Assembly: GCF_017877135.1 (NCBI RefSeq)
Contig: NZ_JAGIPH010000004.1
Coordinates: 310,001 to 374,000, forward strand
DNA: 64,000 nt
Source: Neorhizobium galegae
GTDB lineage: Bacteria > Pseudomonadota > Alphaproteobacteria > Rhizobiales > Rhizobiaceae
Direction: 5' to 3'
Under the pieces are notes generated by a model, which was given only the letters and a program-made list of their open reading frames with translations, made no database searches and was not told the origin of the DNA. Position 1 is the stretch's first letter; the number at the start of each line of letters is the position of its first letter. Both the position numbers and the translations under genes were made by a program. Positions 1 through 64,000 of this stretch are shown here, piece after piece.

Positions 1-705
1 GAACAGTTCCGGCGCGATGCGCAGGTACATGTCCATCTTCAGCGTGTTGTGGAAGGTCTTGAACGGATCGGCGGTTGCACCGCCATAGACTGTCTGCAGC
101 ATCGGAGTTTCCACTTCGAGGAAACCTTCGCCTTCCAGGAAGCGGCGGAAGCCGGAAACGATCTTCGAGCGCTGCTGGAAGCGCAGTTTGCTCTCGTCAT
201 TGCTGAGGATATCGAGGTGGCGCTTGCGGTAGCGCAGTTCGATGTCGGAGACGCCATGCCACTTTTCCGGCATCGGCAGCAGCGACTTCGTCAGCATGGT
301 GATTTCATGCGCGTTGATCGTCAGCTCGCCGCGCTTGGTGCGGCGCACGATGCCTGTCACGCCGATGATGTCGCCGATGTCGATCATCGACAGCATGTCG
401 CGGGCGGCTTCCGGTGTCGTGTCCTTGTGGGAGAAGATCTGCACCTTGCCCGAGGCATCGCGGATGTCCATGAACATGCCGGAATTGCGCGAGGAATAGA
501 CGCGGCCGGCAACGGTCACGACGTCCTGCGTTTCCACGTCCGCTTCGAGGCTTTCGTATTTTTCCGAAAGCTCCGCATTGGTCAGCGTCCGGTGGAAATG
601 CGCCGGATAGACGTCGCCGATCTTTTCGCGCAGCAGCGCCAGTTTCTGGCGGCGCACCTGCGTGGCGTCGGAGGAGAGGGCGGTTTCGGTCTTCTGTTCG
701 GTCAT
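1..705 (-). CDS. lysS: Lysyl-tRNA synthetase, class II (3' part off window)
   Basis: Class II lysyl-tRNA synthetase charges tRNA-Lys in the cytoplasm. The visible 235 codons begin MTEQKTETAL and include the N-terminal OB-fold anticodon-binding region, with VTVAGRV and MFMDIRD near residues 60-80. They end at the start of the catalytic domain, with the class II motif 2 region DMYLRIAPELF at the window edge. The ATG at 705-703 is the first in-frame Met before the OB fold. The rest of the catalytic core lies outside the window. gltX lies upstream on the same strand, separated by a palindromic repeat of about 170 bp, so the two synthetase genes probably do not share a simple message. Confidence 0.93.
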   Translation of the reverse strand, partial: MTEQKTETALSSDATQVRRQKLALLREKIGDVYPAHFHRTLTNAELSEKYESLEADVETQDVVTVAGRVYSSRNSGMFMDIRDASGKVQIFSHKDTTPEAARDMLSMIDIGDIIGVTGIVRRTKRGELTINAHEITMLTKSLLPMPEKWHGVSDIELRYRKRHLDILSNDESKLRFQQRSKIVSGFRRFLEGEGFLEVETPMLQTVYGGATADPFKTFHNTLKMDMYLRIAPELF

Positions 706-741
706 CGGTTATCGCCTTTTGGGGCCGTGTTCGTTTCGGGT

Positions 742-915
742 TACCCCCTCTGCCCTGCCGGGCATCTCCCCCACAAGGGGGGAGATCGGATGGAGCATGC
801 TTCTCAGTCCAACTCTCTGCCTTCGGCCCGGCGCTTCGTTTGCTGAGGGCAGGACGAATGCTGCTTGATGATCTCCCCCCTTGTGGGGGAGATGCCCGGC
901 AGGGCAGAGGGGGTA
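742..915. repeat. Palindromic intergenic element with perfect 46-bp inverted arms
   Basis: The segment 742-787 is repeated exactly in inverted orientation at 870-915, with an 82-nt spacer. Each arm also contains its own small palindrome, TCTCCCCC-acaa-GGGGGGAGA. It fills the lysS-gltX intergenic gap (706-940, about 235 nt), which holds no gene. Short GC-rich palindromic elements of this style are common between rhizobial genes. A related, more divergent copy lies at 19289-19413. It could act as a transcriptional barrier or be a non-autonomous mobile element; the sequence does not decide. Confidence 0.85.
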
Positions 916-940
916 TTCAAAATCCCATATGGACAGTTAT

Positions 941-2398
941 TTACTTCTCTGCACCCACCAGGGATGCCACCACGGTTGCGGCAATTTTGAGCCGCTGGCG
1001 CACCACGGAGCGGCCGAGCAGCGCCATACTGTCAAACAGCGGCAGCGAGCGCTGCGAACCGGACATGGCGACGAACAGCGGCGGTGTGACGACGCGCAGC
1101 TTCTTGCCGAGCTTGTCGGCCACGGCGCGCAGTTCCTGGTCGATGCTTTCCACCGTCCATTCCGGCATTTTTTCGAAATCGGCCTGAACGGTGTTGATGA
1201 TTTCCAGCATCTCGGCGGGCGAGGTCTTGAGGCCCGCAAACGAGGCGGGCGTCAGGCCGACGTCGCTGGCGAGCAGGAAGCCGGCCAGGTTCGGCAATTC
1301 GCCGAGCTTGGAAATGCGGCTCTGGGCAAGCTTCAGGCCTTCCGTCAGCCGCTGGTTTTCAGAGGCCCATTCGAAGCTGCGGGCAATGAATTCCTCCGGC
1401 GACAGCTTTTCGCGCAGCCAACGGCCGTTCAGCCAGTCGAGCTTCTGGATGTCGAAGATGGCGCCGGCCTTCGACAGCGCTTCCGGATCGAATTTGTCCG
1501 CCAGTTCCTCCATGGTCAGCAGTTCTTCGCCTTCGGCGATCTGGATGAAGAACAGGCCAAGGAAGTTCATCAGCGCTTCCGGCAGGTAGCCGAGCGCCGA
1601 GTAATAGGAGATCGAGGTCGGGTTCTTGCGCTTCGACAATTTTGACTTGTCGGCATTGCGCATCAGCGACAGGTGCATGAACTTCGGCTCCTGCCAGCCG
1701 AAATAACGATAGAGCAGGATGTGCTTCGGCACGGAGGCGAGCCATTCCTCGCCGCGCGCCACATGGGTGATCTTCATCAGATGGTCGTCGATGACGTTTG
1801 CCATATGATAGGTCGGCATGCCGTCGGCCTTGATCAGCACCTGCATGTCGACGGAATTCCACGGGATCGACACGTCGCCATAGACGCCGTCGTTGAACTC
1901 GCAAGCCCCTTCCGTCGGGATCTTCATGCGCACGACGGAGGTTTCGCCGGCGTCCATCTTGGCGGTGACTTCTTCGGCGGAATAGCGCAGGCAAAGGCCG
2001 TCATAGCCGGGCGCCTTGCCGGCGGCACGCTGGTCTTCGCGCATCTTGTCCAGGCGCTCCGGCGTGCAGAAACAGCGGAAGGCATGGCCCTTGTCGAGAA
2101 GGTCCTGCGCGTAGGGCCAGTACATGTCCTTGCGGTCGGACTGGCGATAGGGACCGTAGGGGCCGCCGACATCGGGGCCTTCCTTCCAGTCAAGGCCTGC
2201 CCAGCGCAGCGCGTCCAGCACTTTCTGCTCGTATTCCGGCGTCGAACGCGAGGCATCAGTGTCCTCGATGCGCAGAATGAACTCGCCGCCCATCTTCTTG
2301 GCGAAGAGATAGTTGAAAAGCGCGATATAGACCGTGCCGACATGCGGCTCGCCGGTCGGGGAAGGTGCGATACGGACGCGGACGCCGGAAGTGGTCAT
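941..2398 (-). CDS. gltX: Glutamyl-tRNA synthetase
   Basis: Class I aminoacyl-tRNA synthetase (485 aa) that charges tRNA-Glu. In many alphaproteobacteria it also charges tRNA-Gln for later transamidation. The class I signature PSPTGEPHVG sits at residues 13-21, with HVG as the HIGH equivalent. The second signature KLSKR is at residues 253-257. The C-terminal anticodon-binding region is complete. An upstream in-frame ATG at 2491 would add 31 residues. The start at 2398 is preferred because the family begins just before the RIAPSPTG motif. The SLC13 transporter lies 112 nt upstream on the same strand. Confidence 0.95.
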   Translation of the reverse strand: MTTSGVRVRIAPSPTGEPHVGTVYIALFNYLFAKKMGGEFILRIEDTDASRSTPEYEQKVLDALRWAGLDWKEGPDVGGPYGPYRQSDRKDMYWPYAQDLLDKGHAFRCFCTPERLDKMREDQRAAGKAPGYDGLCLRYSAEEVTAKMDAGETSVVRMKIPTEGACEFNDGVYGDVSIPWNSVDMQVLIKADGMPTYHMANVIDDHLMKITHVARGEEWLASVPKHILLYRYFGWQEPKFMHLSLMRNADKSKLSKRKNPTSISYYSALGYLPEALMNFLGLFFIQIAEGEELLTMEELADKFDPEALSKAGAIFDIQKLDWLNGRWLREKLSPEEFIARSFEWASENQRLTEGLKLAQSRISKLGELPNLAGFLLASDVGLTPASFAGLKTSPAEMLEIINTVQADFEKMPEWTVESIDQELRAVADKLGKKLRVVTPPLFVAMSGSQRSLPLFDSMALLGRSVVRQRLKIAATVVASLVGAEK

Positions 2399-2509
2399 GG
2401 GTGCCTGCTCGAACTGGAAAAGCGCCACGAGGGGCGCAATCTGGATTTCGGGATTGGCAGGCCTTAGCGCATATTCTGCGGGAAGCGTCAAGATTTATGC
2501 GGCAATCCG

Positions 2510-4282
2510 TCAGGTCACCGGCCACACCCACATCAGCGCGGGCACGCTGACCAGCACGATCAGAAGCGACAGCGGCAGTCCAAGGCGCGGGTAATCGGAA
2601 AACCGGTAGCCGCCCGGACCCATGACCAGCGTGTTGCACTGATGGCCGACGGGGGTGAGGAAATCCGAGCCGGCGCCGATTGCAACCGCCATCAGGAAGG
2701 CTTCGGGCCGGAAGTTGAGGGTGGTCGCAAAGCTCACGGCAATCGGCCCCATCACCAGCACGGTCGCGGCATTGTTGAGGAAGGGCGTCACAGCCATGGC
2801 CGTGACGAGGATCAGCGTCAGCGCGCCCCAGGGCGGCAGGCTGTGGGCGGCGGTGCCGAGCCAATGCGCAATCAGTTCGCTTCCGCCGGAGGTGCGAAGG
2901 GAATCCGATACGGGGATCAGCGCGCCGAGCATCACGAGGATCGGGCCGTCGACCGATTTGTAGAGGTCGGTGAGCGGCACGGCGCGGAACACCGCCATTC
3001 CAAGCGCTGCGGCAAAGAAGGCAACGGCTACCGGCGCATAGCCCAACGCCGTGGTGATCATGGCAACAGCCAGGATGGCGATCGGGATCAGCGCCCGCCT
3101 TTGCGTGCCCAGCATGATTTCCTGCTGCGCCAGCGGCAGCAGCGAAAGATCCTGAAGCACGGTCGGCAGCGTTTTGCGCCCGCCCTGCAGCACGATCACG
3201 TCACCTTCGCGCAGCACCAGGTCGCGCAGGCGCTCCCGCAGACGCTCGCCGCGCCGGCTGACGGCCAGCAGATTGACGCCGCGCGTATAGGAGAGCGCCA
3301 GATTGGCCGCCGAGACGCCGGCAAGGGCCGACTGGCGCGAAATCACGCATTCGATGGAGACGAGATCCTGCAGCGGCTGGCCGCTTTCGCGCAGCACCTT
3401 GCCGGACAGTTTGAGCCGGGCACTGGACGTGGCCCGTTCCAGAGCCGACGAGCGCCCCTCCAGCAGAACGGAATCGTTCTCCCGCAGGATGAGGTCCGGC
3501 AAGGGCGACATGCGGGCTGCGCCGCGCAAGACGGCGATTGCCACCACCTCGTTGTCGCCAAGCTTCAACAGGTCGCCGAGCGGCTTGCCCAGAACCGTCG
3601 ACTGTTCCGTGACCACCGCCTCTGACGCGTAATTGGAAATTTCCACCGCATCCTCGATCGAGGCTGTCTGCTTGGTGCGCTCCGGCACCAGCCAGTAGAA
3701 GAACAGCAGGAAGGTCACGCCGACGAGCGCCAGCAGGCCGCCAACGGGCGTGAAGTCGAACATCGTAAAGGGCGCGCCGGTCATTTCGCCGCGAAGCCGC
3801 GAGACAACGATATTGGGCGAGGTGCCGATCTGCGTCATCAGGCCGCCGAGAAGCGCGGAAAAGGCCATGGGCATCAGATAGCGCGAGGGAGAAACGCCGG
3901 CGCGGCGCGAAAACTGGAAGGCGACCGGGATCATGATCGCCAGCGCGCCGATGTTCTTGATGAAGGCCGACAGCAATGCCACGACGATCATCAGAAGCGC
4001 GATCTGCGCGCGCACGGATGTCAGGTTGGGGAAGAACTTCTTGATCGCCATTTCCACGACGCCCGAGCGGGCGACGCCGGCACTGACGACCAGTGCACTG
4101 CCGACAATGATGACGATATCGTCGGAAAAGCCGGCAAAGGCATCATGGGCGGGCACGACGCCCAGAAGCACCGCCGCCACCAGCGAGCAGCAGGCGACGA
4201 CGTCATAGCGAAAGCGATCCCAGATGAAGGCCCCCATCATGGCGGCGATGACGAGAAAGGCGAGGATCTGTTGGGTGGTCAT
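2510..4282 (-). CDS. SLC13/DASS-type anion permease with two TrkA-C domains
   Basis: Inner-membrane transporter of 590 aa. About six hydrophobic segments occupy the first 200 residues, including the family-typical region QIGTSPNIVVSRL. Two soluble RCK-C/TrkA-C-like domains follow around residues 210-290 and 300-380 (DNEVVAIAVLRG and LREGDVIVLQGG). A second membrane half ends in NNAATVLVMGPIAVSFA. This layout fits the divalent anion:Na+ symporter family with inserted TrkA-C domains, whose members take up sulfate, dicarboxylates or related anions. The substrate cannot be read from the sequence. The gene is 125 nt downstream of the TerC gene on the same strand. Confidence 0.82.
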   Translation of the reverse strand: MTTQQILAFLVIAAMMGAFIWDRFRYDVVACCSLVAAVLLGVVPAHDAFAGFSDDIVIIVGSALVVSAGVARSGVVEMAIKKFFPNLTSVRAQIALLMIVVALLSAFIKNIGALAIMIPVAFQFSRRAGVSPSRYLMPMAFSALLGGLMTQIGTSPNIVVSRLRGEMTGAPFTMFDFTPVGGLLALVGVTFLLFFYWLVPERTKQTASIEDAVEISNYASEAVVTEQSTVLGKPLGDLLKLGDNEVVAIAVLRGAARMSPLPDLILRENDSVLLEGRSSALERATSSARLKLSGKVLRESGQPLQDLVSIECVISRQSALAGVSAANLALSYTRGVNLLAVSRRGERLRERLRDLVLREGDVIVLQGGRKTLPTVLQDLSLLPLAQQEIMLGTQRRALIPIAILAVAMITTALGYAPVAVAFFAAALGMAVFRAVPLTDLYKSVDGPILVMLGALIPVSDSLRTSGGSELIAHWLGTAAHSLPPWGALTLILVTAMAVTPFLNNAATVLVMGPIAVSFATTLNFRPEAFLMAVAIGAGSDFLTPVGHQCNTLVMGPGGYRFSDYPRLGLPLSLLIVLVSVPALMWVWPVT

Positions 4283-4407
4283 GCCGCTCCGGGGGTGGCG
4301 GGACCGGAAGGGGCCGCCGCGAAAGTGGTTTGGGGTGCCACCTCAAATACGGCGGCACCCCAAAAGTTCCAGACCTTTGACGGTCATTCTGCGCAGCGGG
4401 CGGTGCG

Positions 4408-5172
4408 TCAGTGGACGGTATCTGTGCCGGATCCGCCCTGACTGCGCTTGCGGGCATTGCGCGAGAACATGTTCAAGACCTCGACCAGTGCCGAAAACGC
4501 CATGGCGGCATAGACATAGCCCTTGGGCACATGGAAGCCCATGCCTTCGGCAATCAGGGTGGTGCCGATCATCAGCAGGAAGGCGAGCGCCAGCATGACG
4601 ATGGTCGGGTTTCGCTCGATGAAATTGGCAAGCGGTGTTGCCGCCACCAGCATCACGGTCACGGCCGCAATGACGGCGATCACCATGATCGGCACATGCG
4701 GCGTCATGCCGACGGCCGTGATGATGCTGTCGATGGAGAAGACGAGGTCGAGCAGCAGGATCTGGCCGATGGCGGAGGCAAAGCTTGTGGCGACCTTGCC
4801 GGACACCATGTCTTCCTTGTGATCGACCGGATCGACGCTGTGGTGGATCTCCTTGGTGGCCTTCCAGACGAGGAAAAGGCCGCCGGCGATCAGGATGATG
4901 TCCTTCCAGGAAAAGCCCTGGCCGAAGAGTTCGAAGACCGGCGTCGTCAGCTGCACGATCCAGGCGACGGTGCCCAGAAGGCCAAGCCGCATGACGAGGG
5001 CAAGGCCGATGCCGATCTTGCGGGCCTTTTCGCGGTTTTCCGGCGGCAGCTTGTTGGTGAGGATGGAGATGAAGATCAGGTTGTCGATACCGAGCACGAT
5101 CTCCATCACCACCAGGGTGACGAGCGCGACCCAGGCGGCGGGATCCTGGACCAGTAACATCAGGTTCTGCAT
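4408..5172 (-). CDS. TerC-family integral membrane protein
   Basis: 254 aa with about seven membrane segments. The paired acidic intramembrane motifs of the TerC family are present: [11 protein letters not shown] near residue 24 and [10 protein letters not shown] near residue 123. TerC-family proteins are linked to tellurite resistance and, in several bacteria, to metal (manganese) export during protein secretion. Which applies here is unknown. The last 20 residues are basic and hydrophilic (RNARKRSQ), as in many cytoplasmic tails. The 214-nt upstream gap (5173-5386) has no recognised riboswitch; I looked for the yybP-ykoY core and did not find it. Confidence 0.85.
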
Positions 5173-5386
5173 AGGTGAAAGCCCCTTGGCGCCGCAGGAG
5201 TGCTGGCTTTTCGAAATGTAGCCGGGATGCCTGATGAATCAAGCCACCGTCATTGGGCCATTGCGGAAGAGCCGGTCTCTGCAGTGCGAAATTAATTTAC
5301 ACTGTCAGCGCCTTAGGAGGGATGCGGGCTTCTGGCGCCCGCGCACACCCGAACGCGCGCAAGGGGTATACGGGCAAGCCGCTTTT

Positions 5387-6070
5387 TTATTCCGTCGCGG
5401 AAGCAGATTTTTTTGTCCCGTAGCCGGCCATGAACAGCGTCACGCCGGCACTCACGATATGCTCGATCTCGTCCTCAGGAGGAGGGGTGCGCATGCTGCC
5501 GAACAGACGCAGCTTCAGGAACGATCCCGTGCACAGTTCGATGAACTGGCGGGCGGCAAGCGAAATGTCATCGGTTGCAAGCGCGCCACGCTCCACCTGC
5601 CGCTCGATGAAATTCTCCAGAACCGTGCGTACGTTCAGCGTCTCGTCGCGGAAAAACCGTTGCGAGAGGTTTGGCATGCGCGGGGCAACCCCGATCATCG
5701 TACGCATGGCCGAGATCGTGTCGTTGCTGGTGACGTGCGTGGCAAAGCCGACGCCGAAGCGAAACAGGCCATCCTCCACGTCATCGACGCCCGTCAGGAT
5801 ATCCTGCAGGGATTGGGCAAGGCGCGCCTTCTCGCGCTCCATCAGAGCGGCGAACAATTCGTCCTTGTTGGCGAAGTAGACATAGATCGTGCTTTTCGAT
5901 ACGCCCGCCTCGCGCGTAATGTCGTTCATGCTGGCCGCGTCGAAACCGGTCGACATGAAGATGCGCTTGGCGCCGTCAAGGATCTGCTCGCGCTTGACGG
6001 GGTCCTCGCCAGCGGCAAACCGGCCGGTCGGGGTTTGGACGTCGCAGGGAACGCAGCTGTCTTCAGGCAT
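5387..6070 (-). CDS. TetR/AcrR-family repressor of the adjacent efflux pair
   Basis: 227 aa. The N-terminal helix-turn-helix reads ASMNDITREAGVSKSTIYVYF around residues 45-70, a textbook TetR DNA-binding fold. A helical ligand-binding and dimerisation domain follows. The start at 6070 is chosen because the longer reading frame, to 6139, would run through the operator at 6096-6111. The gene is divergent from the EmrA/EmrB pair. Perfect palindromes in the shared region make local repression of the pump, and probably of itself, the likely role. The inducer is unknown, though pump substrates are usual inducers in this family. Confidence 0.88.
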   Translation of the reverse strand: MPEDSCVPCDVQTPTGRFAAGEDPVKREQILDGAKRIFMSTGFDAASMNDITREAGVSKSTIYVYFANKDELFAALMEREKARLAQSLQDILTGVDDVEDGLFRFGVGFATHVTSNDTISAMRTMIGVAPRMPNLSQRFFRDETLNVRTVLENFIERQVERGALATDDISLAARQFIELCTGSFLKLRLFGSMRTPPPEDEIEHIVSAGVTLFMAGYGTKKSASATE

Positions 6071-6095
6071 TCGTGATCCCGGTTTTAAAACTTTT

Positions 6096-6111
6096 CGAAC
6101 CAGATGGTTCG
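6096..6111. promoter_or_regulatory. TetR-type operator 1 (palindrome CGAACC-AGAT-GGTTCG)
   Basis: A 16-bp hyphenated palindrome lies between the divergent tetR and emrA genes, just upstream of the probable emrA -35 box at 6119. It shares the GAACC/GGTTC half-sites with operator 2 at 6158-6171, so the two are likely binding sites for the same repressor. Confidence 0.7.
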
Positions 6112-6118
6112 ATTGCAC

Positions 6119-6147
6119 TTGATATGTGCTAAGGATCACTCTATGTC
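6119..6147 (+). promoter_or_regulatory. Probable emrA promoter (TTGATA - 17 nt - TATGTC)
   Basis: The -35-like TTGATA at 6119-6124 and the -10-like TATGTC at 6142-6147 are separated by exactly 17 nt, pointing toward emrA. The two repressor palindromes lie immediately upstream and immediately downstream, the position expected for a repressed promoter. Confidence 0.55.
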
Positions 6148-6157
6148 AACCACAATT

Positions 6158-6171
6158 GAACCGATCGGTTC
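6158..6171. promoter_or_regulatory. TetR-type operator 2 (perfect palindrome GAACCGATCGGTTC)
   Basis: A 14-bp uninterrupted palindrome lies just downstream of the inferred emrA transcription start. It has the same half-sites as operator 1, and the two centres are 61 bp apart. A further GATCCGTTC half-site-like sequence follows at 6172-6180. Confidence 0.7.
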
Positions 6172-6194
6172 GATCCGTTCGTTCTCCTTCCTCC

Positions 6195-7418
6195 ATGGTG
6201 CTCCCGATGACTGCATCTCCTCAATCCGGTCCTCTTCGTGTTGTTTCAAAGGGCGCAGATGCCGCCGGACAGGCGGATGCGCGCACCGAAGCACCGATTG
6301 GTGAAAAGAAGCCGGCCGGTGCCGACCAGGGTGCTGCAAAGACCGGTGAGGGCGCGCCTGGGAAGAAAAAGAAGAGCTTTGTCCTGCCGATCCTCGCGGT
6401 GGCGCTCATCGGCGCCGGCGGCTGGTACGGTTACAACTGGTGGACGGACGGCCGTTTCCTGGTGTCCACCGACGACGCTTATGTGTCCGGCGATATCGCA
6501 GTGATTTCGCCAAAGGTGTCCGGCTATGTCGAAAAGGTCAACGTGGTCGAAAACCAGACGGTGAAGGCCGGCGATCCGCTCGTCACGCTCGATCAGGGCG
6601 ATTATCGCATTGCGCTCGAGCAGGCGCAGGCCAATGTCGAAAGCGCCAATCTGGCGGTCGCGCGCATGGATGCGCAGATTACCGTGGGTGAGGCGAGCCT
6701 CAAGCAGTCGCAGGCACAGTTGAGCGCGCTGCAGGCGGCGCTGCGCGGTGCCGAGATTACCCAGAAGCGCCAGACGGAACTGGCCTCCAAGTCCGTCGGC
6801 ACCGCAGCCGATCTCGACAATGCGCAGATTGCGCTCGAGCAGGCGCAGGCCAATATGGCCGCAGGCCAGGCAGCCGTCACCTCGGCCGCCGCCAATGTCG
6901 ATCTCCTGCGCGCCCAGCGCACCGAAGCCGTCAACACGGTGCGCCTGCAGGAGCTTGCAGTCGAGCAGGCCAAGCGCGACCTCGATTTCACCGTGCTGAA
7001 GGCGCCTTATGCCGGCACCATCGGCAATCTGTCGGTGCAGACGGGTGACCTCGTCTCCAGCGGCAAGCGGCTCGCCTCGCTCGTTCCGCTCGATGCCCTT
7101 TATATCGATGCGAATTTCAAGGAAACGCAGATCGGCCATATCGCGGTCGGGTCGAAGGTCCGCGTTCACGTCGATGCCTTCGATAAAGACACGATTGAAG
7201 GCACGGTCCAGTCGATTGCGCCGGCCTCCGGTGCCGTCTTCTCGCTGCTGCCGCCGGAAAATGCCACGGGCAACTTCACCAAGGTCGTCCAGCGCGTGCC
7301 GGTTCGCATCGCCGTGCCGCAGGATGTGTTGAACGAACGTCGCCTGCGCGCTGGCTTGAGCGTCGTTGCCGATGTGGATACCCGCACCGCTCCCTCCGCC
7401 CACGCGGCGGCCAACTAA
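6195..7418 (+). CDS. emrA: EmrA/HlyD-family membrane fusion protein
   Basis: Periplasmic adaptor of a multidrug efflux pump (407 aa). It has a charged cytoplasmic N-terminus rich in Lys, Gly and Ala, and one membrane anchor at residues 61-80. The biotinyl-lipoyl-like half (STDDAYVSGDIAVISPKVSGYV) is followed by a long Ala/Gln-rich coiled coil and the second lipoyl half with the family motif VLKAPYAGTIGN. A beta-barrel completes it. The start is uncertain: ATG at 6195 or ATG at 6207, neither with a strong ribosome-binding site. The EmrB partner starts 31 nt downstream. Expression is probably held off by the divergent TetR protein. Confidence 0.88.
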   Translation: MVLPMTASPQSGPLRVVSKGADAAGQADARTEAPIGEKKPAGADQGAAKTGEGAPGKKKKSFVLPILAVALIGAGGWYGYNWWTDGRFLVSTDDAYVSGDIAVISPKVSGYVEKVNVVENQTVKAGDPLVTLDQGDYRIALEQAQANVESANLAVARMDAQITVGEASLKQSQAQLSALQAALRGAEITQKRQTELASKSVGTAADLDNAQIALEQAQANMAAGQAAVTSAAANVDLLRAQRTEAVNTVRLQELAVEQAKRDLDFTVLKAPYAGTIGNLSVQTGDLVSSGKRLASLVPLDALYIDANFKETQIGHIAVGSKVRVHVDAFDKDTIEGTVQSIAPASGAVFSLLPPENATGNFTKVVQRVPVRIAVPQDVLNERRLRAGLSVVADVDTRTAPSAHAAAN

Positions 7419-7448
7419 CGGCTGAGGCTCCGGCAAAGGAGAACCAAC

Positions 7449-9038
7449 ATGGCCGCCACAACAGCGACTGCGGGCGCCCCGGCCGGTGCCCGGCCCGTCG
7501 ATCCGCCGATGGACAAGAGGAAGATCATCGCCTTCTTCGCCATGGTGGTCGGCATGTTCATGTCCATCCTGGATATCCAGATCGTCTCGGCCTCGCTGTC
7601 TGAAATCCAGGCCGGCCTGTCGGCCGGTTCCGACGAAGTGGCCTGGGTGCAGACCTCCTACCTCATCGCGGAGGTCATCATGATCCCGCTGTCGGGCACG
7701 CTTGCCCGCATCCTCTCGACGCGGGTGCTGTTTACCGTCTGCGCGGCGGGCTTCACGCTGTCGAGTGCGCTCTGCGCCACCGCCACCAATATCGACCAGA
7801 TGATCATCTACCGCGCCATACAGGGTTTTATCGGCGGCGGCATGATCCCCTCGGTGTTTGCGGCGGCCTTCACCATCTTCCCACCCTCTAAGCGCGCCGT
7901 CGTCTCGCCCATCATCGGCCTCATCGCGACGCTTGCGCCGACGATCGGGCCGACGGTCGGCGGCTATCTCAGCAATGCCTTTTCCTGGCACTGGCTGTTC
8001 CTGGTCAACATCGTGCCCGGCATCATCGTCACGCTGATGGCCTGGACCTTCATCGATTTCGACAAGCCCAATCATGAACTGATGAAGCGCTTCGACTGGT
8101 GGGGCCTTCTCTCCATGGCGGTGTTTCTCGGCTCGCTCGAATACGTGTTGGAAGAGGGCAACAGCAAGGACTGGTTCAGCGACGAGCATATCGTTCTTGG
8201 AACGGTCGCCATGGTCATCGGCGCGGTCGTCTTCTTCTGGCGCGCCTTCAAGGTGGATTTCCCGGTGGTGGATCTGAAGGCCTTCACCAACCGCAATTTT
8301 GCCTTCGGCTCGCTGTTTTCCTTCGTCATGGGCGTCGGCCTTTACGGCCTGACCTATCTCTACCCGCTGTATCTGGCGCGTATTCGTGGCTACGACGCGC
8401 TGATGATCGGCGAGACCATGTTCGTGTCGGGCCTTGCCATGTTCTTCACGGCGCCCGTCGCCGGCATGCTGTCGGGAAAGCTCGATCCGCGCCTGATGAT
8501 GGCTATCGGCTTCTTCGGCTTTGCGTCAGGCACCTATCTGATGACAGGGCTGACTGCGGACTGGGATTTCTACGAGCTTTTCCTGCCGCAGATCCTGCGT
8601 GGATGCTCTATGATGCTGTGCATGGTGCCGATCAACAACGTGGCGCTCGGCACGCTGCCGCCGCAGCGCATCCAGAATGCATCGGGTCTTTATAACCTCA
8701 CCCGAAACCTTGGCGGTGCCGTTGGCCTTGCCATCATCAACACCTTGCTGACCCAGCGGTCCGACGAGCATTATGCGCGTCTGTCCGAACATGTGAATTA
8801 CGGCAATCCGGCTGCCCTCAACTGGCTGGAAAGTGTCGGGGCGAACTACAATGCCTTTGGCATCGACGGTTCGACTGCCGCTCTCTCCAAGCTGTCCGGC
8901 ATCGTCACCCAGCAGGCCACCATCATGTCCTTCATGGATGTGTTCATGGGGCTGACGGGCCTGTTTGCCAGCCTCATCCTGCTGGTCATGATGATTTCCA
9001 GGCCAAAGGCCGCGCCACCTCCCGGCGCCGGGCACTGA
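7449..9038 (+). CDS. emrB: EmrB-type DHA2 multidrug MFS transporter
   Basis: 529-aa inner-membrane drug:H+ antiporter of the 14-helix DHA2 group. The conserved first-helix motif LDIQIVSASL appears near residue 40. It is followed by WVQTSYLIAEVIMIPLSG and the helix-5 antiporter motif GPTVGGYLS near residue 175. A good ribosome-binding site (AAAGGAG) precedes the ATG. It forms a two-gene operon with emrA, and the adaptor would connect it to an outer-membrane TolC-like channel encoded elsewhere. Substrates are unknown. Confidence 0.9.
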   Translation: MAATTATAGAPAGARPVDPPMDKRKIIAFFAMVVGMFMSILDIQIVSASLSEIQAGLSAGSDEVAWVQTSYLIAEVIMIPLSGTLARILSTRVLFTVCAAGFTLSSALCATATNIDQMIIYRAIQGFIGGGMIPSVFAAAFTIFPPSKRAVVSPIIGLIATLAPTIGPTVGGYLSNAFSWHWLFLVNIVPGIIVTLMAWTFIDFDKPNHELMKRFDWWGLLSMAVFLGSLEYVLEEGNSKDWFSDEHIVLGTVAMVIGAVVFFWRAFKVDFPVVDLKAFTNRNFAFGSLFSFVMGVGLYGLTYLYPLYLARIRGYDALMIGETMFVSGLAMFFTAPVAGMLSGKLDPRLMMAIGFFGFASGTYLMTGLTADWDFYELFLPQILRGCSMMLCMVPINNVALGTLPPQRIQNASGLYNLTRNLGGAVGLAIINTLLTQRSDEHYARLSEHVNYGNPAALNWLESVGANYNAFGIDGSTAALSKLSGIVTQQATIMSFMDVFMGLTGLFASLILLVMMISRPKAAPPPGAGH

Positions 9039-9065
9039 GCCTGCACAAAAGATCCACCGCCTGAG

Positions 9066-9095
9066 AGGGGCCGTCACGTAAGGGGCGGCCCTTTT
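9066..9095 (+). terminator. Rho-independent terminator after emrB
   Basis: The stem GGGCCG (9068-9073) pairs with CGGCCC (9086-9091) across a 12-nt loop, followed directly by TTTT. It lies 30 nt past the emrB stop codon and ends the emrAB operon. Confidence 0.75.
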
Positions 9096-9174
9096 CACAT
9101 GCGATCCGCACGGACGGCGATTTTTTGATTTACGTACCTCAAATTCGCGTCTATGTGTTCTGCCGGGAGGACAC

Positions 9175-10200
9175 ATGAAGCCGACTGTTCACGATATTGC
9201 TGCCCATGCAGGCGTCAGCCTTGCAACCGTGGACCGTGTGCTGAACGGTCGAAGCGGCGTGCGCGCAGTCACCCGGCAGCGGGTGGAAGAGGCTGTGGCA
9301 GCGCTCGGTTTCGTGCGCGACATGGCCGCTGCCAATCTGGCCAAGGGCCGCGTCTACACCTTCACCTTCATCCTGCCGGCCAACGACAATTCCTTCATGA
9401 TCGGCCTGCGCGGCGAGGTGGCGGCGGCCGCAAGGCGTGCCGCGGCCGAGCGCATGGCGCTCCGCATCATCGATGTACCGGCCTTTGACGTGCCGGCGCT
9501 TGTCGCCGCGCTCGAGGCGGTGGCGGACGCACGGCCGGATGGCGTTGCCTTCGTCGCAATCGATGCGCCGCCGGTGCGCGCCGTCGCACAACGGCTGGTG
9601 GCGGCCGGCATCCCCGTCGTCACGCTCGTCTCGGATCTCGGCGAGGCGTCCCGCACGCATTACGCGGGGATCGACAATATCGCGGCCGGCCGCACCGCCG
9701 GCATGCTTACCGGCCGCTTCCTGCAGGGGCGCGCAGGCCCCGTGCTGCCGCTGTCCGGTTCGCTGATGGTGCGCGACCACCGCGAACGGCTGGACGGCTT
9801 TGCTGCCGTCATGGCGGAACGCTTTGCCGAACGCGCAATCCTCGCGCCGGTGGAAGGCCGCGACGATCCGGCGCGGACGGAAGACCTGGTGGGGGAGGCG
9901 CTCTCGATCCACGGCGATCTGGCCGGCATCTACAGTTTCGGCGCCGGCAATCGCGGCCTCATCCGCGCCATCGAGCGGCTGCCGGCGAAGACGCGTCCCG
10001 TCGTCATCCTGCATGAGCTCACCGATGTCACACGCGCGGCACTTGTCTCTGATCTGATCGACGCGGTGCTCAATCAGGATGCCGGTCATGAAGTGCGCAG
10101 CACGATCCGGGTGCTGAAGGCGGCGGCCGATGGATCAACCGTGGTGGAGGCGCAGGAGCGCATCCGCATCGATATTTTCTTGAAAGACAACCTGCCCTGA
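9175..10200 (+). CDS. LacI-family transcriptional regulator (probable xylose-locus regulator)
   Basis: 341 aa. The N-terminal LacI helix-turn-helix reads TVHDIAAHAGVSLATVDRVLNG (residues 4-25). A periplasmic-binding-protein-like effector domain follows (YAGIDNIAAGRTAG and LSGSLMVRDHRERLDGF). A strong ribosome-binding site (GGGAGG) precedes the ATG. It ends 26 nt before xylB on the same strand, and xylA follows, so it probably senses xylose or a related sugar and is co-transcribed with the kinase. The assignment of the inducer is from context only. The AT-richer stretch 9120-9160 probably holds the promoter, but I could not fix an operator there. Confidence 0.85.
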   Translation: MKPTVHDIAAHAGVSLATVDRVLNGRSGVRAVTRQRVEEAVAALGFVRDMAAANLAKGRVYTFTFILPANDNSFMIGLRGEVAAAARRAAAERMALRIIDVPAFDVPALVAALEAVADARPDGVAFVAIDAPPVRAVAQRLVAAGIPVVTLVSDLGEASRTHYAGIDNIAAGRTAGMLTGRFLQGRAGPVLPLSGSLMVRDHRERLDGFAAVMAERFAERAILAPVEGRDDPARTEDLVGEALSIHGDLAGIYSFGAGNRGLIRAIERLPAKTRPVVILHELTDVTRAALVSDLIDAVLNQDAGHEVRSTIRVLKAAADGSTVVEAQERIRIDIFLKDNLP

Positions 10201-10226
10201 CAGGCAGCATGAGGAGGACTACCAGC

Positions 10227-11675
10227 ATGTATCTCGGTCTCGATCTCGGCACGTCCGGCGTCAAAGCCATGCTGATCGATGTGACCCAGCGCGTCATCGG
10301 CTCGGCCACCGCCGCCATCGATGTCTCGCGCCCGCATCCGGGCTGGTCGGAACAGGATCCGGCCGACTGGATCCGCGCGACGGAAGAGGCGGTCGCGGGT
10401 CTGAAGGCCACCCATGGGGCGGCTCTGGCGGCCGTGCGCGGCATCGGCCTCTCCGGCCATATGCATGGCGCAACTTTGATCGATGCTGACGACAAGGTGC
10501 TGCGCCCCTGCATCCTGTGGAACGACACCCGCTCCTTTGCCGAGGCGGCGAACCTGGATGCCGATCCGCGCTTTCGCGCCTTGACCGGCAATATCGTCTT
10601 TCCGGGCTTCACCGCGCCAAAGCTTGTCTGGGTGAAGAACAACGAGCCGGAGATCTTTGCCAAGGTGGCCAAGGTGCTGCTGCCGAAGGATTATCTCAGG
10701 CTCTGGCTGTCCGGTGAACACATCTCCGAAATGTCCGATTCCGCCGGCACCAGTTGGCTCGATACCGGCAAGCGGGCCTGGTCGTCCGAGCTTCTTGCCG
10801 CGACCGACCTTCAGGAAAGCCAGATGCCGGCCCTGGTGGAGGGCACGGCCGAGGCCGGGCGTCTCCGCCCCGAGCTTGCTGCCGCCTGGGGCATGACGCA
10901 GAGCGTGGTGATTGCCGGTGGCGCCGGCGATAATGCGGCGTCGGCCTGCGGCATGGGAACGGTGGCGGAAGGCCACGCCTTCGTGTCGCTCGGCACCTCC
11001 GGCGTTCTTTTTGCGGCAAACGGCTCCTACCTGCCGAAGCCGGAAAGTGCGGTCCATGCCTTCTGCCATGCCTTGCCGAACACCTGGCACCAGATGGGCG
11101 TCATCCTGTCGGCCACCGATGCGCTGAACTGGCATGCGAAGGTCACCGGAAAGACGGCCGGCGAGCTTTCCGCCGAGGTGGGCGATATCCTGCATGCGCC
11201 GACCGGCGTCACCTTCCTTCCCTATCTTTCGGGCGAGCGCACGCCGCACAATGACGCAAAAATCCGTGGCGCCTTCATTGGCCTTGGCCATGAGACCGAC
11301 CGTACAGCACTCACCCAGGCCGTGATGGAAGGCGTGACGTTTGCCATCCGCGACAGCCTTGAGGCGCTGAAATCCGCCGGCACCCGCATCGACCGCGTCA
11401 CTGCCATCGGCGGCGGTTCGCGCTCGCGCTACTGGCTGTCGTCGATTGCCACGGCGCTTGGCGTGCCGGTCGATATTCCGGCCGACGGTGATTTCGGCGC
11501 AGCCTTTGGCGCTGCCCGCCTCGGGCTGATTGCCGCAACCGGCGCCGATCCGCTTGCCGTCTGCACCGCGCCGGAGACGGCCGAGACGGTCGAGCCGGTC
11601 GCAGGTCTGACATCGGCTTACGACACCGCCTATCACCGTTATCGGGCGCTTTATCCGGCGATCCGAGGACTTTGA
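10227..11675 (+). CDS. xylB: Xylulokinase
   Basis: FGGY-family sugar kinase (482 aa) that phosphorylates D-xylulose with ATP to xylulose 5-phosphate. The N-terminal phosphate-binding motif GLDLGTSGVKAM is at residues 4-15. The xylulokinase-typical GLSGHMHGATLID follows near residue 78. The family signature region GVTFAIRDSLEALK and the C-terminal GGGSRSRYWLSSIA are present. ATG 10227 is preferred over ATG 10209 because it has GAGGAGG about 10 nt upstream and begins directly at the kinase fold. It pairs with xylA downstream, although a repeat element separates them. Confidence 0.93.
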   Translation: MYLGLDLGTSGVKAMLIDVTQRVIGSATAAIDVSRPHPGWSEQDPADWIRATEEAVAGLKATHGAALAAVRGIGLSGHMHGATLIDADDKVLRPCILWNDTRSFAEAANLDADPRFRALTGNIVFPGFTAPKLVWVKNNEPEIFAKVAKVLLPKDYLRLWLSGEHISEMSDSAGTSWLDTGKRAWSSELLAATDLQESQMPALVEGTAEAGRLRPELAAAWGMTQSVVIAGGAGDNAASACGMGTVAEGHAFVSLGTSGVLFAANGSYLPKPESAVHAFCHALPNTWHQMGVILSATDALNWHAKVTGKTAGELSAEVGDILHAPTGVTFLPYLSGERTPHNDAKIRGAFIGLGHETDRTALTQAVMEGVTFAIRDSLEALKSAGTRIDRVTAIGGGSRSRYWLSSIATALGVPVDIPADGDFGAAFGAARLGLIAATGADPLAVCTAPETAETVEPVAGLTSAYDTAYHRYRALYPAIRGL

Positions 11676-11682
11676 GGAAATT

Positions 11683-11793
11683 GCCCCTCACCCTGACCCT
11701 CTCCCCGCACGCGGGGAGAGGGAACGGAACGGCTGCGGCGCAACCCCTTCTCCCCGTGAACGGGGAGAAGGTGCCGGCAGGCGGATGAGGGGC
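11683..11793. repeat. RIME1-like intergenic mosaic element (two palindromes)
   Basis: A 111-bp element bounded by GCCCCTCA (11683-11690) and its inverse TGAGGGGC (11786-11793). Inside are two perfect hairpins: a 12-bp stem with a 2-nt loop (11697-11722) and an 11-bp stem with a 4-nt loop (11746-11771). Size and two-palindrome layout match the rhizobial intergenic mosaic element RIME1. It starts 8 nt after the xylB stop and sits inside the presumed xylBA operon. Confidence 0.8.
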
Positions 11794-11846
11794 AGCGCTG
11801 TAAGGCGCACGGACAGGAATAGACACCCACCAAGGAGGAACCACCC

Positions 11847-13157
11847 ATGTCGACAGGCTTTTTCGGCGATATCGCCAAGATCAAATATGAAGGTCCGGAC
11901 AGCACCAATCCGCTCGCCTTCCGTTACTACCAGCCCGACGAGATCGTGCTCGGCAAGCGCATGGAAGACCATCTGCGCTTTGCCGTTGCCTATTGGCACA
12001 CGTTCGTCTGGCCGGGCACGGACCCGTTCGGCGGCAACACCTTCGAGCGTCCCTGGTTCAAGGACACGATGGATGCGGCCAAGCTGAAAGCCGACGTGGC
12101 CTTCGAATTCTTCCAGCTGCTCGGCGCGCCCTATTACTGCTTCCATGACGCCGATGTACGCCCGGAAGGCGGCTCGTTTGCCGAAAACACCAAGAACCTC
12201 AACGCAATCGTCGATCACTTCGAAAAGAAGCAGGCCGAAACCGGCGTGAAGCTCCTCTGGGGCACGGCGAACATGTTCTCGCATCGCCGTTATATGTCGG
12301 GTGCCGCGACCAATCCGGATCCGGACGTCTTTGCCTTTGCGGCAGCCACCGTAAAGACCTGCATGGATGCCACCCAGCGTCTCGGCGGCGAGAACTACGT
12401 GCTGTGGGGCGGCCGCGAAGGCTATGAAACGCTCCTCAACACGGATCTCGGCCGTGAGCTGGACCAGATGGGCCGCTTCCTCAACCTTGTGGTGGAATAC
12501 AAGCACAAGATCGGCTTCAAGGGTGCCATCCTCATCGAGCCGAAGCCGCAGGAGCCGTCGAAGCACCAGTATGACTATGACGTCGCCACGGTCTACGGCT
12601 TCCTCAAGAAGCATGGCCTGGAGAACGAGGTGAAGGTGAACATCGAGCAGGGCCACGCCATCCTTGCCGGCCACACCTTCGAGCATGAGCTGGCGCTGGC
12701 CAATGCGCTCGGCATCTTCGGCTCCATCGACATGAACCGCAACGACTACCAGTCCGGCTGGGATACGGACCAGTTCCCGAACAACGTGCCGGAAATGGCC
12801 CTGGCCTATTACCAGGTTCTCGCCGGTGGCGGCTTCACCACGGGCGGCACCAATTTCGATGCCAAGCTTCGTCGCCAGTCGATCGATCCGGCCGATCTGC
12901 TGATCGGCCATATCGGCGGCATGGATTGCTGCGCCCGCGGCCTGAAGGCAGCCGCAAAGATGATCGAGGACAAGGCGCTTTCGGCTCCGCTCGAAGCCCG
13001 CTATGCCGGCTGGGCCTCGGACGACAGCCAGAAGATGCTGCGCGGCGAGCTGTCGCTCGATGACATCGCAGCGCTTGTCGAAGCCAAGAACATCAACCCG
13101 CAGCCCAAATCCGGCCAGCAGGAACTTCTGGAAAATATCGTCAACCGCTACGTCTGA
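11847..13157 (+). CDS. xylA: Xylose isomerase
   Basis: Metal-dependent TIM-barrel isomerase (436 aa, normal for the long class II type) converting D-xylose to D-xylulose. The catalytic-histidine region [13 protein letters not shown] places the His at residue 100. The metal-binding motif [10 protein letters not shown] and the region [18 protein letters not shown] (read as VNIEQGHA) are present, as is the C-terminal [12 protein letters not shown]. An AAGGAGG ribosome-binding site precedes the ATG. With xylB it makes the isomerase pathway of xylose use. No xylose transporter is adjacent unless the downstream ABC system serves it. Confidence 0.96.
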
Positions 13158-13182
13158 GCGGGACATTCCTGACGCGACAGCA

Positions 13183-13213
13183 AGCCGGGGCAGACCATCG
13201 CCCCGGCTTTTTC
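13183..13213 (+). terminator. Rho-independent terminator after xylA
   Basis: AGCCGGGG (13183-13190) pairs with CCCCGGCT (13201-13208) over a 10-nt loop, followed by a T run. It lies between the convergent xylA and the minus-strand lacI gene. Confidence 0.85.
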
Positions 13214-13227
13214 ATGCGCAGAGCGCT

Positions 13228-14247
13228 TTAACGCCTTGCCGGTTCCGACACCGACCCGCGCACGATCAGGTCCGGCAGGATGAGGATCTCGCGATGCTCC
13301 GAACCTGTCTGGCCGAGATTTTGGAGAAGCAGCGCCATGGCCTGTCGGCCGATGGCCGAGCGTGGCTGGCGGATGGTGGTGAGCGCCGGCTTCACATAGG
13401 TCGCCTGCGGCACATCGTCGAAACCGATAACGGAAAAATCCCGCGGCAGGTCATAGCCGCGCGCCGAAAGCCCGTTGATGACGCCAAGTGCCGTCGCATC
13501 GTTGACGCAGCAGAAGGCGGTGGGCAGCGTATCGCGCATGAACAGTTGTTCGACGGCAAGGCGGCCGCTTTCAATCGTGCCGTCGCCATCGAGCACCATG
13601 CGCTGGTTGGCGGGAATGCGGGCCGCATCCATGGCCAGATCATAGCCCTTGCGGCGGCGCTGGTGGCCAAGCCGCGTCTTGCTGTCGCCGATGAAGGCGA
13701 TGCGGCGATGACCGTAGGAGAGAAGATGTTCCGCCGCTTTTCGCCCGCCCGCCTGGTCATCCACTCCGACGTAAGGAGTGGCGCTGTCGAACACCGGTTC
13801 GAACACGGCAACGGAGGGCGGCAGGCGCTCGCTCACCACCTGATGGCCAAACGGCTGGTGGCCGGTAAACAGCACCATGCCGGCCGCCTGGCTGGAACTT
13901 AGGAATTTCAGGTATTCCAGCCCGCGCTCGGGGTCGTTCTGGGTATGGCCGATCAGCACGCCATAGCCATGGGCGCGCGCCTCGTTTTCCAGCCCGATCA
14001 GGATCGAGGAGAAATTCGGGTCGCCGATATCGGGCGCCAGCACCAGGATCATGTTGGAGCGGCCCATGCGCAGCGAGCGGGCCATGGCATTGGTGGTATA
14101 GCCGGTAATCGCAATCGCCTGGTTCACCCGCTGACGGGTGGATTTCGCAACCTTGTCCGGCATGTGGATGGCGCGGCTGACCGTTGCAATCGACACCTCG
14201 GCCAGGCGGGCGACATCTTCGATCGTGGCGGGCGCTGAATTCGACAA
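13228..14247 (-). CDS. LacI-family repressor of the adjacent sugar operon
   Basis: 339 aa. The helix-turn-helix TIEDVARLAEVSIATVSRAI occupies residues 8-27, and the hinge region ends in MARSLRMGRSNMI. The effector domain carries LacI-family landmarks VGVDDQAGGRKAAEHLLSYGHRRIAFIG and VIGFDDVP. It is divergent from the ABC-transporter operon starting at 14444. The intergenic region holds two copies of a perfect LacI-type operator, so local control is very likely. The effector is unknown but should be the sugar taken up by the operon or a product of it. Confidence 0.9.
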   Translation of the reverse strand: MSNSAPATIEDVARLAEVSIATVSRAIHMPDKVAKSTRQRVNQAIAITGYTTNAMARSLRMGRSNMILVLAPDIGDPNFSSILIGLENEARAHGYGVLIGHTQNDPERGLEYLKFLSSSQAAGMVLFTGHQPFGHQVVSERLPPSVAVFEPVFDSATPYVGVDDQAGGRKAAEHLLSYGHRRIAFIGDSKTRLGHQRRRKGYDLAMDAARIPANQRMVLDGDGTIESGRLAVEQLFMRDTLPTAFCCVNDATALGVINGLSARGYDLPRDFSVIGFDDVPQATYVKPALTTIRQPRSAIGRQAMALLLQNLGQTGSEHREILILPDLIVRGSVSEPARR

Positions 14248-14369
14248 GGCTTGGCGACCATCTGCTGGAGAGGTATCCGGCTCGGGACGCCCGGATAGCC
14301 GGAGACGTTAGCGATGCAATGAGCGCAGAGGAAGCCGGGTGGAACGGATAATCCCCTGATTTTCATAAA

Positions 14370-14383
14370 TGTAAACCTTTACA
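14370..14383. promoter_or_regulatory. LacI-type operator O1 (TGTAAA-cc-TTTACA)
   Basis: A 14-bp hyphenated palindrome in the lacI/ABC divergent region. It is the mirror image of O2 at 14391-14404. The centres are 21 bp apart, about two helical turns, so two repressor dimers could bind the same DNA face. Confidence 0.8.
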
Positions 14384-14406
14384 TCAGGGGTGTAAAGGTT
14401 TACACG
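14378..14406 (+). promoter_or_regulatory. Possible operon promoter overlapping both operators
   Basis: TTTACA (14378-14383, right half of O1) and TACACG (14401-14406, right half of O2) are 17 nt apart. On the other strand TTTACA (14396-14391) and TACATT (14373-14368) have the same spacing toward the repressor gene. The -35 and -10 boxes would therefore be built into the operators in both directions. Promoter activity is inferred from spacing only. Confidence 0.4.
14391..14404. promoter_or_regulatory. LacI-type operator O2 (TGTAAA-gg-TTTACA)
   Basis: Second perfect 14-bp hyphenated palindrome, 40 nt upstream of the ABC ATPase start codon. Together O1 and O2 form a larger inverted repeat centred on 14387. 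Confidence 0.8.
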
Positions 14407-14443
14407 ATGAGAGGTGGTTGAGGAGCCACCGGGGAGGGTTTGC

Positions 14444-15970
14444 ATGATATCGGGCAGGGACGAGGCGCGGCAACCCGTGCTCGTAGGGGAGCGCATCTCC
14501 AAGTCTTTCGGCGACGTGCAGGTGCTGTTCAGCGTCGATTTCGACGTTATGCCCGGCGAAATCCATGCGCTAATGGGCGAAAACGGCGCCGGCAAATCGA
14601 CGCTGGTCAAGATCCTGTCCGGCTTCGAACAGCCGACATCGGGCCGCATCCTGCTGGACGGCCAGCCGGTGACGCTTCCGCGCAATGGGGCGGCCGAAAG
14701 CCTCGGCATCGTCATCATCCACCAGGAATTCAATCTTGCCGAACACCTGACCGTGGCGGAAAGTCTCTATCTCGGCCGCGAAGTCACCCGTTTCGGTATT
14801 CTGGACCGGCGTTTCATGCGCCGGGAAACGCGCCGAGTGCTGGACGAACTGGGCTCCCACATCGATGAAAATGCGCTGATCGGATCGCTCGCCGTGGCCG
14901 ACAAGCAGATGGTGGAGATCGCAAAAGCGATCAGCCGCGATGCCCGCATCATCTTCATGGACGAGCCGACGGCGGTTCTGTCGCGCGAGGAGACCGCGAT
15001 CCTGTTTCGCGAGGTGCGCAAGCTGCGCGAAAAGGGCACGAGCTTCGTGTTCGTCTCCCACAAACTGGACGAGGTGATGGAGCTCACCGACCGCGTGACG
15101 GTGCTGCGCGATGGCCAATGGGTCAAGACTGCGCCGACATCGGCGCTCGACGGCGAAGCGATTGCCCAACTGATGGTGGGGCGTGAGCTGTCCAGCCTTT
15201 ATCCCGCAAAGCACGAGCCGGATGTGGATGAGGAGGTTGTGCTGTCGGTCAGCGGGCTGTCCACCGGTTATGTGCGCGATGCCAGTTTCGATCTGCGCAA
15301 GGGCGAGGTGCTGGGTTTTTCCGGCCTGATCGGCTCCGGTCGCACCGAACTGATGGAGGCAGTCGCCGGTCTTCGCCCACGCGCCTCCGGCGTGGTGTCG
15401 ATCCGCGGCAAGCAGCTTGTGGCGGGCGATTTTCGCGCCGCCAATGCCGAAGGTCTTGCCTATATGACCAAGGACCGCAAGGGACGCGGCCTGCTGCTTG
15501 GCGAGGGCATGACGGTAAACCTCACGCTGCAGGCGATCGACCAGCATCTGCGCCATGGCTATCTCGATCCGAAAAGCGAGGCCAAGGCAATGATGCGGGC
15601 GAAGCGTCGCTTCGACATCCGCGTGCGCGACGAGCATGTGCGGGCAGGGCGCATGTCGGGTGGCAACCAGCAGAAGCTGCTGCTTGCCAAGATCATGGAA
15701 ATCGAGCCGAACATCATCATCATCGATGAGCCGACGCGCGGCATCGATGTCGGCACCAAGCAGCAGATCTATCATTTCATCGCAGCGCTTGCGCGCGAGG
15801 GCCGCTCGATCATCGTGGTGTCCTCGGAAATGCCGGAGGTGATCGGTCTTTGCACCCGCGTTGCCGTCATGCGCGAGGGGCGCATCGTCGGCATGCTGGA
15901 GGGCGAAGAAATTTCCGAACAGCAGATCATGCGCTATGCGGCCGGCCTTCGGCGGCAGCTGGCAAGCTGA
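14444..15970 (+). CDS. Sugar ABC transporter, double ATPase subunit (RbsA/MglA type)
   Basis: 508-aa tandem-ATPase subunit of a carbohydrate importer. In the first cassette, Walker A is GENGAGKST (residues 45-53) and Walker B is IIFMDEPTAVLS. The second cassette has the degenerate Walker A GLIGSGRTE usual for this family, the signature MSGGNQQK and IIIIDEPTRGIDVG. ATG 14444 has GGGGAGGG upstream; a GTG at 14414 would add ten residues and is less likely. First gene of the operon with permease (16059), binding protein (17145), isomerase/epimerase (18224) and oxidoreductase (19447), under the twin operators. Confidence 0.93.
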   Translation: MISGRDEARQPVLVGERISKSFGDVQVLFSVDFDVMPGEIHALMGENGAGKSTLVKILSGFEQPTSGRILLDGQPVTLPRNGAAESLGIVIIHQEFNLAEHLTVAESLYLGREVTRFGILDRRFMRRETRRVLDELGSHIDENALIGSLAVADKQMVEIAKAISRDARIIFMDEPTAVLSREETAILFREVRKLREKGTSFVFVSHKLDEVMELTDRVTVLRDGQWVKTAPTSALDGEAIAQLMVGRELSSLYPAKHEPDVDEEVVLSVSGLSTGYVRDASFDLRKGEVLGFSGLIGSGRTELMEAVAGLRPRASGVVSIRGKQLVAGDFRAANAEGLAYMTKDRKGRGLLLGEGMTVNLTLQAIDQHLRHGYLDPKSEAKAMMRAKRRFDIRVRDEHVRAGRMSGGNQQKLLLAKIMEIEPNIIIIDEPTRGIDVGTKQQIYHFIAALAREGRSIIVVSSEMPEVIGLCTRVAVMREGRIVGMLEGEEISEQQIMRYAAGLRRQLAS

Positions 15971-16058
15971 GGCAAAAAGCCCGTCTCAAGGGCAGTTAAA
16001 ACAAGACGACGAAAGGCAGGCCGCCGGATGCGGGATCTGCCGGGGAGCCAGGGAACAC

Positions 16059-17069
16059 ATGACGAGCGACACCCAAGCGGATGCAAGCCCTCGCCGGGCC
16101 AGAACCTGGCGCGATATCGATCTTCGGGCTGTCGCCCCGTTTGCAGCGCTATTTCTGCTGCTCATCGTCGGCGCCATGGTCAACCCGAACTTCATCGGGC
16201 TGAACAATCTCTCCAATGTCGCCACCCGCTCGGCCTTCATTGCCATCATCGCGGTCGGTGCCACCTTCGTCATTTCGTCCGGCGATCTCGACCTGTCGGT
16301 CGGCTCCATGGTGGCCTTTGTCGCAAGCCTCATGATCCTGTTCATGAATTCCGGCGTCATTGCCGATCCTGCCCTGATGCTTCTGGCGGCGATCGTGCTC
16401 ACGCTCGTCATCGGCTCGCTCTGCGGCCTCGTAAACGGCCTCATCACGACGGTCGGGCGCATCGAACCGTTCATTGCCACGCTTGGCACCATGGGCATCT
16501 ATCGCGGCCTCACCACCTGGCTCAGCCAAGGCGGTGCCATCACGCTGCGCTCGGCCGAGCAGCAGGCGCTCTATCGCCCGGCCTATTTCGGCTCCGTGCT
16601 TGGCGTTCCGGTGCCGATCCTCGTCATCCTGGCCGTCACCGCCATTGCCGCCTTCATCCTTTATCGCACGCGCTATGGCCGTCATGTGACGGCGGTGGGC
16701 TCGAGCCGGGACGTGGCGCGCTACTCCGGCATCGCGGTCGACAAGGTGCGCACGGCGGCCTTCATCATCCAGGGGCTTTGCGTGGCGATCGCGGTTCTTC
16801 TTTACGTGCCGCGTCTCGGCTCAACCTCGGCCACCACCGGCATGCTGTGGGAATTGCAGGCGATTACCGCCGTCGTCGTCGGCGGCACGGCGCTGAAGGG
16901 TGGGGCGGGGCGTGTCTGGGGCACGATCTGCGGCGCCTTCATCCTCGAGCTCGTCGGCAACATCATGCTTCTGTCGAATTTCATCTCGGAATATCTGATC
17001 GGCGCCATCCAGGGCACGATCATCATCATCGCAATGCTCGTCCAGCGTTCGCTGGCGCGCAAAACGTGA
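16059..17069 (+). CDS. Sugar ABC transporter permease (RbsC type)
   Basis: 336-aa inner-membrane permease of the ribose/galactoside class, with about ten hydrophobic segments. Family landmarks are NPNFIGLNNLSNVATRSAFIAI near residue 45, the GDLDLSVGSMVAF motif near residue 80, and GVNGLI-like text (LCGLVNGLITTVGRIEPFIATLGTMGIYRG). The C-terminal AVVVGGTALKGGAGRVWGT is also typical. The upstream reading frame is open through 15861 but overlaps the ATPase gene; the ATG at 16059 starts the recognisable N-terminus. It should form the channel with the ATPase encoded just upstream. Confidence 0.92.
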   Translation: MTSDTQADASPRRARTWRDIDLRAVAPFAALFLLLIVGAMVNPNFIGLNNLSNVATRSAFIAIIAVGATFVISSGDLDLSVGSMVAFVASLMILFMNSGVIADPALMLLAAIVLTLVIGSLCGLVNGLITTVGRIEPFIATLGTMGIYRGLTTWLSQGGAITLRSAEQQALYRPAYFGSVLGVPVPILVILAVTAIAAFILYRTRYGRHVTAVGSSRDVARYSGIAVDKVRTAAFIIQGLCVAIAVLLYVPRLGSTSATTGMLWELQAITAVVVGGTALKGGAGRVWGTICGAFILELVGNIMLLSNFISEYLIGAIQGTIIIIAMLVQRSLARKT

Positions 17070-17072
17070 CCT

Positions 17073-17101
17073 GACCGGGCCTTCGGGGTCGCCCGGTCTT
17101 T
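17073..17101 (+). other. Intercistronic hairpin before the binding-protein gene
   Basis: GACCGGGC (17073-17080) pairs with GCCCGGTC (17091-17098), followed by TTTG. It begins 4 nt past the permease stop codon and could act as a weak terminator or RNA-end stabiliser between permease and binding protein. Confidence 0.55.
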
Positions 17102-17144
17102 GTCGAAGGCCAAGATCCTGGACACAATGGGAGGAGAACAGGCA

Positions 17145-18089
17145 ATGAAGAAGAGCATTTTGGGACTGGCTTTGGCCATGTCGACAGTCTTCGGTGCAGC
17201 CCACGCGGCCGACACCAAAACCATCGGCGTATCGATTCCGGCCGCCGACCACGGCTGGACGGCCGGCGTCGTCTACCATGCCAACCGCGTGGCAGCGCTC
17301 CTGATGAAGGAGCATCCGGGCCTCAAGGTCGTCGTCAAGACCTCGCCTGATCCTGCAACCCAGGCAAATGCCCTGCAGGATCTCGAAATCCAGGGCATCG
17401 ATGCGCTGGTCATCCTGCCGACGGATCCGGATCCGCTGGTCAACGCCATCAAGGAAGTGAAGGGCAAGGGGACGTTCGTCTCGATCGTCGACCGTGCGCC
17501 GTCCGTCAATGACAACTCGGTGCGTGATCTCTATGTCGCCGGCAACAATCCGGCGCTCGGCGAAGTCGCTGGCGAATATATCAAGGCCAATACGCCGGAA
17601 GCACAGGTCGTCGTCATTCGCGGCCTGCCGATCCCGATCGACCAGCAGCGCCAGGATGGTTTCGACAAGGGCATTGCCGGCTCCAAGGTGAAAGTTCTCG
17701 ACCGCCAGTTCGGCAACTGGAACCGCGACGACGCCTTCAAGGTCATGCAGGATTACCTGACCAAATACCCGAAGATCGACGTGGTCTGGTGCCAGGATGA
17801 CGACATGGCGGTCGGCGTACTGCAGGCCATCGAACAGGCCAAGCGCACCGATATCAAATATGTCATCGGCGGTGCCGGCTCCAAGGACATGATCAAGAAG
17901 GTCATGGACGGCGACAAGACGATCCCCGTCGACGTGCTCTATCCGCCGTCGATGGTGGGCACGGCGATGGAACTGACCGCCGCTGCCATCTACGATCAGG
18001 TTCCGGTCCACGGCACCTACACGCTGGATGCGACGCTGATCACCAAGGACAACGCGAAAAACTACTATTTCCCGGACTCGCCCTTCTGA
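17145..18089 (+). CDS. Periplasmic sugar-binding protein (ribose-type, Peripla_BP_4)
   Basis: 314 aa with a cleavable signal peptide (MKKSILGLALAMSTVFGAAHA, cut near residue 22). The mature protein starts ADTKTIGVSIPAADHGW, the typical first strand of ribose/galactose-type binding proteins. Later landmarks are GIDALVILPTDPDPL, VVWCQDDDMAVGVLQAIEQ and the C-terminal TLDATLITKDN. GGAGGAG precedes the ATG. It delivers the substrate to the permease/ATPase encoded upstream. The gene is flanked by a hairpin on each side, which may allow it to accumulate above the membrane components. Substrate identity is not readable. Confidence 0.92.
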   Translation: MKKSILGLALAMSTVFGAAHAADTKTIGVSIPAADHGWTAGVVYHANRVAALLMKEHPGLKVVVKTSPDPATQANALQDLEIQGIDALVILPTDPDPLVNAIKEVKGKGTFVSIVDRAPSVNDNSVRDLYVAGNNPALGEVAGEYIKANTPEAQVVVIRGLPIPIDQQRQDGFDKGIAGSKVKVLDRQFGNWNRDDAFKVMQDYLTKYPKIDVVWCQDDDMAVGVLQAIEQAKRTDIKYVIGGAGSKDMIKKVMDGDKTIPVDVLYPPSMVGTAMELTAAAIYDQVPVHGTYTLDATLITKDNAKNYYFPDSPF

Positions 18090-18115
18090 GCGTGCATCAT
18101 ATCTGATGGAGAGCA

Positions 18116-18144
18116 GGCACCGCCCGGTTGCGCCGGGCGGTGCC
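18116..18144 (+). other. Perfect 12-bp intercistronic hairpin after the binding-protein gene
   Basis: GGCACCGCCCGG (18116-18127) and its exact inverse CCGGGCGGTGCC (18133-18144) enclose a 5-nt loop. No T run follows, so it is more likely an mRNA 3'-end stabiliser or processing structure than a full terminator. It separates the binding-protein gene from the catabolic genes downstream. Confidence 0.7.
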
Positions 18145-18223
18145 TCAAAAGTGCGGTTGTGCAAAAGGCCGTATTGGTTTAGCCGTGCTGTAACGTTGCA
18201 GTTTGATATCGGGAGGAGACGAT

Positions 18224-19276
18224 ATGAAGACGATCAAGGGCCCCGCCATTTTTCTCGGACAGTTTGCCGGCGATGCCGCGCCGTTCGACAGCTGGGACGG
18301 GATTACCAGATGGGCTGCCGACAAGGGCTATGTCGGCGTGCAGGTGCCGACCTGGGCCGGCCAGCTGATCGACCTGAAGAAGGCGTCCGACTCCAAGGAT
18401 TACTGCGACGAGTTCGCCGGCGTCGCGAGCGAAAACGGCATCGAGATCACCGAACTGTCCACCCACCTGCAGGGCCAGCTGGTGGCCGTGCATCCGGCCT
18501 ATGACGAAGCCTTTGACGGCTTTGCGGCACCGGACGTGCGCGGCAACCCCAAGGCGCGGCAGGCTTGGGCCGTCGAGCAGGTGAAGATGGCGCTGAAGGC
18601 CTCGCACCATCTCGGCATCAAGGCGCATGCCACCTTTTCCGGCGCGCTCGCCTGGCCCTACATCTATCCGTGGCCACAGCGCCCGGCGGGCCTTGTCGAA
18701 ACTGCCTTCGACGAACTGGCAAAGCGCTGGCAGCCGATCCTCGACTTTGCAGACGAGCAGGGCGTCGATGTGTGCTACGAGATCCATCCGGGCGAGGACC
18801 TGCATGACGGCGTGACCTTCGAGATGTTTCTGGAGCGGGTGAAGAACCATCCGCGCGCCAACATGCTCTACGATCCCTCGCATTACGTGCTGCAATGCCT
18901 GGATTACCTCGACAATATCGACATCTACAAAGACCGCATCAAGATGTTCCACGTCAAGGATGCCGAGTTCAACCCGACAGGTCGTCAGGGCGTCTATGGC
19001 GGCTATCAGGGCTGGGTCAACCGTGCCGGCCGCTTCCGCTCGCTCGGCGACGGACAGGTGGATTTTGGCGCGGTATTTTCCAAGCTGACGGCCAATGATT
19101 TCGACGGCTGGGCCGTGGTCGAATGGGAATGCGCGTTGAAAAATTCCGAGGACGGCGCCCGCGAAGGGGCCGAATTCGTCAAGGCGCACATCATCAAGGT
19201 CACGGAAAAAGCCTTCGACGATTTCGCCGCCGGTGGCACGGATGACGCCGCAAATCGCCGGATGCTGGGATTGTAA
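18224..19276 (+). CDS. Sugar phosphate isomerase/epimerase-like TIM-barrel protein
   Basis: 350 aa of the AP-endonuclease-2/xylose-isomerase-like TIM-barrel superfamily. Metal-ligand regions are visible: DVCYEIHPGEDL (Glu and His, near residue 190), MLYDPSHYVLQ, FHVKDAEFN and AVVEWECAL. Proteins of this type paired with Gfo/Idh/MocA enzymes epimerise, isomerise or eliminate 3-keto-sugars and inositols. The exact reaction here is unknown. A GGGAGGAG ribosome-binding site precedes ATG 18224. The gene sits between the binding protein and the oxidoreductase in the LacI-controlled operon. Confidence 0.82.
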   Translation: MKTIKGPAIFLGQFAGDAAPFDSWDGITRWAADKGYVGVQVPTWAGQLIDLKKASDSKDYCDEFAGVASENGIEITELSTHLQGQLVAVHPAYDEAFDGFAAPDVRGNPKARQAWAVEQVKMALKASHHLGIKAHATFSGALAWPYIYPWPQRPAGLVETAFDELAKRWQPILDFADEQGVDVCYEIHPGEDLHDGVTFEMFLERVKNHPRANMLYDPSHYVLQCLDYLDNIDIYKDRIKMFHVKDAEFNPTGRQGVYGGYQGWVNRAGRFRSLGDGQVDFGAVFSKLTANDFDGWAVVEWECALKNSEDGAREGAEFVKAHIIKVTEKAFDDFAAGGTDDAANRRMLGL

Positions 19277-19288
19277 CGACTACAAAGA

Positions 19289-19413
19289 CCCCGCCCCCAA
19301 CCCCTCCCCACAAGGGGGAGGGGCTTAACCCGGCCGCTGCCAGTGCGATTGGCGGAGACTGTGCCGCCTGATCTCTCCCCCCTTGTGGGTAGATGGCGGC
19401 AGCCAGAGGGGGA
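19289..19413. repeat. Divergent palindromic element related to the 742-915 repeat
   Basis: The left part has a hairpin of CCCCTCCCC and GGGGAGGGG around acaag (19301-19324). The right part carries TCTCCCCCCTTGTGGGTAGATGGCGGCAGCCAGAGGGGG (in pieces, 19373-19413), close to the arm of the 742-915 element but with substitutions. It lies between the isomerase and oxidoreductase genes without any other coding sequence. Confidence 0.6.
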
Positions 19414-19446
19414 ATTTGCGCACATATATCGAGGAGGAGACATTTC

Positions 19447-20619
19447 ATGGCCATAGAAGCGAGCAAATCCGAACAGCGTGCGGCAAAAATCCGTCTTGGC
19501 ATGGTGGGCGGCGGGCAGGGGGCGTTTATCGGTGCCGTGCATCGCATGGCAGCGCGGCTGGACGACCACTACGATCTGGTGGCCGGGGCCTTGTCGTCCA
19601 CGCCGGAAAAGTCGCTCGCATCGGGTCGGGATCTCGGGCTTGATCCGCAGCGGTGCTATGGCTCCTTTGCCGAGATGGCCGAAAAGGAAGCGGCCCGCGA
19701 AGACGGGATCGAGGCGGTCTCGATCGTGACGCCAAACCATGTGCATTTTGCCGCCGCCAAGGCGTTTCTGGAACGCGGCATCCATGTCATCTGCGACAAG
19801 CCGCTGACGTCCAACATGGAAGATGCCAAGGCGCTGAAGGATGTGGCGGACAAGGCCGGCGCGCTGTTCATCCTCACCCACAATTACACCGGCTATCCCA
19901 TGGTGCGCCATGCGCGCGAACTGGTTGCAGCCGGGGAACTGGGCGATATCCGCCTCGTGCAGATGGAATATCCGCAGGATTGGCTGGCCGAACCGGTGGA
20001 GCAGACGGGCGCCAAGCAGGCGGTCTGGCGCACCGATCCGGCACAATCGGGCGTCGGCGGCTCGACCGGCGATATCGGCACGCATGCCTATAATCTCGGC
20101 TCGTTCATCTCGGGCCTCGAACTCGATGAACTGGCGGCCGACGTGCACACCTTTGTCGAAGGTCGCCGGCTGGACGACAATGCCCATGTGATGCTGCGGT
20201 TTAAAGGCGGTGCGAAGGGTCTGCTCTGGTGCAGCCAGGTGGCGACCGGCAATGAAAACGGCCTGAAGGTGCGCATCTATGGCACCAAGGCCGGCATCGA
20301 GTGGACGCAGGCCGATCCGAACTATCTCTGGTTCACGCGATTGGGCGAGCCCAAGCAGTTGATCACCCGCGGCGGTGCCGGGGCAGGGGCTGCAGCTTCC
20401 CGCGTCACCCGCATCCCGAGCGGTCACCCGGAAGGCTATCTCGAAGCCTTTGCCACCATCTATTCGGAAGCGGCGGCCGCCATCCATGCGGCTCGATCCG
20501 GTGCGAGCATCGATCCGGACGTCATCTATCCGACGGTCGATGACGGCGTGAAAGGCGTCGCCTTCGTCACCGCCTGCATCGAAAGCGGCAAGAAAAATGG
20601 TGGCTGGGTGAAGGTGTGA
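19447..20619 (+). CDS. Gfo/Idh/MocA-family NAD(P)-dependent oxidoreductase
   Basis: 390 aa. The N-terminal Rossmann motif GMVGGGQGAFIGAVHR is at residues 18-33. The family motif appears as VICDKPLT, a DKP variant of EKP, near residue 117. The C-terminal substrate domain includes GGSTGDIGTHAYNL with the family's conserved Asp and His, and GHPEGYLEAFATIY. Such enzymes oxidise sugar or inositol hydroxyls, often at C3 of a glycoside. The GAGGAGGAG ribosome-binding site selects ATG 19447. Last gene of the operon, probably working with the TIM-barrel protein upstream on an imported sugar. Confidence 0.88.
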   Translation: MAIEASKSEQRAAKIRLGMVGGGQGAFIGAVHRMAARLDDHYDLVAGALSSTPEKSLASGRDLGLDPQRCYGSFAEMAEKEAAREDGIEAVSIVTPNHVHFAAAKAFLERGIHVICDKPLTSNMEDAKALKDVADKAGALFILTHNYTGYPMVRHARELVAAGELGDIRLVQMEYPQDWLAEPVEQTGAKQAVWRTDPAQSGVGGSTGDIGTHAYNLGSFISGLELDELAADVHTFVEGRRLDDNAHVMLRFKGGAKGLLWCSQVATGNENGLKVRIYGTKAGIEWTQADPNYLWFTRLGEPKQLITRGGAGAGAAASRVTRIPSGHPEGYLEAFATIYSEAAAAIHAARSGASIDPDVIYPTVDDGVKGVAFVTACIESGKKNGGWVKV

Positions 20620-20674
20620 GCGGTAGGGCAAGGGCGTCCGCCGCAAAGGCTGCGCGAGTCGCGTTCGGTCAACT

Positions 20675-22000
20675 TCAGATCGGTGTGGGAAGTGGCGGCA
20701 GAAGCGTCACCTCCCACCGTTCCACCGTGGTGCCGTTATACGACACGCTGTTGACCAGCGGGCCGTTGCCGAGCCGGTCGCTGTAGGGGATCGAATAGAC
20801 CTCGTTGTTGGACGCGGCAAAGATCACGCCGGCATAGGGGTCGTAATAGGTGTTGTCCGGCTGTGCTTCGGCAAAGGCGGGCAGTGGATCAAGGTGCCAC
20901 CACTCCCGGCTGGTCATATCCTTGAGCTTCTGGGTCTGGCCCGCAGGGATGATATCGCTGTTGACAAGGCCAAGCAGCAGGCCTGACGTGATCTCGCCGA
21001 TCAACAGGTTCTTGGTCGTCATCTCGACGCCTTGTCCCGTCAATCCATTTTGTTCAATATACGTGGCAAAATCCTGCCATCCGCTGCCCGTAAATGTCAC
21101 GGCGGAGTTTGTCGCCTGGCCGTAAATCACGTCGTTGAAGCTCTGAGGATCCGTTGCCGAGATATGCACTGTGCAATTGTTGAAGCTCTCGCCGGGTGCG
21201 CTCGGTTGGCCATAGGGAGTAACATCGGTGGTGACGGATCCGTTGAGGTCGATGGAGCCGTCGGCAGCTGCCGTGGCCACGAGATTGAGCGTGAAGTTGT
21301 AGTTGATCGAACCTGGGCCGCCTTGCGAGGGAACGTTGAAGGCATTGGAATTGCTGATCGCGGTTGTCTGACCGGCGGCATTGACGGCCTGCAGATAGCC
21401 GATGAAGGACGGATACGGGTTTGAATCCTGGCCATAGGATGAGGGGCCGATATAGCGCAGCAGAGATCCATCGGCCGTTTTGGCAAGCGCACTTCCTTCA
21501 GGCCGTGTGCATTGGAAAAGTGTGTTGCCGATCTCGCTGGCCGCCCGTGTATAGCCGACCGACTGTAGCGGCGTGGCTTCCGTGCCGAAACTTTCGATCC
21601 GGAGAGGAGCTGTGAAATAATTGATCGCCGTCAGGTCGCCTTGATCGCCCGGATTTCCGTTGCAGGTGAGTTCAAACGTCTGGAACTGAACATCGAAGTC
21701 GGTTCCACCGCCAATATACGCAGGAGCGCTTGTCCGGGAGGCGAGAGGCGCTCCATAGGACACGTAGACCACGATGCCTATCGCCTGTGTGATGAAAAAG
21801 CCGTCCTCGCCGATCTCCTTCAGGCTGAGCGGGGTTGACATCAGATCCGTGGTCGCCGCGAATGGTACGGGGGTGCCATTCTGGTAGCTTGCTGTAAAAT
21901 CCTTCGATCCGAGATTGTGATTGAGGAAGCTGATGAAGACCTGCTTCTCGTCAAGGTCGGTTTTGTTGATGAACGTCAAGTTCAACCCGTCGTCGTTCAT
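20675..22000 (-). CDS. GH64/thaumatin-like superfamily protein, probably lacking one catalytic acid
   Basis: 441 aa with no signal peptide and no membrane segment. The start (LNLTFINKTDLDEKQVFISFL), the middle (IVVYVSYGAPL, then VQFQTFELTC and INYFTAPLRI) and the end (WWHLDPLPAF, YYDPYAGVIF, EVYSIPYSDRLG) read like the beta-1,3-glucanase GH64/thaumatin-like fold. In the characterised Streptomyces GH64 enzyme the catalytic pair is Glu and, 16 residues on, Asp in a VDMF context. Here Glu110 is present, but the matching position looks like Asn127 (INYF). That alignment is from memory. The coding sequence is visibly less GC-rich than its neighbours, and the upstream 22001-22100 is AT-rich, suggesting transfer. 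The function may be glucan binding rather than cleavage. Confidence 0.6.
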   Translation of the reverse strand: MNDDGLNLTFINKTDLDEKQVFISFLNHNLGSKDFTASYQNGTPVPFAATTDLMSTPLSLKEIGEDGFFITQAIGIVVYVSYGAPLASRTSAPAYIGGGTDFDVQFQTFELTCNGNPGDQGDLTAINYFTAPLRIESFGTEATPLQSVGYTRAASEIGNTLFQCTRPEGSALAKTADGSLLRYIGPSSYGQDSNPYPSFIGYLQAVNAAGQTTAISNSNAFNVPSQGGPGSINYNFTLNLVATAAADGSIDLNGSVTTDVTPYGQPSAPGESFNNCTVHISATDPQSFNDVIYGQATNSAVTFTGSGWQDFATYIEQNGLTGQGVEMTTKNLLIGEITSGLLLGLVNSDIIPAGQTQKLKDMTSREWWHLDPLPAFAEAQPDNTYYDPYAGVIFAASNNEVYSIPYSDRLGNGPLVNSVSYNGTTVERWEVTLLPPLPTPI

Positions 22001-22202
22001 GGAGCGATCCTCGCAGCGTTCGTGTCAAGGCATTGAGTGCAATTATAAGTTAATATTTTTATTATTGCAATATTCATGGTTGTGTCTTCATGCAGTTTGT
22101 CCGGATCCCGAAAGAGGATGACAGGCGACACATTCCCTGACGCGAGGATTTGATGTAGTCCGAAAAGCAGATGTGCCTATACGTGTGGAATGGAGCTGTG
22201 CC

Positions 22203-23576
22203 ATGACTGACCCGACACTTCTTGCCGACCGCTTTCCCGGGGATTTCCTGTTCGGCGTGGCAACGGCTGCCTACCAGATCGAAGGCGCCACCAAGGCCGA
22301 TGGCCGCAAGCCCTGCATCTGGGATGCCTTTTCCAACATGCCCGGCCGGGTGTTCAACCGCGATAACGGCGATGTTGCCTGCGATCACTACAACCGCCTG
22401 GAGGCGGATCTCGATCTCATCAAGGAGATGGGCGTCGAGGCCTACCGGTTTTCCATCGCCTGGCCGCGTGTCATCCCGGATGGGATCGGCCGCATCAACG
22501 AGCCGGGTCTTGATTTTTACGACCGCCTGATCGACGGCTGCAAGGCGCGCGGCATCAAGACCTATGCGACGCTCTATCACTGGGATCTGCCGTTGTCGCT
22601 GATGGGAGACGGCGGCTGGACGGCACGCTCCACGTCTTACGCCTTCCAGCGCTATGCCAAGGTGGCGATGGCCCGTCTTGGCGACCGGCTGGATGCGGTG
22701 GCAACCTTCAACGAGCCCTGGTGTTCGGTGTGGCTCAGCCACCTCTACGGTGTGCATGCGCCGGGCGAAAAGAACATGGAGGCGGCGCTGCACGCGCTGC
22801 ACTACACCAATCTTGCCCATGGCCTTGCCGTGGAGGCGATCCGCCATGTGAGCCCGACTGTGCCCGTCGGTCTGGTGCTGAACGCCCATTCGATCGTGGC
22901 TGGCTCCGACAGCGCGGCAGACCAGGCCGCAGCGGGACGCGCCTTCGATTTCCACAACGGCGCCTTTTTCGATCCGGTCTTCAAGGGCCACTATCCGGAA
23001 AGCCTGGTGGAAGCCCTTGGCGACCGGATGCCGGTGATCGAGGACGGCGATCTGGCCATCATCAACCAGAAGCTCGACTGGTGGGGCCTTAATTACTATA
23101 CGCCGATGCGGGTGGCCGACGACGCCACAGAGGGCGCCGAGTTTCCCGCAACCGTGCCGGCCCCCTTCGTCAATCCGGAAAAGACCGATATCGGTTGGGA
23201 GATCTTCCCCTCGGCAATGACGGACATGGTGGCGGATCTCTATCGCCGCTACGACCTTCCCGACCTGTACATCACCGAAAACGGCGCCGCCTACAATATG
23301 GGCGTGGTGGATGGCGAAGTGGATGACCAGCCGCGGCTCGATTACTATGCCGCTCACCTGTCGGCCGCTGCCGACCTCGTGCGTGACGGCTTTCCGCTGA
23401 AGGGCTATTTCGCCTGGAGCCTCATGGACAATTTCGAATGGGCGGAAGGCTACCGCATGCGCTTCGGCCTCGTGCATGTCGATTACGACACCCAGGTGCG
23501 CACGGTGAAGAAAAGCGGCAAGTGGTACAGCGAACTGGCTGGCGCGTTTCCAAAAGGTAACCATAAGTTGCCTTAA
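22203..23576 (+). CDS. bglA: Family 1 beta-glucosidase
   Basis: Glycoside hydrolase family 1 retaining beta-glucosidase/galactosidase, 457 aa, the full family length. The N-terminal signature FLFGVATAAYQIEGA is at residues 16-30. The acid/base Glu171 lies in TFNEPW. The nucleophile Glu359 is in YITENG. The aglycone-site motif WSLMDNFEWAEGY is near residue 415. No signal peptide, so it acts on imported disaccharides or glycosides in the cytoplasm. The start at 22203 (MTDPTLL) is chosen over an ORF extension lacking a ribosome-binding site. It is divergent from the GH64-like gene and could also serve the sugar operon upstream; both are inferences from position. Confidence 0.93.
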   Translation: MTDPTLLADRFPGDFLFGVATAAYQIEGATKADGRKPCIWDAFSNMPGRVFNRDNGDVACDHYNRLEADLDLIKEMGVEAYRFSIAWPRVIPDGIGRINEPGLDFYDRLIDGCKARGIKTYATLYHWDLPLSLMGDGGWTARSTSYAFQRYAKVAMARLGDRLDAVATFNEPWCSVWLSHLYGVHAPGEKNMEAALHALHYTNLAHGLAVEAIRHVSPTVPVGLVLNAHSIVAGSDSAADQAAAGRAFDFHNGAFFDPVFKGHYPESLVEALGDRMPVIEDGDLAIINQKLDWWGLNYYTPMRVADDATEGAEFPATVPAPFVNPEKTDIGWEIFPSAMTDMVADLYRRYDLPDLYITENGAAYNMGVVDGEVDDQPRLDYYAAHLSAAADLVRDGFPLKGYFAWSLMDNFEWAEGYRMRFGLVHVDYDTQVRTVKKSGKWYSELAGAFPKGNHKLP

Positions 23577-23695
23577 GCGGTGCCGTACCCGGAACCTCTG
23601 GCCGGGTCCTCGGGTTGAATTTACCATCGGGCGGTGAGGGACCGGCGTGATCAGTCCTGCGGGCACGCCGGCGGGCGAGAGAGTGGAGATTTCCG

Positions 23696-24445
23696 ATGGG
23701 GGTTGGTTGTGCGGGATGCCGGGATGGTCAGGCGTTTGACCGACCCTTTTCGATGGCGTTCCAGCCGATTGTCGATATCACGAGCGGAGAGGTTTTTGCG
23801 CGCGAGGCGCTGGTGCGAGGGCCCGCCGGCGAAGGGGCTGGCCATGTGCTCTCTGCCATCACCCATACCAACCGCTACGCCTTTGACCAGCAATGCCGGG
23901 TGAAGGCGCTGGAACTCGCAGCCCGGCTGTCACTGCCGGCATCGACGGAAAAGCTGTCGATCAATTTCATGCCGAATGCAGTCTATGAGCCCCGCGCCTG
24001 CATTCGTCTGACGCTCTCCACCGCCGAGCGGGTCGGCTTCCCGCCGGAGCGGATCATCTTCGAGTTTACCGAGAGCGAGCGCATCGATACGGATCACCTT
24101 CTCTCCATCCTCAGCACCTACCGGTCGATCGGCTTCATGACCGCGATCGACGATTTCGGCGCCGGTCATTCGGGTCTCAACCTTCTCGCCCGCTTCCAGC
24201 CGGATATCGTCAAGCTCGACATGGATCTCATCCGCGATATCGACCGGGAGCCCGCCAAGCGTACCGTGGTGCGCCACACGCTGGCCATGCTCGCAGACTT
24301 CGGCATTACGCCCGTGTGCGAGGGCGTCGAAACAGTCGGTGAACTGGCTGCCTTGCGCGATCTGGGCGTTGAACTCGTGCAGGGCTATCTGCTGGCAAAG
24401 CCGGCCTTCGAAGCATTCGGCACGCCCGTTCTGCCCATGCCGTGA
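23696..24445 (+). CDS. EAL-domain cyclic-di-GMP phosphodiesterase (stand-alone)
   Basis: 249 aa, almost all a single EAL domain. The catalytic landmarks look intact: EAL at residues 37-39, LSINFMP (Asn), FEFTESE (Glu), DDFGAGHSG (Asp pair), VKLDMDL (Lys), VCEGVET (Glu) and QGYLLAKP (Gln). It is therefore probably an active phosphodiesterase hydrolysing c-di-GMP to pGpG. There is no GGDEF, sensor or membrane domain. The short N-terminus carries CAGC (Cys5, Cys8), a possible redox or metal motif. It lies alone between bglA and a nitroreductase. Confidence 0.88.
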   Translation: MGVGCAGCRDGQAFDRPFSMAFQPIVDITSGEVFAREALVRGPAGEGAGHVLSAITHTNRYAFDQQCRVKALELAARLSLPASTEKLSINFMPNAVYEPRACIRLTLSTAERVGFPPERIIFEFTESERIDTDHLLSILSTYRSIGFMTAIDDFGAGHSGLNLLARFQPDIVKLDMDLIRDIDREPAKRTVVRHTLAMLADFGITPVCEGVETVGELAALRDLGVELVQGYLLAKPAFEAFGTPVLPMP

Positions 24446-24594
24446 GCGTCAGCAGCCCATCTTTCCCGGCTTTTGCAGGGCACCTGGGTGGTTACCCAAA
24501 TGTGCCCCCTTGTGTGGCGTCCTTGCATCTTTATCTAGGCGCTGGCTCGTTTCCTCCCGACCGGGCCGCCACAAATTTTAAGAAAGCTGACATC

Positions 24595-25227
24595 ATGCTT
24601 CTCGAAAAGCTCAACTGGCGCTATGCCGCCAAGAAAATGGACCCTTCCAAGGTGGTCTCCGAAGACAAGGTGGCGCGGATCATCGAAGCCGCCCGGCTTG
24701 CGCCGACGTCCAGCGGCCTGCAGCCCTTCGAAGTGATCGTCGTCACCAACAAGGACGTGCGCGCGCAAATCCAGGCCGTCGCCTGGAACCAGGCGCAGAT
24801 TACCGATGGCTCGCATCTCCTCGTCTTTGCCGCCTGGGACAATTATACCGCCGAGCGCATCAACACGATGTTCGATCTCGTCAACAAGGAGCGGAATTTT
24901 ACCAGCGAAGGCTGGGAAAATTACCGCAAGATGCTGCTCGACACCTATCCGCCGCGGGATGCGCAGGTGAACTTCGAGCATGCCGCCCGCCAGGCCTATA
25001 TCGCCTTCGGTCTTGCCACGGCCCAGGCTGCCTTTGAAGGCGTCGATGCCACGCCGATGGAAGGTTTCGAGCCCGCCAAGGTCGATGAGATCCTTGGTCT
25101 GCGCGCCCGCGGTCTGCGCTCCGTCACCCTTCTGCCGCTCGGCTATCGCCAGCCGGAAGGCGACTGGCTGGTCAACCTGAAGAAGGTTCGCCGCCCGACG
25201 GATGAATTCGTTTCCTACGTGAAGTGA
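24595..25227 (+). CDS. Nitroreductase-family (NfsB-like) FMN oxidoreductase
   Basis: 210 aa of the NAD(P)H-dependent FMN nitroreductase family. The N-terminal FMN-phosphate region reads RYAAKKMDPSK, followed by AARLAPTSSGLQPFEVIVV (residues 35-53). Later FAAWDNYT and the C-terminal LGLRARGLRSVTLLPLGYR are typical of the NfsB/dihydropteridine-reductase subgroup. These enzymes reduce nitroaromatics, quinones or flavins; the physiological substrate is unknown. The reading frame is open upstream to 24442, but the family begins at MLLEKLNWRYA, so ATG 24595 is used. Only a weak ribosome-binding site is visible. Confidence 0.87.
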   Translation: MLLEKLNWRYAAKKMDPSKVVSEDKVARIIEAARLAPTSSGLQPFEVIVVTNKDVRAQIQAVAWNQAQITDGSHLLVFAAWDNYTAERINTMFDLVNKERNFTSEGWENYRKMLLDTYPPRDAQVNFEHAARQAYIAFGLATAQAAFEGVDATPMEGFEPAKVDEILGLRARGLRSVTLLPLGYRQPEGDWLVNLKKVRRPTDEFVSYVK

Positions 25228-25242
25228 GGAAACGGCGGCGTG

Positions 25243-25257
25243 GCACCCCGGGGGTGC
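25243..25257 (+). other. GC-rich hairpin after the nitroreductase gene
   Basis: GCACCCC and GGGGTGC face each other around a single G, 16 nt past the stop codon. No T run follows, so termination is uncertain. Confidence 0.35.
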
Positions 25258-25542
25258 GGCGCCGCTTCGCCTTCTGCGCGCACTTATTTTCCGCTCTCTC
25301 GCCCATATGCGGAATTTCTTCCCTCGGATTCCAAGGCCGCGGATGCCATAAGAACGTCACGGGCTTGCGCCGCCGCAAGCCGCTTGAGCAAGGCCGCGTC
25401 ATGCAGAGAGAGACAGGATCGATGGAGCGACGTATCATGCGTCGAATGTGCTGCAGGCTCTAGACGCCCGGCCTTCTTTGCCGGCGCTGCCGCAACACCC
25501 TGTTCCGCCTCGTGATGGCATCCTCCTCCCAAGAGTTATTGA
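25258..25542 (+). promoter_or_regulatory. Untranslated region before metN with stem-loops and a short Met/Cys-rich ORF
   Basis: This gap has no full-length gene. It contains the stem GGCTTGCG/CGCAAGCC (25362-25381). A short ORF at 25401-25463 encodes 20 residues ending MRRMCCRL, with possible internal starts at 25422 and 25437, the latter having GGAG nine nt upstream. A hairpin follows directly after its stop (CGCCCGGC...GCCGGCG, 25465-25486). I do not recognise SAM-II or another known SAM riboswitch here. A leader-peptide control of the methionine transporter is possible but unproven. Confidence 0.35.
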
Positions 25543-26664
25543 ATGGACACCCTTTCCGATCCGCCGCCTGTTGAGCCTCGCGCCTTGCCAGGCGCTCCAG
25601 TCCTTGGCACCGCAGCCACGCCCATGGTTGCCTTTCGGGGCGTTACGAAACGCTTTGCCGACCGCGCGGGCCAAGGCGAATTTGTCGCCCTTGCCGGCGT
25701 CGATTATACCGTGCCGAAGGGCGCCATTACCGGGATTATCGGCCGCTCGGGGGCCGGCAAGTCGACACTGATCCGGCTGGTCAACGGTCTCGAACAGCCG
25801 ACATCCGGCAGTGTGCTGGTCGATGGCGTGGATGTCGGCGCGCTGGACGAAACGAACCTGCGCGGCCTTCGCCGGAAGGTCGGCATGATCTTCCAGCACT
25901 TCAACCTGCTGTCGTCGCGCACGGTCTATGGCAATATCGCGCTGCCGCTGGAAATCGCCGGCCTGTCGCGCGCGGCCATCAAGGCGCGTGTGGCGCCGCT
26001 GATCGATCTCGTGGGCCTCTCCGACAAGGCGGGCCGTTATCCGGCCGAATTGTCGGGCGGCCAGAAGCAGAGGGTCGGTATCGCGCGGGCGCTTGCCACC
26101 GAGCCGAAGCTGCTGCTCTCGGATGAGGCAACCTCGGCCCTCGATCCGGAAACCACCCAGTCGATCCTCGATCTCCTGAAGACCATCAACCGCGATCTCG
26201 GCCTCACCGTTCTGTTGATCACCCACGAAATGGAAGTGGTCAAATCGATCGCGTCCGAGGTGGCCGTCATCGACAAGGGTCTGATCGTCGAGAGTGGCCG
26301 CACCTTCGACGTCTTCACACGGCCGCGCCACGAAACGACGCGGGCGCTGCTGTCGGGCCTTCCCGGCACCAAGCTTCCCGATGCCATCACCCGCCGGCTG
26401 AAGGCTGAAGGCAGCCCCGGCGACCGGATCTATACGCGCCTCACCTTTTTTGGCGCAACGGCCGAACAGCCGCTGATTGCCCGCCTGATGAGCGAACTCG
26501 GTGCCGAGGTCAACATCATCACCGGCACGATCGACGAGATCGCCGGCGAACCCTATGGGTCGCTCGTTGTCTCCTACAGCGCCGATCCCGCCGTCCTTGC
26601 GCGCGCTGAAGCCTTTTATGCCCAGACGGGCCTGTCCACGGAGGTCCTCGGCTATGGCGCCTGA
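25543..26664 (+). CDS. metN: Methionine ABC transporter ATP-binding protein
   Basis: 373 aa. Walker [10 protein letters not shown] lies near residue 68. The Q-loop region is [15 protein letters not shown], the signature [15 protein letters not shown] and Walker [14 protein letters not shown]. The C-terminal 90 residues form the NIL methionine-sensing domain typical of MetN ([17 protein letters not shown] to the stop). An N-terminal extension of about 25 Pro-rich residues precedes the ATPase fold. The stop overlaps metI, and metQ follows, so this is a classic metNIQ importer for methionine. NIL-domain feedback inhibition by intracellular methionine is known for the family. Confidence 0.93.
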
Positions 26665-27322
26665 CATGCTTCTCGCCCTTCTCTGGAAGGCGCTTGTCCA
26701 GACGGTTCACATGGTCACGGTCGCCGGCCTCATCGGCACGCTGATCGGCCTGCCGATTGGCGTCTTTCTGGCCAATAGCGGCAAAGGCGAACTGTTTGCC
26801 GCCCCGATGGTCAACCGTATCGTCGGCCTTGTCGTCAATGCGACGCGCTCGACGCCCTTCATCATTCTGGTGGTGGCGATCATTCCCTTCACGCGGGCGA
26901 TCGCCGGCACGTCGATCGGCACCAGTGCCGCCATCGTGCCGCTGACGCTTGCCACCATTCCCTTTGTTGCCCGCCTCATCGAAGCGGCCATCCGCGAGGT
27001 GGATCGCGGGCTGATCGAGGCGGCACGCGCCATGGGCGCCAGCCGCTGGCAGATCGTCACCAAGGTGCTGATCGCCGAAGCCCGTCCCGGCATCACGCTT
27101 GCGCTGACACTGACGCTGGTCAGCCTCATCGGTTACTCGGCCATGGTCGGCGCGGTCGGCGGCGGCGGGCTGGGCGATCTGGGCATCCGGTACGGTTACC
27201 AGCGCTTCATGCCCGAAGTCATGGCCGCCGTCGTGGTGGTGCTGATCCTTCTCGTGCAGGCCGTGCAGAGCGCAGGCGATGCGCTGGCGCGCCGCTTCGA
27301 CAAGCGCAACCGCCAATCCTGA
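26654..27322 (+). CDS. metI: Methionine ABC transporter permease
   Basis: 222 aa with five membrane segments and the ABC permease EAA-type loop ([19 protein letters not shown], near residue 130). [21 protein letters not shown] and [21 protein letters not shown] are near-diagnostic of MetI. The start at 26654 overlaps the metN stop by 11 nt, consistent with translational coupling. It forms the inner-membrane channel used with MetN and MetQ. Confidence 0.94.
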
Positions 27323-27370
27323 CCCCTTTCACAAGGCACCCGAATTCAACCCTTCCCAAGGAGAATACCC

Positions 27371-28150
27371 ATGAAGACGCTCATCCTAGCGGCCTCGCTT
27401 GCCGCACTTCTGTCCGCAGGCTCGGCGCTTGCCGAAACCATCAAGATCGGCGTGACCCCCGGTCCGCACGCGCAGATCATGGAACAGGTCAAGAAGGTCG
27501 CTGCCGAAAAGGGCATCGACCTCGAGATCCTGGAATTTTCCGATTACGTCGTGCCGAACCAGGCACTGGCCGATGGCGACCTGCAGGCGAATTCCTTCCA
27601 GCACCAGCCCTATCTCGACAACCAGGTGAAGGACCGCGGCTTTGATCTCGTCAGCGTCGGCCAGACGGTCAACTTTCCGATGGGCATCTACTCCAAGAAG
27701 GTGAAGAGCCTGGACGAGTTGAAGAACGGCGCCTCGGTCGCCATCCCGAACGATCCGACCAATGGCGGCCGCGCGCTGCTGATCCTGGCCGACAAGGGCC
27801 TGATCAAGATCCGCGAGGGCGCCGGCCTCAAGGTGTCGCCGGCCGATGTGGTGGAAAACCCGAAGAACCTCACCTTTGCGGAACTCGATGCTGCCCAGCT
27901 GCCGCGTGCGCTCGATGATGTCGATGCCTCCGTGATCAACACCAACTACGCGCTTGAAGCAGGGCTTGATCCGGCCAAGGATCCGATTGCCCGCGAAGGT
28001 GAAAAGGCACCCTACATCAACGTCATCGCCGTGCAGGCGAAGAACAAGGACGCGGCCTGGGTCAAGACGCTGGTCGAATCCTATCACAGCGCTCCGGTGA
28101 AGGAATTCGTCGCCAAGCAGTTCAAGGGCGCCGTCATCGCCGCCTGGTAA
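27371..28150 (+). CDS. metQ: Methionine-binding periplasmic protein (NlpA/MetQ family)
   Basis: 259 aa. The signal peptide MKTLILAASLAALLSAGSALA is cleaved near residue 21. There is no lipobox Cys, so it is a soluble periplasmic protein rather than the lipoprotein form found in E. coli. NlpA-family motifs are KIGVTPGPHAQIME, DLQANSFQHQPYLD, FPMGIYSKK, IPNDPTNGGRALLIL and VINTNYALEAGL. An AAGGAG ribosome-binding site precedes the ATG. Third gene of metNIQ. Confidence 0.94.
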   Translation: MKTLILAASLAALLSAGSALAETIKIGVTPGPHAQIMEQVKKVAAEKGIDLEILEFSDYVVPNQALADGDLQANSFQHQPYLDNQVKDRGFDLVSVGQTVNFPMGIYSKKVKSLDELKNGASVAIPNDPTNGGRALLILADKGLIKIREGAGLKVSPADVVENPKNLTFAELDAAQLPRALDDVDASVINTNYALEAGLDPAKDPIAREGEKAPYINVIAVQAKNKDAAWVKTLVESYHSAPVKEFVAKQFKGAVIAAW

Positions 28151-28174
28151 AACTCCGCCCATTAACTTTTCAAG

Positions 28175-28209
28175 ATAGCTCTTTTCCTTTCGGGGAAGGG
28201 AGCTATTTT
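28175..28209 (+). terminator. Rho-independent terminator after metQ
   Basis: ATAGCTC (28175-28181) pairs with GAGCTAT (28200-28206), extended inside by TTTTCC/GGGGAA, and followed by TTTT. It lies 25 nt past metQ and closes the metNIQ operon. Confidence 0.85.
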
Positions 28210-28293
28210 GCGTTTGGTATGTGGCCGGCATCTGGTATTAAGCAAAAGCGAATACATGATCGGCATTGTTCGCATAGGTGCCAGGGCTGACGA

Positions 28294-30498
28294 ATGCGGT
28301 TTGTGCCGATTACGTTGAAACACTCCGCTGCCAAGGTCGACCGCCGCTCTGCGGTGCGCTCGATGCTGCTGATTTTTGCAGCCGTTGTGATTGCGGTAAC
28401 AGGAATGGTTTTTACCGCACTCGACCGGGTGGGCCATTACGCCAACCAGCTCGATGAGGAACGCTCGCGCGAATCCGTCAGCGGTGCGCTTCTCACCTTC
28501 CAGCGCCAGCTCGCTGCCACGCTTCACGATTATGCCGCCTGGGACGATGCGGCCGACAACGTCTATCGCCTGTCGGGCCTTGGCTGGGCCCGGCGCAATT
28601 TCGGCGCCATGACAGAGAAGAACGAACTGTTCGACGTGGCGATCATCGTGGATCATGCCGGCCGTGTCGTGTTCGGCTATGCCGAAGGTCAGCCGGTCAC
28701 GGAACGTTTCGAGGATTACATCACGCCGGATGTCAGGTCCCTGCTCGAACAGACGCGGGCGGCCGGCGAGGGCCTGCTTCCGGAAGCCACCAGCTTTACG
28801 CGCACGGCCCGCGGTACGGCGGCATTCGGGGTCGGGCTCATCCGCATGAAAAGCGGTGCGCGTGTGGCGCCCCCGGATGAGGGGCGTTACGTCATCTTCA
28901 TGCGGCACCTGACGGGGCCGACGATCGAACGGCTGGCCAGCGCCTATGTGCTGCCCGGTCTTCGCATCGAGGAACCGCAGGAACACAGATCGCACCGGGT
29001 TGATATCCTGTCGCCGTCGGGCCGGGCGATCGGCGCGCTCAGCTGGGAGCCGCGTTCACCGGGCAATGTCAGCCTTGCGCAGGTGCGCCCGCTGGTGTGG
29101 TGCGCGGTCGCCATGGTTGCCATCTACTTCGTCCTGCTCTTCGTCAGCGGCAGCCAGGCGCTGGCGCGGCTTGCTGCCGATGAGGAAGCCGCCATCAAGC
29201 TGTCTCTGACCGACCGCCTGAGCGGACTTCCAAACCGCACCGGCCTGTTTTCCGATCTGTCGGAACTGGTGGCGGATGCGCAGAAATCCCGCCGCGATGT
29301 CGCCCTGCTTTACCTCGATCTCGATGGGTTCAAGGAAGTCAACGATGCCTATGGCCATGCCACGGGGGATGAGCTGATCCGCGCCGTCTCGGCGGGCCTC
29401 AGCGCGCTTGTCGGCGAAAAGGCGGTGCTGGCGCGTCTTGGCGGCGATGAATTTGCCATCGGCTTCCTCAGCAGGACGGCCGAAGCGGACGCCGCGCAGC
29501 TTGCCGAGCGCGTGATGGAGTTTCTCGGCGCGCCGCTCAGCATGGGCGATCGGATTGCAGTTGTCGGCTGCAGCATCGGCATTGCCTGTTCGCCGCTAGG
29601 CACCGTGCCCGGCGAAGAAGTGCTGCGACGGGCCGATATGGCGATGTACCGCGCCAAGGAAGAAGGCCGCGGCCGCTGGTCGGCCTATAGCCCGGCCATG
29701 GATGCCGAGCGTGAGGAGCGAAATCGGCTGGAAGTCGATCTGCGACAGGCCATCGAACGCCAGGAAATTTCGGTTGCCTTCCAGCCGGTCGTGGAGGCGC
29801 AGCATATGCGTCTCTCCGGTGTCGAGGCGCTGGCCCGCTGGACGCGACCGGGCCATGGCCCGGTCAGGCCCGACGTGTTCATTCCGATTGCCGAAAGCAC
29901 CGGCCTCATCGACCAGTTGGGCCTTTGCGTGTTGCGCACCGCCTGCGAGGCCTTGCGCGACTGGCCGGAACTGACGCTGGCCGTCAATATCTCGCCCGGC
30001 CAGTTCCGCGATCCGGCGTTTGCCGAGCGGGTGGCTGAGGTGTTTGAGCAAACGGAAATGGACCCGGCCCGCGTCACGCTGGAAATGACGGAAACCTATT
30101 TCATCCAGAATCCGGCCCGCGCCCGCGACACACTCGGCCGGCTGAAAAAAACCGGCGTGAACATCGCGCTCGACGATTTTGGTGCGGGTTTTTCAAGCGT
30201 CGGCTATCTGCGCCAGTTCGGCTTCGACCGCATGAAGATCGACCGCTCGCTGGTGGCGGCGGCGGATCTCGGCGGGCGGGCGGTGGACATGCTGCAGGCG
30301 ACTGTGGCGCTCGCCCGCTCGCTCGATATTCCGGTGACAGCCGAAGGCGTGGAAACCGATGCGCAGGCCGTGGCGCTGCGCATTGCCGGCTGCGATCAGC
30401 TGCAGGGGTTCCTGTTTGGAAAGCCGGTGCCGATTGCCGAGATTGCACGGCTGCGCGGGCTGGAAGAACCGCTGTTTCGCCTGTCGGGCTCGGCCTGA
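28294..30498 (+). CDS. CHASE4-GGDEF-EAL membrane-bound c-di-GMP enzyme
   Basis: 734 aa. A first membrane helix (residues about 22-42) and a second (about 268-290) flank a periplasmic domain with the CHASE4-like HDYAAWDDAADNVY. The GGDEF domain has an intact LGGDEFAIG at residues 382-390, preceded by YLDLDGFKEVNDAYGHATGDEL. The EAL domain has GVEALARW at 509-516, EMTETYF, DDFGAGFSS, RMKIDRSL and AEGVET, so all catalytic landmarks are present. It could both make and degrade c-di-GMP under an extracytoplasmic signal. The start at 28294 is the first plausible codon before the membrane helix. Confidence 0.92.
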   Translation: MRFVPITLKHSAAKVDRRSAVRSMLLIFAAVVIAVTGMVFTALDRVGHYANQLDEERSRESVSGALLTFQRQLAATLHDYAAWDDAADNVYRLSGLGWARRNFGAMTEKNELFDVAIIVDHAGRVVFGYAEGQPVTERFEDYITPDVRSLLEQTRAAGEGLLPEATSFTRTARGTAAFGVGLIRMKSGARVAPPDEGRYVIFMRHLTGPTIERLASAYVLPGLRIEEPQEHRSHRVDILSPSGRAIGALSWEPRSPGNVSLAQVRPLVWCAVAMVAIYFVLLFVSGSQALARLAADEEAAIKLSLTDRLSGLPNRTGLFSDLSELVADAQKSRRDVALLYLDLDGFKEVNDAYGHATGDELIRAVSAGLSALVGEKAVLARLGGDEFAIGFLSRTAEADAAQLAERVMEFLGAPLSMGDRIAVVGCSIGIACSPLGTVPGEEVLRRADMAMYRAKEEGRGRWSAYSPAMDAEREERNRLEVDLRQAIERQEISVAFQPVVEAQHMRLSGVEALARWTRPGHGPVRPDVFIPIAESTGLIDQLGLCVLRTACEALRDWPELTLAVNISPGQFRDPAFAERVAEVFEQTEMDPARVTLEMTETYFIQNPARARDTLGRLKKTGVNIALDDFGAGFSSVGYLRQFGFDRMKIDRSLVAAADLGGRAVDMLQATVALARSLDIPVTAEGVETDAQAVALRIAGCDQLQGFLFGKPVPIAEIARLRGLEEPLFRLSGSA

Positions 30499-30527
30499 GC
30501 CCGGCACACTTGCGGGCTGAGGAAGGG

Positions 30528-31472
30528 TCAGCTGCCGAGATGTTTTGCGCCGCGCTTGCGGGCAAGCTCGATCTGCAGCTGGCGCTGGCGATACCGGTCG
30601 CGGTCGGCTTCGGTGCGCGTATCATAGCAATGCGGGCAGGAGACACCTTCCTCGAATTTCGGCGATAGCCGGACATCCGGGGTGATGGGCTCGCGGCAGG
30701 CATGGCAGAGCTTGTGGTCGCCTTCCTTGAGCCCGTGCGTGACCGAAACGCGCTCGTCGAACACGAAACAGGCGCCCTCCCACAGGCTTTCCTCTTCCGG
30801 CACGGTTTCCAGATATTTGAGGATGCCGCCTTTGAGGTGATAGACCTCGTCAAAGCCCTGTTCCCTCATGAAGGCGGTTGCCTTCTCGCAGCGGATGCCG
30901 CCGGTGCAGTACATGGCGATCTTCGGCTTGTTGTGCAGGCCGGTATTGTTCTTCACCCAGTCGGGAAACTCGCGAAACGTCTTCGTCTTCGGGTCGACCG
31001 CACCCTTGAAGATGCCGATGGCCGTCTCGTAGTCGTTGCGGGTATCGATGACGATCGTCTCGGGATCGGAAATCAGGTCATTCCAGTCCTTCGGCTCCAC
31101 ATAGGTGCCGACGATCTTGTTGGGATCGATATTCTCGACGCCCATGGTGACGATTTCTTTCTTCAGCCGCACCTTCATGCGCAGGAAGGGCATTTTCGAG
31201 GCCCGGCTTTCCTTGTGCTCGAGATTTGCAAAGCCTGGAAGCGCGCGCAGATAGGCCAGCACGCGGGCAATGCCCTCATCGGGTCCGGCAATCGTGCCGT
31301 TGATGCCTTCATGCGCCAGAAGCAGCGTGCCCTTCACGCCATTGTCGTCGCACAGCGCCTGCAACGGTGCGCGCACCGTCTCACACTGGTCGAAGCGCGC
31401 AAAGTGGTAGAGCGCGGCAACAAGGAAGGAGCCGGAGTTCGGCCCGGCGGCGGTGGCGTGAAGATCTGTCAT
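30528..31472 (-). CDS. trhO: tRNA uridine(34) hydroxylase (rhodanese-domain, UPF0176)
   Basis: 314 aa. An N-terminal acylphosphatase-like domain ([28 protein letters not shown]) is followed by a rhodanese domain. Its active-site loop reads [10 protein letters not shown] with Cys189 and Cys195. A C-terminal zinc-type cluster has CHAC and CPHC. This is the TrhO/YceA architecture, which hydroxylates uridine 34 of certain tRNAs. The ORF runs upstream to 31643, but the family begins near [10 protein letters not shown], so ATG 31472 is used. No gene lies in 31473-31657. Confidence 0.9.
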
Positions 31473-31657
31473 GATGTCTGGCGAAATACTGCCTCCGGCG
31501 CTGCAACGCAACGGATTTCCGCAAAACCGACATCGTTTGCCTTTTGTCAAGCGGGCGTGCGCAGAAGCAATTGGTCCTGACGGGTGAGGGCAAGGCTCTT
31601 TCAGCGCGCAGTGAAAGGGAGCGCTTATCATCCGCAGAAGCACGGCAGAAGGCCGTA

Positions 31658-32575
31658 TCAGGACAACGCCTCTGCGGCCTCCAGCCAGAGCCGCGCAACA
31701 ATGCGGGCTTCGCGTTTCGGGTGATCGGCGACGACAGTGCCTGCGCGCGCCAGTGCTTCTTCGCGGATTGCCTGCTGGCGTGTGATGATGGCGCCGAGCA
31801 GCAGCGCCAATGTGTCGCCATCCCCAAAAAGTTCGGGGCTTTCGTTGATGGTTTGCGTCAGGACGCTCAGGTCGTGCTCATGGCCAAGCAGGTCGACAAG
31901 CTGCTTTGTCTCGCGCTTCAGAGCACCGAGTGCCGAGGGGTAGAGATCGGCAAACAGCGTCAGATACATCCAGCCGGTCTGCCCGCATTTTCGCAGGTCG
32001 TGAAAGGCTTCGGCATCCGGCGCCAGCCGGCAGGCGAAAAGGGCAGCCTTGGTCTTTCGTCCGTGCTTGGTAAAGGCACGCTTTAGCCGCCGTGCCGTGC
32101 GGCACTCGCCGCGCGGAAGGTCCAGCATTTCGAGTGCGGCGATTGCCTCCTCGCAAGCCGCTATCGCCTGGTCGATCGTCTGCGCCCGGTCCGTTTCGGC
32201 AGCGGCAATGCGGTCGCGCCGGTCGATCAGCGCTTGCGAGGCAAAGCCGAGCGCGGCAATTTCTTCCGGCGATACCGCAAGCCCTGCCAGATAGTCGACG
32301 GTCTCGATCAGCGCCGTGGCATCCCGTACGCTGGACAGGCTGCGGCCGATGTCGCGCATGCGTTCATTTTCGCGGCGGCTGAACGCCTTGGCGTCTGACG
32401 ATACGAGGCGGTAGAGCGCTCGAAGCCGCTTGAAGCGCTTGCGGGCGGCATGAATGGCGGGATGCTCTCCGTCCGGCTGGTCGCGCAGCACCGCAATCGC
32501 CTGGCGCAACTGGCTTTCGGCGACCCGGCGGAATTCCGCGTCGAACGGTTCAGAGGGGCGAATGCGAAAGGCCAT
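31658..32575 (-). CDS. CHAD-domain protein
   Basis: 305 aa, helical and His/Arg-rich. CHAD signatures occur twice: [18 protein letters not shown] near residue 43 and [15 protein letters not shown] near residue 200. CHAD domains bind polyphosphate and are usually fused to, or encoded beside, CYTH triphosphatases. Here the two domains are separate proteins: the CYTH gene overlaps this start by 26 nt. They probably form one functional unit acting on inorganic polyphosphate or triphosphate. The precise role is unknown. Confidence 0.85.
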
Positions 32576-33047
32576 GCGGCAGCTCTCCCGACAGATCTTC
32601 TGTCGCCATCACCATATTGGAATAGCGACGGTCGCCGGTCACTTCCGCGCCGATCCACGGCGGCAGCGGCGGGTCGTCCGCCTCGCTCCTCAGCTCCACC
32701 TCGGCCACGACAAGGCCATGGTAGAAGCCGGTAAACACATCTACTTCCCAGGTGAAGCCGGCATGCGGCACGAGATAGCGGGTCTTTTCGATCACGGTTC
32801 CGATCGCTGCCCCCACCAGTTCCTGCGCATCCGCCACCGGAATATCGTATTCGTATTCGTCGCGCGCCAGCGTGCCGCGACCGATCTTGATGGTAAGGCG
32901 GGCACTCTGTTCATCGATCAGCCGCACCCGGACGCTGCGGTCCTCGCCGATGGCGACATAGGCCTGCAGATAGGCAGCGCTTGTGCTTGCCGCTGCTCGC
33001 CAGTCCTCGCTGGTGACAAGAAACTTCCGCTCGATTTCCGTGGCCAT
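32550..33047 (-). CDS. CYTH-domain (triphosphate tunnel) phosphatase
   Basis: 165 aa. The N-terminal EIERKFLV supplies the ExExK motif of the CYTH family. Basic and acidic tunnel residues follow (VRVRLID, LTIKIGRG, YEYDIPV, EVDVFTGFYHGLVVAEVEL). Bacterial stand-alone CYTH proteins are usually inorganic triphosphatases or, with CHAD, polyphosphate-associated. Start codons at 33053 or 33047 are possible; 33047 gives the conserved MATEIERKF beginning. Its end overlaps the CHAD gene, so translation is likely coupled. Confidence 0.88.
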   Translation of the reverse strand: MATEIERKFLVTSEDWRAAASTSAAYLQAYVAIGEDRSVRVRLIDEQSARLTIKIGRGTLARDEYEYDIPVADAQELVGAAIGTVIEKTRYLVPHAGFTWEVDVFTGFYHGLVVAEVELRSEADDPPLPPWIGAEVTGDRRYSNMVMATEDLSGELPHGLSHSPL

Positions 33048-33214
33048 GCCCATTCCCGTGTTCGTGTCGGCTTTTCTAAACTATTGCAAAGCCTTGCATG
33101 CGACCAGAGGCGAAAGGCGGGCAAAGGTCCGTTTTTTCTCGACACTGCCCGTGGCGCGCGCTATCTCAGCTTCAAGTTTCAATCGTTTCAATCCGTCCTG
33201 TCCGGGAGGTCCTC

Positions 33215-33853
33215 ATGAACGCCAAGAGCCAAGCCCTGCTTGCCATCCTGAAGCTGCAACCGGTCGTGCCGGTCCTGATCGTCGATGATGCGGCCTCTGC
33301 CGTTCATCTGGCCCGCGCGCTGGTCGCCGGCGGCCTGAAGGCGATCGAGATCACCATGCGCACGCCGGCAGCGCTTGATGCGGTCAAGGCGGTTGCGGCC
33401 GAGGTCGAGGGTGCCCATGTGGGGGCAGGCACCATTCTCAACGGGCGCGATTTCGATGCCGCCGTTGCAGCGGGCTCCACCTTCATCGTCAGCCCGGGCG
33501 TCGCACCGGGCGTGTTGTCTGCTGCCAAGGGCTCCTCCGTGCCGCTCCTGCCGGGTGCTGCGACCGCCAGCGAAGTGATGACGCTGCGCGAAGCCGGCTA
33601 TGACGTGTTGAAATTCTTCCCCGCCGAACAGGCTGGTGGCGCCGCCTATCTGAAGGCGCTCTCTTCGCCGCTCGCCGGCACCGTGTTCTGCCCGACCGGC
33701 GGCATTTCGCTCAAAAACGCCCGCGATTACCTGTCGCTGCCGAATGTCGTGTGCGTCGGCGGCTCCTGGGTTGCCCCGAAGGAGCTTGTGGCCGCCGGCG
33801 ATTGGGCCGGCATCACGACATTGGCATCGGAAGCATCGGCGCTGAAGGCCTGA
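33215..33853 (+). CDS. eda: 2-dehydro-3-deoxy-phosphogluconate (KDPG) aldolase
   Basis: 212 aa class I aldolase of the Entner-Doudoroff pathway, cleaving KDPG to pyruvate and glyceraldehyde 3-phosphate. Landmarks are PVLIVDDAASAVHLARALVAGG, the catalytic Glu45 in AIEITMRT, the Schiff-base Lys133 in VLKFFPAE, and the phosphate loop FCPTGGIS. A GGGAGG ribosome-binding site precedes ATG 33215. The ORF extension to 33098 has no family support. It could also act on related keto-deoxy sugar acids. Confidence 0.94.
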   Translation: MNAKSQALLAILKLQPVVPVLIVDDAASAVHLARALVAGGLKAIEITMRTPAALDAVKAVAAEVEGAHVGAGTILNGRDFDAAVAAGSTFIVSPGVAPGVLSAAKGSSVPLLPGAATASEVMTLREAGYDVLKFFPAEQAGGAAYLKALSSPLAGTVFCPTGGISLKNARDYLSLPNVVCVGGSWVAPKELVAAGDWAGITTLASEASALKA

Positions 33854-33927
33854 TTGCAGCCACGCGCGTTTGTAAAACGCCGCACCCGTCCTATCTCTCC
33901 CTGTGAAACAACAGGGAGAGTTTGTTC

Positions 33928-34626
33928 ATGTTCGACGCCAAGAAGCTTCTTGACCAGTTCCTCGGATCCAAGGTTCCCGGCCTTTCGGGCACCTTGCAGG
34001 GGAAGGCCGGTCAGGTCACAGACCTTGCGCGCAACAACCCGATGAAGGCAGGCGCGCTCGCCGCCGCCCTTCTCGGCACCAAGACCGGCCGCAAGCTTGC
34101 CGGCAATGTCGCAGCCGTCGGCGGCGTGGCCGCCATTGCGGGCCTCGGCTATCTTGCCTATCGCAATTACCAGTCCGGCAAGGCGCCGGAAGGGGTGGCT
34201 CCCGATGCCCCCGTCATCGAGCCGCCGGCCGCTTCGCCCTTCAGCGTCCACTCGCCCAGCCTCAGCAATGATTTTGCGCTCACCCTCCTGCGCGCCATGA
34301 TCGCTGCCGCGAAGGCGGACGGGCATATCGATGCAACCGAGCGGAAGCGCATCATGGACAAGGTGCATGCGGTGGATCTCGGGGCCGAGGCGGAAGCCTT
34401 TATCGCGCAGGAACTGGCCGATCCCATCGATCTCGATGCGCTGGTGGCCGCGGGCCGCACCGAGGAGCAGCGGGTGGAGATCTATACCGCCTCGCGGCTT
34501 GCCATCGATCCCGATACGCGCGCCGAGCGCGGCTATCTCGATCTTCTGGCCGGTCGCCTGAAACTGCCCGATCCGCTCGTCGATCATATCGAGGCGACGG
34601 TTTCCTCGGCAAAGGTTTCGCTTTGA
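33928..34626 (+). CDS. TerB-like / DUF533 (YebE-type) inner-membrane protein
   Basis: 232 aa. A Gly/Ala-rich hydrophobic segment lies around residues 60-75 (VAAVGGVAAIAGLGYLAYR). The C-terminal half is a TerB-like helical domain with LLRAMIAAAKADGHIDATERKRIM. This is the DUF533/YebE layout. The role is unknown, with only loose links to stress and metal-ion handling. AGGGAGAG lies just upstream of ATG 33928. An alternative TTG at 33922 would add two residues. Confidence 0.85.
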   Translation: MFDAKKLLDQFLGSKVPGLSGTLQGKAGQVTDLARNNPMKAGALAAALLGTKTGRKLAGNVAAVGGVAAIAGLGYLAYRNYQSGKAPEGVAPDAPVIEPPAASPFSVHSPSLSNDFALTLLRAMIAAAKADGHIDATERKRIMDKVHAVDLGAEAEAFIAQELADPIDLDALVAAGRTEEQRVEIYTASRLAIDPDTRAERGYLDLLAGRLKLPDPLVDHIEATVSSAKVSL

Positions 34627-34721
34627 CAGCTTGCCTCCGAATTGCGGTGCGGTGGCCCAAGGCGGCGATTGCCTTTGGCCGCGCCCTCGCTTAATTCTCT
34701 TGGCAGGTGAGGGGATATTTG

Positions 34722-35417
34722 ATGCGTGATCTTAAAAATTTCAACGGCTGCCCGGCGCCCCAGCCGGTGCGGCTCGAGGGCCTTTATGTCATTGCCGAGC
34801 CCTATGAGCGGGCCGTGCATCTTCAGACGCTGTGGGAGGCTTTGGGCGGCGACGAGGGCCTCAACGACCTCATCCGCTATTTTCCGAACAAGCTTTACAG
34901 TGGGCCGGACGAATTTGCCGACTGGCTGGAGGGCATGAACCGTGCCGGCAACCTCATCACGCTCGTCTTCCGCGACAAGGAGGATGGCGAGGTGGTTGGC
35001 ATGGCAAGCTATATGCGGCCTGATCCGGCAAACGGTGTCATCGAGGTCGGCTCGGTGGCCCATGGCGCGGCCATGAAGCGCTCGCCGCTTTCCACCGAGG
35101 CGCATTACCTGATGGCGCGCCATGTGTTCGAGGACCTGGGCTATCGCCGCTACGAGTGGAAGTGCCACAACGAAAACGAGCCGAGCAAGAAGACTGCGGT
35201 TCGCTACGGTTTCACCTTCGAGGGCGTGTTCCGCCAGCACATGGTCTCCAAGGGCGCCAATCGCGATACGGCCTGGTTCTCGATGATCGACAGCGAGTGG
35301 CCGCTTCTGGCCGAAGCCTTTCAGGCCTGGCTGCGCCCGGAGAATTTTGACGATCACGGCCACCAGAAGGAGCGGCTGGAAGATATCCGGGCAGCGCTTC
35401 AGGCGGTGAAGGCGTGA
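34722..35417 (+). CDS. GNAT-family N-acetyltransferase (RimJ/RimL type)
   Basis: 231 aa. The fold is recognised from VRLEGLYVIAEPYER at the start, VVGMASYMRPDPANGVIEVGSV, and a RimJ/L-type acetyl-CoA region YLMARHVFEDLGYRRYEWKCHNENEPSKKTAVRYGFTFEGVFRQH (quoted in pieces). Such proteins acetylate small molecules or protein N-termini; the acceptor is unknown. GTGAGGGG upstream serves as the ribosome-binding site for ATG 34722. The next small gene begins inside its stop codon. Confidence 0.87.
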   Translation: MRDLKNFNGCPAPQPVRLEGLYVIAEPYERAVHLQTLWEALGGDEGLNDLIRYFPNKLYSGPDEFADWLEGMNRAGNLITLVFRDKEDGEVVGMASYMRPDPANGVIEVGSVAHGAAMKRSPLSTEAHYLMARHVFEDLGYRRYEWKCHNENEPSKKTAVRYGFTFEGVFRQHMVSKGANRDTAWFSMIDSEWPLLAEAFQAWLRPENFDDHGHQKERLEDIRAALQAVKA

Positions 35418-35626
35418 GCGGGGGCAAGGCCCGTTCACCGGCCATTGCCGCGGCCATCATCTTCCTCGGCTTCACGCTGTTGTTTCTGGTCATGCCGAGC
35501 ATCGTGCTGTGGCTTTCACAGTTTTCGCCCTGGCTTGCGGCAGGATTTGGAGCTCTGGCCGTCCTGTCCTTTTTCCTGATTTTTTGGCTGCGCGCCCGCC
35601 ATCAGCGCGGTCGCGACCAGAACTGA
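35414..35626 (+). CDS. Small two-helix membrane protein, function unknown
   Basis: 70 aa. It has two hydrophobic segments, AIAAAIIFLGFTLLFLVMP and WLAAGFGALAVLSFFLIFWL, and a basic C-terminus (RARHQRGRDQN). The GTG start overlaps the acetyltransferase stop (GTGA), which indicates translational coupling. I do not recognise the family. Confidence 0.65.
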   Translation: MSGGKARSPAIAAAIIFLGFTLLFLVMPSIVLWLSQFSPWLAAGFGALAVLSFFLIFWLRARHQRGRDQN

Positions 35627-35637
35627 CGTGCTGGGGG

Positions 35638-36663
35638 TCAGGCCTGGAGGGCCGCCCCGAGCAGCGACAGGCCCATCAGCAGAATGAACAGCGCCCCGAC
35701 GATCTCGATGCCGTTGGTGATGCGGCCGGCGGTGCGGGAACCCTTCCCGACATAGCGCACGGCCAGATCCTTGGCTGAAACCGCCATCAGCGCCAGCAGC
35801 GATACAGTAATCGCCGTGCCGAGCGACATGAACAGCACCGACAGCGCGCCGCCGAGATAAAGTCCGTTCAACAGCGAAAAACTCATCACCAGGATGGCGC
35901 CGGAACAGGGGCGAAGCCCGACGGCGATAATGGCTGACCAGGCCTCGTGCAGGCTGAAATCGCGCCCGCCGATGGCTTGCGGATCGGGCAGGTGCATCTG
36001 TCCGCAATCCATGCAGTAATCGCCCGCTGCAAGCTGGTCGTGACCGTGGCCCACTTCCGTTGCGCGAAACGAAAGGCCTGTCGGCCCGGAGGCTGGACTT
36101 GCGCCGGCAAAGATCGGCAGCGACGAGCGGCGCGGGCGAAGCGCATAGAGCTTGCGGCCCAGCAGCCAGCCGCCGAAGAGAACGAGCATGGCAAAGCTTG
36201 CCACTTCCATGGCCTGCGTGGCGCGCGTCATGGTGATGCCGCTGCCGCGCAGCACCACATAGGCCGCGGCCACCAGACCGATGGCCACGACGCCCTGCAA
36301 CAGGGCCGAGACCAGCGAAATGGCGATGCCGCGCTTCAGCGCCGTCTCGTTGGCGATCATGTAGGAGGAGATCACCGCCTTGCCGTGGCCGGGGCCGGCT
36401 GCGTGGAAGACGCCGTAGGCAAAGGACAGCGCCACCAGACCCTTTACCGCCCAGGGATCCTGCCGCATCGCCTTCAGCGCGCCGGTGAGCGCCCGGTAGA
36501 AACTCTGCTGGTAGCTGTTGATGAAGCCGAAGAAGGGGCCGAGGTAGCCTGCCGTGTTGAACGATGGTTCCGCCGAGCCGACACCGAGGGGAGACTGCGC
36601 ATGGGCCAGCGCAACGACGCCGAGCGTCATCAGGAGGGCAAGGGGAAGGCTGCGTTTCAGCAT
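35638..36663 (-). CDS. NicO-family nickel/cobalt transporter
   Basis: 341 aa. It has an N-terminal signal-like segment (MLKRSLPLALLMTLGVVALAHA) and about six further membrane helices. The NicO motif FAYGVFHAAGPGHGKAVISSY is near residue 82. A His/Cys-containing loop (EVGHGHDQ, CMDCGQMH) lies near residue 210, and GLRPCSGAILVMSF near residue 250. The family exports or imports Ni2+/Co2+. It is the downstream partner of a DUF1007 protein whose end overlaps this start by 7 nt, a common pair. Direction and metal are not certain. Confidence 0.87.
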   Translation of the reverse strand: MLKRSLPLALLMTLGVVALAHAQSPLGVGSAEPSFNTAGYLGPFFGFINSYQQSFYRALTGALKAMRQDPWAVKGLVALSFAYGVFHAAGPGHGKAVISSYMIANETALKRGIAISLVSALLQGVVAIGLVAAAYVVLRGSGITMTRATQAMEVASFAMLVLFGGWLLGRKLYALRPRRSSLPIFAGASPASGPTGLSFRATEVGHGHDQLAAGDYCMDCGQMHLPDPQAIGGRDFSLHEAWSAIIAVGLRPCSGAILVMSFSLLNGLYLGGALSVLFMSLGTAITVSLLALMAVSAKDLAVRYVGKGSRTAGRITNGIEIVGALFILLMGLSLLGAALQA

Positions 36664-37298
36664 GTCACCTCCAGGCGCGTCGCAAACAGTTTGGTCATGT
36701 CTGTTCCGCTCGGATCGTTGAAGAAGGCATCCGTCAGGCTGGTCTTGTTCTGCGCGATGACCTCGTCCGGGTCCGGCCGCACCACCTTGTGCTGGCAGGC
36801 CGCAAACGCCTTGCCTTCCGGCACGAGATCGCCATCGGTCGGGAAATCGATCGCGGTATAGAGGGAGGGGTCATAGATGCCGAACGTCATGCGGCCCTTC
36901 AGCCGCAGGGGCTCCTGTGGTTTTACCGCAAAGAACACCATCACCTGCTGGTCCTTGTAGGTGACGTGGATCACGTCCGGCGGCGCAATCGGGATCGTCT
37001 TGCCGTTCTGCGTGATGGTCGTGAAATAGTGGAAATCCTTGAGCGAGGTGCGCATGACTTCGCCGAGATCAGCAAGTTCGTGCTCGTCGAGCTTCAGATC
37101 GGTGTTCTTGTCGAAGTCCAGGAGCACGCTCGAGGAGAACAACTCGTCGAACCGCCAGACATTGCGCAGTTCCGAAATGGTGCCGTCATCGGCCGCCAGC
37201 ACTTCCAGCCGCGCTTCGACGAAGATGTGCGGATGCGCAAGGGCCGGAAAAGGCGCCAGAAGAAAGAGAGTGGCCGAAAGCCACTTTTTGAAGGTCAT
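36657..37298 (-). CDS. DUF1007 periplasmic protein with EF-hand-like loop
   Basis: 213 aa. The signal peptide ends at PFPALAH, and the mature protein starts HPHIFVEARLEV, the DUF1007 hallmark. An EF-hand-like loop, DFDKNTDLKLDE, sits near residue 65, with acidic residues at positions 1, 3, 7 and 12. DUF1007 proteins are regularly found next to NicO transporters and probably bind or deliver metal in the periplasm; this is context, not demonstrated. ATG 37298 is used. A TTG at 37304 is also possible. Confidence 0.82.
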   Translation of the reverse strand: MTFKKWLSATLFLLAPFPALAHPHIFVEARLEVLAADDGTISELRNVWRFDELFSSSVLLDFDKNTDLKLDEHELADLGEVMRTSLKDFHYFTTITQNGKTIPIAPPDVIHVTYKDQQVMVFFAVKPQEPLRLKGRMTFGIYDPSLYTAIDFPTDGDLVPEGKAFAACQHKVVRPDPDEVIAQNKTSLTDAFFNDPSGTDMTKLFATRLEVTC

Positions 37299-37392
37299 GA
37301 CCAAAATCCCGTCGCCCGTCGTTTCTGCGGTGTGTCGCGCAAATGGGACGGAATTTCGGCTTCAGTCAATCAGCGCCGAGATCACAAGGCGC

Positions 37393-38286
37393 TTACGGCT
37401 GCTGGCGGAACCAGGCGGAGAGGAAATCCACGAAGCTGCGCACCTTGGCCGGCAGGTAACGCCGATGCGGATAGACGGCATAGATGCCGCGATCGGTGGG
37501 GATGTAATCGTCAAACAGCGAGACCAGTTCGCCGGAGCGGATATAGGGAAGGGCAATGAAATCCGGCACCATGGCAACGCCGAGGCCGGCGCGGGCGGCT
37601 CTCACCGTGCCCTGCGGGCTGTTGACCTCGATCGACCCGGAGACCGGCACCGAAAACACCGTGCCATCGGGCGCCTGGAAGCGGATGCTGTTGTGGGAGC
37701 GCAGGTTGGTGTCGATGATGACCGGCTTGCCGACAAGGTCCTGCGGATGGGCAAGGGGGCCGAATCGCGCCACATATTCGGCGGTGGCGCAGGCATAGAC
37801 CCGGAAATCGGAAAGCTTGCGGGCAATCATGCCGGAATCTTCGAGCTTGGTGATTCGGATGGCAAGATCGAAGCTCTCCTCGATCAGGTCGACGAATCGG
37901 TCTTCGGCAACGATATCCAGCGACACGTCCGGATGGCTTTTTGCAAAGTCGATCAGCGATTGCCCGACATCGGCATCCATGAAGGTTCGCGGCACGGAAA
38001 TGCGCAGGCGCCCCTTGAGGTCCGCATTGTTCTCGCGCACCAGGTCGGCGAGGTTGTCGATTTCCTTCAGAATGTCGGCTGCGGTGCGAAAATAGGTGTG
38101 CCCGGCTTCCGTCATGGAGAACTGGCGCGTCGTGCGGTTCAAAAGCAGGGCGCCCAGGTCGTCTTCCAGTTCGCGCACATATTTGGACAGCAGCGCCTTG
38201 GAGCGTCCGGTGCGCCTTGCGGCGGCTGAGAATCCCTCGGCTTCCACCACGTCGATGAATGCACGCATGCGCGTCAGAGTATCCAC
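37393..38286 (-). CDS. LysR-family transcriptional regulator
   Basis: 297 aa from the GTG at 38286, the usual LysR length. The sequence begins VDTLTRMRAFIDVVEAEGFSAAARR, with the helix-turn-helix RTGRSKALLSKYVRELEDDLG. AAGGAT upstream supports this GTG. An ATG at 38343 would add 19 non-conserved residues. The inducer-binding domain is complete. It is divergent from the ornithine decarboxylase gene, but 530 nt separate the start codons. Whether it controls that gene or another is unknown. Confidence 0.88.
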   Translation of the reverse strand: MDTLTRMRAFIDVVEAEGFSAAARRTGRSKALLSKYVRELEDDLGALLLNRTTRQFSMTEAGHTYFRTAADILKEIDNLADLVRENNADLKGRLRISVPRTFMDADVGQSLIDFAKSHPDVSLDIVAEDRFVDLIEESFDLAIRITKLEDSGMIARKLSDFRVYACATAEYVARFGPLAHPQDLVGKPVIIDTNLRSHNSIRFQAPDGTVFSVPVSGSIEVNSPQGTVRAARAGLGVAMVPDFIALPYIRSGELVSLFDDYIPTDRGIYAVYPHRRYLPAKVRSFVDFLSAWFRQQP

Positions 38287-38375
38287 ACGATCATCCTTTT
38301 TTGCCCCCACGTTTACCGTGGCGTTCGAGCCTTCCTCCTGCAATGTGAAATTTGCGAGGCAGCCGAAAAAATCTC

Positions 38376-38404
38376 TTGATTATGAATGCGAATGTTCTTA
38401 TTTC
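38376..38404 (+). promoter_or_regulatory. Possible promoter for the decarboxylase leader (TTGATT - 17 - TATTTC)
   Basis: TTGATT (38376-38381) and TATTTC (38399-38404) are 17 nt apart, upstream of a structured 400-nt leader. The -10 match is only partial. Confidence 0.4.
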
Positions 38405-38410
38405 CCGGTC

Positions 38411-38816
38411 AGCCCAAAGTCGCACGTGCCCATGGGTGTCCGCCGACCCTCTATTTGGTGAGGTCATCGGTAAGGTACCTGGAATTAACCCCTCCAGTCG
38501 CTATTCCGGCCATCCGGGAAATGCGAGGACATCTGAAGCAACGACGGTGCGGGCCTTTTTGTTCTCTCCCGGCTTTCCAACAGCCGGGGTTACTGAAGAG
38601 GCACACCATCATTGCCGGAAGTGCGGTAGGGTTTTCCCTCCAATCCATGGCAGACAAAGCCGGATCATCGTTCTTGGCAGAGCGTTGTTCCACTTACCGC
38701 GCGTTTGAGCGTGTCAGGGAATCGGTGTCTCCACCGACTGGTTCCCGGCGCATGTTCATTCGTCCTTTGTCCTCCGGTTCGCAAGCCGGAGCCTTGAGAT
38801 ATGGAAGGGACTGACC
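38411..38816 (+). ncRNA. Long structured 5' leader of ornithine decarboxylase (probable speF RNA motif)
   Basis: About 400 nt between the likely promoter and the start codon hold no gene. Structures seen: CCCGGCT/AGCCGGG (38568-38588), a palindromic GGTGTCTCCACC (around 38726-38737), and CTCCGG/CCGGAG (38772-38791) just before the ribosome-binding site GGAAGGGA. A conserved cis-regulatory speF motif is known upstream of ornithine decarboxylase genes in alphaproteobacteria, and this leader fits it in position and gene context. I identify it from context, not by covariance search. A G/C stem followed by GGGCCTTTTTG (38550-38561) could act as an attenuator. Confidence 0.55.
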
Positions 38817-39950
38817 ATGACCACTGCTCGCATCCGCGACTTCCTGCGCACCGAACGCCCGGAAGGCCCTTGCCTTGTCGTCGACCTCGATGTCGTGCGC
38901 GACAATTTCAAGGCGTTCCGCCACGCTCTGCCGGACAGCGCCATCTACTATGCCGTCAAGGCCAATCCGGAACCGGAAATCCTGAAGCTGCTCGCCTCCA
39001 TGGGCTCGAGCTTCGACTGCGCTTCGGTTGCCGAAATCCAGATGGCGCTCGGCGCCGGTGCAACGGCTGACCGCATCTCGTTCGGCAACACCATCAAGAA
39101 GGAGCGCGATATTGCGCGCGCCTTCGAGCTGGGCGTCGGTCTCTTTGCCGTCGACAGCCACGAGGAAGTCGAAAAGGTTGCCCGTGCAGCCCCCGGCGCC
39201 CGCGTGTTCTGCCGCGTTCTGACCGATGGAGAAGGTGCCGAATGGCCGCTGTCGCGCAAGTTCGGCTGCGTTCCGCAGATGGCGGTCGACGTTCTGGTCT
39301 ATGCCCACCAGCTGGGTCTGGAATCCTACGGCGTCTCCTTCCATGTCGGTTCGCAGATGACCAAGGTCGATGCCTGGGATGCAGCCCTTGCCGATGCCAA
39401 GCGCGTCTTCGCGCAGCTCGCCAAGCAGGGCATCTACCTGCAGATGGTCAACATGGGCGGTGGTTTTCCGACCAAGTACCTGCGTGACGTGCCCTCTGCC
39501 GAGGCCTATGGCCAGGCCATCTTTGCCGCCCTGCGCAAGCATTTCGGCAACAGCCTGCCCAAGACCATCATCGAGCCGGGCCGCGGCATGGTCGGCAATG
39601 CCGGCGTGATCAAGGCGGAAGTCATTCTCGTCTCGCGCAAGTCGGACAATGACGCACACCGATGGGTCTTCCTCGACATCGGCAAGTTCGGCGGTCTCGC
39701 CGAAACCATGGACGAGGCCATCCGCTATCCGATCCGCACCGAGCGGGACGGCGACGAGATGGAGCCCTGCGTGCTGGCCGGCCCGACCTGCGATTCGGCC
39801 GACGTGCTGTACGAGAAGAACATGTATCCGCTGCCGCTCACGCTTTCGATCGGCGACGAGGTTCTGATCGAGGGCACCGGTGCCTACACGACGACCTATT
39901 CGGCGGTTGCCTTTAACGGCTTTGATCCGCTGAAGGCCTATGTGATCTGA
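38817..39950 (+). CDS. speF: Ornithine/lysine decarboxylase, eukaryotic-type fold III
   Basis: 377 aa PLP enzyme of the alanine-racemase-fold decarboxylase group, normally converting ornithine to putrescine. The PLP Lys48 lies in YYAVKANPEPE. SFDCASVAEIQ, FHVGSQ and the glycine-rich GGGFPTKY follow. The PLP-phosphate region IIEPGRGMVGNAG and the active-site Cys325 in GPTCDSAD are present. The full length and AVKANP motif exclude the biosynthetic SpeC fold. Some relatives also take lysine. The symbol follows alphaproteobacterial usage for the leader-controlled gene; substrate preference is inferred. Confidence 0.9.
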   Translation: MTTARIRDFLRTERPEGPCLVVDLDVVRDNFKAFRHALPDSAIYYAVKANPEPEILKLLASMGSSFDCASVAEIQMALGAGATADRISFGNTIKKERDIARAFELGVGLFAVDSHEEVEKVARAAPGARVFCRVLTDGEGAEWPLSRKFGCVPQMAVDVLVYAHQLGLESYGVSFHVGSQMTKVDAWDAALADAKRVFAQLAKQGIYLQMVNMGGGFPTKYLRDVPSAEAYGQAIFAALRKHFGNSLPKTIIEPGRGMVGNAGVIKAEVILVSRKSDNDAHRWVFLDIGKFGGLAETMDEAIRYPIRTERDGDEMEPCVLAGPTCDSADVLYEKNMYPLPLTLSIGDEVLIEGTGAYTTTYSAVAFNGFDPLKAYVI

Positions 39951-40037
39951 TCTTGCAGGCTCCGGCTGTTGTGTCGGAGCCGCATTCACCCTGATTTTTT
40001 GAGCCGTTTAGACCGGTTTTGAGCTTCGGAGGCCAAG

Positions 40038-40628
40038 ATGGCCGCTGTTCTTGATGCTGTGCGCGCATTCCTTGCGCCGAATGCTTTCGTTATTTCCGAG
40101 GAAACCCCGGCAGACGTGGTGGCCCGCGAAAACCTGCTCGATCGCGCCATGGGCGCTGACCGGCGCAAGAAGTCGTCGGAAAAGCTGCGCCGTGGCCGTG
40201 TGCCGGCGCAGGGGCTGGCCCTGGTTGCGCGCGATCGTGACGGCCATGTCATCGGCACCGTGCGGCTGTGGAACGTCGAGGCCGGCGTCGGTCGCGATGG
40301 CGCGCCGGTGGATGCGCTGCTGCTTGGCCCGCTCGCCGTCGATTCAACCCATGAGGGCAAGGGAATCGGTGGCGCCCTGATGCGCGCCGCCATTGCCCAA
40401 GCCCATGCCCGCGGCCACGGCGCCATCCTGCTGGTCGGCGATGCGCCCTATTATGAGCGATTCGGCTTCTTCGCCGACAAGGCCCAGCACCTGATCATGC
40501 CCGGCCCCTTCCAGCGCGAGCGCTTCCTCGGCCTTGAGCTGAAGACCGGCTGGCTCGATGGCGCCGCCGGCATGCTGACGGCGAGCGGCGTCAAGCTGAC
40601 GCGCCCGATCGAGCGCCGCGCCGCCTGA
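40038..40628 (+). CDS. GNAT-family N-acetyltransferase (YhbS-like)
   Basis: 196 aa. The acetyl-CoA binding motif GPLAVDSTHEGKGIGGALMRAAIAQA is near residue 98, followed by ILLVGDAPYYERFGF, a YhbS-type acetyltransferase landmark. The acceptor is unknown. It starts 87 nt after the decarboxylase; a GGCTCCG/CGGAGCC hairpin at about 39959-39982 separates them, so co-transcription is uncertain. A polyamine acceptor would be an attractive but unproven idea. Confidence 0.85.
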   Translation: MAAVLDAVRAFLAPNAFVISEETPADVVARENLLDRAMGADRRKKSSEKLRRGRVPAQGLALVARDRDGHVIGTVRLWNVEAGVGRDGAPVDALLLGPLAVDSTHEGKGIGGALMRAAIAQAHARGHGAILLVGDAPYYERFGFFADKAQHLIMPGPFQRERFLGLELKTGWLDGAAGMLTASGVKLTRPIERRAA

Positions 40629-40654
40629 CCGCCTCCTCATTGAAAGCTCCAGTC

Positions 40655-40690
40655 AGCCCCTTCCCGGATCCACCTGGGAAGGGGCTTTTT
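40655..40690 (+). terminator. Rho-independent terminator after the acetyltransferase
   Basis: AGCCCCTTCCC (40655-40665) pairs perfectly with GGGAAGGGGCT (40676-40686), followed by TTTT. Confidence 0.9.
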
Positions 40691-40744
40691 CATGAGCATC
40701 TATCAACTCCATGAACACTTTTTTGCCGTAAAACCGCTCTGGAC

Positions 40745-40778
40745 TTGATCATCGTCAGGTCCGCTTGATCAGGATCAA
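40745..40778 (+). promoter_or_regulatory. FNR/FixK-type box upstream of ompW
   Basis: TTGAT-cagg-ATCAA at 40765-40778 is a perfect anaerobox palindrome. A weaker copy, TTGAT-catc-GTCAG, lies at 40745-40758, centred 20 bp upstream. If the perfect box sits at -41.5, the -10 would fall on TAGGCT (40801-40806), leaving a 5' UTR of about 30 nt before ATG 40843. This fits activation of ompW under low oxygen, as FNR does in enterobacteria. Confidence 0.75.
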
Positions 40779-40842
40779 CGGCGTGATCTGCCGGTGTCGG
40801 TAGGCTTGCAGCATCAAAAGACGATGTCGCAAGGAGAATGAC

Positions 40843-41529
40843 ATGATGAGGAACGCAGCCGCCATAGCAGCCCTTCTGGGAACTGCAACGGTCGTTCTGT
40901 CCGGCGCCGTACAGGCTGCCGATATGGCCCAGAATACCCCGGCACCGGTTGCCGCCGATGCGGTATCGGCAAAAAGTCCGTGGCAGGTTCGCGTGCGCGC
41001 ACTGGGCGTCATCCCGAATGACAAGGGTTCTGTGAACGGCGTCGCAGGTTCTGATCTCAATTATTCGAACTCGGTCACGCCGGAACTCGATATCAGCTAT
41101 TTCTTCACCGACAATATTGCCGCCGAGCTCATCCTGGGCACTACCAGTTCGCGGATTACCGGGGCCGGCTCGCTCGCTGGCGTCAATGTCGGCAAGACCT
41201 GGATCCTGCCGCCGACACTTACACTGCAATATCACTTTACCGATTTTGGCGCGTTCAAGCCCTATGTCGGTGCGGGCGTGAACTACACCTTCTTCTATAA
41301 CGAGAGCACGCAACCCGGCTTCAGCAACCTGAAGGTCGATTCGCATGTCGGCGCCGCCCTGCAGGTTGGCTTCGACTATATGTTCGACGAGCATTGGGGT
41401 CTGAACGTCGATGCCAAGAAGCTGTTTCTCGACACGAAATGGAGCGCCGACATGGGCGGCACTCCGATTGCCGGCAAGGCCAAGCTCGATCCGTGGCTGG
41501 TCGGCGCCGGTGTGACTTACCGCTTCTAA
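40843..41529 (+). CDS. ompW: OmpW-family outer membrane protein
   Basis: 228 aa. The signal peptide MMRNAAAIAALLGTATVVLSGAVQA is cleaved near residue 26. The eight-stranded barrel family is recognised by WQVRVRALGVIPND, PELDISYFFTDNIAAELI, LPPTLTLQYHFTDFGAFKPYVGAGVNYT (in pieces), and the C-terminal aromatic VGAGVTYRF. OmpW-type barrels form a narrow hydrophobic channel. The upstream FNR/FixK box suggests oxygen control. AAGGAG lies 6 nt before the ATG. Confidence 0.92.
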   Translation: MMRNAAAIAALLGTATVVLSGAVQAADMAQNTPAPVAADAVSAKSPWQVRVRALGVIPNDKGSVNGVAGSDLNYSNSVTPELDISYFFTDNIAAELILGTTSSRITGAGSLAGVNVGKTWILPPTLTLQYHFTDFGAFKPYVGAGVNYTFFYNESTQPGFSNLKVDSHVGAALQVGFDYMFDEHWGLNVDAKKLFLDTKWSADMGGTPIAGKAKLDPWLVGAGVTYRF

Positions 41530-41616
41530 GGCGGTCACGAGCCACCTGGGTTGAAGCATCGTCCGGATGGGGGCATCCGGCACCGTGGCAGGTAGCTTCG
41601 GCCTGAGGGGAAGGAC

Positions 41617-41657
41617 GGGAGCCGGTGCGCTGGGCGCATCGGTTCCCGTTTCCGTTT
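41617..41657 (+). terminator. Probable terminator after ompW
   Basis: A 13-bp stem (41617-41629 with 41635-41647, two G-T pairs) and a 5-nt loop are followed by GTTTCCGTTT. It lies in the 230-nt gap before the next gene. Confidence 0.6.
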
Positions 41658-41759
41658 CACTCCAGGATGCGGCGGCGTATCGAGGAGGGGCCTCACAACG
41701 CCGTGAGTCGGCCCCGCCCACCATGGTCCGTGGGCCGGCGGGGCCCTATCTCCATCATC

Positions 41760-42806
41760 ATGATTGATCGCCGCCAGTTTATCGCAGCAGTTCCCCTTCT
41801 CTTGTCAGGACTTACTGCGCGTGCTCAGAGCGAGGATGAGCCTCCCGCGGCATCCGAGCCTTCGGCCCAGACCGAGCCGGATGCCTCCCTGTCCGATGTC
41901 TTGTCGCGCGCTGCGCAAATGGCACCGCTCAAGGCCGTGATCGTGTCGAAGGCGGGGCAGCAGCTGGCCGCCCGCGGCTATCACGGTGCCTCGCCGGACA
42001 CCTCGACCAACATCAAGTCCGCCTCGAAATCGATCATCTCTGCAATGATCGGCATTGCCATCGGCAAGGGACTCCTGGAGGGGCCGGACCAGCCGATCGC
42101 CCCCATCCTCAAGGCGGATCTTCCCGCCGATCCCGATCCGCGCCTGGCAAGGGTCACCATCGGCCACCTGCTGTCCATGCAGTCGGGGCTCGACCCCTTG
42201 TCCGGTCCCAATTACGGGCGCTTTGTCGCGAGCCGCAACTGGGTGCGTTTTGCGCTGGCGCAGGATTTTGTTCAGGACCCCGGCGGATCCATGCTTTATT
42301 CCACCGCCTCAACGCATCTTCTCTCCGCCATCCTCACCCGCGTCGGCAAGACGTCGACGCTTGCCCTGGCGCGCGCATGGTTTGCGCCGATCAACGGCTT
42401 TCGCATCGGCGCCTGGGATCGCGACCGGCAGGGCATCTATCTCGGCGGCAACCAGATGGCGATGACGGCGCGCTCGCTTCACGCCTTTGGCGAGGTTTAC
42501 CGGCGCGGCGGGCGAACGGCAGACGGCGTCCAGGTGGTGCCGGAAAACTGGGTCCAGACCTCGTTCCAGCCGCGCACCAGTTCCCGCTATTCCGGCGACG
42601 GTTACGGCTATGGCTGGTTCCTGAAGCGCATCGGGGGTGAGGATGTGCGTTTTGCCTGGGGCTATGGTGGGCAGATGCTCTACATCGTGCCGTCGCGCGG
42701 GCTCACCGTGACGATGACCTCGCAGGCCGATTCGCCCTCGGCCGCCAATGGCTACCGCGACCGCCTGCACGACCTGCTGGCCGGGATCATCAAGGCCGCA
42801 GCCTGA
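41760..42806 (+). CDS. Serine hydrolase of the beta-lactamase/class C family, exported
   Basis: 348 aa. The N-terminus MIDRRQFIAAVPLLLSGLTARAQ contains twin arginines in an RRQFI motif, suggesting Tat export. The catalytic SxxK is SASK at residues 87-90. GHLLSMQSGLDP is the usual follow-on of this family. The second motif appears as LYSTAST, with Tyr conserved but Asn replaced by Thr. GYGYGWFLKRIGG and WGYGGQMLYIVPSRGLTV match the C-terminal half. Members include penicillin-binding esterases and peptidases; the substrate is unknown. Confidence 0.87.
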   Translation: MIDRRQFIAAVPLLLSGLTARAQSEDEPPAASEPSAQTEPDASLSDVLSRAAQMAPLKAVIVSKAGQQLAARGYHGASPDTSTNIKSASKSIISAMIGIAIGKGLLEGPDQPIAPILKADLPADPDPRLARVTIGHLLSMQSGLDPLSGPNYGRFVASRNWVRFALAQDFVQDPGGSMLYSTASTHLLSAILTRVGKTSTLALARAWFAPINGFRIGAWDRDRQGIYLGGNQMAMTARSLHAFGEVYRRGGRTADGVQVVPENWVQTSFQPRTSSRYSGDGYGYGWFLKRIGGEDVRFAWGYGGQMLYIVPSRGLTVTMTSQADSPSAANGYRDRLHDLLAGIIKAAA

Positions 42807-42930
42807 CGGCCATCACGCAGTCGCGATACGATTTGTTAACCGCTCTTCGGTCTAAGGGCGGCGCCCGATGCAGTCGCAAAGCCTGCACACTGCAGGTTAT
42901 GCACCTGTGCGAGAAAGAAAGACCGTTGTT

Positions 42931-43170
42931 ATGAGAATCATCCGCCTCGTCTTCATTCTGGCTATCGGCTTTGCCGGCGTTATCGGCAGCCGCTGGTATA
43001 GCTATGTCACCAATACGGACAGCCCGTATAACGAGAGCGGCATCGAGATCAACAGCCGCATGCCCGGCCCCTTGCGCAAATGGGGATGCGACAGGCTGCA
43101 CGTGACCTTCGGCAATATGCTGCCACCCTATGGCTGCCAAGCCGGCGCAGATGGTCGCGACTGGCTGTGA
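42931..43170 (+). CDS. Small membrane-anchored hypothetical protein
   Basis: 79 aa. One N-terminal hydrophobic helix (IIRLVFILAIGFAGVIG) is followed by a hydrophilic tail with two Cys (RKWGCDRL, PPYGCQA) that could form a disulphide outside the cytoplasm. ATG 42931 is chosen for the typical MRIIRLVF start; the frame is open to 42868. The family is not recognised. Confidence 0.55.
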   Translation: MRIIRLVFILAIGFAGVIGSRWYSYVTNTDSPYNESGIEINSRMPGPLRKWGCDRLHVTFGNMLPPYGCQAGADGRDWL

Positions 43171-43243
43171 GGCTTCATCAGGATCTGGCCCGCTGCATCT
43201 GTCCGGGCTGGACGAATGCCGCGGCATTCCTATCTCCTTGGGC

Positions 43244-43936
43244 ATGAACAAAGCCATTATCACAGGCGGTGCCGGCCTCATCGGCACAGGGATCTGCCGG
43301 CTTCTGATCGATGCCGGCTGGACTGTTGCTTCCTTCGACATGAAGGATACCCCGCAGGACCTGCAGGATCAGGGCGTGACGCATGTCTTCTGCGATGTCG
43401 GCGACGAAGCCTCCGTTGCCGGCGCCTTTGCCGAGCTTGGCTGGGATCGTCTCGATCTTCTGGTCAACAATGCCGGCATTGCCGGCCCCGTCAATGGACC
43501 GATCGAGACCTTGTCGCTGGAGGATTGGCGCCGGGTGACGGATAGTCATCTGACCGCCGCCTTCCTGATGGTGCGTGCCGCCGTTCCCCTGATGCGGGAA
43601 GGGGCGAGCATCATCAACATGGCCTCCACCCGTGCCTTCATGTCGGAGCCGAAGACGGAAGCCTATGCCGCCTCAAAAGGTGGGCTGGTGGCGCTGACGC
43701 ATGCGCTTGCCGTCAGTCTTGGCCCCAGGATCCGCGTCAATGCCATTGCGCCCGGCTGGATTGCCGGCGACGACGACCTTCGCCCGCAGGATCATAGCCA
43801 GCATCCGGTCGGCCGTGTCGGACAGGCGCAGGATATTGCCGAAGCCGTGCTTTACCTGACGGGAGCCGGCTTCATGACGGGGCAGGTGCTGACGCTGGAC
43901 GGCGGCATGACCCGCAAGATGATCTATGCGCCCTGA
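43244..43936 (+). CDS. Short-chain dehydrogenase/reductase (SDR)
   Basis: 230 aa classical SDR. The Rossmann motif TGGAGLIGTG is at residues 7-16, LLVNNAG follows near residue 73, the catalytic Ser is in NMAST, and YAASK supplies the active-site Tyr and Lys. The C-terminal VNAIAPGWI and TGQVLTLDGGMT are also typical. The short cofactor loop (SFDMKDT with Asp) suggests NAD preference, an inference. The substrate is unknown. The frame is open to 43130, but the family starts at MNKAIITGG. Confidence 0.88.
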   Translation: MNKAIITGGAGLIGTGICRLLIDAGWTVASFDMKDTPQDLQDQGVTHVFCDVGDEASVAGAFAELGWDRLDLLVNNAGIAGPVNGPIETLSLEDWRRVTDSHLTAAFLMVRAAVPLMREGASIINMASTRAFMSEPKTEAYAASKGGLVALTHALAVSLGPRIRVNAIAPGWIAGDDDLRPQDHSQHPVGRVGQAQDIAEAVLYLTGAGFMTGQVLTLDGGMTRKMIYAP

Positions 43937-43961
43937 AGAGGGCGCACCGTTTCACCCCTGA

Positions 43962-44948
43962 TTACGCAGAAATGTCGATGATGCCGCAATCGCCGGCATC
44001 CGAGCCGAAGGCGACAAGCTTGCCATTGCCGCTCCAGCTCATGGCGGTGATGGCCCCTTTGCCGGGACGGCGCAGCAGGGCTTCCTTGCCGTCGCCAACC
44101 CTCACGCCAAGGATCATGCCGTCGATGAAGCCGATGGCCAGCACCTCTTCGACCGGATGAAAGGCCACGCAGGTGGCCATGATGTTGGCGCGCGTGCCAA
44201 GCTCCAGCGGTGCCTTGCCCATCGGGCCGTCCTTGCCGGAAAACGGCCAGACGATGGCGGCCGGTGCGCCGGACGAGGCAAGCCATTTGCCCTTGGCCGA
44301 CCAGGACAGCGATTTGACCTTGGAGGGATAGCCCGTCATGCGCATGTGGCGGGCCTCGCCGGGCTTGCCGTCCAGCTTCCAGCCGTGCAGGGCATTCTCC
44401 TGCATCTGGGTGACGAGAAATTTTCCATCGGGTGAAAAGGTCACGCCGTTATGGGCACCCTTCCAGTCGAGATCGACCGGGGCCGAGGCTGTCGCCACCC
44501 AATGCAGCGATACGCCATTATAGCGGGCGGCTGCGATGCGCAGGCCCTTTGGCGCAAATGCCAGTGCCTCGACCGTGCGTTCCTCGGCAAATTCCTTCGC
44601 CGTGCCGTCTGCAAGAACGACGGCGGTCGATTTTCCAAGGCCATAGGCAACCGCGCCCTGCGGGCCGCCGGCAACGACCGAAATCCACCTGCGCGGCGCT
44701 TCCGCCACAAGGCTTGCGCTGCCATCGGCTGCGATGCGCATCACCTTTCCGTCTTCGCCGCCGGTGATCAGGCTGACGCTGAACGGATCGCGGATGCAGG
44801 TCAGAAGCCCGTCATGGGCCTGCGTTACCTTCTCGCCGCCATCCAGCCGGCGGATTTCGCCGGCAGCGGTGGCAAAGAAGGGAACATCGCCGAGAAAATG
44901 CGCGGCGACGACATGTCCATCGAGATCGAGAGGGGCAACGGTGGGCAT
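43962..44948 (-). CDS. WD40 repeat protein downstream of cobW
   Basis: 328 aa of WD40/quinoprotein-like beta-propeller repeats: AHDGLLTCIRDP..SLITGGEDGKVMRI, NGVTFSPDGKFLVT, VKSLSWSAKGKWLASSG, CVAFHPVEEVLAIGFIDG and AITAMSWSGNGKLVAFGS. There is no signal peptide. It follows the CobW GTPase by 75 nt on the same strand and is probably co-transcribed. Pairs like this are reported within zinc-starvation (Zur) regulons of Agrobacterium relatives, as I recall. A chaperone or scaffold role for metal insertion is inference. Confidence 0.82.
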   Translation of the reverse strand: MPTVAPLDLDGHVVAAHFLGDVPFFATAAGEIRRLDGGEKVTQAHDGLLTCIRDPFSVSLITGGEDGKVMRIAADGSASLVAEAPRRWISVVAGGPQGAVAYGLGKSTAVVLADGTAKEFAEERTVEALAFAPKGLRIAAARYNGVSLHWVATASAPVDLDWKGAHNGVTFSPDGKFLVTQMQENALHGWKLDGKPGEARHMRMTGYPSKVKSLSWSAKGKWLASSGAPAAIVWPFSGKDGPMGKAPLELGTRANIMATCVAFHPVEEVLAIGFIDGMILGVRVGDGKEALLRRPGKGAITAMSWSGNGKLVAFGSDAGDCGIIDISA

Positions 44949-45023
44949 CAGGCAGTCTTTCTGGTGGAGATCTTGCGTGTCCGGCGTGACGCGGCCAAAG
45001 GCCGGTTCACGCCGGTTGAGGGA

Positions 45024-46148
45024 TCAGGCCGTTGCCTGGCAGGCGAGGAAGCTCTGCTCGATCTTTTCGCGATCAAGCTCGCGGCCGATGAAGACGAGGC
45101 GGCTTTCGCGCTTTTCGCCGTCCTTCCAGGCACGCTGGTGATCGCCCTCGACGATCATGTGGACGCCCTGCACCACATAGCGTTCGGCATCACCCTTGAA
45201 GGCGATGATGCCCTTCAAACGCAGGATATTCGGGCCTTGCGTCTGGGTGATCTTCTGGATCCACGGGAAGAAGCGCTCCGGGTTCATCTCGCCGCCGCGC
45301 AGCGAAATGGATTTCACCGTCACGTCATGAATGGCCGATGCCACGGCATGCCCGTGATGGTCATGCCCATGATGGTCATGATCGTGGTGATCATGATGAT
45401 GGTGGTCGTGATCATGTCCGTGATGGTCGTGACCATGATCATGGTGGTGATGGTCGCAATCGGGACCGCAGACATGATCCTCGTGGCCATGCTCGAGGAA
45501 ATGCGGATCGTTTTCCAGCGCCCGTTCCAGGTTGAAGGCGCCCTGGTCCAGCACCCGAGCCAGATCGACGCCGGACCGGGTCGTCTTGTAGATGCGCGCC
45601 GTCGGGTTGATGGCGCGAACGATGTCCTCGATCACCGCCAGTTCGTCCGGCGTCACGAGATCGGTCTTGTTGACGACGACGACATCGGCAAAGGCGATCT
45701 GGTCTTCGGCTTCGCGGCTGTCTTTCAGGCGAAGCGGCAGGTGCTTTGCATCCACCAGTGCAACGACCGCATCAAGCTCGGTCTTGGCGCGCACGTCATC
45801 GTCCATGAAGAAGGTCTGTGCCACCGGCACCGGATCGGCAAGGCCCGTCGTTTCCACGATGATGCCGTCAAACCGGCCGGGGCGGCGCATCAGGCCTTCC
45901 ACCACGCGGATGAGGTCTCCGCGCACGGTGCAGCAGATGCAGCCATTGTTCATCTCGTAGATTTCCTCGTCGGATTCGACGATGAGGTCGTTGTCGATGC
46001 CGATCTCGCCGAACTCGTTGACGATGACGGCATATTTCTTGCCATGGCTTTCGGTGAGGATGCGGTTGAGCAGCGTCGTTTTGCCGGCGCCGAGATAGCC
46101 GGTGAGAACGGTGACGGGAATGGGCTTGGTGATTGCGGTATCGGCCAT
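45024..46148 (-). CDS. CobW/COG0523-family GTPase with histidine-rich insert
   Basis: 374 aa G3E-family GTPase and putative zinc metallochaperone. Walker A is GYLGAGKTT (residues 17-25), the metal-binding CxCC is GCICC at 69-73, and the guanine specificity motif is VNKTD. The middle region (about 230-275) is extremely rich in His and Asp (repeats of DHHHHD, GHDHH), expected to bind zinc or nickel. The C-terminal CobW-C domain follows. ATG 46148 is used, since the frame upstream to 46229 is unsupported. A Zur-like palindrome lies 92 bp upstream. The WD40 gene is downstream. Confidence 0.92.
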
Positions 46149-46239
46149 AAAAACCTCCGGAGATGGGCGCTCATGGGGCGGAGCGACAACGGTTGGGGAG
46201 CATATAAGGCCTTGGGTCCGGCAGTTCAAAGGCTTTTGT

Positions 46240-46256
46240 ATGTTATAAGATCACAT
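46240..46256. promoter_or_regulatory. Zur-like palindrome upstream of cobW (ATGTTATAAGATCACAT)
   Basis: The 17-bp sequence has the imperfect symmetry ATGTnATnnnATnACAT, close to the TATGTTATA-type Zur boxes known in rhizobia. It is 92 bp before the cobW start codon, where a zinc-responsive repressor would be expected, and just touches the end of the vapC gene. Assigned by pattern and context only. Confidence 0.45.
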
Positions 46257-46651
46257 CATGCTTCAGCCCGCGCCGGAACGATATCGGTGCGCGCAAAATC
46301 ACCGCCGACGAAAAGCAGCGGGCAGTCCAGCTCACGTGCCAGCCCATAGGCAAAGCAATCGCCGAAATTGAGCCCGGCCTTGTGAAATCCCTTGCCGAAG
46401 CGCCGGTACGCGGCCGCTGCCATTTCGGCGCGGCTGGCGGTGACGGTGATGATGTCGAACGGAATGGCGGCGAGCAAGGCGTCCAGTCCTGGCCGGCAGT
46501 TCTTGCGGGCCGCCACGATATAGACCTCCAGCAAGGTGCCGGCGGAAAGAAGAAGGCGCTGGGTGGGATCTTCGAGCACGGCAGTGCAGGAATCGGCTGA
46601 CGGTTCATCGAGGATGATTGCCATCAATGCCGATGTATCGACGACGATCAA
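46256..46651 (-). CDS. vapC: VapC-type PIN-domain toxin
   Basis: 131 aa PIN-domain ribonuclease. The acidic metal-binding residues expected for VapC are visible: Asp5 in IVVDTSALM, Glu42 in LLEVYIV, Asp98 in NFGDCFAYGLA and Asp118 in VGGDFARTD. The start overlaps the antitoxin stop by 4 nt (ATGA), the usual TA arrangement. Activity would cleave a tRNA or rRNA. It has the normal minus-strand orientation within the cobW-creatininase region. Confidence 0.9.
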   Translation of the reverse strand: MIVVDTSALMAIILDEPSADSCTAVLEDPTQRLLLSAGTLLEVYIVAARKNCRPGLDALLAAIPFDIITVTASRAEMAAAAYRRFGKGFHKAGLNFGDCFAYGLARELDCPLLFVGGDFARTDIVPARAEA

Positions 46652-46911
46652 GCGGGAAGCCCGTCCTCGTCGTAGAGATCGTCATGGCTTCTATCGGCGC
46701 CAGGCCCATCAGGTTTCTTCGGCGGCGCCATGGCTCTGACCCTGCCGAGTGCCGCGCGGCGCTCTTCCCGGCTCGTCTCATGCTGTGCCGGAACAATCCG
46801 GGCAACCGTTCTGCCTTCGCGTGTCAGCAGGATGTCCTCGCCGCGCTCCATGCGATCAAGCACCTGTTCGAGGTTTTCCTGCGCATCTCTGACGGATATC
46901 TGCATGGCCAT
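46648..46911 (-). CDS. vapB: Phd/YefM-type antitoxin of the VapBC pair
   Basis: 87 aa. The N-terminus MQISVRDAQENLEQVLDRMERGEDILLTREGRTVARIVP (in parts) is a Phd/YefM-type DNA-binding antitoxin fold. The C-terminal tail is charged and Pro-rich, as expected for the toxin-neutralising arm. GGAGATC just upstream supports ATG 46911; the frame is open to 46983 but not conserved. It is followed directly by vapC. Confidence 0.88.
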   Translation of the reverse strand: MAMQISVRDAQENLEQVLDRMERGEDILLTREGRTVARIVPAQHETSREERRAALGRVRAMAPPKKPDGPGADRSHDDLYDEDGLPA

Positions 46912-46960
46912 GATCTCCGGTGTGCCAGAAATGTAATCCCTGGCGCATCCCGCTGCAAGA

Positions 46961-47752
46961 TCAGGCAAAATCCGACATGTCAAACCGATGCACGTCGTCG
47001 AGCAGTTCCAGAATGCCGTTCACCGCATGGGAAAGCAGGGCCTCGCCGCGTTCGGCCGTGGCCGCTGCCGCATTGCCGGCAACGCCGGAACGGTTCAGAT
47101 CGGACATTTTCCAGCCGAAGGCATGGGGTCCATAGGCGCGCAGATGGCGGAAGTTTGCGGCAAATTCGCTCTGGCGCGAGGAGAAGGCGGCCGCCTTTTG
47201 CATATCCACGCGCTCAGGGTACAGCGCCAGCATGACCGAGGTTTCGATATCGCCACCGTGGATGTCGGTCGCCTTGTCGGCAGGCGAAATCCACTGGTCC
47301 GGCTGGCCAAAACGCGTCCAGCTGGTGGCAACGGCCAGCATGTTGAGTTTCACCCGCGCTTCGGTCGCCACCACCGTCATCAGCGGGGAATTGCCGCCAT
47401 GGGCGTTCAGCATGACGAATTTGCGGATGCCGATGTCGCTCAGGCTTTCGGCAATCGTCAGCCAGCGGTTGATCGCCTGGGCAAAGGTCAGCGTGCGGCT
47501 GCCCTCGACATCCATATGTTCGAGCGAATAGCCGATGCGCTCGACGGGCAGGAAGGTGACGGGCAGGTCTGCCGGCTTTTGTGCGATGAGGCGTTCGACA
47601 AGTCCGCCCGCAATCAGGCTGTCGGTATCAAACGGCAGGTGCGGACCGTGCTGCTCGTGGGCGCCCAGCGGCAGAACGGCGATCCAGTCGGCGCGCGCCT
47701 CCGGCGCAAGGCTGCGGTCATTGTGGTTGAAGCGTGGTGTCGGCAGCGGCAT
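46961..47752 (-). CDS. Creatininase-family amidohydrolase
   Basis: 263 aa. Metal-binding landmarks of the creatininase/MftE family are LPLGAHEQHGPHLPFDTD (near residue 28-45), MLNAHGGNSPL and IHGGDIETSVMLALYPE. GGAGG upstream supports ATG 47752. Members hydrolyse creatinine, pterin-like or formamide substrates, or mature peptides; none can be assigned here. It ends 49 nt before the antitoxin start. Confidence 0.87.
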   Translation of the reverse strand: MPLPTPRFNHNDRSLAPEARADWIAVLPLGAHEQHGPHLPFDTDSLIAGGLVERLIAQKPADLPVTFLPVERIGYSLEHMDVEGSRTLTFAQAINRWLTIAESLSDIGIRKFVMLNAHGGNSPLMTVVATEARVKLNMLAVATSWTRFGQPDQWISPADKATDIHGGDIETSVMLALYPERVDMQKAAAFSSRQSEFAANFRHLRAYGPHAFGWKMSDLNRSGVAGNAAAATAERGEALLSHAVNGILELLDDVHRFDMSDFA

Positions 47753-47838
47753 CTGGCGGTAACCTCCTGCTTTCGCTATGGATGGTCGCGCACCGTCTAT
47801 AGCGGTTGTGATCGAGGTGGGAAACCCGGACGGAGCCG

Positions 47839-48348
47839 ATGGCCAAAAAGAAGGGCGATAAAAAGGACGAGAAGAAGGACAAATCGGCCCGCAAGAAGGA
47901 TCTCGCCTCGCTGGCCGAGCTTGCGCCGGTTTTGACCCAGGCGGCCCGTTCGCTGCGCACAACGCTTTCCCAGGAACTGGCGCAGGCAGGCCTGTATGCC
48001 GGCCAGGACGGCGTGATCCTGCAGTTATCGCAGGCGCCGGGGCTGACGCCCGGGCAGCTCGCGCAACAGCTGGCCGTCAAGGCCCCGACGATGACGCGCA
48101 CGATCGGGCGCATGGAGGCGCAGGGCTTCGTGCAGCGCAAGGCCGACAGCGCCGATGGACGGCTGATAAAGGTCTATCTGACGCCGACCGGGCAAGACAG
48201 TGTTCAAGCCATTCAGCAGGCGCTGGCCGACAGCGGTGCCGCGGCCTTGCGCGATTTCTCCGACAAGGAGATCCGCACCCTCATCAAGCTGTTGAAGGCG
48301 CTGGATCGGAACCTGCATGGGCAGGTCACGGGAGATGATGAGGACTGA
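47839..48348 (+). CDS. MarR-family transcriptional regulator
   Basis: 169 aa. A very Lys-rich N-terminus (about the first 20 residues) precedes a winged-helix MarR domain: GLTPGQLAQQLAVKAPTMTRTIGRMEAQGFVQRKADSADGRLIKVYLTPTG (residues about 68-118). It is divergent from the creatininase gene, with an 86-nt gap. Its targets are unknown. Confidence 0.85.
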   Translation: MAKKKGDKKDEKKDKSARKKDLASLAELAPVLTQAARSLRTTLSQELAQAGLYAGQDGVILQLSQAPGLTPGQLAQQLAVKAPTMTRTIGRMEAQGFVQRKADSADGRLIKVYLTPTGQDSVQAIQQALADSGAAALRDFSDKEIRTLIKLLKALDRNLHGQVTGDDED

Positions 48349-48371
48349 AACGAAAGTCGATTGTGACAAAA

Positions 48372-48423
48372 GATTGCCTGCCGCAATTAAAATGTTTAAA
48401 TAATTTAAATCGGCAGGCGAATC
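48372..48423. promoter_or_regulatory. Large inverted repeat and AT-rich palindrome before the LacI gene
   Basis: GATTGCCTGCCG (48372-48383) faces CGGCAGGC(G)AATC (48411-48423), an inverted repeat with one bulged base. Inside lies TTTAAAT-A-ATTTAAA (48395-48409), a perfect AT-rich palindrome. It ends about 16 nt before the GTG start and is a likely operator or promoter region for autoregulation. Confidence 0.5.
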
Positions 48424-48439
48424 CGCCAGGGGAGGGGTC

Positions 48440-49462
48440 GTGGTTCAAAAGGTCAAGCTGTCCACCATCGCAGAAAGTCTCGGTCTTTCGACGGCCACCA
48501 TATCGCTCGCCTTGCGCGACAGCCCGCTGGTTGCCATCGACACGCGCGAAAAGATCAAAGATCAGGCCCGCGCGCTCGGCTATATCTACAACCGGCGCGC
48601 CGCAAGCCTTCGCACCTCGCGCTCGGGCATTATCGGTGTCGTCGTGCATGACATCATGAACCCGTTTTACGGCGAAATCCTGAAAGCCATCGAAAGCGAA
48701 CTGGATCGCAGCCGCCACACCTTCATCCTGTCCAATCATTATGATTCGGTGGAGAAGCAGCGCACCTTCATCGAGACGCTGCTGCAGCTCGGCGGCGACG
48801 GCGTCATCATGTCGCCGGCCATCGGGACACCGATCGAGGATGTGAAGCTCGCCGAAGCCAACGGCATGCCGGCCATTCTGGTTGCCCGCTCGATGGACGG
48901 CGTCGATCTGCCGACCTATCGCGGCGACGACAGCTACGGCATTTCCCTGGCGACCAATCACCTGATCGGGCTTGGCCACCGCACCATTGCGATGATCGGC
49001 GGCACCGACCAGACCTCGACCGGTCGCGACCGCTATCAGGGCTATGTCAATGCGCTGCGCAAGGCCGGTATCGAGGTGGATCCGAACCTGCGCATTCCGG
49101 GCCCGCGCTCCAAGCAGGGCGGGTTTGAGGCGGCGGTGCATTTTCTCTCGCTGCCGCAAAAGCCGACGGCCGCCGTCTGCTGGAACGATCTCGTGGCCAT
49201 CGGGTTGATGAACGGCATTGCCCGTGCCGGGCTCGTGCCGGGGCAGGATATTTCTGTGACCGGATATGACGACCTGGAGGAAGCCTCCATCGCCACGCCT
49301 GCGCTCACAACCGTGTGGAACGGCCAGACGGAGGTCGGCCGGCTTGCCGCCCGCGCTCTGCTCGATCGCCTGGCCGGCAGCCATGACCCGGATGGAATCC
49401 ATCTGATCAAGCCGGAAATGCGCATCCGCCAGTCCACCAGCCCGCATCACCCTCGTGCCTGA
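48440..49462 (+). CDS. LacI-family transcriptional regulator
   Basis: 340 aa, GTG start with GGGGAGGGG upstream. The helix-turn-helix is KLSTIAESLGLSTATISLAL (residues 6-25). The effector domain has GVVVHDIMNPFYGEILKAIE and GYDDLEEASIATPALTTVW. It is followed 20 nt later by the 2-hydroxyacid dehydrogenase on the same strand, so it probably controls that gene. The effector is unknown; gluconate-type acids are a common partner. Confidence 0.88.
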   Translation: MVQKVKLSTIAESLGLSTATISLALRDSPLVAIDTREKIKDQARALGYIYNRRAASLRTSRSGIIGVVVHDIMNPFYGEILKAIESELDRSRHTFILSNHYDSVEKQRTFIETLLQLGGDGVIMSPAIGTPIEDVKLAEANGMPAILVARSMDGVDLPTYRGDDSYGISLATNHLIGLGHRTIAMIGGTDQTSTGRDRYQGYVNALRKAGIEVDPNLRIPGPRSKQGGFEAAVHFLSLPQKPTAAVCWNDLVAIGLMNGIARAGLVPGQDISVTGYDDLEEASIATPALTTVWNGQTEVGRLAARALLDRLAGSHDPDGIHLIKPEMRIRQSTSPHHPRA

Positions 49463-49482
49463 CAGAGACAGGATTTAAGCCG

Positions 49483-50445
49483 ATGACCGAACAGAAGACC
49501 ACCGTGCTCATTCCGGGCCGCATGCATCCCCGCGCGCTCGAGCGCCTGAGCGCCGCCTTCGACGTGGTGCAGACGACTGCCGGTGCAGAGCTGGACCTGC
49601 CTGCCGAAACGCTGGAGAAGATCCGTGGCGTCGCGACCTTGAACGGCATGCGCGCGGAGTGGATCGACAAGCTCCCGAACCTCGACATCATCTCGAATTT
49701 CGGCGTCGGCTATGATGGCGTCGATGCCAAGCATGCCGCGACCAAGGGCGTCATCGTGACCAATACGCCGGACGTCCTGAACGACGAGGTGGCCGATACG
49801 ACGATCGGCCTCCTCATCAACACCGTACGCCGCCTGCCGGTGGCCGAAACCTATCTGCGGGCTGGCCGCTGGGAAAAGGAAGGCCCGTTCGCGCTGACGC
49901 CGCTCTCCCTGAAGAACCGTCATGTCGGCCTTCTCGGCCTCGGTCGCATTGGTCTCGAGATCGCCAAGCGGCTGGAGCCGTTCAAGGTGAAGATCAGCTA
50001 TCACACCCGCACCGAACGCAAGGACGTGCCCTATACCTATGCGGCCTCGCTGATGGAACTGGCGACATCGGTCGACACGCTGATCTCGATCATTCCGGCC
50101 ACGCCCGAGACGCACAAGATCATCAATGCCGACGTGCTGGCAGCATTGGGCGCAAATGGCGTGTTCATCAATGTCGGCCGCGGCACCAGCGTCGATGAGG
50201 AGGCGCTGATCGAAGCGCTGAAGAACAAGGTGATCGCCGCTGCCGGTCTCGATGTCTTCTATGACGAGCCGCGCGTTCCTTCGGGCCTGTTCGATCTCGA
50301 CAATGCCTGCCTGCTGCCGCATGTCGCCTCGGCCTCCGTGCCGACGCGCAATGACATGGCCGATCTCGTCGTCGACAATCTGGTCGGATGGTTCAGGGAG
50401 CGCAAGGTGCTCACGCCGGTGCCGGAAACGCCCGTTAAGGGATGA
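49483..50445 (+). CDS. D-isomer 2-hydroxyacid dehydrogenase (GhrB/2-ketogluconate reductase-like)
   Basis: 320 aa. The NAD(P)-binding motif GLLGLGRIGLEIAKRL lies near residue 147. The catalytic Arg is in INVGRGTSVDEEAL, the Glu in DVFYDEPRVP, and the His in LLPHVASASV. Such enzymes reduce 2-ketogluconate, hydroxypyruvate or glyoxylate. Basic residues after the first strand (YHTRTERK) hint at NADPH use, an inference. It is probably co-transcribed with the LacI gene. Confidence 0.89.
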   Translation: MTEQKTTVLIPGRMHPRALERLSAAFDVVQTTAGAELDLPAETLEKIRGVATLNGMRAEWIDKLPNLDIISNFGVGYDGVDAKHAATKGVIVTNTPDVLNDEVADTTIGLLINTVRRLPVAETYLRAGRWEKEGPFALTPLSLKNRHVGLLGLGRIGLEIAKRLEPFKVKISYHTRTERKDVPYTYAASLMELATSVDTLISIIPATPETHKIINADVLAALGANGVFINVGRGTSVDEEALIEALKNKVIAAAGLDVFYDEPRVPSGLFDLDNACLLPHVASASVPTRNDMADLVVDNLVGWFRERKVLTPVPETPVKG

Positions 50446-50447
50446 CC

Positions 50448-51194
50448 TCAGCGGTTGCGGGCGTAAGCCCGCACCGCCTCGCCGAAGGCTTCAAACAGGG
50501 CGCGCGACGGGCTGTCCGTCTCGGCCCAGTATTCCGGATGCCATTGCACGCCGATGGCAAAGCCTTTGGCATCGATGACCGATACCGCCTCGATCGTGCC
50601 GTCCTCTGCCACGGCCTCCACCTGCAGCGATGGCGCCGTCTGCGCGATTGCCTGGCGATGCAGCGAATTCACCTGCACCTCGCCCGACAGGCCGAGATGA
50701 TTGGCAATGCACGAGCCGTCGCGCACGAACACCGGCTGGCGGATCGAATACATTTCGTCACGGCTTTCGACCGGCGGTTTGCGGTGGTCCCAGATACCCG
50801 GCTGTTCCTGGATTTCGCTGGCGAGCGTGCCGCCAAGGGCGACGTTCAGCTCCTGAATGCCACGGCAGATCGCCAGCAGCGGAATGCCGCGTTCGATGGC
50901 GCGCCGGATGAGCGGCAGCGAGGTTGCATCGCGTGCCGGATCGAAAGGCCCATCGGCGTCGGTCGCCTCGCGGCCGTAGAGCGAGGGATGCACATTGCTG
51001 GCAGAGCCTGAAATCAGCACGCCATCCACCCGGTCGAGCACGCCGTCGATGTCATGACCATCTTCCAGCGCCGGGATGAGCATGGGAACGGCGCCGGAAA
51101 CCTTGACGGCCGCATCGACATATTGCCGCTGAACGCCGTGCCAGATGGTGTTGTCAAAGCTGCGGATGTCGGCGGGAATGGCGATGAACGGCAT
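50448..51194 (-). CDS. Class I glutamine amidotransferase, gamma-glutamyl hydrolase type (PuuD-like)
   Basis: 248 aa. The nucleophile Cys110 is in LLAICRGIQELNVALGG, and the His219/Glu221 pair lies in VQWHPEYW. This matches the peptidase C26 group, including PuuD, which hydrolyses gamma-glutamyl-GABA in putrescine breakdown. A link to the ornithine decarboxylase elsewhere in the window is only thematic. The gene ends 2 nt from the convergent dehydrogenase. Confidence 0.88.
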   Translation of the reverse strand: MPFIAIPADIRSFDNTIWHGVQRQYVDAAVKVSGAVPMLIPALEDGHDIDGVLDRVDGVLISGSASNVHPSLYGREATDADGPFDPARDATSLPLIRRAIERGIPLLAICRGIQELNVALGGTLASEIQEQPGIWDHRKPPVESRDEMYSIRQPVFVRDGSCIANHLGLSGEVQVNSLHRQAIAQTAPSLQVEAVAEDGTIEAVSVIDAKGFAIGVQWHPEYWAETDSPSRALFEAFGEAVRAYARNR

Positions 51195-51396
51195 GGGGTC
51201 TGTCTCCGGCAGGACTGTCGCTCGCGTTCTTGATCCGGCGCATGGTGCAAGTCAAGCGCACAAGTCAGGCGCACAACTCAGGCGCAGCTGCGCGCCAGCT
51301 TCGGCTTGCTGCCTTTCGCGAAACCCGGACAGGTTCTGTCGCAGACGTCTTATTAGACGAAAGTCTCGGGCGTTTCGACAGGTCTGCAACGCATGA

Positions 51397-52611
<1,215 letters not shown>

Positions 52612-52642
52612 CGCACACCGTTCCGGCGACTTCTCGCAAACG

Positions 52643-52678
52643 AAAACCCCGGCAAGCTGGCCTGCTTGCCGGGGTTTT
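52643..52678. terminator. Bidirectional terminator between TRAP genes
   Basis: A 15-bp perfect stem, AAAACCCCGGCAAGC/GCTTGCCGGGGTTTT, encloses a 6-nt loop. It has T runs on both strands and serves both the binding-protein gene and the convergent permease gene. Confidence 0.93.
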
Positions 52679-52692
52679 GTTTGTGTCGCCGA

Positions 52693-54180
52693 TCAGAATT
52701 TCGGTGGCTCGCTGAGGTTGACGGGCGGCGGGCCGCCGGGCAGGCCGCCACCGCCGGCAGGAGGCAGGCCGAAATTCGGCATCTGGTTGCCGCCGCCCAT
52801 ATTGCCGAAGCCCGGCACCTCGATCTTGACGCTGTTGAGGTCGATTTCCGGCGTCTTTTCCAGCCAGTAGGTGACGGTTTCGGGCCAGAAAATCACGATC
52901 GCGACCAGGATCAGCTGCATGCACAGCCACGGTATGGCGCCGAGATAGATATCCTTGGTCTTAACCGAGCGCGGTGCGATGGAGCGCAGGTAGAACAGCG
53001 CAAAGCCGAAGGGCGGATGCATGAAGCTCGTCTGCATGTTGATGCAGATCAGCACGCCGAACCAGATGAGATCGATGCCGAGCGCGGTTGCAACGGGAGC
53101 CAGCATCGGAATGACGATGAAGGCGATTTCGAAGAAATCAAGGAAGAAGGCGAGGACGAAGATGAAGATGTTGACGAAGATCAGGAAGCCGACCGCACCG
53201 CCCGGTACATGCGACAGCATGTGCTCGATCCACAGCCCGCCGTTCATGCCCTGAAAGACCAGGCTGAAGCAGGTGGCGCCGACGAGGATGAACACCACCA
53301 TGGAGGTGATGTGCATGGTGGAATGCATGCCCTGCTTGACCAGATCCCAAGTGAGGCGACGGTGCATGGCAGCAAGCGCCATGGCGCCAACGACACCCAG
53401 CGCGCCGGCTTCCGTCGGCGTGGCAAGGCCCATGAAGATCGTGCCGAGGACAAGAAAGATCAGCACGATCGACGGCACCATGCCGGCCAGCACCCGCAGC
53501 ACCAGTGCCCGGTTCAGCTCGCCGCGGGCTTCCGGGGGCAGGGCCGGCAGATCCTTCGGGCGAAAGATCGACATACCGAGGATGAACAGCATGAAGATGG
53601 CGACCTGAAGGATCGACGGGCCGATGGCGCCGAGATACATGTCGCCGACGGAGCGGCCGAGCTGGTCTGCCAGCACGATCAGCACCAGCGACGGCGGGAT
53701 GACCTGCGTGATGGTGCCCGATGCGGCGATGACGCCGGTGGCGAGACGCGGGTTGTATCCGTATTTCAGCATGATCGGCAGCGAGATGACGCCCATGGTG
53801 ATGACGGATGCGGCAACCGTTCCGGTGATGGCGCCCAGGATCGCGCCGACGAGGATGACGGCATAGGCAAGGCCGCCCGGAATGGCGCCGAACAGTTTCC
53901 CCGTGCCCTCCAGGAGATCCTCGGCCAGCCCGCAGCGCTCAAGGATGGCGCCCATGAAGGTAAAGAACGGAATGGCGAGCAGCAGGTCGTTGGAGATGAT
54001 GCCGAAGATACGCAGCGGCAGGGCCTGCAGGAAGGCCTGCTCGAAGTGCCCGGTCAGCACGCCGATGACGCCGAACATGAGGCCGACTGCGGCCAGAGAA
54101 AACGCCACCGGGAAGCCGTAGAGCATGAAAATGACCATGCCGACGAACATCGATGGCGGGATGATGCCAAAATCGAACAT
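52693..54180 (-). CDS. TRAP transporter large permease (DctM)
   Basis: 495 aa with about a dozen membrane segments. Family landmarks are LAIPFFTFMGAILERCGLAEDLL near residue 85, VIPPSLVLIVLADQLGRSVGDMYLGAI near residue 165, and PTEAGALGVVGAM. The C-terminus has an unusual tail of about 40 residues rich in Gly, Pro and Asn (NMGGGNQMP, PAGGGGLPGGPPP) beyond the usual end. It acts with DctQ (54205), which lies immediately upstream. Confidence 0.92.
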   Translation of the reverse strand: MFDFGIIPPSMFVGMVIFMLYGFPVAFSLAAVGLMFGVIGVLTGHFEQAFLQALPLRIFGIISNDLLLAIPFFTFMGAILERCGLAEDLLEGTGKLFGAIPGGLAYAVILVGAILGAITGTVAASVITMGVISLPIMLKYGYNPRLATGVIAASGTITQVIPPSLVLIVLADQLGRSVGDMYLGAIGPSILQVAIFMLFILGMSIFRPKDLPALPPEARGELNRALVLRVLAGMVPSIVLIFLVLGTIFMGLATPTEAGALGVVGAMALAAMHRRLTWDLVKQGMHSTMHITSMVVFILVGATCFSLVFQGMNGGLWIEHMLSHVPGGAVGFLIFVNIFIFVLAFFLDFFEIAFIVIPMLAPVATALGIDLIWFGVLICINMQTSFMHPPFGFALFYLRSIAPRSVKTKDIYLGAIPWLCMQLILVAIVIFWPETVTYWLEKTPEIDLNSVKIEVPGFGNMGGGNQMPNFGLPPAGGGGLPGGPPPVNLSEPPKF

Positions 54181-54204
54181 TGTAAGTCCCCCCGGACGCG
54201 CTGC

Positions 54205-54744
54205 TTATTGCAGCGGCTTTTCGTATTTCGTGTCGATGTCGATGACGCCCATCAGGCCGGCAACCCGCTTGATCAGTTCGGAAATGCCTTGAAGTGCGAT
54301 GAGCGTGAAGCCGGCAAAAATGATGAATTTCGCCGGCCAGCGGATCAGACCGCCGGCGTTGGACGAAATCTCCATCTCCTTCAGCGACAGCCAGAAGACC
54401 GGGAAGGACAGCCAGGCGAGATAGATGCAGGCTGGCAGCAGGAAGAGCACGATGCCGATGGCATCCACCCATAGCCGCTTGCGGTCTGACAGGCCGCCGT
54501 AGATGAGGTCGACCCGCACATGTTCATTGGCGCGCAGCGTGTGGGCTGCGCCCAAGAGCACGATGAAGGCAAACATGTACCACTGTATTTCCAGCCAGGC
54601 GTTGGAACTGTAGTTGAACAGGTAACGGATCATGGCGTTACCGGCGCTCACCAGACAGCAGGCAAGCACAAGATAGCCGGAAAATTTGCCGATGACCTCG
54701 CTGACACGATCGATGGCTCGGCTCAAGCCGATGAAAGCCTGCAT
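54205..54744 (-). CDS. TRAP transporter small permease (DctQ)
   Basis: 179 aa with four membrane helices. YLVLACCLVSAGNAMIRYLFNYSSNAWLEIQWYMFAFIVLLGAAHTLRANEHVRVDLIYG (in pieces) carries the family's conserved W-E/Q-W and N-E-H-V-R-V-D motif. It pairs with DctM, whose start is 24 nt downstream. The binding protein is encoded on the opposite strand beyond DctM, so the three genes are not one operon. Confidence 0.92.
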   Translation of the reverse strand: MQAFIGLSRAIDRVSEVIGKFSGYLVLACCLVSAGNAMIRYLFNYSSNAWLEIQWYMFAFIVLLGAAHTLRANEHVRVDLIYGGLSDRKRLWVDAIGIVLFLLPACIYLAWLSFPVFWLSLKEMEISSNAGGLIRWPAKFIIFAGFTLIALQGISELIKRVAGLMGVIDIDTKYEKPLQ

Positions 54745-55033
54745 GATTCCCCTCCGCAGTCGATCTTTTTATCCCCTGCAACGAGCCGTATAGGAAGCAC
54801 GGTCAAAAGAAAAGTCCTGCTCCTATTGGACTTCCGTCCAAATCGCGGCAAGCGCGGGCGGTTCCGCGTTCCCTGTCGGATACAGTGTCGGATGCGGTTC
54901 TCTTGGACGGACCATCAGCCGATGCGCCGCATTGCTCTTTCCGGGTGTTTTGTGTAACCCTATACTTGGTAGGTAGGACATGAGCCTTGTCTGCGCGCAT
55001 CGGTGCTGCAAGGCGTTTCGGGAGAGCAGTTAC

Positions 55034-55258
55034 ATGAACGATCATCACGGCGGAACGGTCGAAACCGGCGCACCCATGGATTACCGGGAGCACGAAAAGA
55101 CCTATTCCATGTTCCTTGCCGGTGCCAAATGGAGCACCATGATGGTGGTCGTGCTGCTTCTTGCCATGCTTGGCGGCTTTTTCGCCGGCGGCGGCCTCAT
55201 CGGCGGCCTTTTTCTTTTCATCATCCTGAACGCGGCCGGTTTCTACCTGCTGCGTTGA
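55034..55258 (+). CDS. aa3-type cytochrome c oxidase subunit IV
   Basis: 74 aa. MDYREHEKTYSMFLAGAKWSTMMVVVLLLAMLGGFFAGGG (in pieces) is the alphaproteobacterial subunit IV domain: a short hydrophilic N-terminus with EHEKTY and then a membrane helix, here with a second hydrophobic segment. It is an accessory subunit of the respiratory oxidase. ATG 55034 is chosen over an upstream 54980 start. It lies 88 nt before the transhydrogenase operon and on the same strand. Confidence 0.85.
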   Translation: MNDHHGGTVETGAPMDYREHEKTYSMFLAGAKWSTMMVVVLLLAMLGGFFAGGGLIGGLFLFIILNAAGFYLLR

Positions 55259-55346
55259 CGCATGCCTTCAGCGGTGGCGTCTGAGCGGCATCTCTTGGCC
55301 GAACGATGGCGCATGCCCAAAATTTCCATGACGGGAAGGGACGGAT

Positions 55347-56627
55347 TTGGCAAAGCTGATATTTGTCGGCCGGGAGGCCGGGGAGGAGAGCCGCGTTGCT
55401 GCATCGCCGGAAACGGTGAAACGGCTGGTGGGACTTGGATTTGAGGTGATCGTCGAAAGCGGCGCGGGTCTTCGCTCCGGTGTGCCGGATCAAGATTTTG
55501 CCGCAGCCGGGGCGACGATCGGGTCGATTGCCGATGTGGGCCGCGCCGATATCCTGCTGCAGGTCGTCTCGCCGCCCGATGCGGTGATCGCCGCGGCCAA
55601 GCCCGGCGCAGTTCTGCTGGCGACGCTCAATCCCTATGACAGCGCTGAAGCGCTGAACCGGCTTGCCGATGCCGGCATTACCGCCCTTGCCATGGAACTG
55701 ATGCCGCGTATCACCCGCGCCCAATCCATGGACGTGCTGTCGAGCCAGGCAAACCTTGCCGGCTACCGGGCGGTGATCGATGCATCGCATGAATATGGCC
55801 GGGCCATTCCGATGATGATGACGGCAGCCGGCACGGTTCCGGCGGCAAAAGTCTTCGTCATGGGCGCCGGCGTTGCCGGGCTTCAGGCGATTGCAACGGC
55901 CCGGCGTCTCGGCGCTGTCGTCACCGCAACCGACGTGCGACCCGCCGCCAAGGAACAGGTCGCCTCGCTCGGCGCAAAATTCATCGCGGTCGAGGACGAG
56001 GAATTCAAGGCTGCCGAAACCGCCGCCGGCTATGCCAAGCCGATGTCGCAAGCCTATCAGGCCAAGCAGGCGGCGCTGGTGGCCGATCATATCGCCAAGC
56101 AGGATATCGTCATCACCACGGCGCTGATCCCCGGGCGCGCCGCGCCACGGCTCGTCACACGCGCCATGCTTTCGGCGATGAAGCCCGGTTCCGTCGCCGT
56201 CGATCTCGCCGTCGAGCGCGGCGGCAATATCGAGGGCTCGGTTGCCGGCACCATCGCCGATGTCGAGGGCGTGAAGGTCATCGGCTATGCCAACGTGCCG
56301 GGCCGGGTCGCTGCCTCGGCGTCTGCGCTCTATGCACGCAACCTCTACGCCTTTCTTGAGACCATGGTGGACAAGGCAACGAAGGAATTCTCGTTCAACC
56401 CGGACGAGGAACTGGTGAAGGCGACCATGCTGACCCATGGCGGCGCCGTGGTTCACCCGACCTTTCGCGAGGCTGCCGATGCGGCCCGGCTTGCCGCCCC
56501 TGTCGTCGTGACAGCAGCGGCCGAAGCGCCCGAGGCGCCAAAACCGCGCGCCCGCAGAAAACCGGCGGAAAAGGCGCAAGCACCTGAAGCACTGACGGAC
56601 GCACCGGACAACAAGGAGGAGCTGTGA
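55347..56627 (+). CDS. pntAA: NAD(P) transhydrogenase alpha subunit, part 1
   Basis: 426 aa, with a TTG start supported by AAGGGA upstream. The NAD(H)-binding domain I of the proton-translocating transhydrogenase reads KLIFVGREAGEESRVAASPETVKRL and VMGAGVAGLQAIATARRLGAVVTATDVR (in pieces). The three-polypeptide arrangement (alpha 1, alpha 2, beta) is standard in alphaproteobacteria. The C-terminal tail (EAPEAPKPRARRKPAEK) is a long Ala/Pro/Lys linker. The stop overlaps the next start in TGATG. Confidence 0.93.
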   Translation: MAKLIFVGREAGEESRVAASPETVKRLVGLGFEVIVESGAGLRSGVPDQDFAAAGATIGSIADVGRADILLQVVSPPDAVIAAAKPGAVLLATLNPYDSAEALNRLADAGITALAMELMPRITRAQSMDVLSSQANLAGYRAVIDASHEYGRAIPMMMTAAGTVPAAKVFVMGAGVAGLQAIATARRLGAVVTATDVRPAAKEQVASLGAKFIAVEDEEFKAAETAAGYAKPMSQAYQAKQAALVADHIAKQDIVITTALIPGRAAPRLVTRAMLSAMKPGSVAVDLAVERGGNIEGSVAGTIADVEGVKVIGYANVPGRVAASASALYARNLYAFLETMVDKATKEFSFNPDEELVKATMLTHGGAVVHPTFREAADAARLAAPVVVTAAAEAPEAPKPRARRKPAEKAQAPEALTDAPDNKEEL

Positions 56628-57037
56628 TGGCAAGCGAAACCATGAACACGGCGTTGAACGCGCTTGATCAGGCCGTCGCTGCCGTCAGGAGTGCTGCCGA
56701 GCAGACCCCGGATGCGGTGAGCCTTGCCGCCCATGGCGTCTCCGGCGGTGCGATCGATCCGTTCGTCTTCCAGCTCGCGATCTTCGTGCTGTCGATCTTC
56801 GTCGGTTATTATGTCGTCTGGTCGGTCACGCCAGCACTGCACACGCCGCTGATGGCCGTCACCAACGCCATTTCCTCGGTCATCGTCGTTGGCGCGCTTC
56901 TGGCGGTCGGTGTGTCGCTGAGCGGCCTTGCCACCGGCTTCGGCTTCGTGGCGCTGATCCTGGTCTCGGTCAACATCTTTGGCGGCTTCCTGGTCACCAG
57001 CCGGATGCTGGCCATGTACAAGAAAAAAGAGCGCTGA
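56627..57037 (+). CDS. pntAB: NAD(P) transhydrogenase alpha subunit, part 2
   Basis: 136 aa with three to four membrane helices (FQLAIFVLSIFVGYYVVWSV, VTPALHTPLMAVTNAISSVIVVGAL and FGFVALILVSVNIFGGFLVTSRML). These form the membrane part of the alpha subunit. ATG 56627 shares its A with the pntAA stop; a GTG at 56624 is possible. pntB follows 9 nt downstream. Confidence 0.94.
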   Translation: MASETMNTALNALDQAVAAVRSAAEQTPDAVSLAAHGVSGGAIDPFVFQLAIFVLSIFVGYYVVWSVTPALHTPLMAVTNAISSVIVVGALLAVGVSLSGLATGFGFVALILVSVNIFGGFLVTSRMLAMYKKKER

Positions 57038-57046
57038 GGCGGGCCG

Positions 57047-58447
57047 ATGTCACAGAATTTTGCAGCCTTCCTCTACCTCGTCTCCGGCGTCCTGTTCATC
57101 ATGGCGCTGCGCGGCCTGTCGCATCCGACGACGAGCCGCAAGGGCAATATCTACGGCATGGTCGGCATGGCGATTGCCATCGTCACGACGCTTCTGCTGG
57201 CAACCCCGAACTTTGGCGGCTTCGTGCTGATCGTGCTGGCGATCGCCATCGGCGGCGGCGGCGGCGCCTATATTGCCCGCACCATTCCCATGACCGCCAT
57301 GCCGCAGCTGATTGCCGGTTTCCATTCGCTGGTCGGCCTTGCCGCCGTGATGGTGGCCGCGGCTGCCCTTTACTCGCCCTCCGCCTTCGGCATCGGCGCG
57401 GTCGGCGCCATTCATGCGCAGGCGCTGGTGGAAATGGCGCTCGGTGCGGCCATCGGCGCGCTCACCTTTACCGGCTCCGTCATCGCCTATCTGAAGCTCG
57501 ACGGGCGCATGTCCGGCAAGCCGATCCTGTTGCCCTATCGCCATGTCATCAACATCGCGCTTTTGGTGCTGACGGTGCTTGCGATCGCAAGCCTTGCCTC
57601 CAGCGAAAGCCATCTTGCCTTCTGGCTAATCGTCGCGCTGGCGCTGGTGCTTGGCGTACTCATCATCGTGCCGATCGGCGGCGCCGACATGCCGGTCGTC
57701 GTTTCGATGCTGAATTCCTATTCCGGCTGGGCAGCCGCCGGTATCGGCTTTACGCTCGGTAACCTGGCGCTGATCATCACCGGCGCGCTCGTCGGCTCCT
57801 CGGGCGCCATCCTCTCCTATATCATGTGCAAGGGCATGAACCGCTCGTTCATCTCGGTCATCCTCGGCGGCTTCGGCGGGGAGACGGCAGCAGCCGGCGC
57901 AGATGACGGCGTGCAGCGCACGGTCAAGCAGGGCTCGGCCGACGACGCCGCCTTCCTCATGCAGAACGCCACCAAGGTGATCATCGTGCCCGGTTACGGC
58001 ATGGCGGTCGCCCAGGCCCAGCATGCGCTGCGGGAAATGGCCGATACGCTGAAGGAACACGGTGTGGAGGTGAAATATGCGATCCACCCGGTCGCCGGTC
58101 GCATGCCCGGTCACATGAACGTGCTGCTTGCCGAAGCGAACGTTCCCTATGACGAAGTGTTCGAACTGGAAGACATCAATGCCGAATTTGCCCAGGCGGA
58201 CGTCGCCTATGTGATCGGCGCCAATGACGTCACCAACCCGGCCGCCCGCGACGACAAGTCGTCGCCGATCTACGGCATGCCGATCCTCGATGTCGACAAG
58301 GCCAAGACCTGCCTCTTCGTCAAACGCTCCCTCGGCTCCGGCTATGCCGGCATCGACAATACGCTGTTCTACAAGGACGGCACGATGATGCTGCTCGGCG
58401 ATGCCAAGAAGATGACGGAAGACATCGTCAAGGCGATGAAGCACTGA
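57047..58447 (+). CDS. pntB: NAD(P) transhydrogenase beta subunit
   Basis: 466 aa. The N-terminal half has about eight membrane helices. The C-terminal NADP(H)-binding domain III contains VIIVPGYGMAVAQAQHALREMAD, HPVAGRMPGHMNVLLAEANVPYD, VIGANDVTNPAAR and KRSLGSGYAGIDN. It completes the pump that couples hydride transfer between NADH and NADP+ to proton flow. The operon ends in a strong terminator. Confidence 0.96.
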   Translation: MSQNFAAFLYLVSGVLFIMALRGLSHPTTSRKGNIYGMVGMAIAIVTTLLLATPNFGGFVLIVLAIAIGGGGGAYIARTIPMTAMPQLIAGFHSLVGLAAVMVAAAALYSPSAFGIGAVGAIHAQALVEMALGAAIGALTFTGSVIAYLKLDGRMSGKPILLPYRHVINIALLVLTVLAIASLASSESHLAFWLIVALALVLGVLIIVPIGGADMPVVVSMLNSYSGWAAAGIGFTLGNLALIITGALVGSSGAILSYIMCKGMNRSFISVILGGFGGETAAAGADDGVQRTVKQGSADDAAFLMQNATKVIIVPGYGMAVAQAQHALREMADTLKEHGVEVKYAIHPVAGRMPGHMNVLLAEANVPYDEVFELEDINAEFAQADVAYVIGANDVTNPAARDDKSSPIYGMPILDVDKAKTCLFVKRSLGSGYAGIDNTLFYKDGTMMLLGDAKKMTEDIVKAMKH

Positions 58448-58458
58448 CACTGAAAGAG

Positions 58459-58480
58459 GCCCGGAGCGATCCGGGCTTTT
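58459..58480 (+). terminator. Rho-independent terminator after pntB
   Basis: GCCCGGA (58459-58465) and TCCGGGC (58470-58476) with a GCGA tetraloop, followed by TTTT. Confidence 0.9.
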
Positions 58481-58505
58481 CATGCCTGTCGCGCAAGGAC
58501 TTTAA

Positions 58506-59393
58506 TCACAGCAATAGGCCGAGCCGGGTAAGCGTCTGGCGCGATTGACGGCACAAGGCCTCGTTCTTGCCGCCGCGGTAATAGCTGAGGGCGATGACGG
58601 CGCCGTAGAGTGCCCAGGCTCTGGCGCGGTGCCAGTCACCATCGTCGATTGCGCATTGCGTGCGAAAGACGTCGCGCGCGGACGGGTCTACCCAGGACCA
58701 GGCGCTGGCGTAATCGGCGGCGGGATCTCCAACCGCTGCGAGACCCCAGTCAATGACGCCGGCAAGCGCGCCGCATCTCGCAATCAGGTTGTCGGCCTTC
58801 AGGTCCCCATGCAGCCAGACGCCGGGGCCGGCATAAGGCGCGCTCAGCCCCTTGTGCCAGATGGCTTTTGCTGCGGATACGTCGATCTCGTCGCAAAGGA
58901 CGTCGATGGAGGAAAGCGTCACGTCGTTGAGATCGTGGAGCGGCACGCCGCGGCGGCTGTTACTCGGCCCGGCCCTTGGTGCGCCGGCCGTGCTTTTTGC
59001 CTGCAGGGACAGGAGAAACCGCGCAAGCGCCTGCGCCGCATCGGCCCAGTTTGCAATGGCATCGGCAGACGCGATGTCACCGTCCATCCAGTCAAAAATA
59101 CCGAATTCGCAAAGGGTGCCAAGATCGGCATGGCCGCGAAAGCGAAGATGCGGCACATCGAGGGATAAGCCCTGGAGATGCGGCAACCAGTCAAGCTCCT
59201 TTGCCATCAGGGCGATGGCGGAGGGCCGGCGCGGCAGCCGCAGCACCTGCGTGGTTCCAAGGCGAAAGAGCCAGTTGTCCGTGCCCGTCGAGGCAATCGA
59301 AGAAAGGGCAAGGTCGGCCCATTCGGGCGCCTGCGCCTCTATGAGGCGAAAAACCGCCTCCTCATCCGCAATAAGTTCGTCGACATGCATCAT
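58506..59393 (-). CDS. Aminoglycoside/choline kinase-like phosphotransferase (APH family)
   Basis: 295 aa. The catalytic loop WLHGDLKADNLI lies near residue 198 and the metal-binding VIDWGLAAVGDPAADYA near residue 217, both hallmarks of the APH fold. VLRLPRRPSA is in the N-lobe. The natural substrate is unknown; chromosomal members are often antibiotic-like or sugar/choline kinases, so resistance should not be assumed. It is convergent with pntB. Confidence 0.84.
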   Translation of the reverse strand: MMHVDELIADEEAVFRLIEAQAPEWADLALSSIASTGTDNWLFRLGTTQVLRLPRRPSAIALMAKELDWLPHLQGLSLDVPHLRFRGHADLGTLCEFGIFDWMDGDIASADAIANWADAAQALARFLLSLQAKSTAGAPRAGPSNSRRGVPLHDLNDVTLSSIDVLCDEIDVSAAKAIWHKGLSAPYAGPGVWLHGDLKADNLIARCGALAGVIDWGLAAVGDPAADYASAWSWVDPSARDVFRTQCAIDDGDWHRARAWALYGAVIALSYYRGGKNEALCRQSRQTLTRLGLLL

Positions 59394-59452
59394 ACGGCCG
59401 ATCTATCAGGCGCGAATGAACCCTCGGTGACAGGCGGCTTGCGGGCCTGTCC

Positions 59453-60346
59453 TTACTCGGCAGACCCCGAGCGCGTGCGCGCAACGCCGTCCTGCGCCGG
59501 CTTATAGTTCGGGTCGAGGCGGGCGGCGTGGTTGTAGGACTTGAAGGCGCGGGCCTTGTCGCCCTTGCGTTCATAAACCAGCGCCTGGTTGACCCAGGAT
59601 TCGGCCAGCTTGTCGTTGAGGTCGATGGCGTGGTTGAAGTCGGCGAAGGCATTTTCGTCATCGTTCAGCGCCAGATAGGAGACGCCACGGCCGTTATAGG
59701 GCTCGGGCGAAGAGGGCGACAGCGAGATGGCCTTGGAGAAGTCTTCGATGGCCTGCGCATGCTGGTTGCGCAGCTGGTAGATCAGGCCGCGATTGTGGAA
59801 GGCGCGACCATCGGTCGTTTCCAGCTGGATGGCCCGGTTGAAGTCGTTGAAGGCTTCGTTCGTGCGTCCGGCCTGGCGATAGATATTGCCGCGCCCGATT
59901 AGCGCCACGTCGTAATTCGGGTTGATCTGCAGCGAGGCATTGTAGTCGTTCACCGCTTCGGCAGGCTTGCCCATGTTGCGATAGACCAGCGCCCGGTTGG
60001 CATAGGCCTGGTAATAGCGCGGGTTGAGCTGCAGAGCGCGGTTGAAATCGTCGAGTGCCTTGCGGAAGTCGCCGGCGCGACCATAAGCCGTGCCGCGCAC
60101 GTTATAGCCTTCCGGATCCTGCGGATTGGACTGGATGACGGAGGAGAGGGAGGCAATGTTCTGCTCGGAGCCTTGCGCGCGGTCGAGCCGGATAAGATCG
60201 GTGCTGGTATTGGTCTGGCAACCGGCGAGTGCAAGGCCCGCAAGCAGGAGGGCTGTTCCCGGAAGACCACCGCGTGAAATGCGCTTTCTGCGCGTCGGCT
60301 GAACGGACGGGCAGGCGGAATGCGAATTTGCGGCGGTCTTGGCCAT
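59453..60346 (-). CDS. TPR-repeat lipoprotein
   Basis: 297 aa. The N-terminus has a lipobox LALAGC near residue 43, so a lipoprotein is likely; the first 25 residues are basic. About six tetratricopeptide repeats follow (for example PEGYNVRGTAYGRAGDFRKALDDFNRALQLNP and its copies, in pieces), ending in a C-terminal Ser-rich tail. It resembles NlpI-type periplasmic adaptors, but the role is unknown. It is on the same strand as rpsU, 120 nt downstream of it. Confidence 0.87.
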   Translation of the reverse strand: MAKTAANSHSACPSVQPTRRKRISRGGLPGTALLLAGLALAGCQTNTSTDLIRLDRAQGSEQNIASLSSVIQSNPQDPEGYNVRGTAYGRAGDFRKALDDFNRALQLNPRYYQAYANRALVYRNMGKPAEAVNDYNASLQINPNYDVALIGRGNIYRQAGRTNEAFNDFNRAIQLETTDGRAFHNRGLIYQLRNQHAQAIEDFSKAISLSPSSPEPYNGRGVSYLALNDDENAFADFNHAIDLNDKLAESWVNQALVYERKGDKARAFKSYNHAARLDPNYKPAQDGVARTRSGSAE

Positions 60347-60466
60347 CAGGCGCAGATCCTCGTGTCACTCATGGGAATGGGGCGGTGCGGATAAACCGAA
60401 AAAGGCGGTGGCGAATAAATTCGCCCCCGCCCCTAAATCACGGAAAAACGTCGAAAAAACGGCCGA

Positions 60467-60697
60467 TTAACGAGCGGCGGGACGCGGTGCTGCAATCAGG
60501 CCTTCGCGCTGCATGCGCTTGCGGGCCAGCTTGCGAACGCGGCGAACGGCTTCAGCCTTTTCGCGGGCGCGCTTCTGCGAGGGCTTCTCGTAGTAGTCGC
60601 GCATCTTCATTTCACGGAAAATGCCTTCGCGCTGCATCTTCTTCTTGAGAGCGCGGAGAGCCTGATCGACATTATTGTCGCGGACAAGTACCTGCAC
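60467..60697 (-). CDS. rpsU: 30S ribosomal protein S21
   Basis: 76 aa, GTG start with AAAGGAAC about nine nt upstream. The S21 signature is [41 protein letters not shown] (in pieces), followed by a basic Arg/Lys/Ala tail. The length is normal for the alphaproteobacterial form. It joins the 30S platform near the 3' end of 16S rRNA. Confidence 0.96.
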
Positions 60698-60801
60698 GTG
60701 AATCCCGTTCCTTTGGTTTTTTTAAATCTACCGCTCCGAAACTGCCCAGTCCGGAACGAAACAAGTGGGTCGCGCGGCAAAGGCCGTGCAATTGGGGAAG
60801 G

Positions 60802-60831
60802 CACATAACAGAAGGTTTTTTCAAAGTCTAG
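60802..60831 (-). promoter_or_regulatory. Possible rpsU promoter
   Basis: On the minus strand, CTAGAC (60831-60826) and TATGTG (60807-60802) are 18 nt apart, about 100 nt before the rpsU start. The match is weak. The gap between rpsU and the plus-strand dehydrogenase (60698-61012) holds nothing else that I can support. Confidence 0.3.
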
Positions 60832-61012
60832 CGGCCTTCCAGCCTGCCAAACGAAAATCTCCCAAAATCCCCGCATCCCTTATGCCGCAGGGCCTGCACG
60901 GCCTTTCAACGGGGTGCAAAAGAGGGGTTGCGGTTTGCAATCCACGTCTCCGGCACCATGTGGAGGCCCTGACAGGATGTTGAGTCTCACGCAAGCCTTC
61001 AAGGAGTGTTAC

Positions 61013-61996
61013 ATGCACAGTTTATCCTATTCCCGTTTCGGCAAGCCCGCCGAAGTGCTTCAGGTTTCGGACCAGCCGCAGCCCGAGCCGGGGGCCGGGG
61101 AGGTGCGGCTCAGCATGCGCCTGTCCCCCATTCACAATCATGACCTGCTGACGATCAGCGGCCAGTATGGCTACAAGCCGGAGCTGCCGGCGCTGTCGGG
61201 CAGCGAAGGCATGGGCGTGGTCGATGCCCTGGGAGAGGGCGTCGAAGGGCTTGCCGTTGGCCAGCGCGTTGCCGCAAGCGGGCTTAAAGGCGCCTGGAGC
61301 AATTTTGCCATCGCACGTGCCGCCTCCGTCGTGCCGCTGCCGGATGCGATTTCCGATGAGGTCGGCGCGCAGCTGATCGCCATGCCGCTGAGCGCGCTTA
61401 CGCTTTTGGAATTCACCGGAATCGCTGAAGGGCAGTGGCTGATCCAGAATGCCGCCAATGGCGCCGTGGCGAAAGTGGTGTCCCAGCTTGCCCGACCACG
61501 CGGCATCCACGTGATCAACCTCGTTCGCCGCCAAGACGCGGTTGCCGAACTGACAGAGCTTGGTATCGACAATGTCGTGGCAACGTCGAATGACGGCTGG
61601 AAGGACCGCGTGCGCGAGATCACCGCCGGTCAGCCCATTGCCGTCGGCGTCGATGGCGTTGGCGGAACCGCCTCCGGAGACCTCCTGTCGCTTCTAGGGG
61701 AGGGCGGGCAGCTCATCTCCTTCGGTGTCATGTCCGGCCAGCCGATGCAGATTTCCTCGGGCGACGTCATCTTCAAGCAGGCGGTGGTGAAGGGTTTTTG
61801 GCTCGCAAAGCTGATGACCACCATGGAGCCGGAACGCATGCGCCGGTTGGTCTCCGAACTCGTGACACGCGCCGCAAGCGGCGAGATGCGACTACAGACC
61901 GATGGCATCTACACAATGAAGGACGCTGCCGCCGCGATGACCGCAGCCGCCGAATCGGGGCGCAAGGGCAAGGTTCTGCTCAGCCTGCAGGATTGA
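61013..61996 (+). CDS. Zinc-less MDR-family quinone/enoyl reductase-like protein
   Basis: 327 aa medium-chain dehydrogenase. An N-terminal GroES-like domain (PEPGAGEVRLSMRLSPIHNHDLLTISGQYG) precedes a Rossmann domain with NAANGAVAKVVSQLA and GVGGTASGDLLSLLGEGGQLISFG. No structural or catalytic zinc Cys cluster is seen, as in quinone oxidoreductase and MECR-like enzymes. The start at 61013 is preceded by AAGGAG; the frame is open to 60914. The substrate is unknown. Confidence 0.85.
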   Translation: MHSLSYSRFGKPAEVLQVSDQPQPEPGAGEVRLSMRLSPIHNHDLLTISGQYGYKPELPALSGSEGMGVVDALGEGVEGLAVGQRVAASGLKGAWSNFAIARAASVVPLPDAISDEVGAQLIAMPLSALTLLEFTGIAEGQWLIQNAANGAVAKVVSQLARPRGIHVINLVRRQDAVAELTELGIDNVVATSNDGWKDRVREITAGQPIAVGVDGVGGTASGDLLSLLGEGGQLISFGVMSGQPMQISSGDVIFKQAVVKGFWLAKLMTTMEPERMRRLVSELVTRAASGEMRLQTDGIYTMKDAAAAMTAAAESGRKGKVLLSLQD

Positions 61997-62171
61997 CCCG
62001 CACCCGTCGCGCAGCACGACGCCAATCGTCGTTGCGTGGCGGGACGTTATTTCCGCCCGTGTCGAAACAAGGGACACAATGCGTCGCAAAGCAGCCATTG
62101 CGACGCCGGTTGATTTGCGATCAGTATGCTTCTACCCAAGGCTTGGGGTGGCGAAGGAGCTATAGGCGAAC

Positions 62172-63425
62172 ATGCGCAAATATTCGGTCTTTGCTGTGGC
62201 CCGCGAGGCCATGCGCAGCCATAAGGGATGGGAGCCGCAATGGGTCTCTCCGGAACCGCGCGCCAGCTATGATGTGATCATCATCGGCGGCGGCGGCCAT
62301 GGTCTGGGGGCCGCCTATTATCTGGCCCAGGAGCACGGCATTACCAATGTCGCGGTGATCGAAAAGGGTTGGCTCGGCGGCGGCAATACCGGCCGCAACA
62401 CCACCATCATCCGCTCCAACTATCTCTATGAAGAGAGCATGGATATCTACGAGCATTCCCTGAAACTGTGGGAAGGCTTGAGCCAGGAGCTGAACTACAA
62501 CGTCATGTATTCGCCGCGCGGCGTCATGATGCTGTCGCACAACACCCATGACCAGCAGAGCTTCAAGCGGCATATCAACGCCAACCGCCTCTACGGCATC
62601 GACAATGAATGGCTGACGCCGGAACAGGCAAAGGCCTTCTGTCCGCCGCTCGATATCTCCAAGACGGCCCGCTACCCGATCAACGGTGCGGCATTGCAGA
62701 AGCGTGGCGGCACGGCCCGTCATGATGCGGTGGCCTGGGGCTATGCGCGCGCCGCCTCCGATCTCGGCGTCCATATCATCCAGAACTGCGAAGTGACGGG
62801 TATTCGCCGCGGCCCGGGCGGCGAAGTCACCGGCGTCGAAACCGCACGTGGCTTCATCGGCGCCAAGAAGATCGGCGTCTCGGCATCCGGCCATTCCTCC
62901 ATGATCATGCAGATGGCCGATGTGCGCGTGCCCCTGACCAGCAATCCGCTGCAGGCGCTGGTCTCGGAACCGCTCAAACCGATTTTCCCCTGCGTCGTCA
63001 TGTCGAACACCGTGCATGCCTATATCTCGCAGTCCGACAAGGGCGAGCTGGTGATCGGTGCCGGCACCGACCAGTATCATTCCTACAGCCAGACCGGCGG
63101 ATTGCAGATCATCACCCACACGCTGGATGCGATCTGCGAGCTGTTCCCCATCTTCCGGCGCGTCAAGATGATGCGCCAATGGGGCGGCATCACCGACAAC
63201 ACGCCGGACCGCTCGGCCATCCAGAGCGTGACGCCGGTCAAGAACCTGTTCGTCAATTGCGGCTGGGGAACCGGCGGCTTCAAGGCAACGCCCGGCTCGG
63301 CCAATCTGTTCGCGCATCTCATCGCACGCGGTGAACCGCATCGGCTGGCTGCCGGCCTGACGCTCGACCGCTTCCGTACCGGCCGCCTGATCGACGAAGC
63401 GGCCGCCGCCGCCGTCGCGCATTGA
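62172..63425 (+). CDS. soxB: Sarcosine oxidase beta subunit
   Basis: 417 aa FAD-dependent subunit. The dinucleotide motif VIIIGGGGHGLGAAYYLA is at residues 35-52. VAVIEKGWLGGGNTGRNTTIIRSNYLY and WGGITDNTPDRSAI, with GWGTGGFKATPGS, are sarcosine-oxidase-typical. It carries the covalent FMN/FAD site of the heterotetramer that demethylates sarcosine to glycine, with formaldehyde passed to folate. AAGGAGC precedes the ATG. It is followed by soxD and soxA. Confidence 0.95.
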   Translation: MRKYSVFAVAREAMRSHKGWEPQWVSPEPRASYDVIIIGGGGHGLGAAYYLAQEHGITNVAVIEKGWLGGGNTGRNTTIIRSNYLYEESMDIYEHSLKLWEGLSQELNYNVMYSPRGVMMLSHNTHDQQSFKRHINANRLYGIDNEWLTPEQAKAFCPPLDISKTARYPINGAALQKRGGTARHDAVAWGYARAASDLGVHIIQNCEVTGIRRGPGGEVTGVETARGFIGAKKIGVSASGHSSMIMQMADVRVPLTSNPLQALVSEPLKPIFPCVVMSNTVHAYISQSDKGELVIGAGTDQYHSYSQTGGLQIITHTLDAICELFPIFRRVKMMRQWGGITDNTPDRSAIQSVTPVKNLFVNCGWGTGGFKATPGSANLFAHLIARGEPHRLAAGLTLDRFRTGRLIDEAAAAAVAH

Positions 63426-63438
63426 GGGGAGGGACACC

Positions 63439-63765
63439 ATGTTTCTGATCAAATGTCCCTATTGCGGCGATGAGCGTTCCGAGCTGGAATTCCGCTGGGC
63501 TGGCGAGGCGCATATTGCACGGCCGGAAAACATCGCGGCAATTTCCGACGAGGAATTTGCGGAGTATTTCTTCCTCCGCGACAACACCAAGGGTGTGGCA
63601 TACGAGCGCTGGCGCCATATCCATGGCTGCGGCCGCTTCTTTAATGCCATCCGCGATACCGTGAGCGATAATTTCCTCCTGACCTACAAGGCCGGCCTGC
63701 CACGCCAGCCCGTGCCCGGGCCTCAGCCTGTGACCCCCGATGCCCCCGAAGGCGGTGCCGCATGA
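63439..63765 (+). CDS. soxD: Sarcosine oxidase delta subunit
   Basis: 108 aa small subunit. The zinc-binding Cys6 and Cys9 in IKCPYCGD, plus a His and Cys64 in HIHGCGRFF, match the delta subunit's single zinc site. It follows soxB by 13 nt, and its stop overlaps the soxA start (ATGA). It is a structural subunit of the heterotetramer. Confidence 0.95.
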   Translation: MFLIKCPYCGDERSELEFRWAGEAHIARPENIAAISDEEFAEYFFLRDNTKGVAYERWRHIHGCGRFFNAIRDTVSDNFLLTYKAGLPRQPVPGPQPVTPDAPEGGAA

Positions 63766-64000
63766 CGAAAAAATCCTTCCGCATCAAGGGTGCTGGCCGC
63801 CTGACGCCGGCTCGTACCGCTCGCTTCACCTTCGATGGAAAGACCTATACCGCCTATGAGGGCGATACGGTGGCCTCTGCGCTGCTTGCCAACGGCGTCC
63901 ACCTGATGGGCCGTTCGTTCAAGTATCACCGCGCCCGTGGTGTGCTGTCGGCCGGTGCTGAGGAGCCGAATGCGCTCATCGACGTGGCGCGCGATGCTGC
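63762..64000 (+). CDS. soxA: Sarcosine oxidase alpha subunit (5' end only)
   Basis: The first 79 codons lie in the window, and the gene continues past the right edge. The N-terminus MTKKSFRIKGAGRLTPARTARFTFDGKTYTAYEGDTVASALLANGVHLMGRSFKYHRARGVLSAGAEEPN (in pieces) is the typical alpha-subunit beginning, with the 2Fe-2S-ferredoxin-like fold that the family shares. The start overlaps the soxD stop, giving the usual soxBDA order. The gamma subunit is expected beyond the edge. Confidence 0.93.
   Translation, partial: MTKKSFRIKGAGRLTPARTARFTFDGKTYTAYEGDTVASALLANGVHLMGRSFKYHRARGVLSAGAEEPNALIDVARDA

Follow-up and report, generated by a model that had tools for sequence, protein, structure and literature searches.

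A leaderless GH64-like protein of Neorhizobium galegae with asparagine at the catalytic base position, probably gained horizontally

We analyzed a window of Neorhizobium galegae DNA (the whole stretch studied here, 64,000 nt) and found that a gene on its minus strand encodes a very divergent GH64/thaumatin-fold protein of 441 aa (Table 1). GH64 is a family of secreted beta-1,3-glucanases; this protein has no leader and carries Asn127 at the position of the catalytic base. At about even chances, we regard it as a non-hydrolytic or severely impaired, glucan-binding-type relative of GH64 that entered a variable slot of the genome by horizontal gain.

Table 1. Features of the locus and of large relatives (positions refer to the window, except in the last line, where they refer to the respective loci)
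Feature	Position	Strand	Basis or remark
Leaderless GH64-like protein, 441 aa	20675-22000	-	Frame, profile comparisons and model
Glu110 codon; counterpart of the catalytic acid in GH64 alignments	21671-21673	-	Alignments, A4 search of the PDB
Asn127 codon; the GH64 catalytic base Asp aligns here	21620-21622	-	Alignments, A4 search of the PDB
GAGGA, 7 bases ahead of the ATG, resembling a ribosome-binding site	22008-22012	-	By eye
Promoter-like TTGCAA-17-TATAAT	22042-22070	-	Consensus match only
Stretch without counterpart in relatives	20620-22202		Alignment to relatives breaks off near 20617-20620 and starts again near 22203
Gfo/Idh/MocA oxidoreductase, conserved left flank of the slot	19393-20619	+
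GH1 beta-glucosidase, conserved right flank of the slot	22203-23576	+	ATG at 22203 suits the alignments better than GTG at 22173
Large leaderless proteins with N-terminal GH64-like domain	L130:3498-6788, L131:2374-6765, L132:5591-8866, L133:5338-8607, L141:2649-6827

Relationship to GH64

Used alone, the protein matched no family of Pfam, NCBIfam or PHROGs at E up to 1 and no PDB sequence by phmmer. Even at this E it did not match the Pfam family PF16483 (cut-off 27 bits), and a PF16483 search of its own genome returned nothing, while in the phylum sample 8 of 398 genomes were matched at E up to 0.1, two of them over the cut-off. For a broader comparison a GH64 seed alignment was made from two PF16483-matched genome proteins and two plasmid proteins. 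Scanning genome_contigs with these seeds gave 240 stretches that matched the pattern, of which 171 encode relatives; the best 80 of these 171 correspond to 79 loci, which together with the four seeds make 83 ORFs, or 82 after a length filter (the GH64 set, i.e. the best 80 of 171 relatives plus seeds). As each locus was required to contain DW.EF or N.TQV[DN], conservation near the catalytic columns of this set is partly by construction.

An HMM of the 82 sequences scores the protein at 11.0 bits (best of 2000 shuffles: 7.5), and hhalign aligns it with GH64 at an E of 1.9e-5, valid for a single comparison, and a probability of 78%; at a low threshold, residues 3 to 435 are aligned and the motif order is kept. 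Both signals are of modest size. An HMM of four relatives, built without the query, gives it 34.7 bits, and the top score among 2000 shuffles is 8.8. We also used a ten-row alignment (A4) of the query and nine relatives, which holds no row of the GH64 set, although its rows were found via a profile that included GH64. Among 177,635 PDB sequences the A4 profile placed the GH64 structures 9vp9 (4e-7) and 3gd0 (5e-7) on top, the next match being at 0.025. PF16483 itself scores 25.7 bits in L144, 18.8 in L145 and 18.7 in L131, all below the cut-off of 27. Judged by these comparisons the protein is a GH64 relative via its kin, and the homology extends across the domain length, as expected for a member of the GH64 superfamily. 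The family libraries tried here miss most of this branch, so that routine annotation would overlook it.

The predicted structure points in the same direction. With the single sequence, AlphaFold reached a mean pLDDT of 34.9, which was not usable, and an alignment of the query with 42 GH64 rows (A2) was kept out of folding, as it misplaced the C-terminal motif. The input finally used consisted of 54 GH64 rows, picked among random subsets for well-aligned motif columns; it gave a mean pLDDT of 60.4 and a pTM of 0.63, with a good N-terminal half and poor prediction for most of residues 229-374 and 405-421. In a structural search with this model six GH64 chains came first (Z 18.6-23.7), thaumatin-like chains second (Z 10.5-13.7) and nothing further exceeded 3.4; Foldseek likewise returned six GH64 chains (E 3.7e-14 to 7.0e-10). 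The protein as modelled has the thaumatin-type core, but GH64 chains score higher (best Z 23.7 versus 13.7) with a model that was built from GH64 rows. The model supports a GH64-type fold, but it is not independent of the sequence result, because its input rows are GH64 sequences. The resemblance to GH64 that a sequence-only reading of this DNA had noticed is thus upheld by the profile scores above those of shuffles, by the A4 search and by the structure prediction which that reading had proposed as a check.

Catalytic pair and cleft residues

For the GH64 enzyme LPHase we take the catalytic pair to be Glu154/Asp170. For GluY, PMC8394091 gives Glu153 as the acid and Asp169 as the base. The catalytic acid is present in our protein as Glu110, and no row of A4 (10 rows) or of the tree described below (58 rows) deviates from Glu at this column; the base Asp is absent, as Asn127 is aligned with its column. 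The earlier claim that Asn127 replaces the second catalytic acid therefore agrees with the alignments. Asn at this column is also found elsewhere: the 82 rows of the GH64 set (best 80 of 171 relatives plus seeds) have Asp in 66 and Asn in 16 cases.

Among the GH64 columns that are free of the retrieval patterns, R182, P186, Y402 and D408 are kept, while four residues that are invariant in GH64 are altered (R77 to V, N387 to D, H394 to F and D407 to S). Alterations at D107 and W108 were considered as extra damage and dropped, since LPHase and 5h4e also have no Asp at 107 and the retrieval patterns favour DW. Compared with the GH64 endo-beta-1,3-glucanases (LPHase 3GD0, PbBgl64A 5H9X/5H9Y, 5H4E and GluY; PF16483), the protein is alike in predicted fold, motif order and catalytic Glu, but it has Asn for the base Asp, changes at other invariant residues, no leader and a score far under the Pfam cut-off. 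Hydrolysis is doubtful because of the Asn at the base position together with the changes at R77, N387, H394 and D407.

Relatives and evolution of the base position

Matches to the A2 profile came from 9 of the 297 order genomes: the own genome, four with ordinary GH64 proteins (G745, G819, G893 and G930) and four with proteins of a different kind (G749, G769, G821 and G969). To some of the latter the query is closest, with a phmmer E of 1.6e-7 to L120 and weak matches to L119 and L126. A profile of four of the different-kind domains and the query (A3) matched 6 of 318 genomes of the class, the own one included, and led to L141-L145. The ordinary GH64 proteins of the order scan include seven with signal-like starts (L114, L115, L117, L118, L123, L127 and L128, from G819, G930, G893 and G745), which belong to one family of the order; several of these loci are adjacent, at least four lying in one contig of G930.

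We calculated a tree of 58 rows with IQ-TREE, using 44 of the 82 GH64 rows and removing the base column. The query groups with L142-L145 (support 99/94), and this clade joins L130-L133 and L141 (98/96). Judged from sequence, the kin of the protein are thus leaderless GH64-like proteins of other Alphaproteobacteria; the clade profile and its L132 domain found nothing in viral contigs, plasmids or phages. L142-L145 share with the query the motif D-L-T-(A/S)-x-(D/N), but they keep Asp at 127, and their identity to the query is about 22-25%. Like the query, L130-L133 and L141 carry Asn where the base would be, and L134, which branches away from the ten proteins of the clade pair, has Ser. Asn is also present in L004/L013/L018/L026 and in L037/L042. 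The base position requires at least five changes on this tree, so that the loss of Asp is real in our protein but not peculiar to it. The branches of the query (2.0 changes per column) and of L134 (3.1) are long, and the run warns of long-branch joins; within the clade of the query, the change between Asp and Asn may have run either way. In L037-L050 and similar loci of Dyella, Rhodanobacter, Nitrospirillum, Acidobacteria and others, a GH64 domain forms the C-terminal part of open frames about 1630 codons long, and the Dyella-type frames have Asn at the base position.

Architecture and export

The gene starts with ATG at 22000 and lies in an open frame of 449 codons, 441 of which are the gene and only 8 of which lie upstream of the ATG. 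In the alignment the N-terminus coincides with the first GH64 strand, so that an alternative start cannot add a signal peptide; by frame and alignment the protein is confirmed to have neither a leader nor space for one. A leader-like start is also absent in the nine others of the clade pair and in L134, when starts are read at the first strand (L130, L132, L142 and L144 have longer in-frame starts too, which were judged by eye as non-leaders). The missing signal peptide stressed in the sequence-only reading is thereby real, but it is common to the relatives rather than special to this protein. N-terminal hydropathy is 0.96-1.53 in the clade and 1.69-3.0 in six signal-bearing GH64 proteins; this is a weak check because other leaderless GH64 proteins reach 2.34, and the argument therefore rests on the frame start.

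L142, L144, L145 and L134 are stand-alone proteins like the query (449-453 aa; 449 aa for L142, L144 and L145), and L143 has 685 aa with an fn3 domain. L130-L133 and L141, in contrast, are 1090-1464 aa long and carry the Asn-type GH64-like domain N-terminally, followed by C-terminal parts that the query lacks. These parts include RTX repeats in L131 (40.1 bits, cut-off 23), AIDA repeats in L141 (65.5, cut-off 27) and DUF4114, which is over the cut-off in L132 (28.3), slightly under it in L133 (26.7), under it in L130 (24.1) and weak in L131 (14.4). L141 adjoins a TibC-type glycosyltransferase and an ABC transporter that includes a C39 peptidase domain, whereas none of the six tested neighbours of L130-L133 is a secretion gene. 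From these domains and neighbours, export by a type I-like route seems likely for L131 and L141 and less sure for the remaining large relatives; a literature search for DUF4114 with type I secretion found no report. The suggestion that the query is exported by a non-Sec route gains some support from its relatives only, and Pfam and NCBIfam detect no RTX, DUF4114 or similar C-terminal part in the query itself. In the titles and beginnings of abstracts of the open-licence literature we found no description of leaderless or base-less GH64-like proteins.

Proposed function

In an inverting enzyme, loss of the base should stop the activation of water. We propose that the protein belongs to a divergent GH64/thaumatin branch of the Alphaproteobacteria, stands alone without a leader, and that its gene reached its variable place in a sugar-utilisation operon by horizontal gain. 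Lacking the general base, it would no longer, or hardly, hydrolyse beta-1,3-glucan by inversion, while the cleft may still hold a glucan-like ligand, so that the protein would act as a binder (lectin-like or as a competitor) and not as a glucanase. It would probably be expressed from its own promoter and would stay in the cytoplasm unless freed by lysis or by a route invisible in the sequence. Binding is suggested by analogy, from the fold and two precedents: GH64 enzymes bind paired glucan chains in the cleft, as shown with an inactive mutant (PMC7915573), and fungal SUN domains bind beta-1,3-glucan (PMC13251364). The thaumatin-like proteins and SUN domains differ from the query in that their thaumatin core is shorter or fused to a sushi-like part. 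A non-hydrolytic use that is favoured would fit the repeated occurrence of Asn at the base column, since Asn arose there repeatedly. Several points speak against a binder: a cytoplasmic glucan binder would have no obvious ligand, the gene is restricted to a single genome with a long branch, and the query has Asp122, near the base in sequence, where the GH64 set has Asn. In addition, the residue changes that oppose hydrolysis may also spoil the binding of glucan.

The change of several cleft residues would also suit a scaffold of the thaumatin/GH64 fold that binds no sugar and serves, for instance, as a protein-binding or cell-surface-type module, and the GH64-like domains at the N-termini of long repeat-bearing proteins might be tips of this kind. 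The conservation of Glu110, which suggests that the cleft is still in use, speaks against such a scaffold, which we regard as unlikely. Returning to the glucan-binding reading, it might be extended to the whole alphaproteobacterial leaderless branch, which would have given up the base and become a recognition module, either by itself or at the end of large RTX/AIDA/DUF4114 proteins with type I-like secretion, of which it would be the tip; we consider this tentative, with somewhat less than an even chance. That the base was given up several separate times over the superfamily, as part of this recognition-module reading, appears plausible to a similar, slightly less than even degree. If true, the repeated Asp-to-Asn changes in leaderless proteins and in tips of large proteins would form a natural series in which to study how a glycosidase turns into a glucan-recognition module. 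The presence of Asp- and Asn-bearing relatives within one clade makes the effect of the change directly testable.

Genomic slot and horizontal gain

The gene lies antisense to the surrounding operon, which comprises a LacI regulator, an ABC ATPase, a BPD_transp_2 permease, a sugar-binding protein, a xylose-isomerase-like protein and the Gfo/Idh and GH1 genes. DNA of the two flanks was matched in all 57 genomes of the genus. In 38 of the 56 other genomes both flanks occur within 2 kb, with gaps of 123-535 bp in 28 and of 951-1891 bp in 10 genomes; in the remaining 18 the flanks are further apart, on separate contigs, or one of them is weak. The A4 profile found no match at E up to 0.01 in the slot gaps searched (9 of the 10 long and 4 of the 28 short ones). 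The slot (20620-22202 in the window; loci L146-L158 elsewhere) turns over across the genus, the long gaps holding unrelated open frames, and in a Neorhizobium petrolearium plasmid two other small genes are found in it.

As a query the protein alone matched 1 of 297 genomes of the family, 1 of 398 of the phylum and 2 of 57 of the genus (the samples overlap). The second genus match (in G306, E 4.8e-4, with three stops) was taken as chance, as it is antisense to another open frame and has no clade-profile score, which leaves the own genome as the one credible match and none in the other 56. Searches with the protein alone in plasmids, phages, viral contigs and genome_contigs detected no homologues. 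The A4 profile found one gene in the own genome, the gene itself, and matched 2 of 9 genomes of the family of L143; in another phylum sample it matched none of 85 genomes in a search that had no positive control.

The GC content of the gene (57.1%) is the lowest among the 53 mechanically chosen gene-like ORFs of the window, the other 52 having 0.627 ± 0.024, and so the gene is indeed less GC-rich than its neighbours. Codon usage, like taxonomic spread a check that the sequence-only reading had named, is just mildly low by rank (GC3 rank 6 and codon bias rank 9 of 53). Horizontal gain, which had been suspected from the sequence, is probable because of the missing credible match in the 56 other genomes of the genus, the variable slot and the low GC. 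The gene is thus a guest in a turnover spot of a sugar-utilisation operon.

The position next to a GH1 beta-glucosidase gene, together with the kept Glu110, could indicate that the protein is still a glycoside hydrolase which cuts beta-glucan or an oligosaccharide, perhaps in the cytoplasm, by means of Asp122 or Asp119 or by a base-independent path. Asp122 is shared by L142-L145, but since these clade-mates hold the base Asp as well, it is no substitute base there, and the sister clade with Asn at the base has Asn at 122 too. As the gene is also antisense to the operon and missing from the slot in the relatives examined, we regard an active hydrolase as rather improbable, and a partnership with the GH1 gene was dropped for the same two reasons. 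A recent import that has no use and is heading to decay would be in line with the occurrence in one genome, the long branch and the lack of a secretion part, but it is very improbable given the full-length open frame, in which the codon phases look like those of a coding gene (GC1/2/3 = 0.538/0.466/0.708), and, as weak evidence, the promoter-like and ribosome-binding-like sites (three promoter-like sites in the region versus 0.8 ± 0.9 in shuffles).

Two further possibilities were rejected: insertion by a mobile element, as there is no clear long repeat at the slot ends and no tRNA in the window, and a defence system, as PADLOC gave no match for the query or two relatives. Elsewhere in the window, at 38412-38717, an Rfam ar45 small RNA is directly followed by a speF leader.
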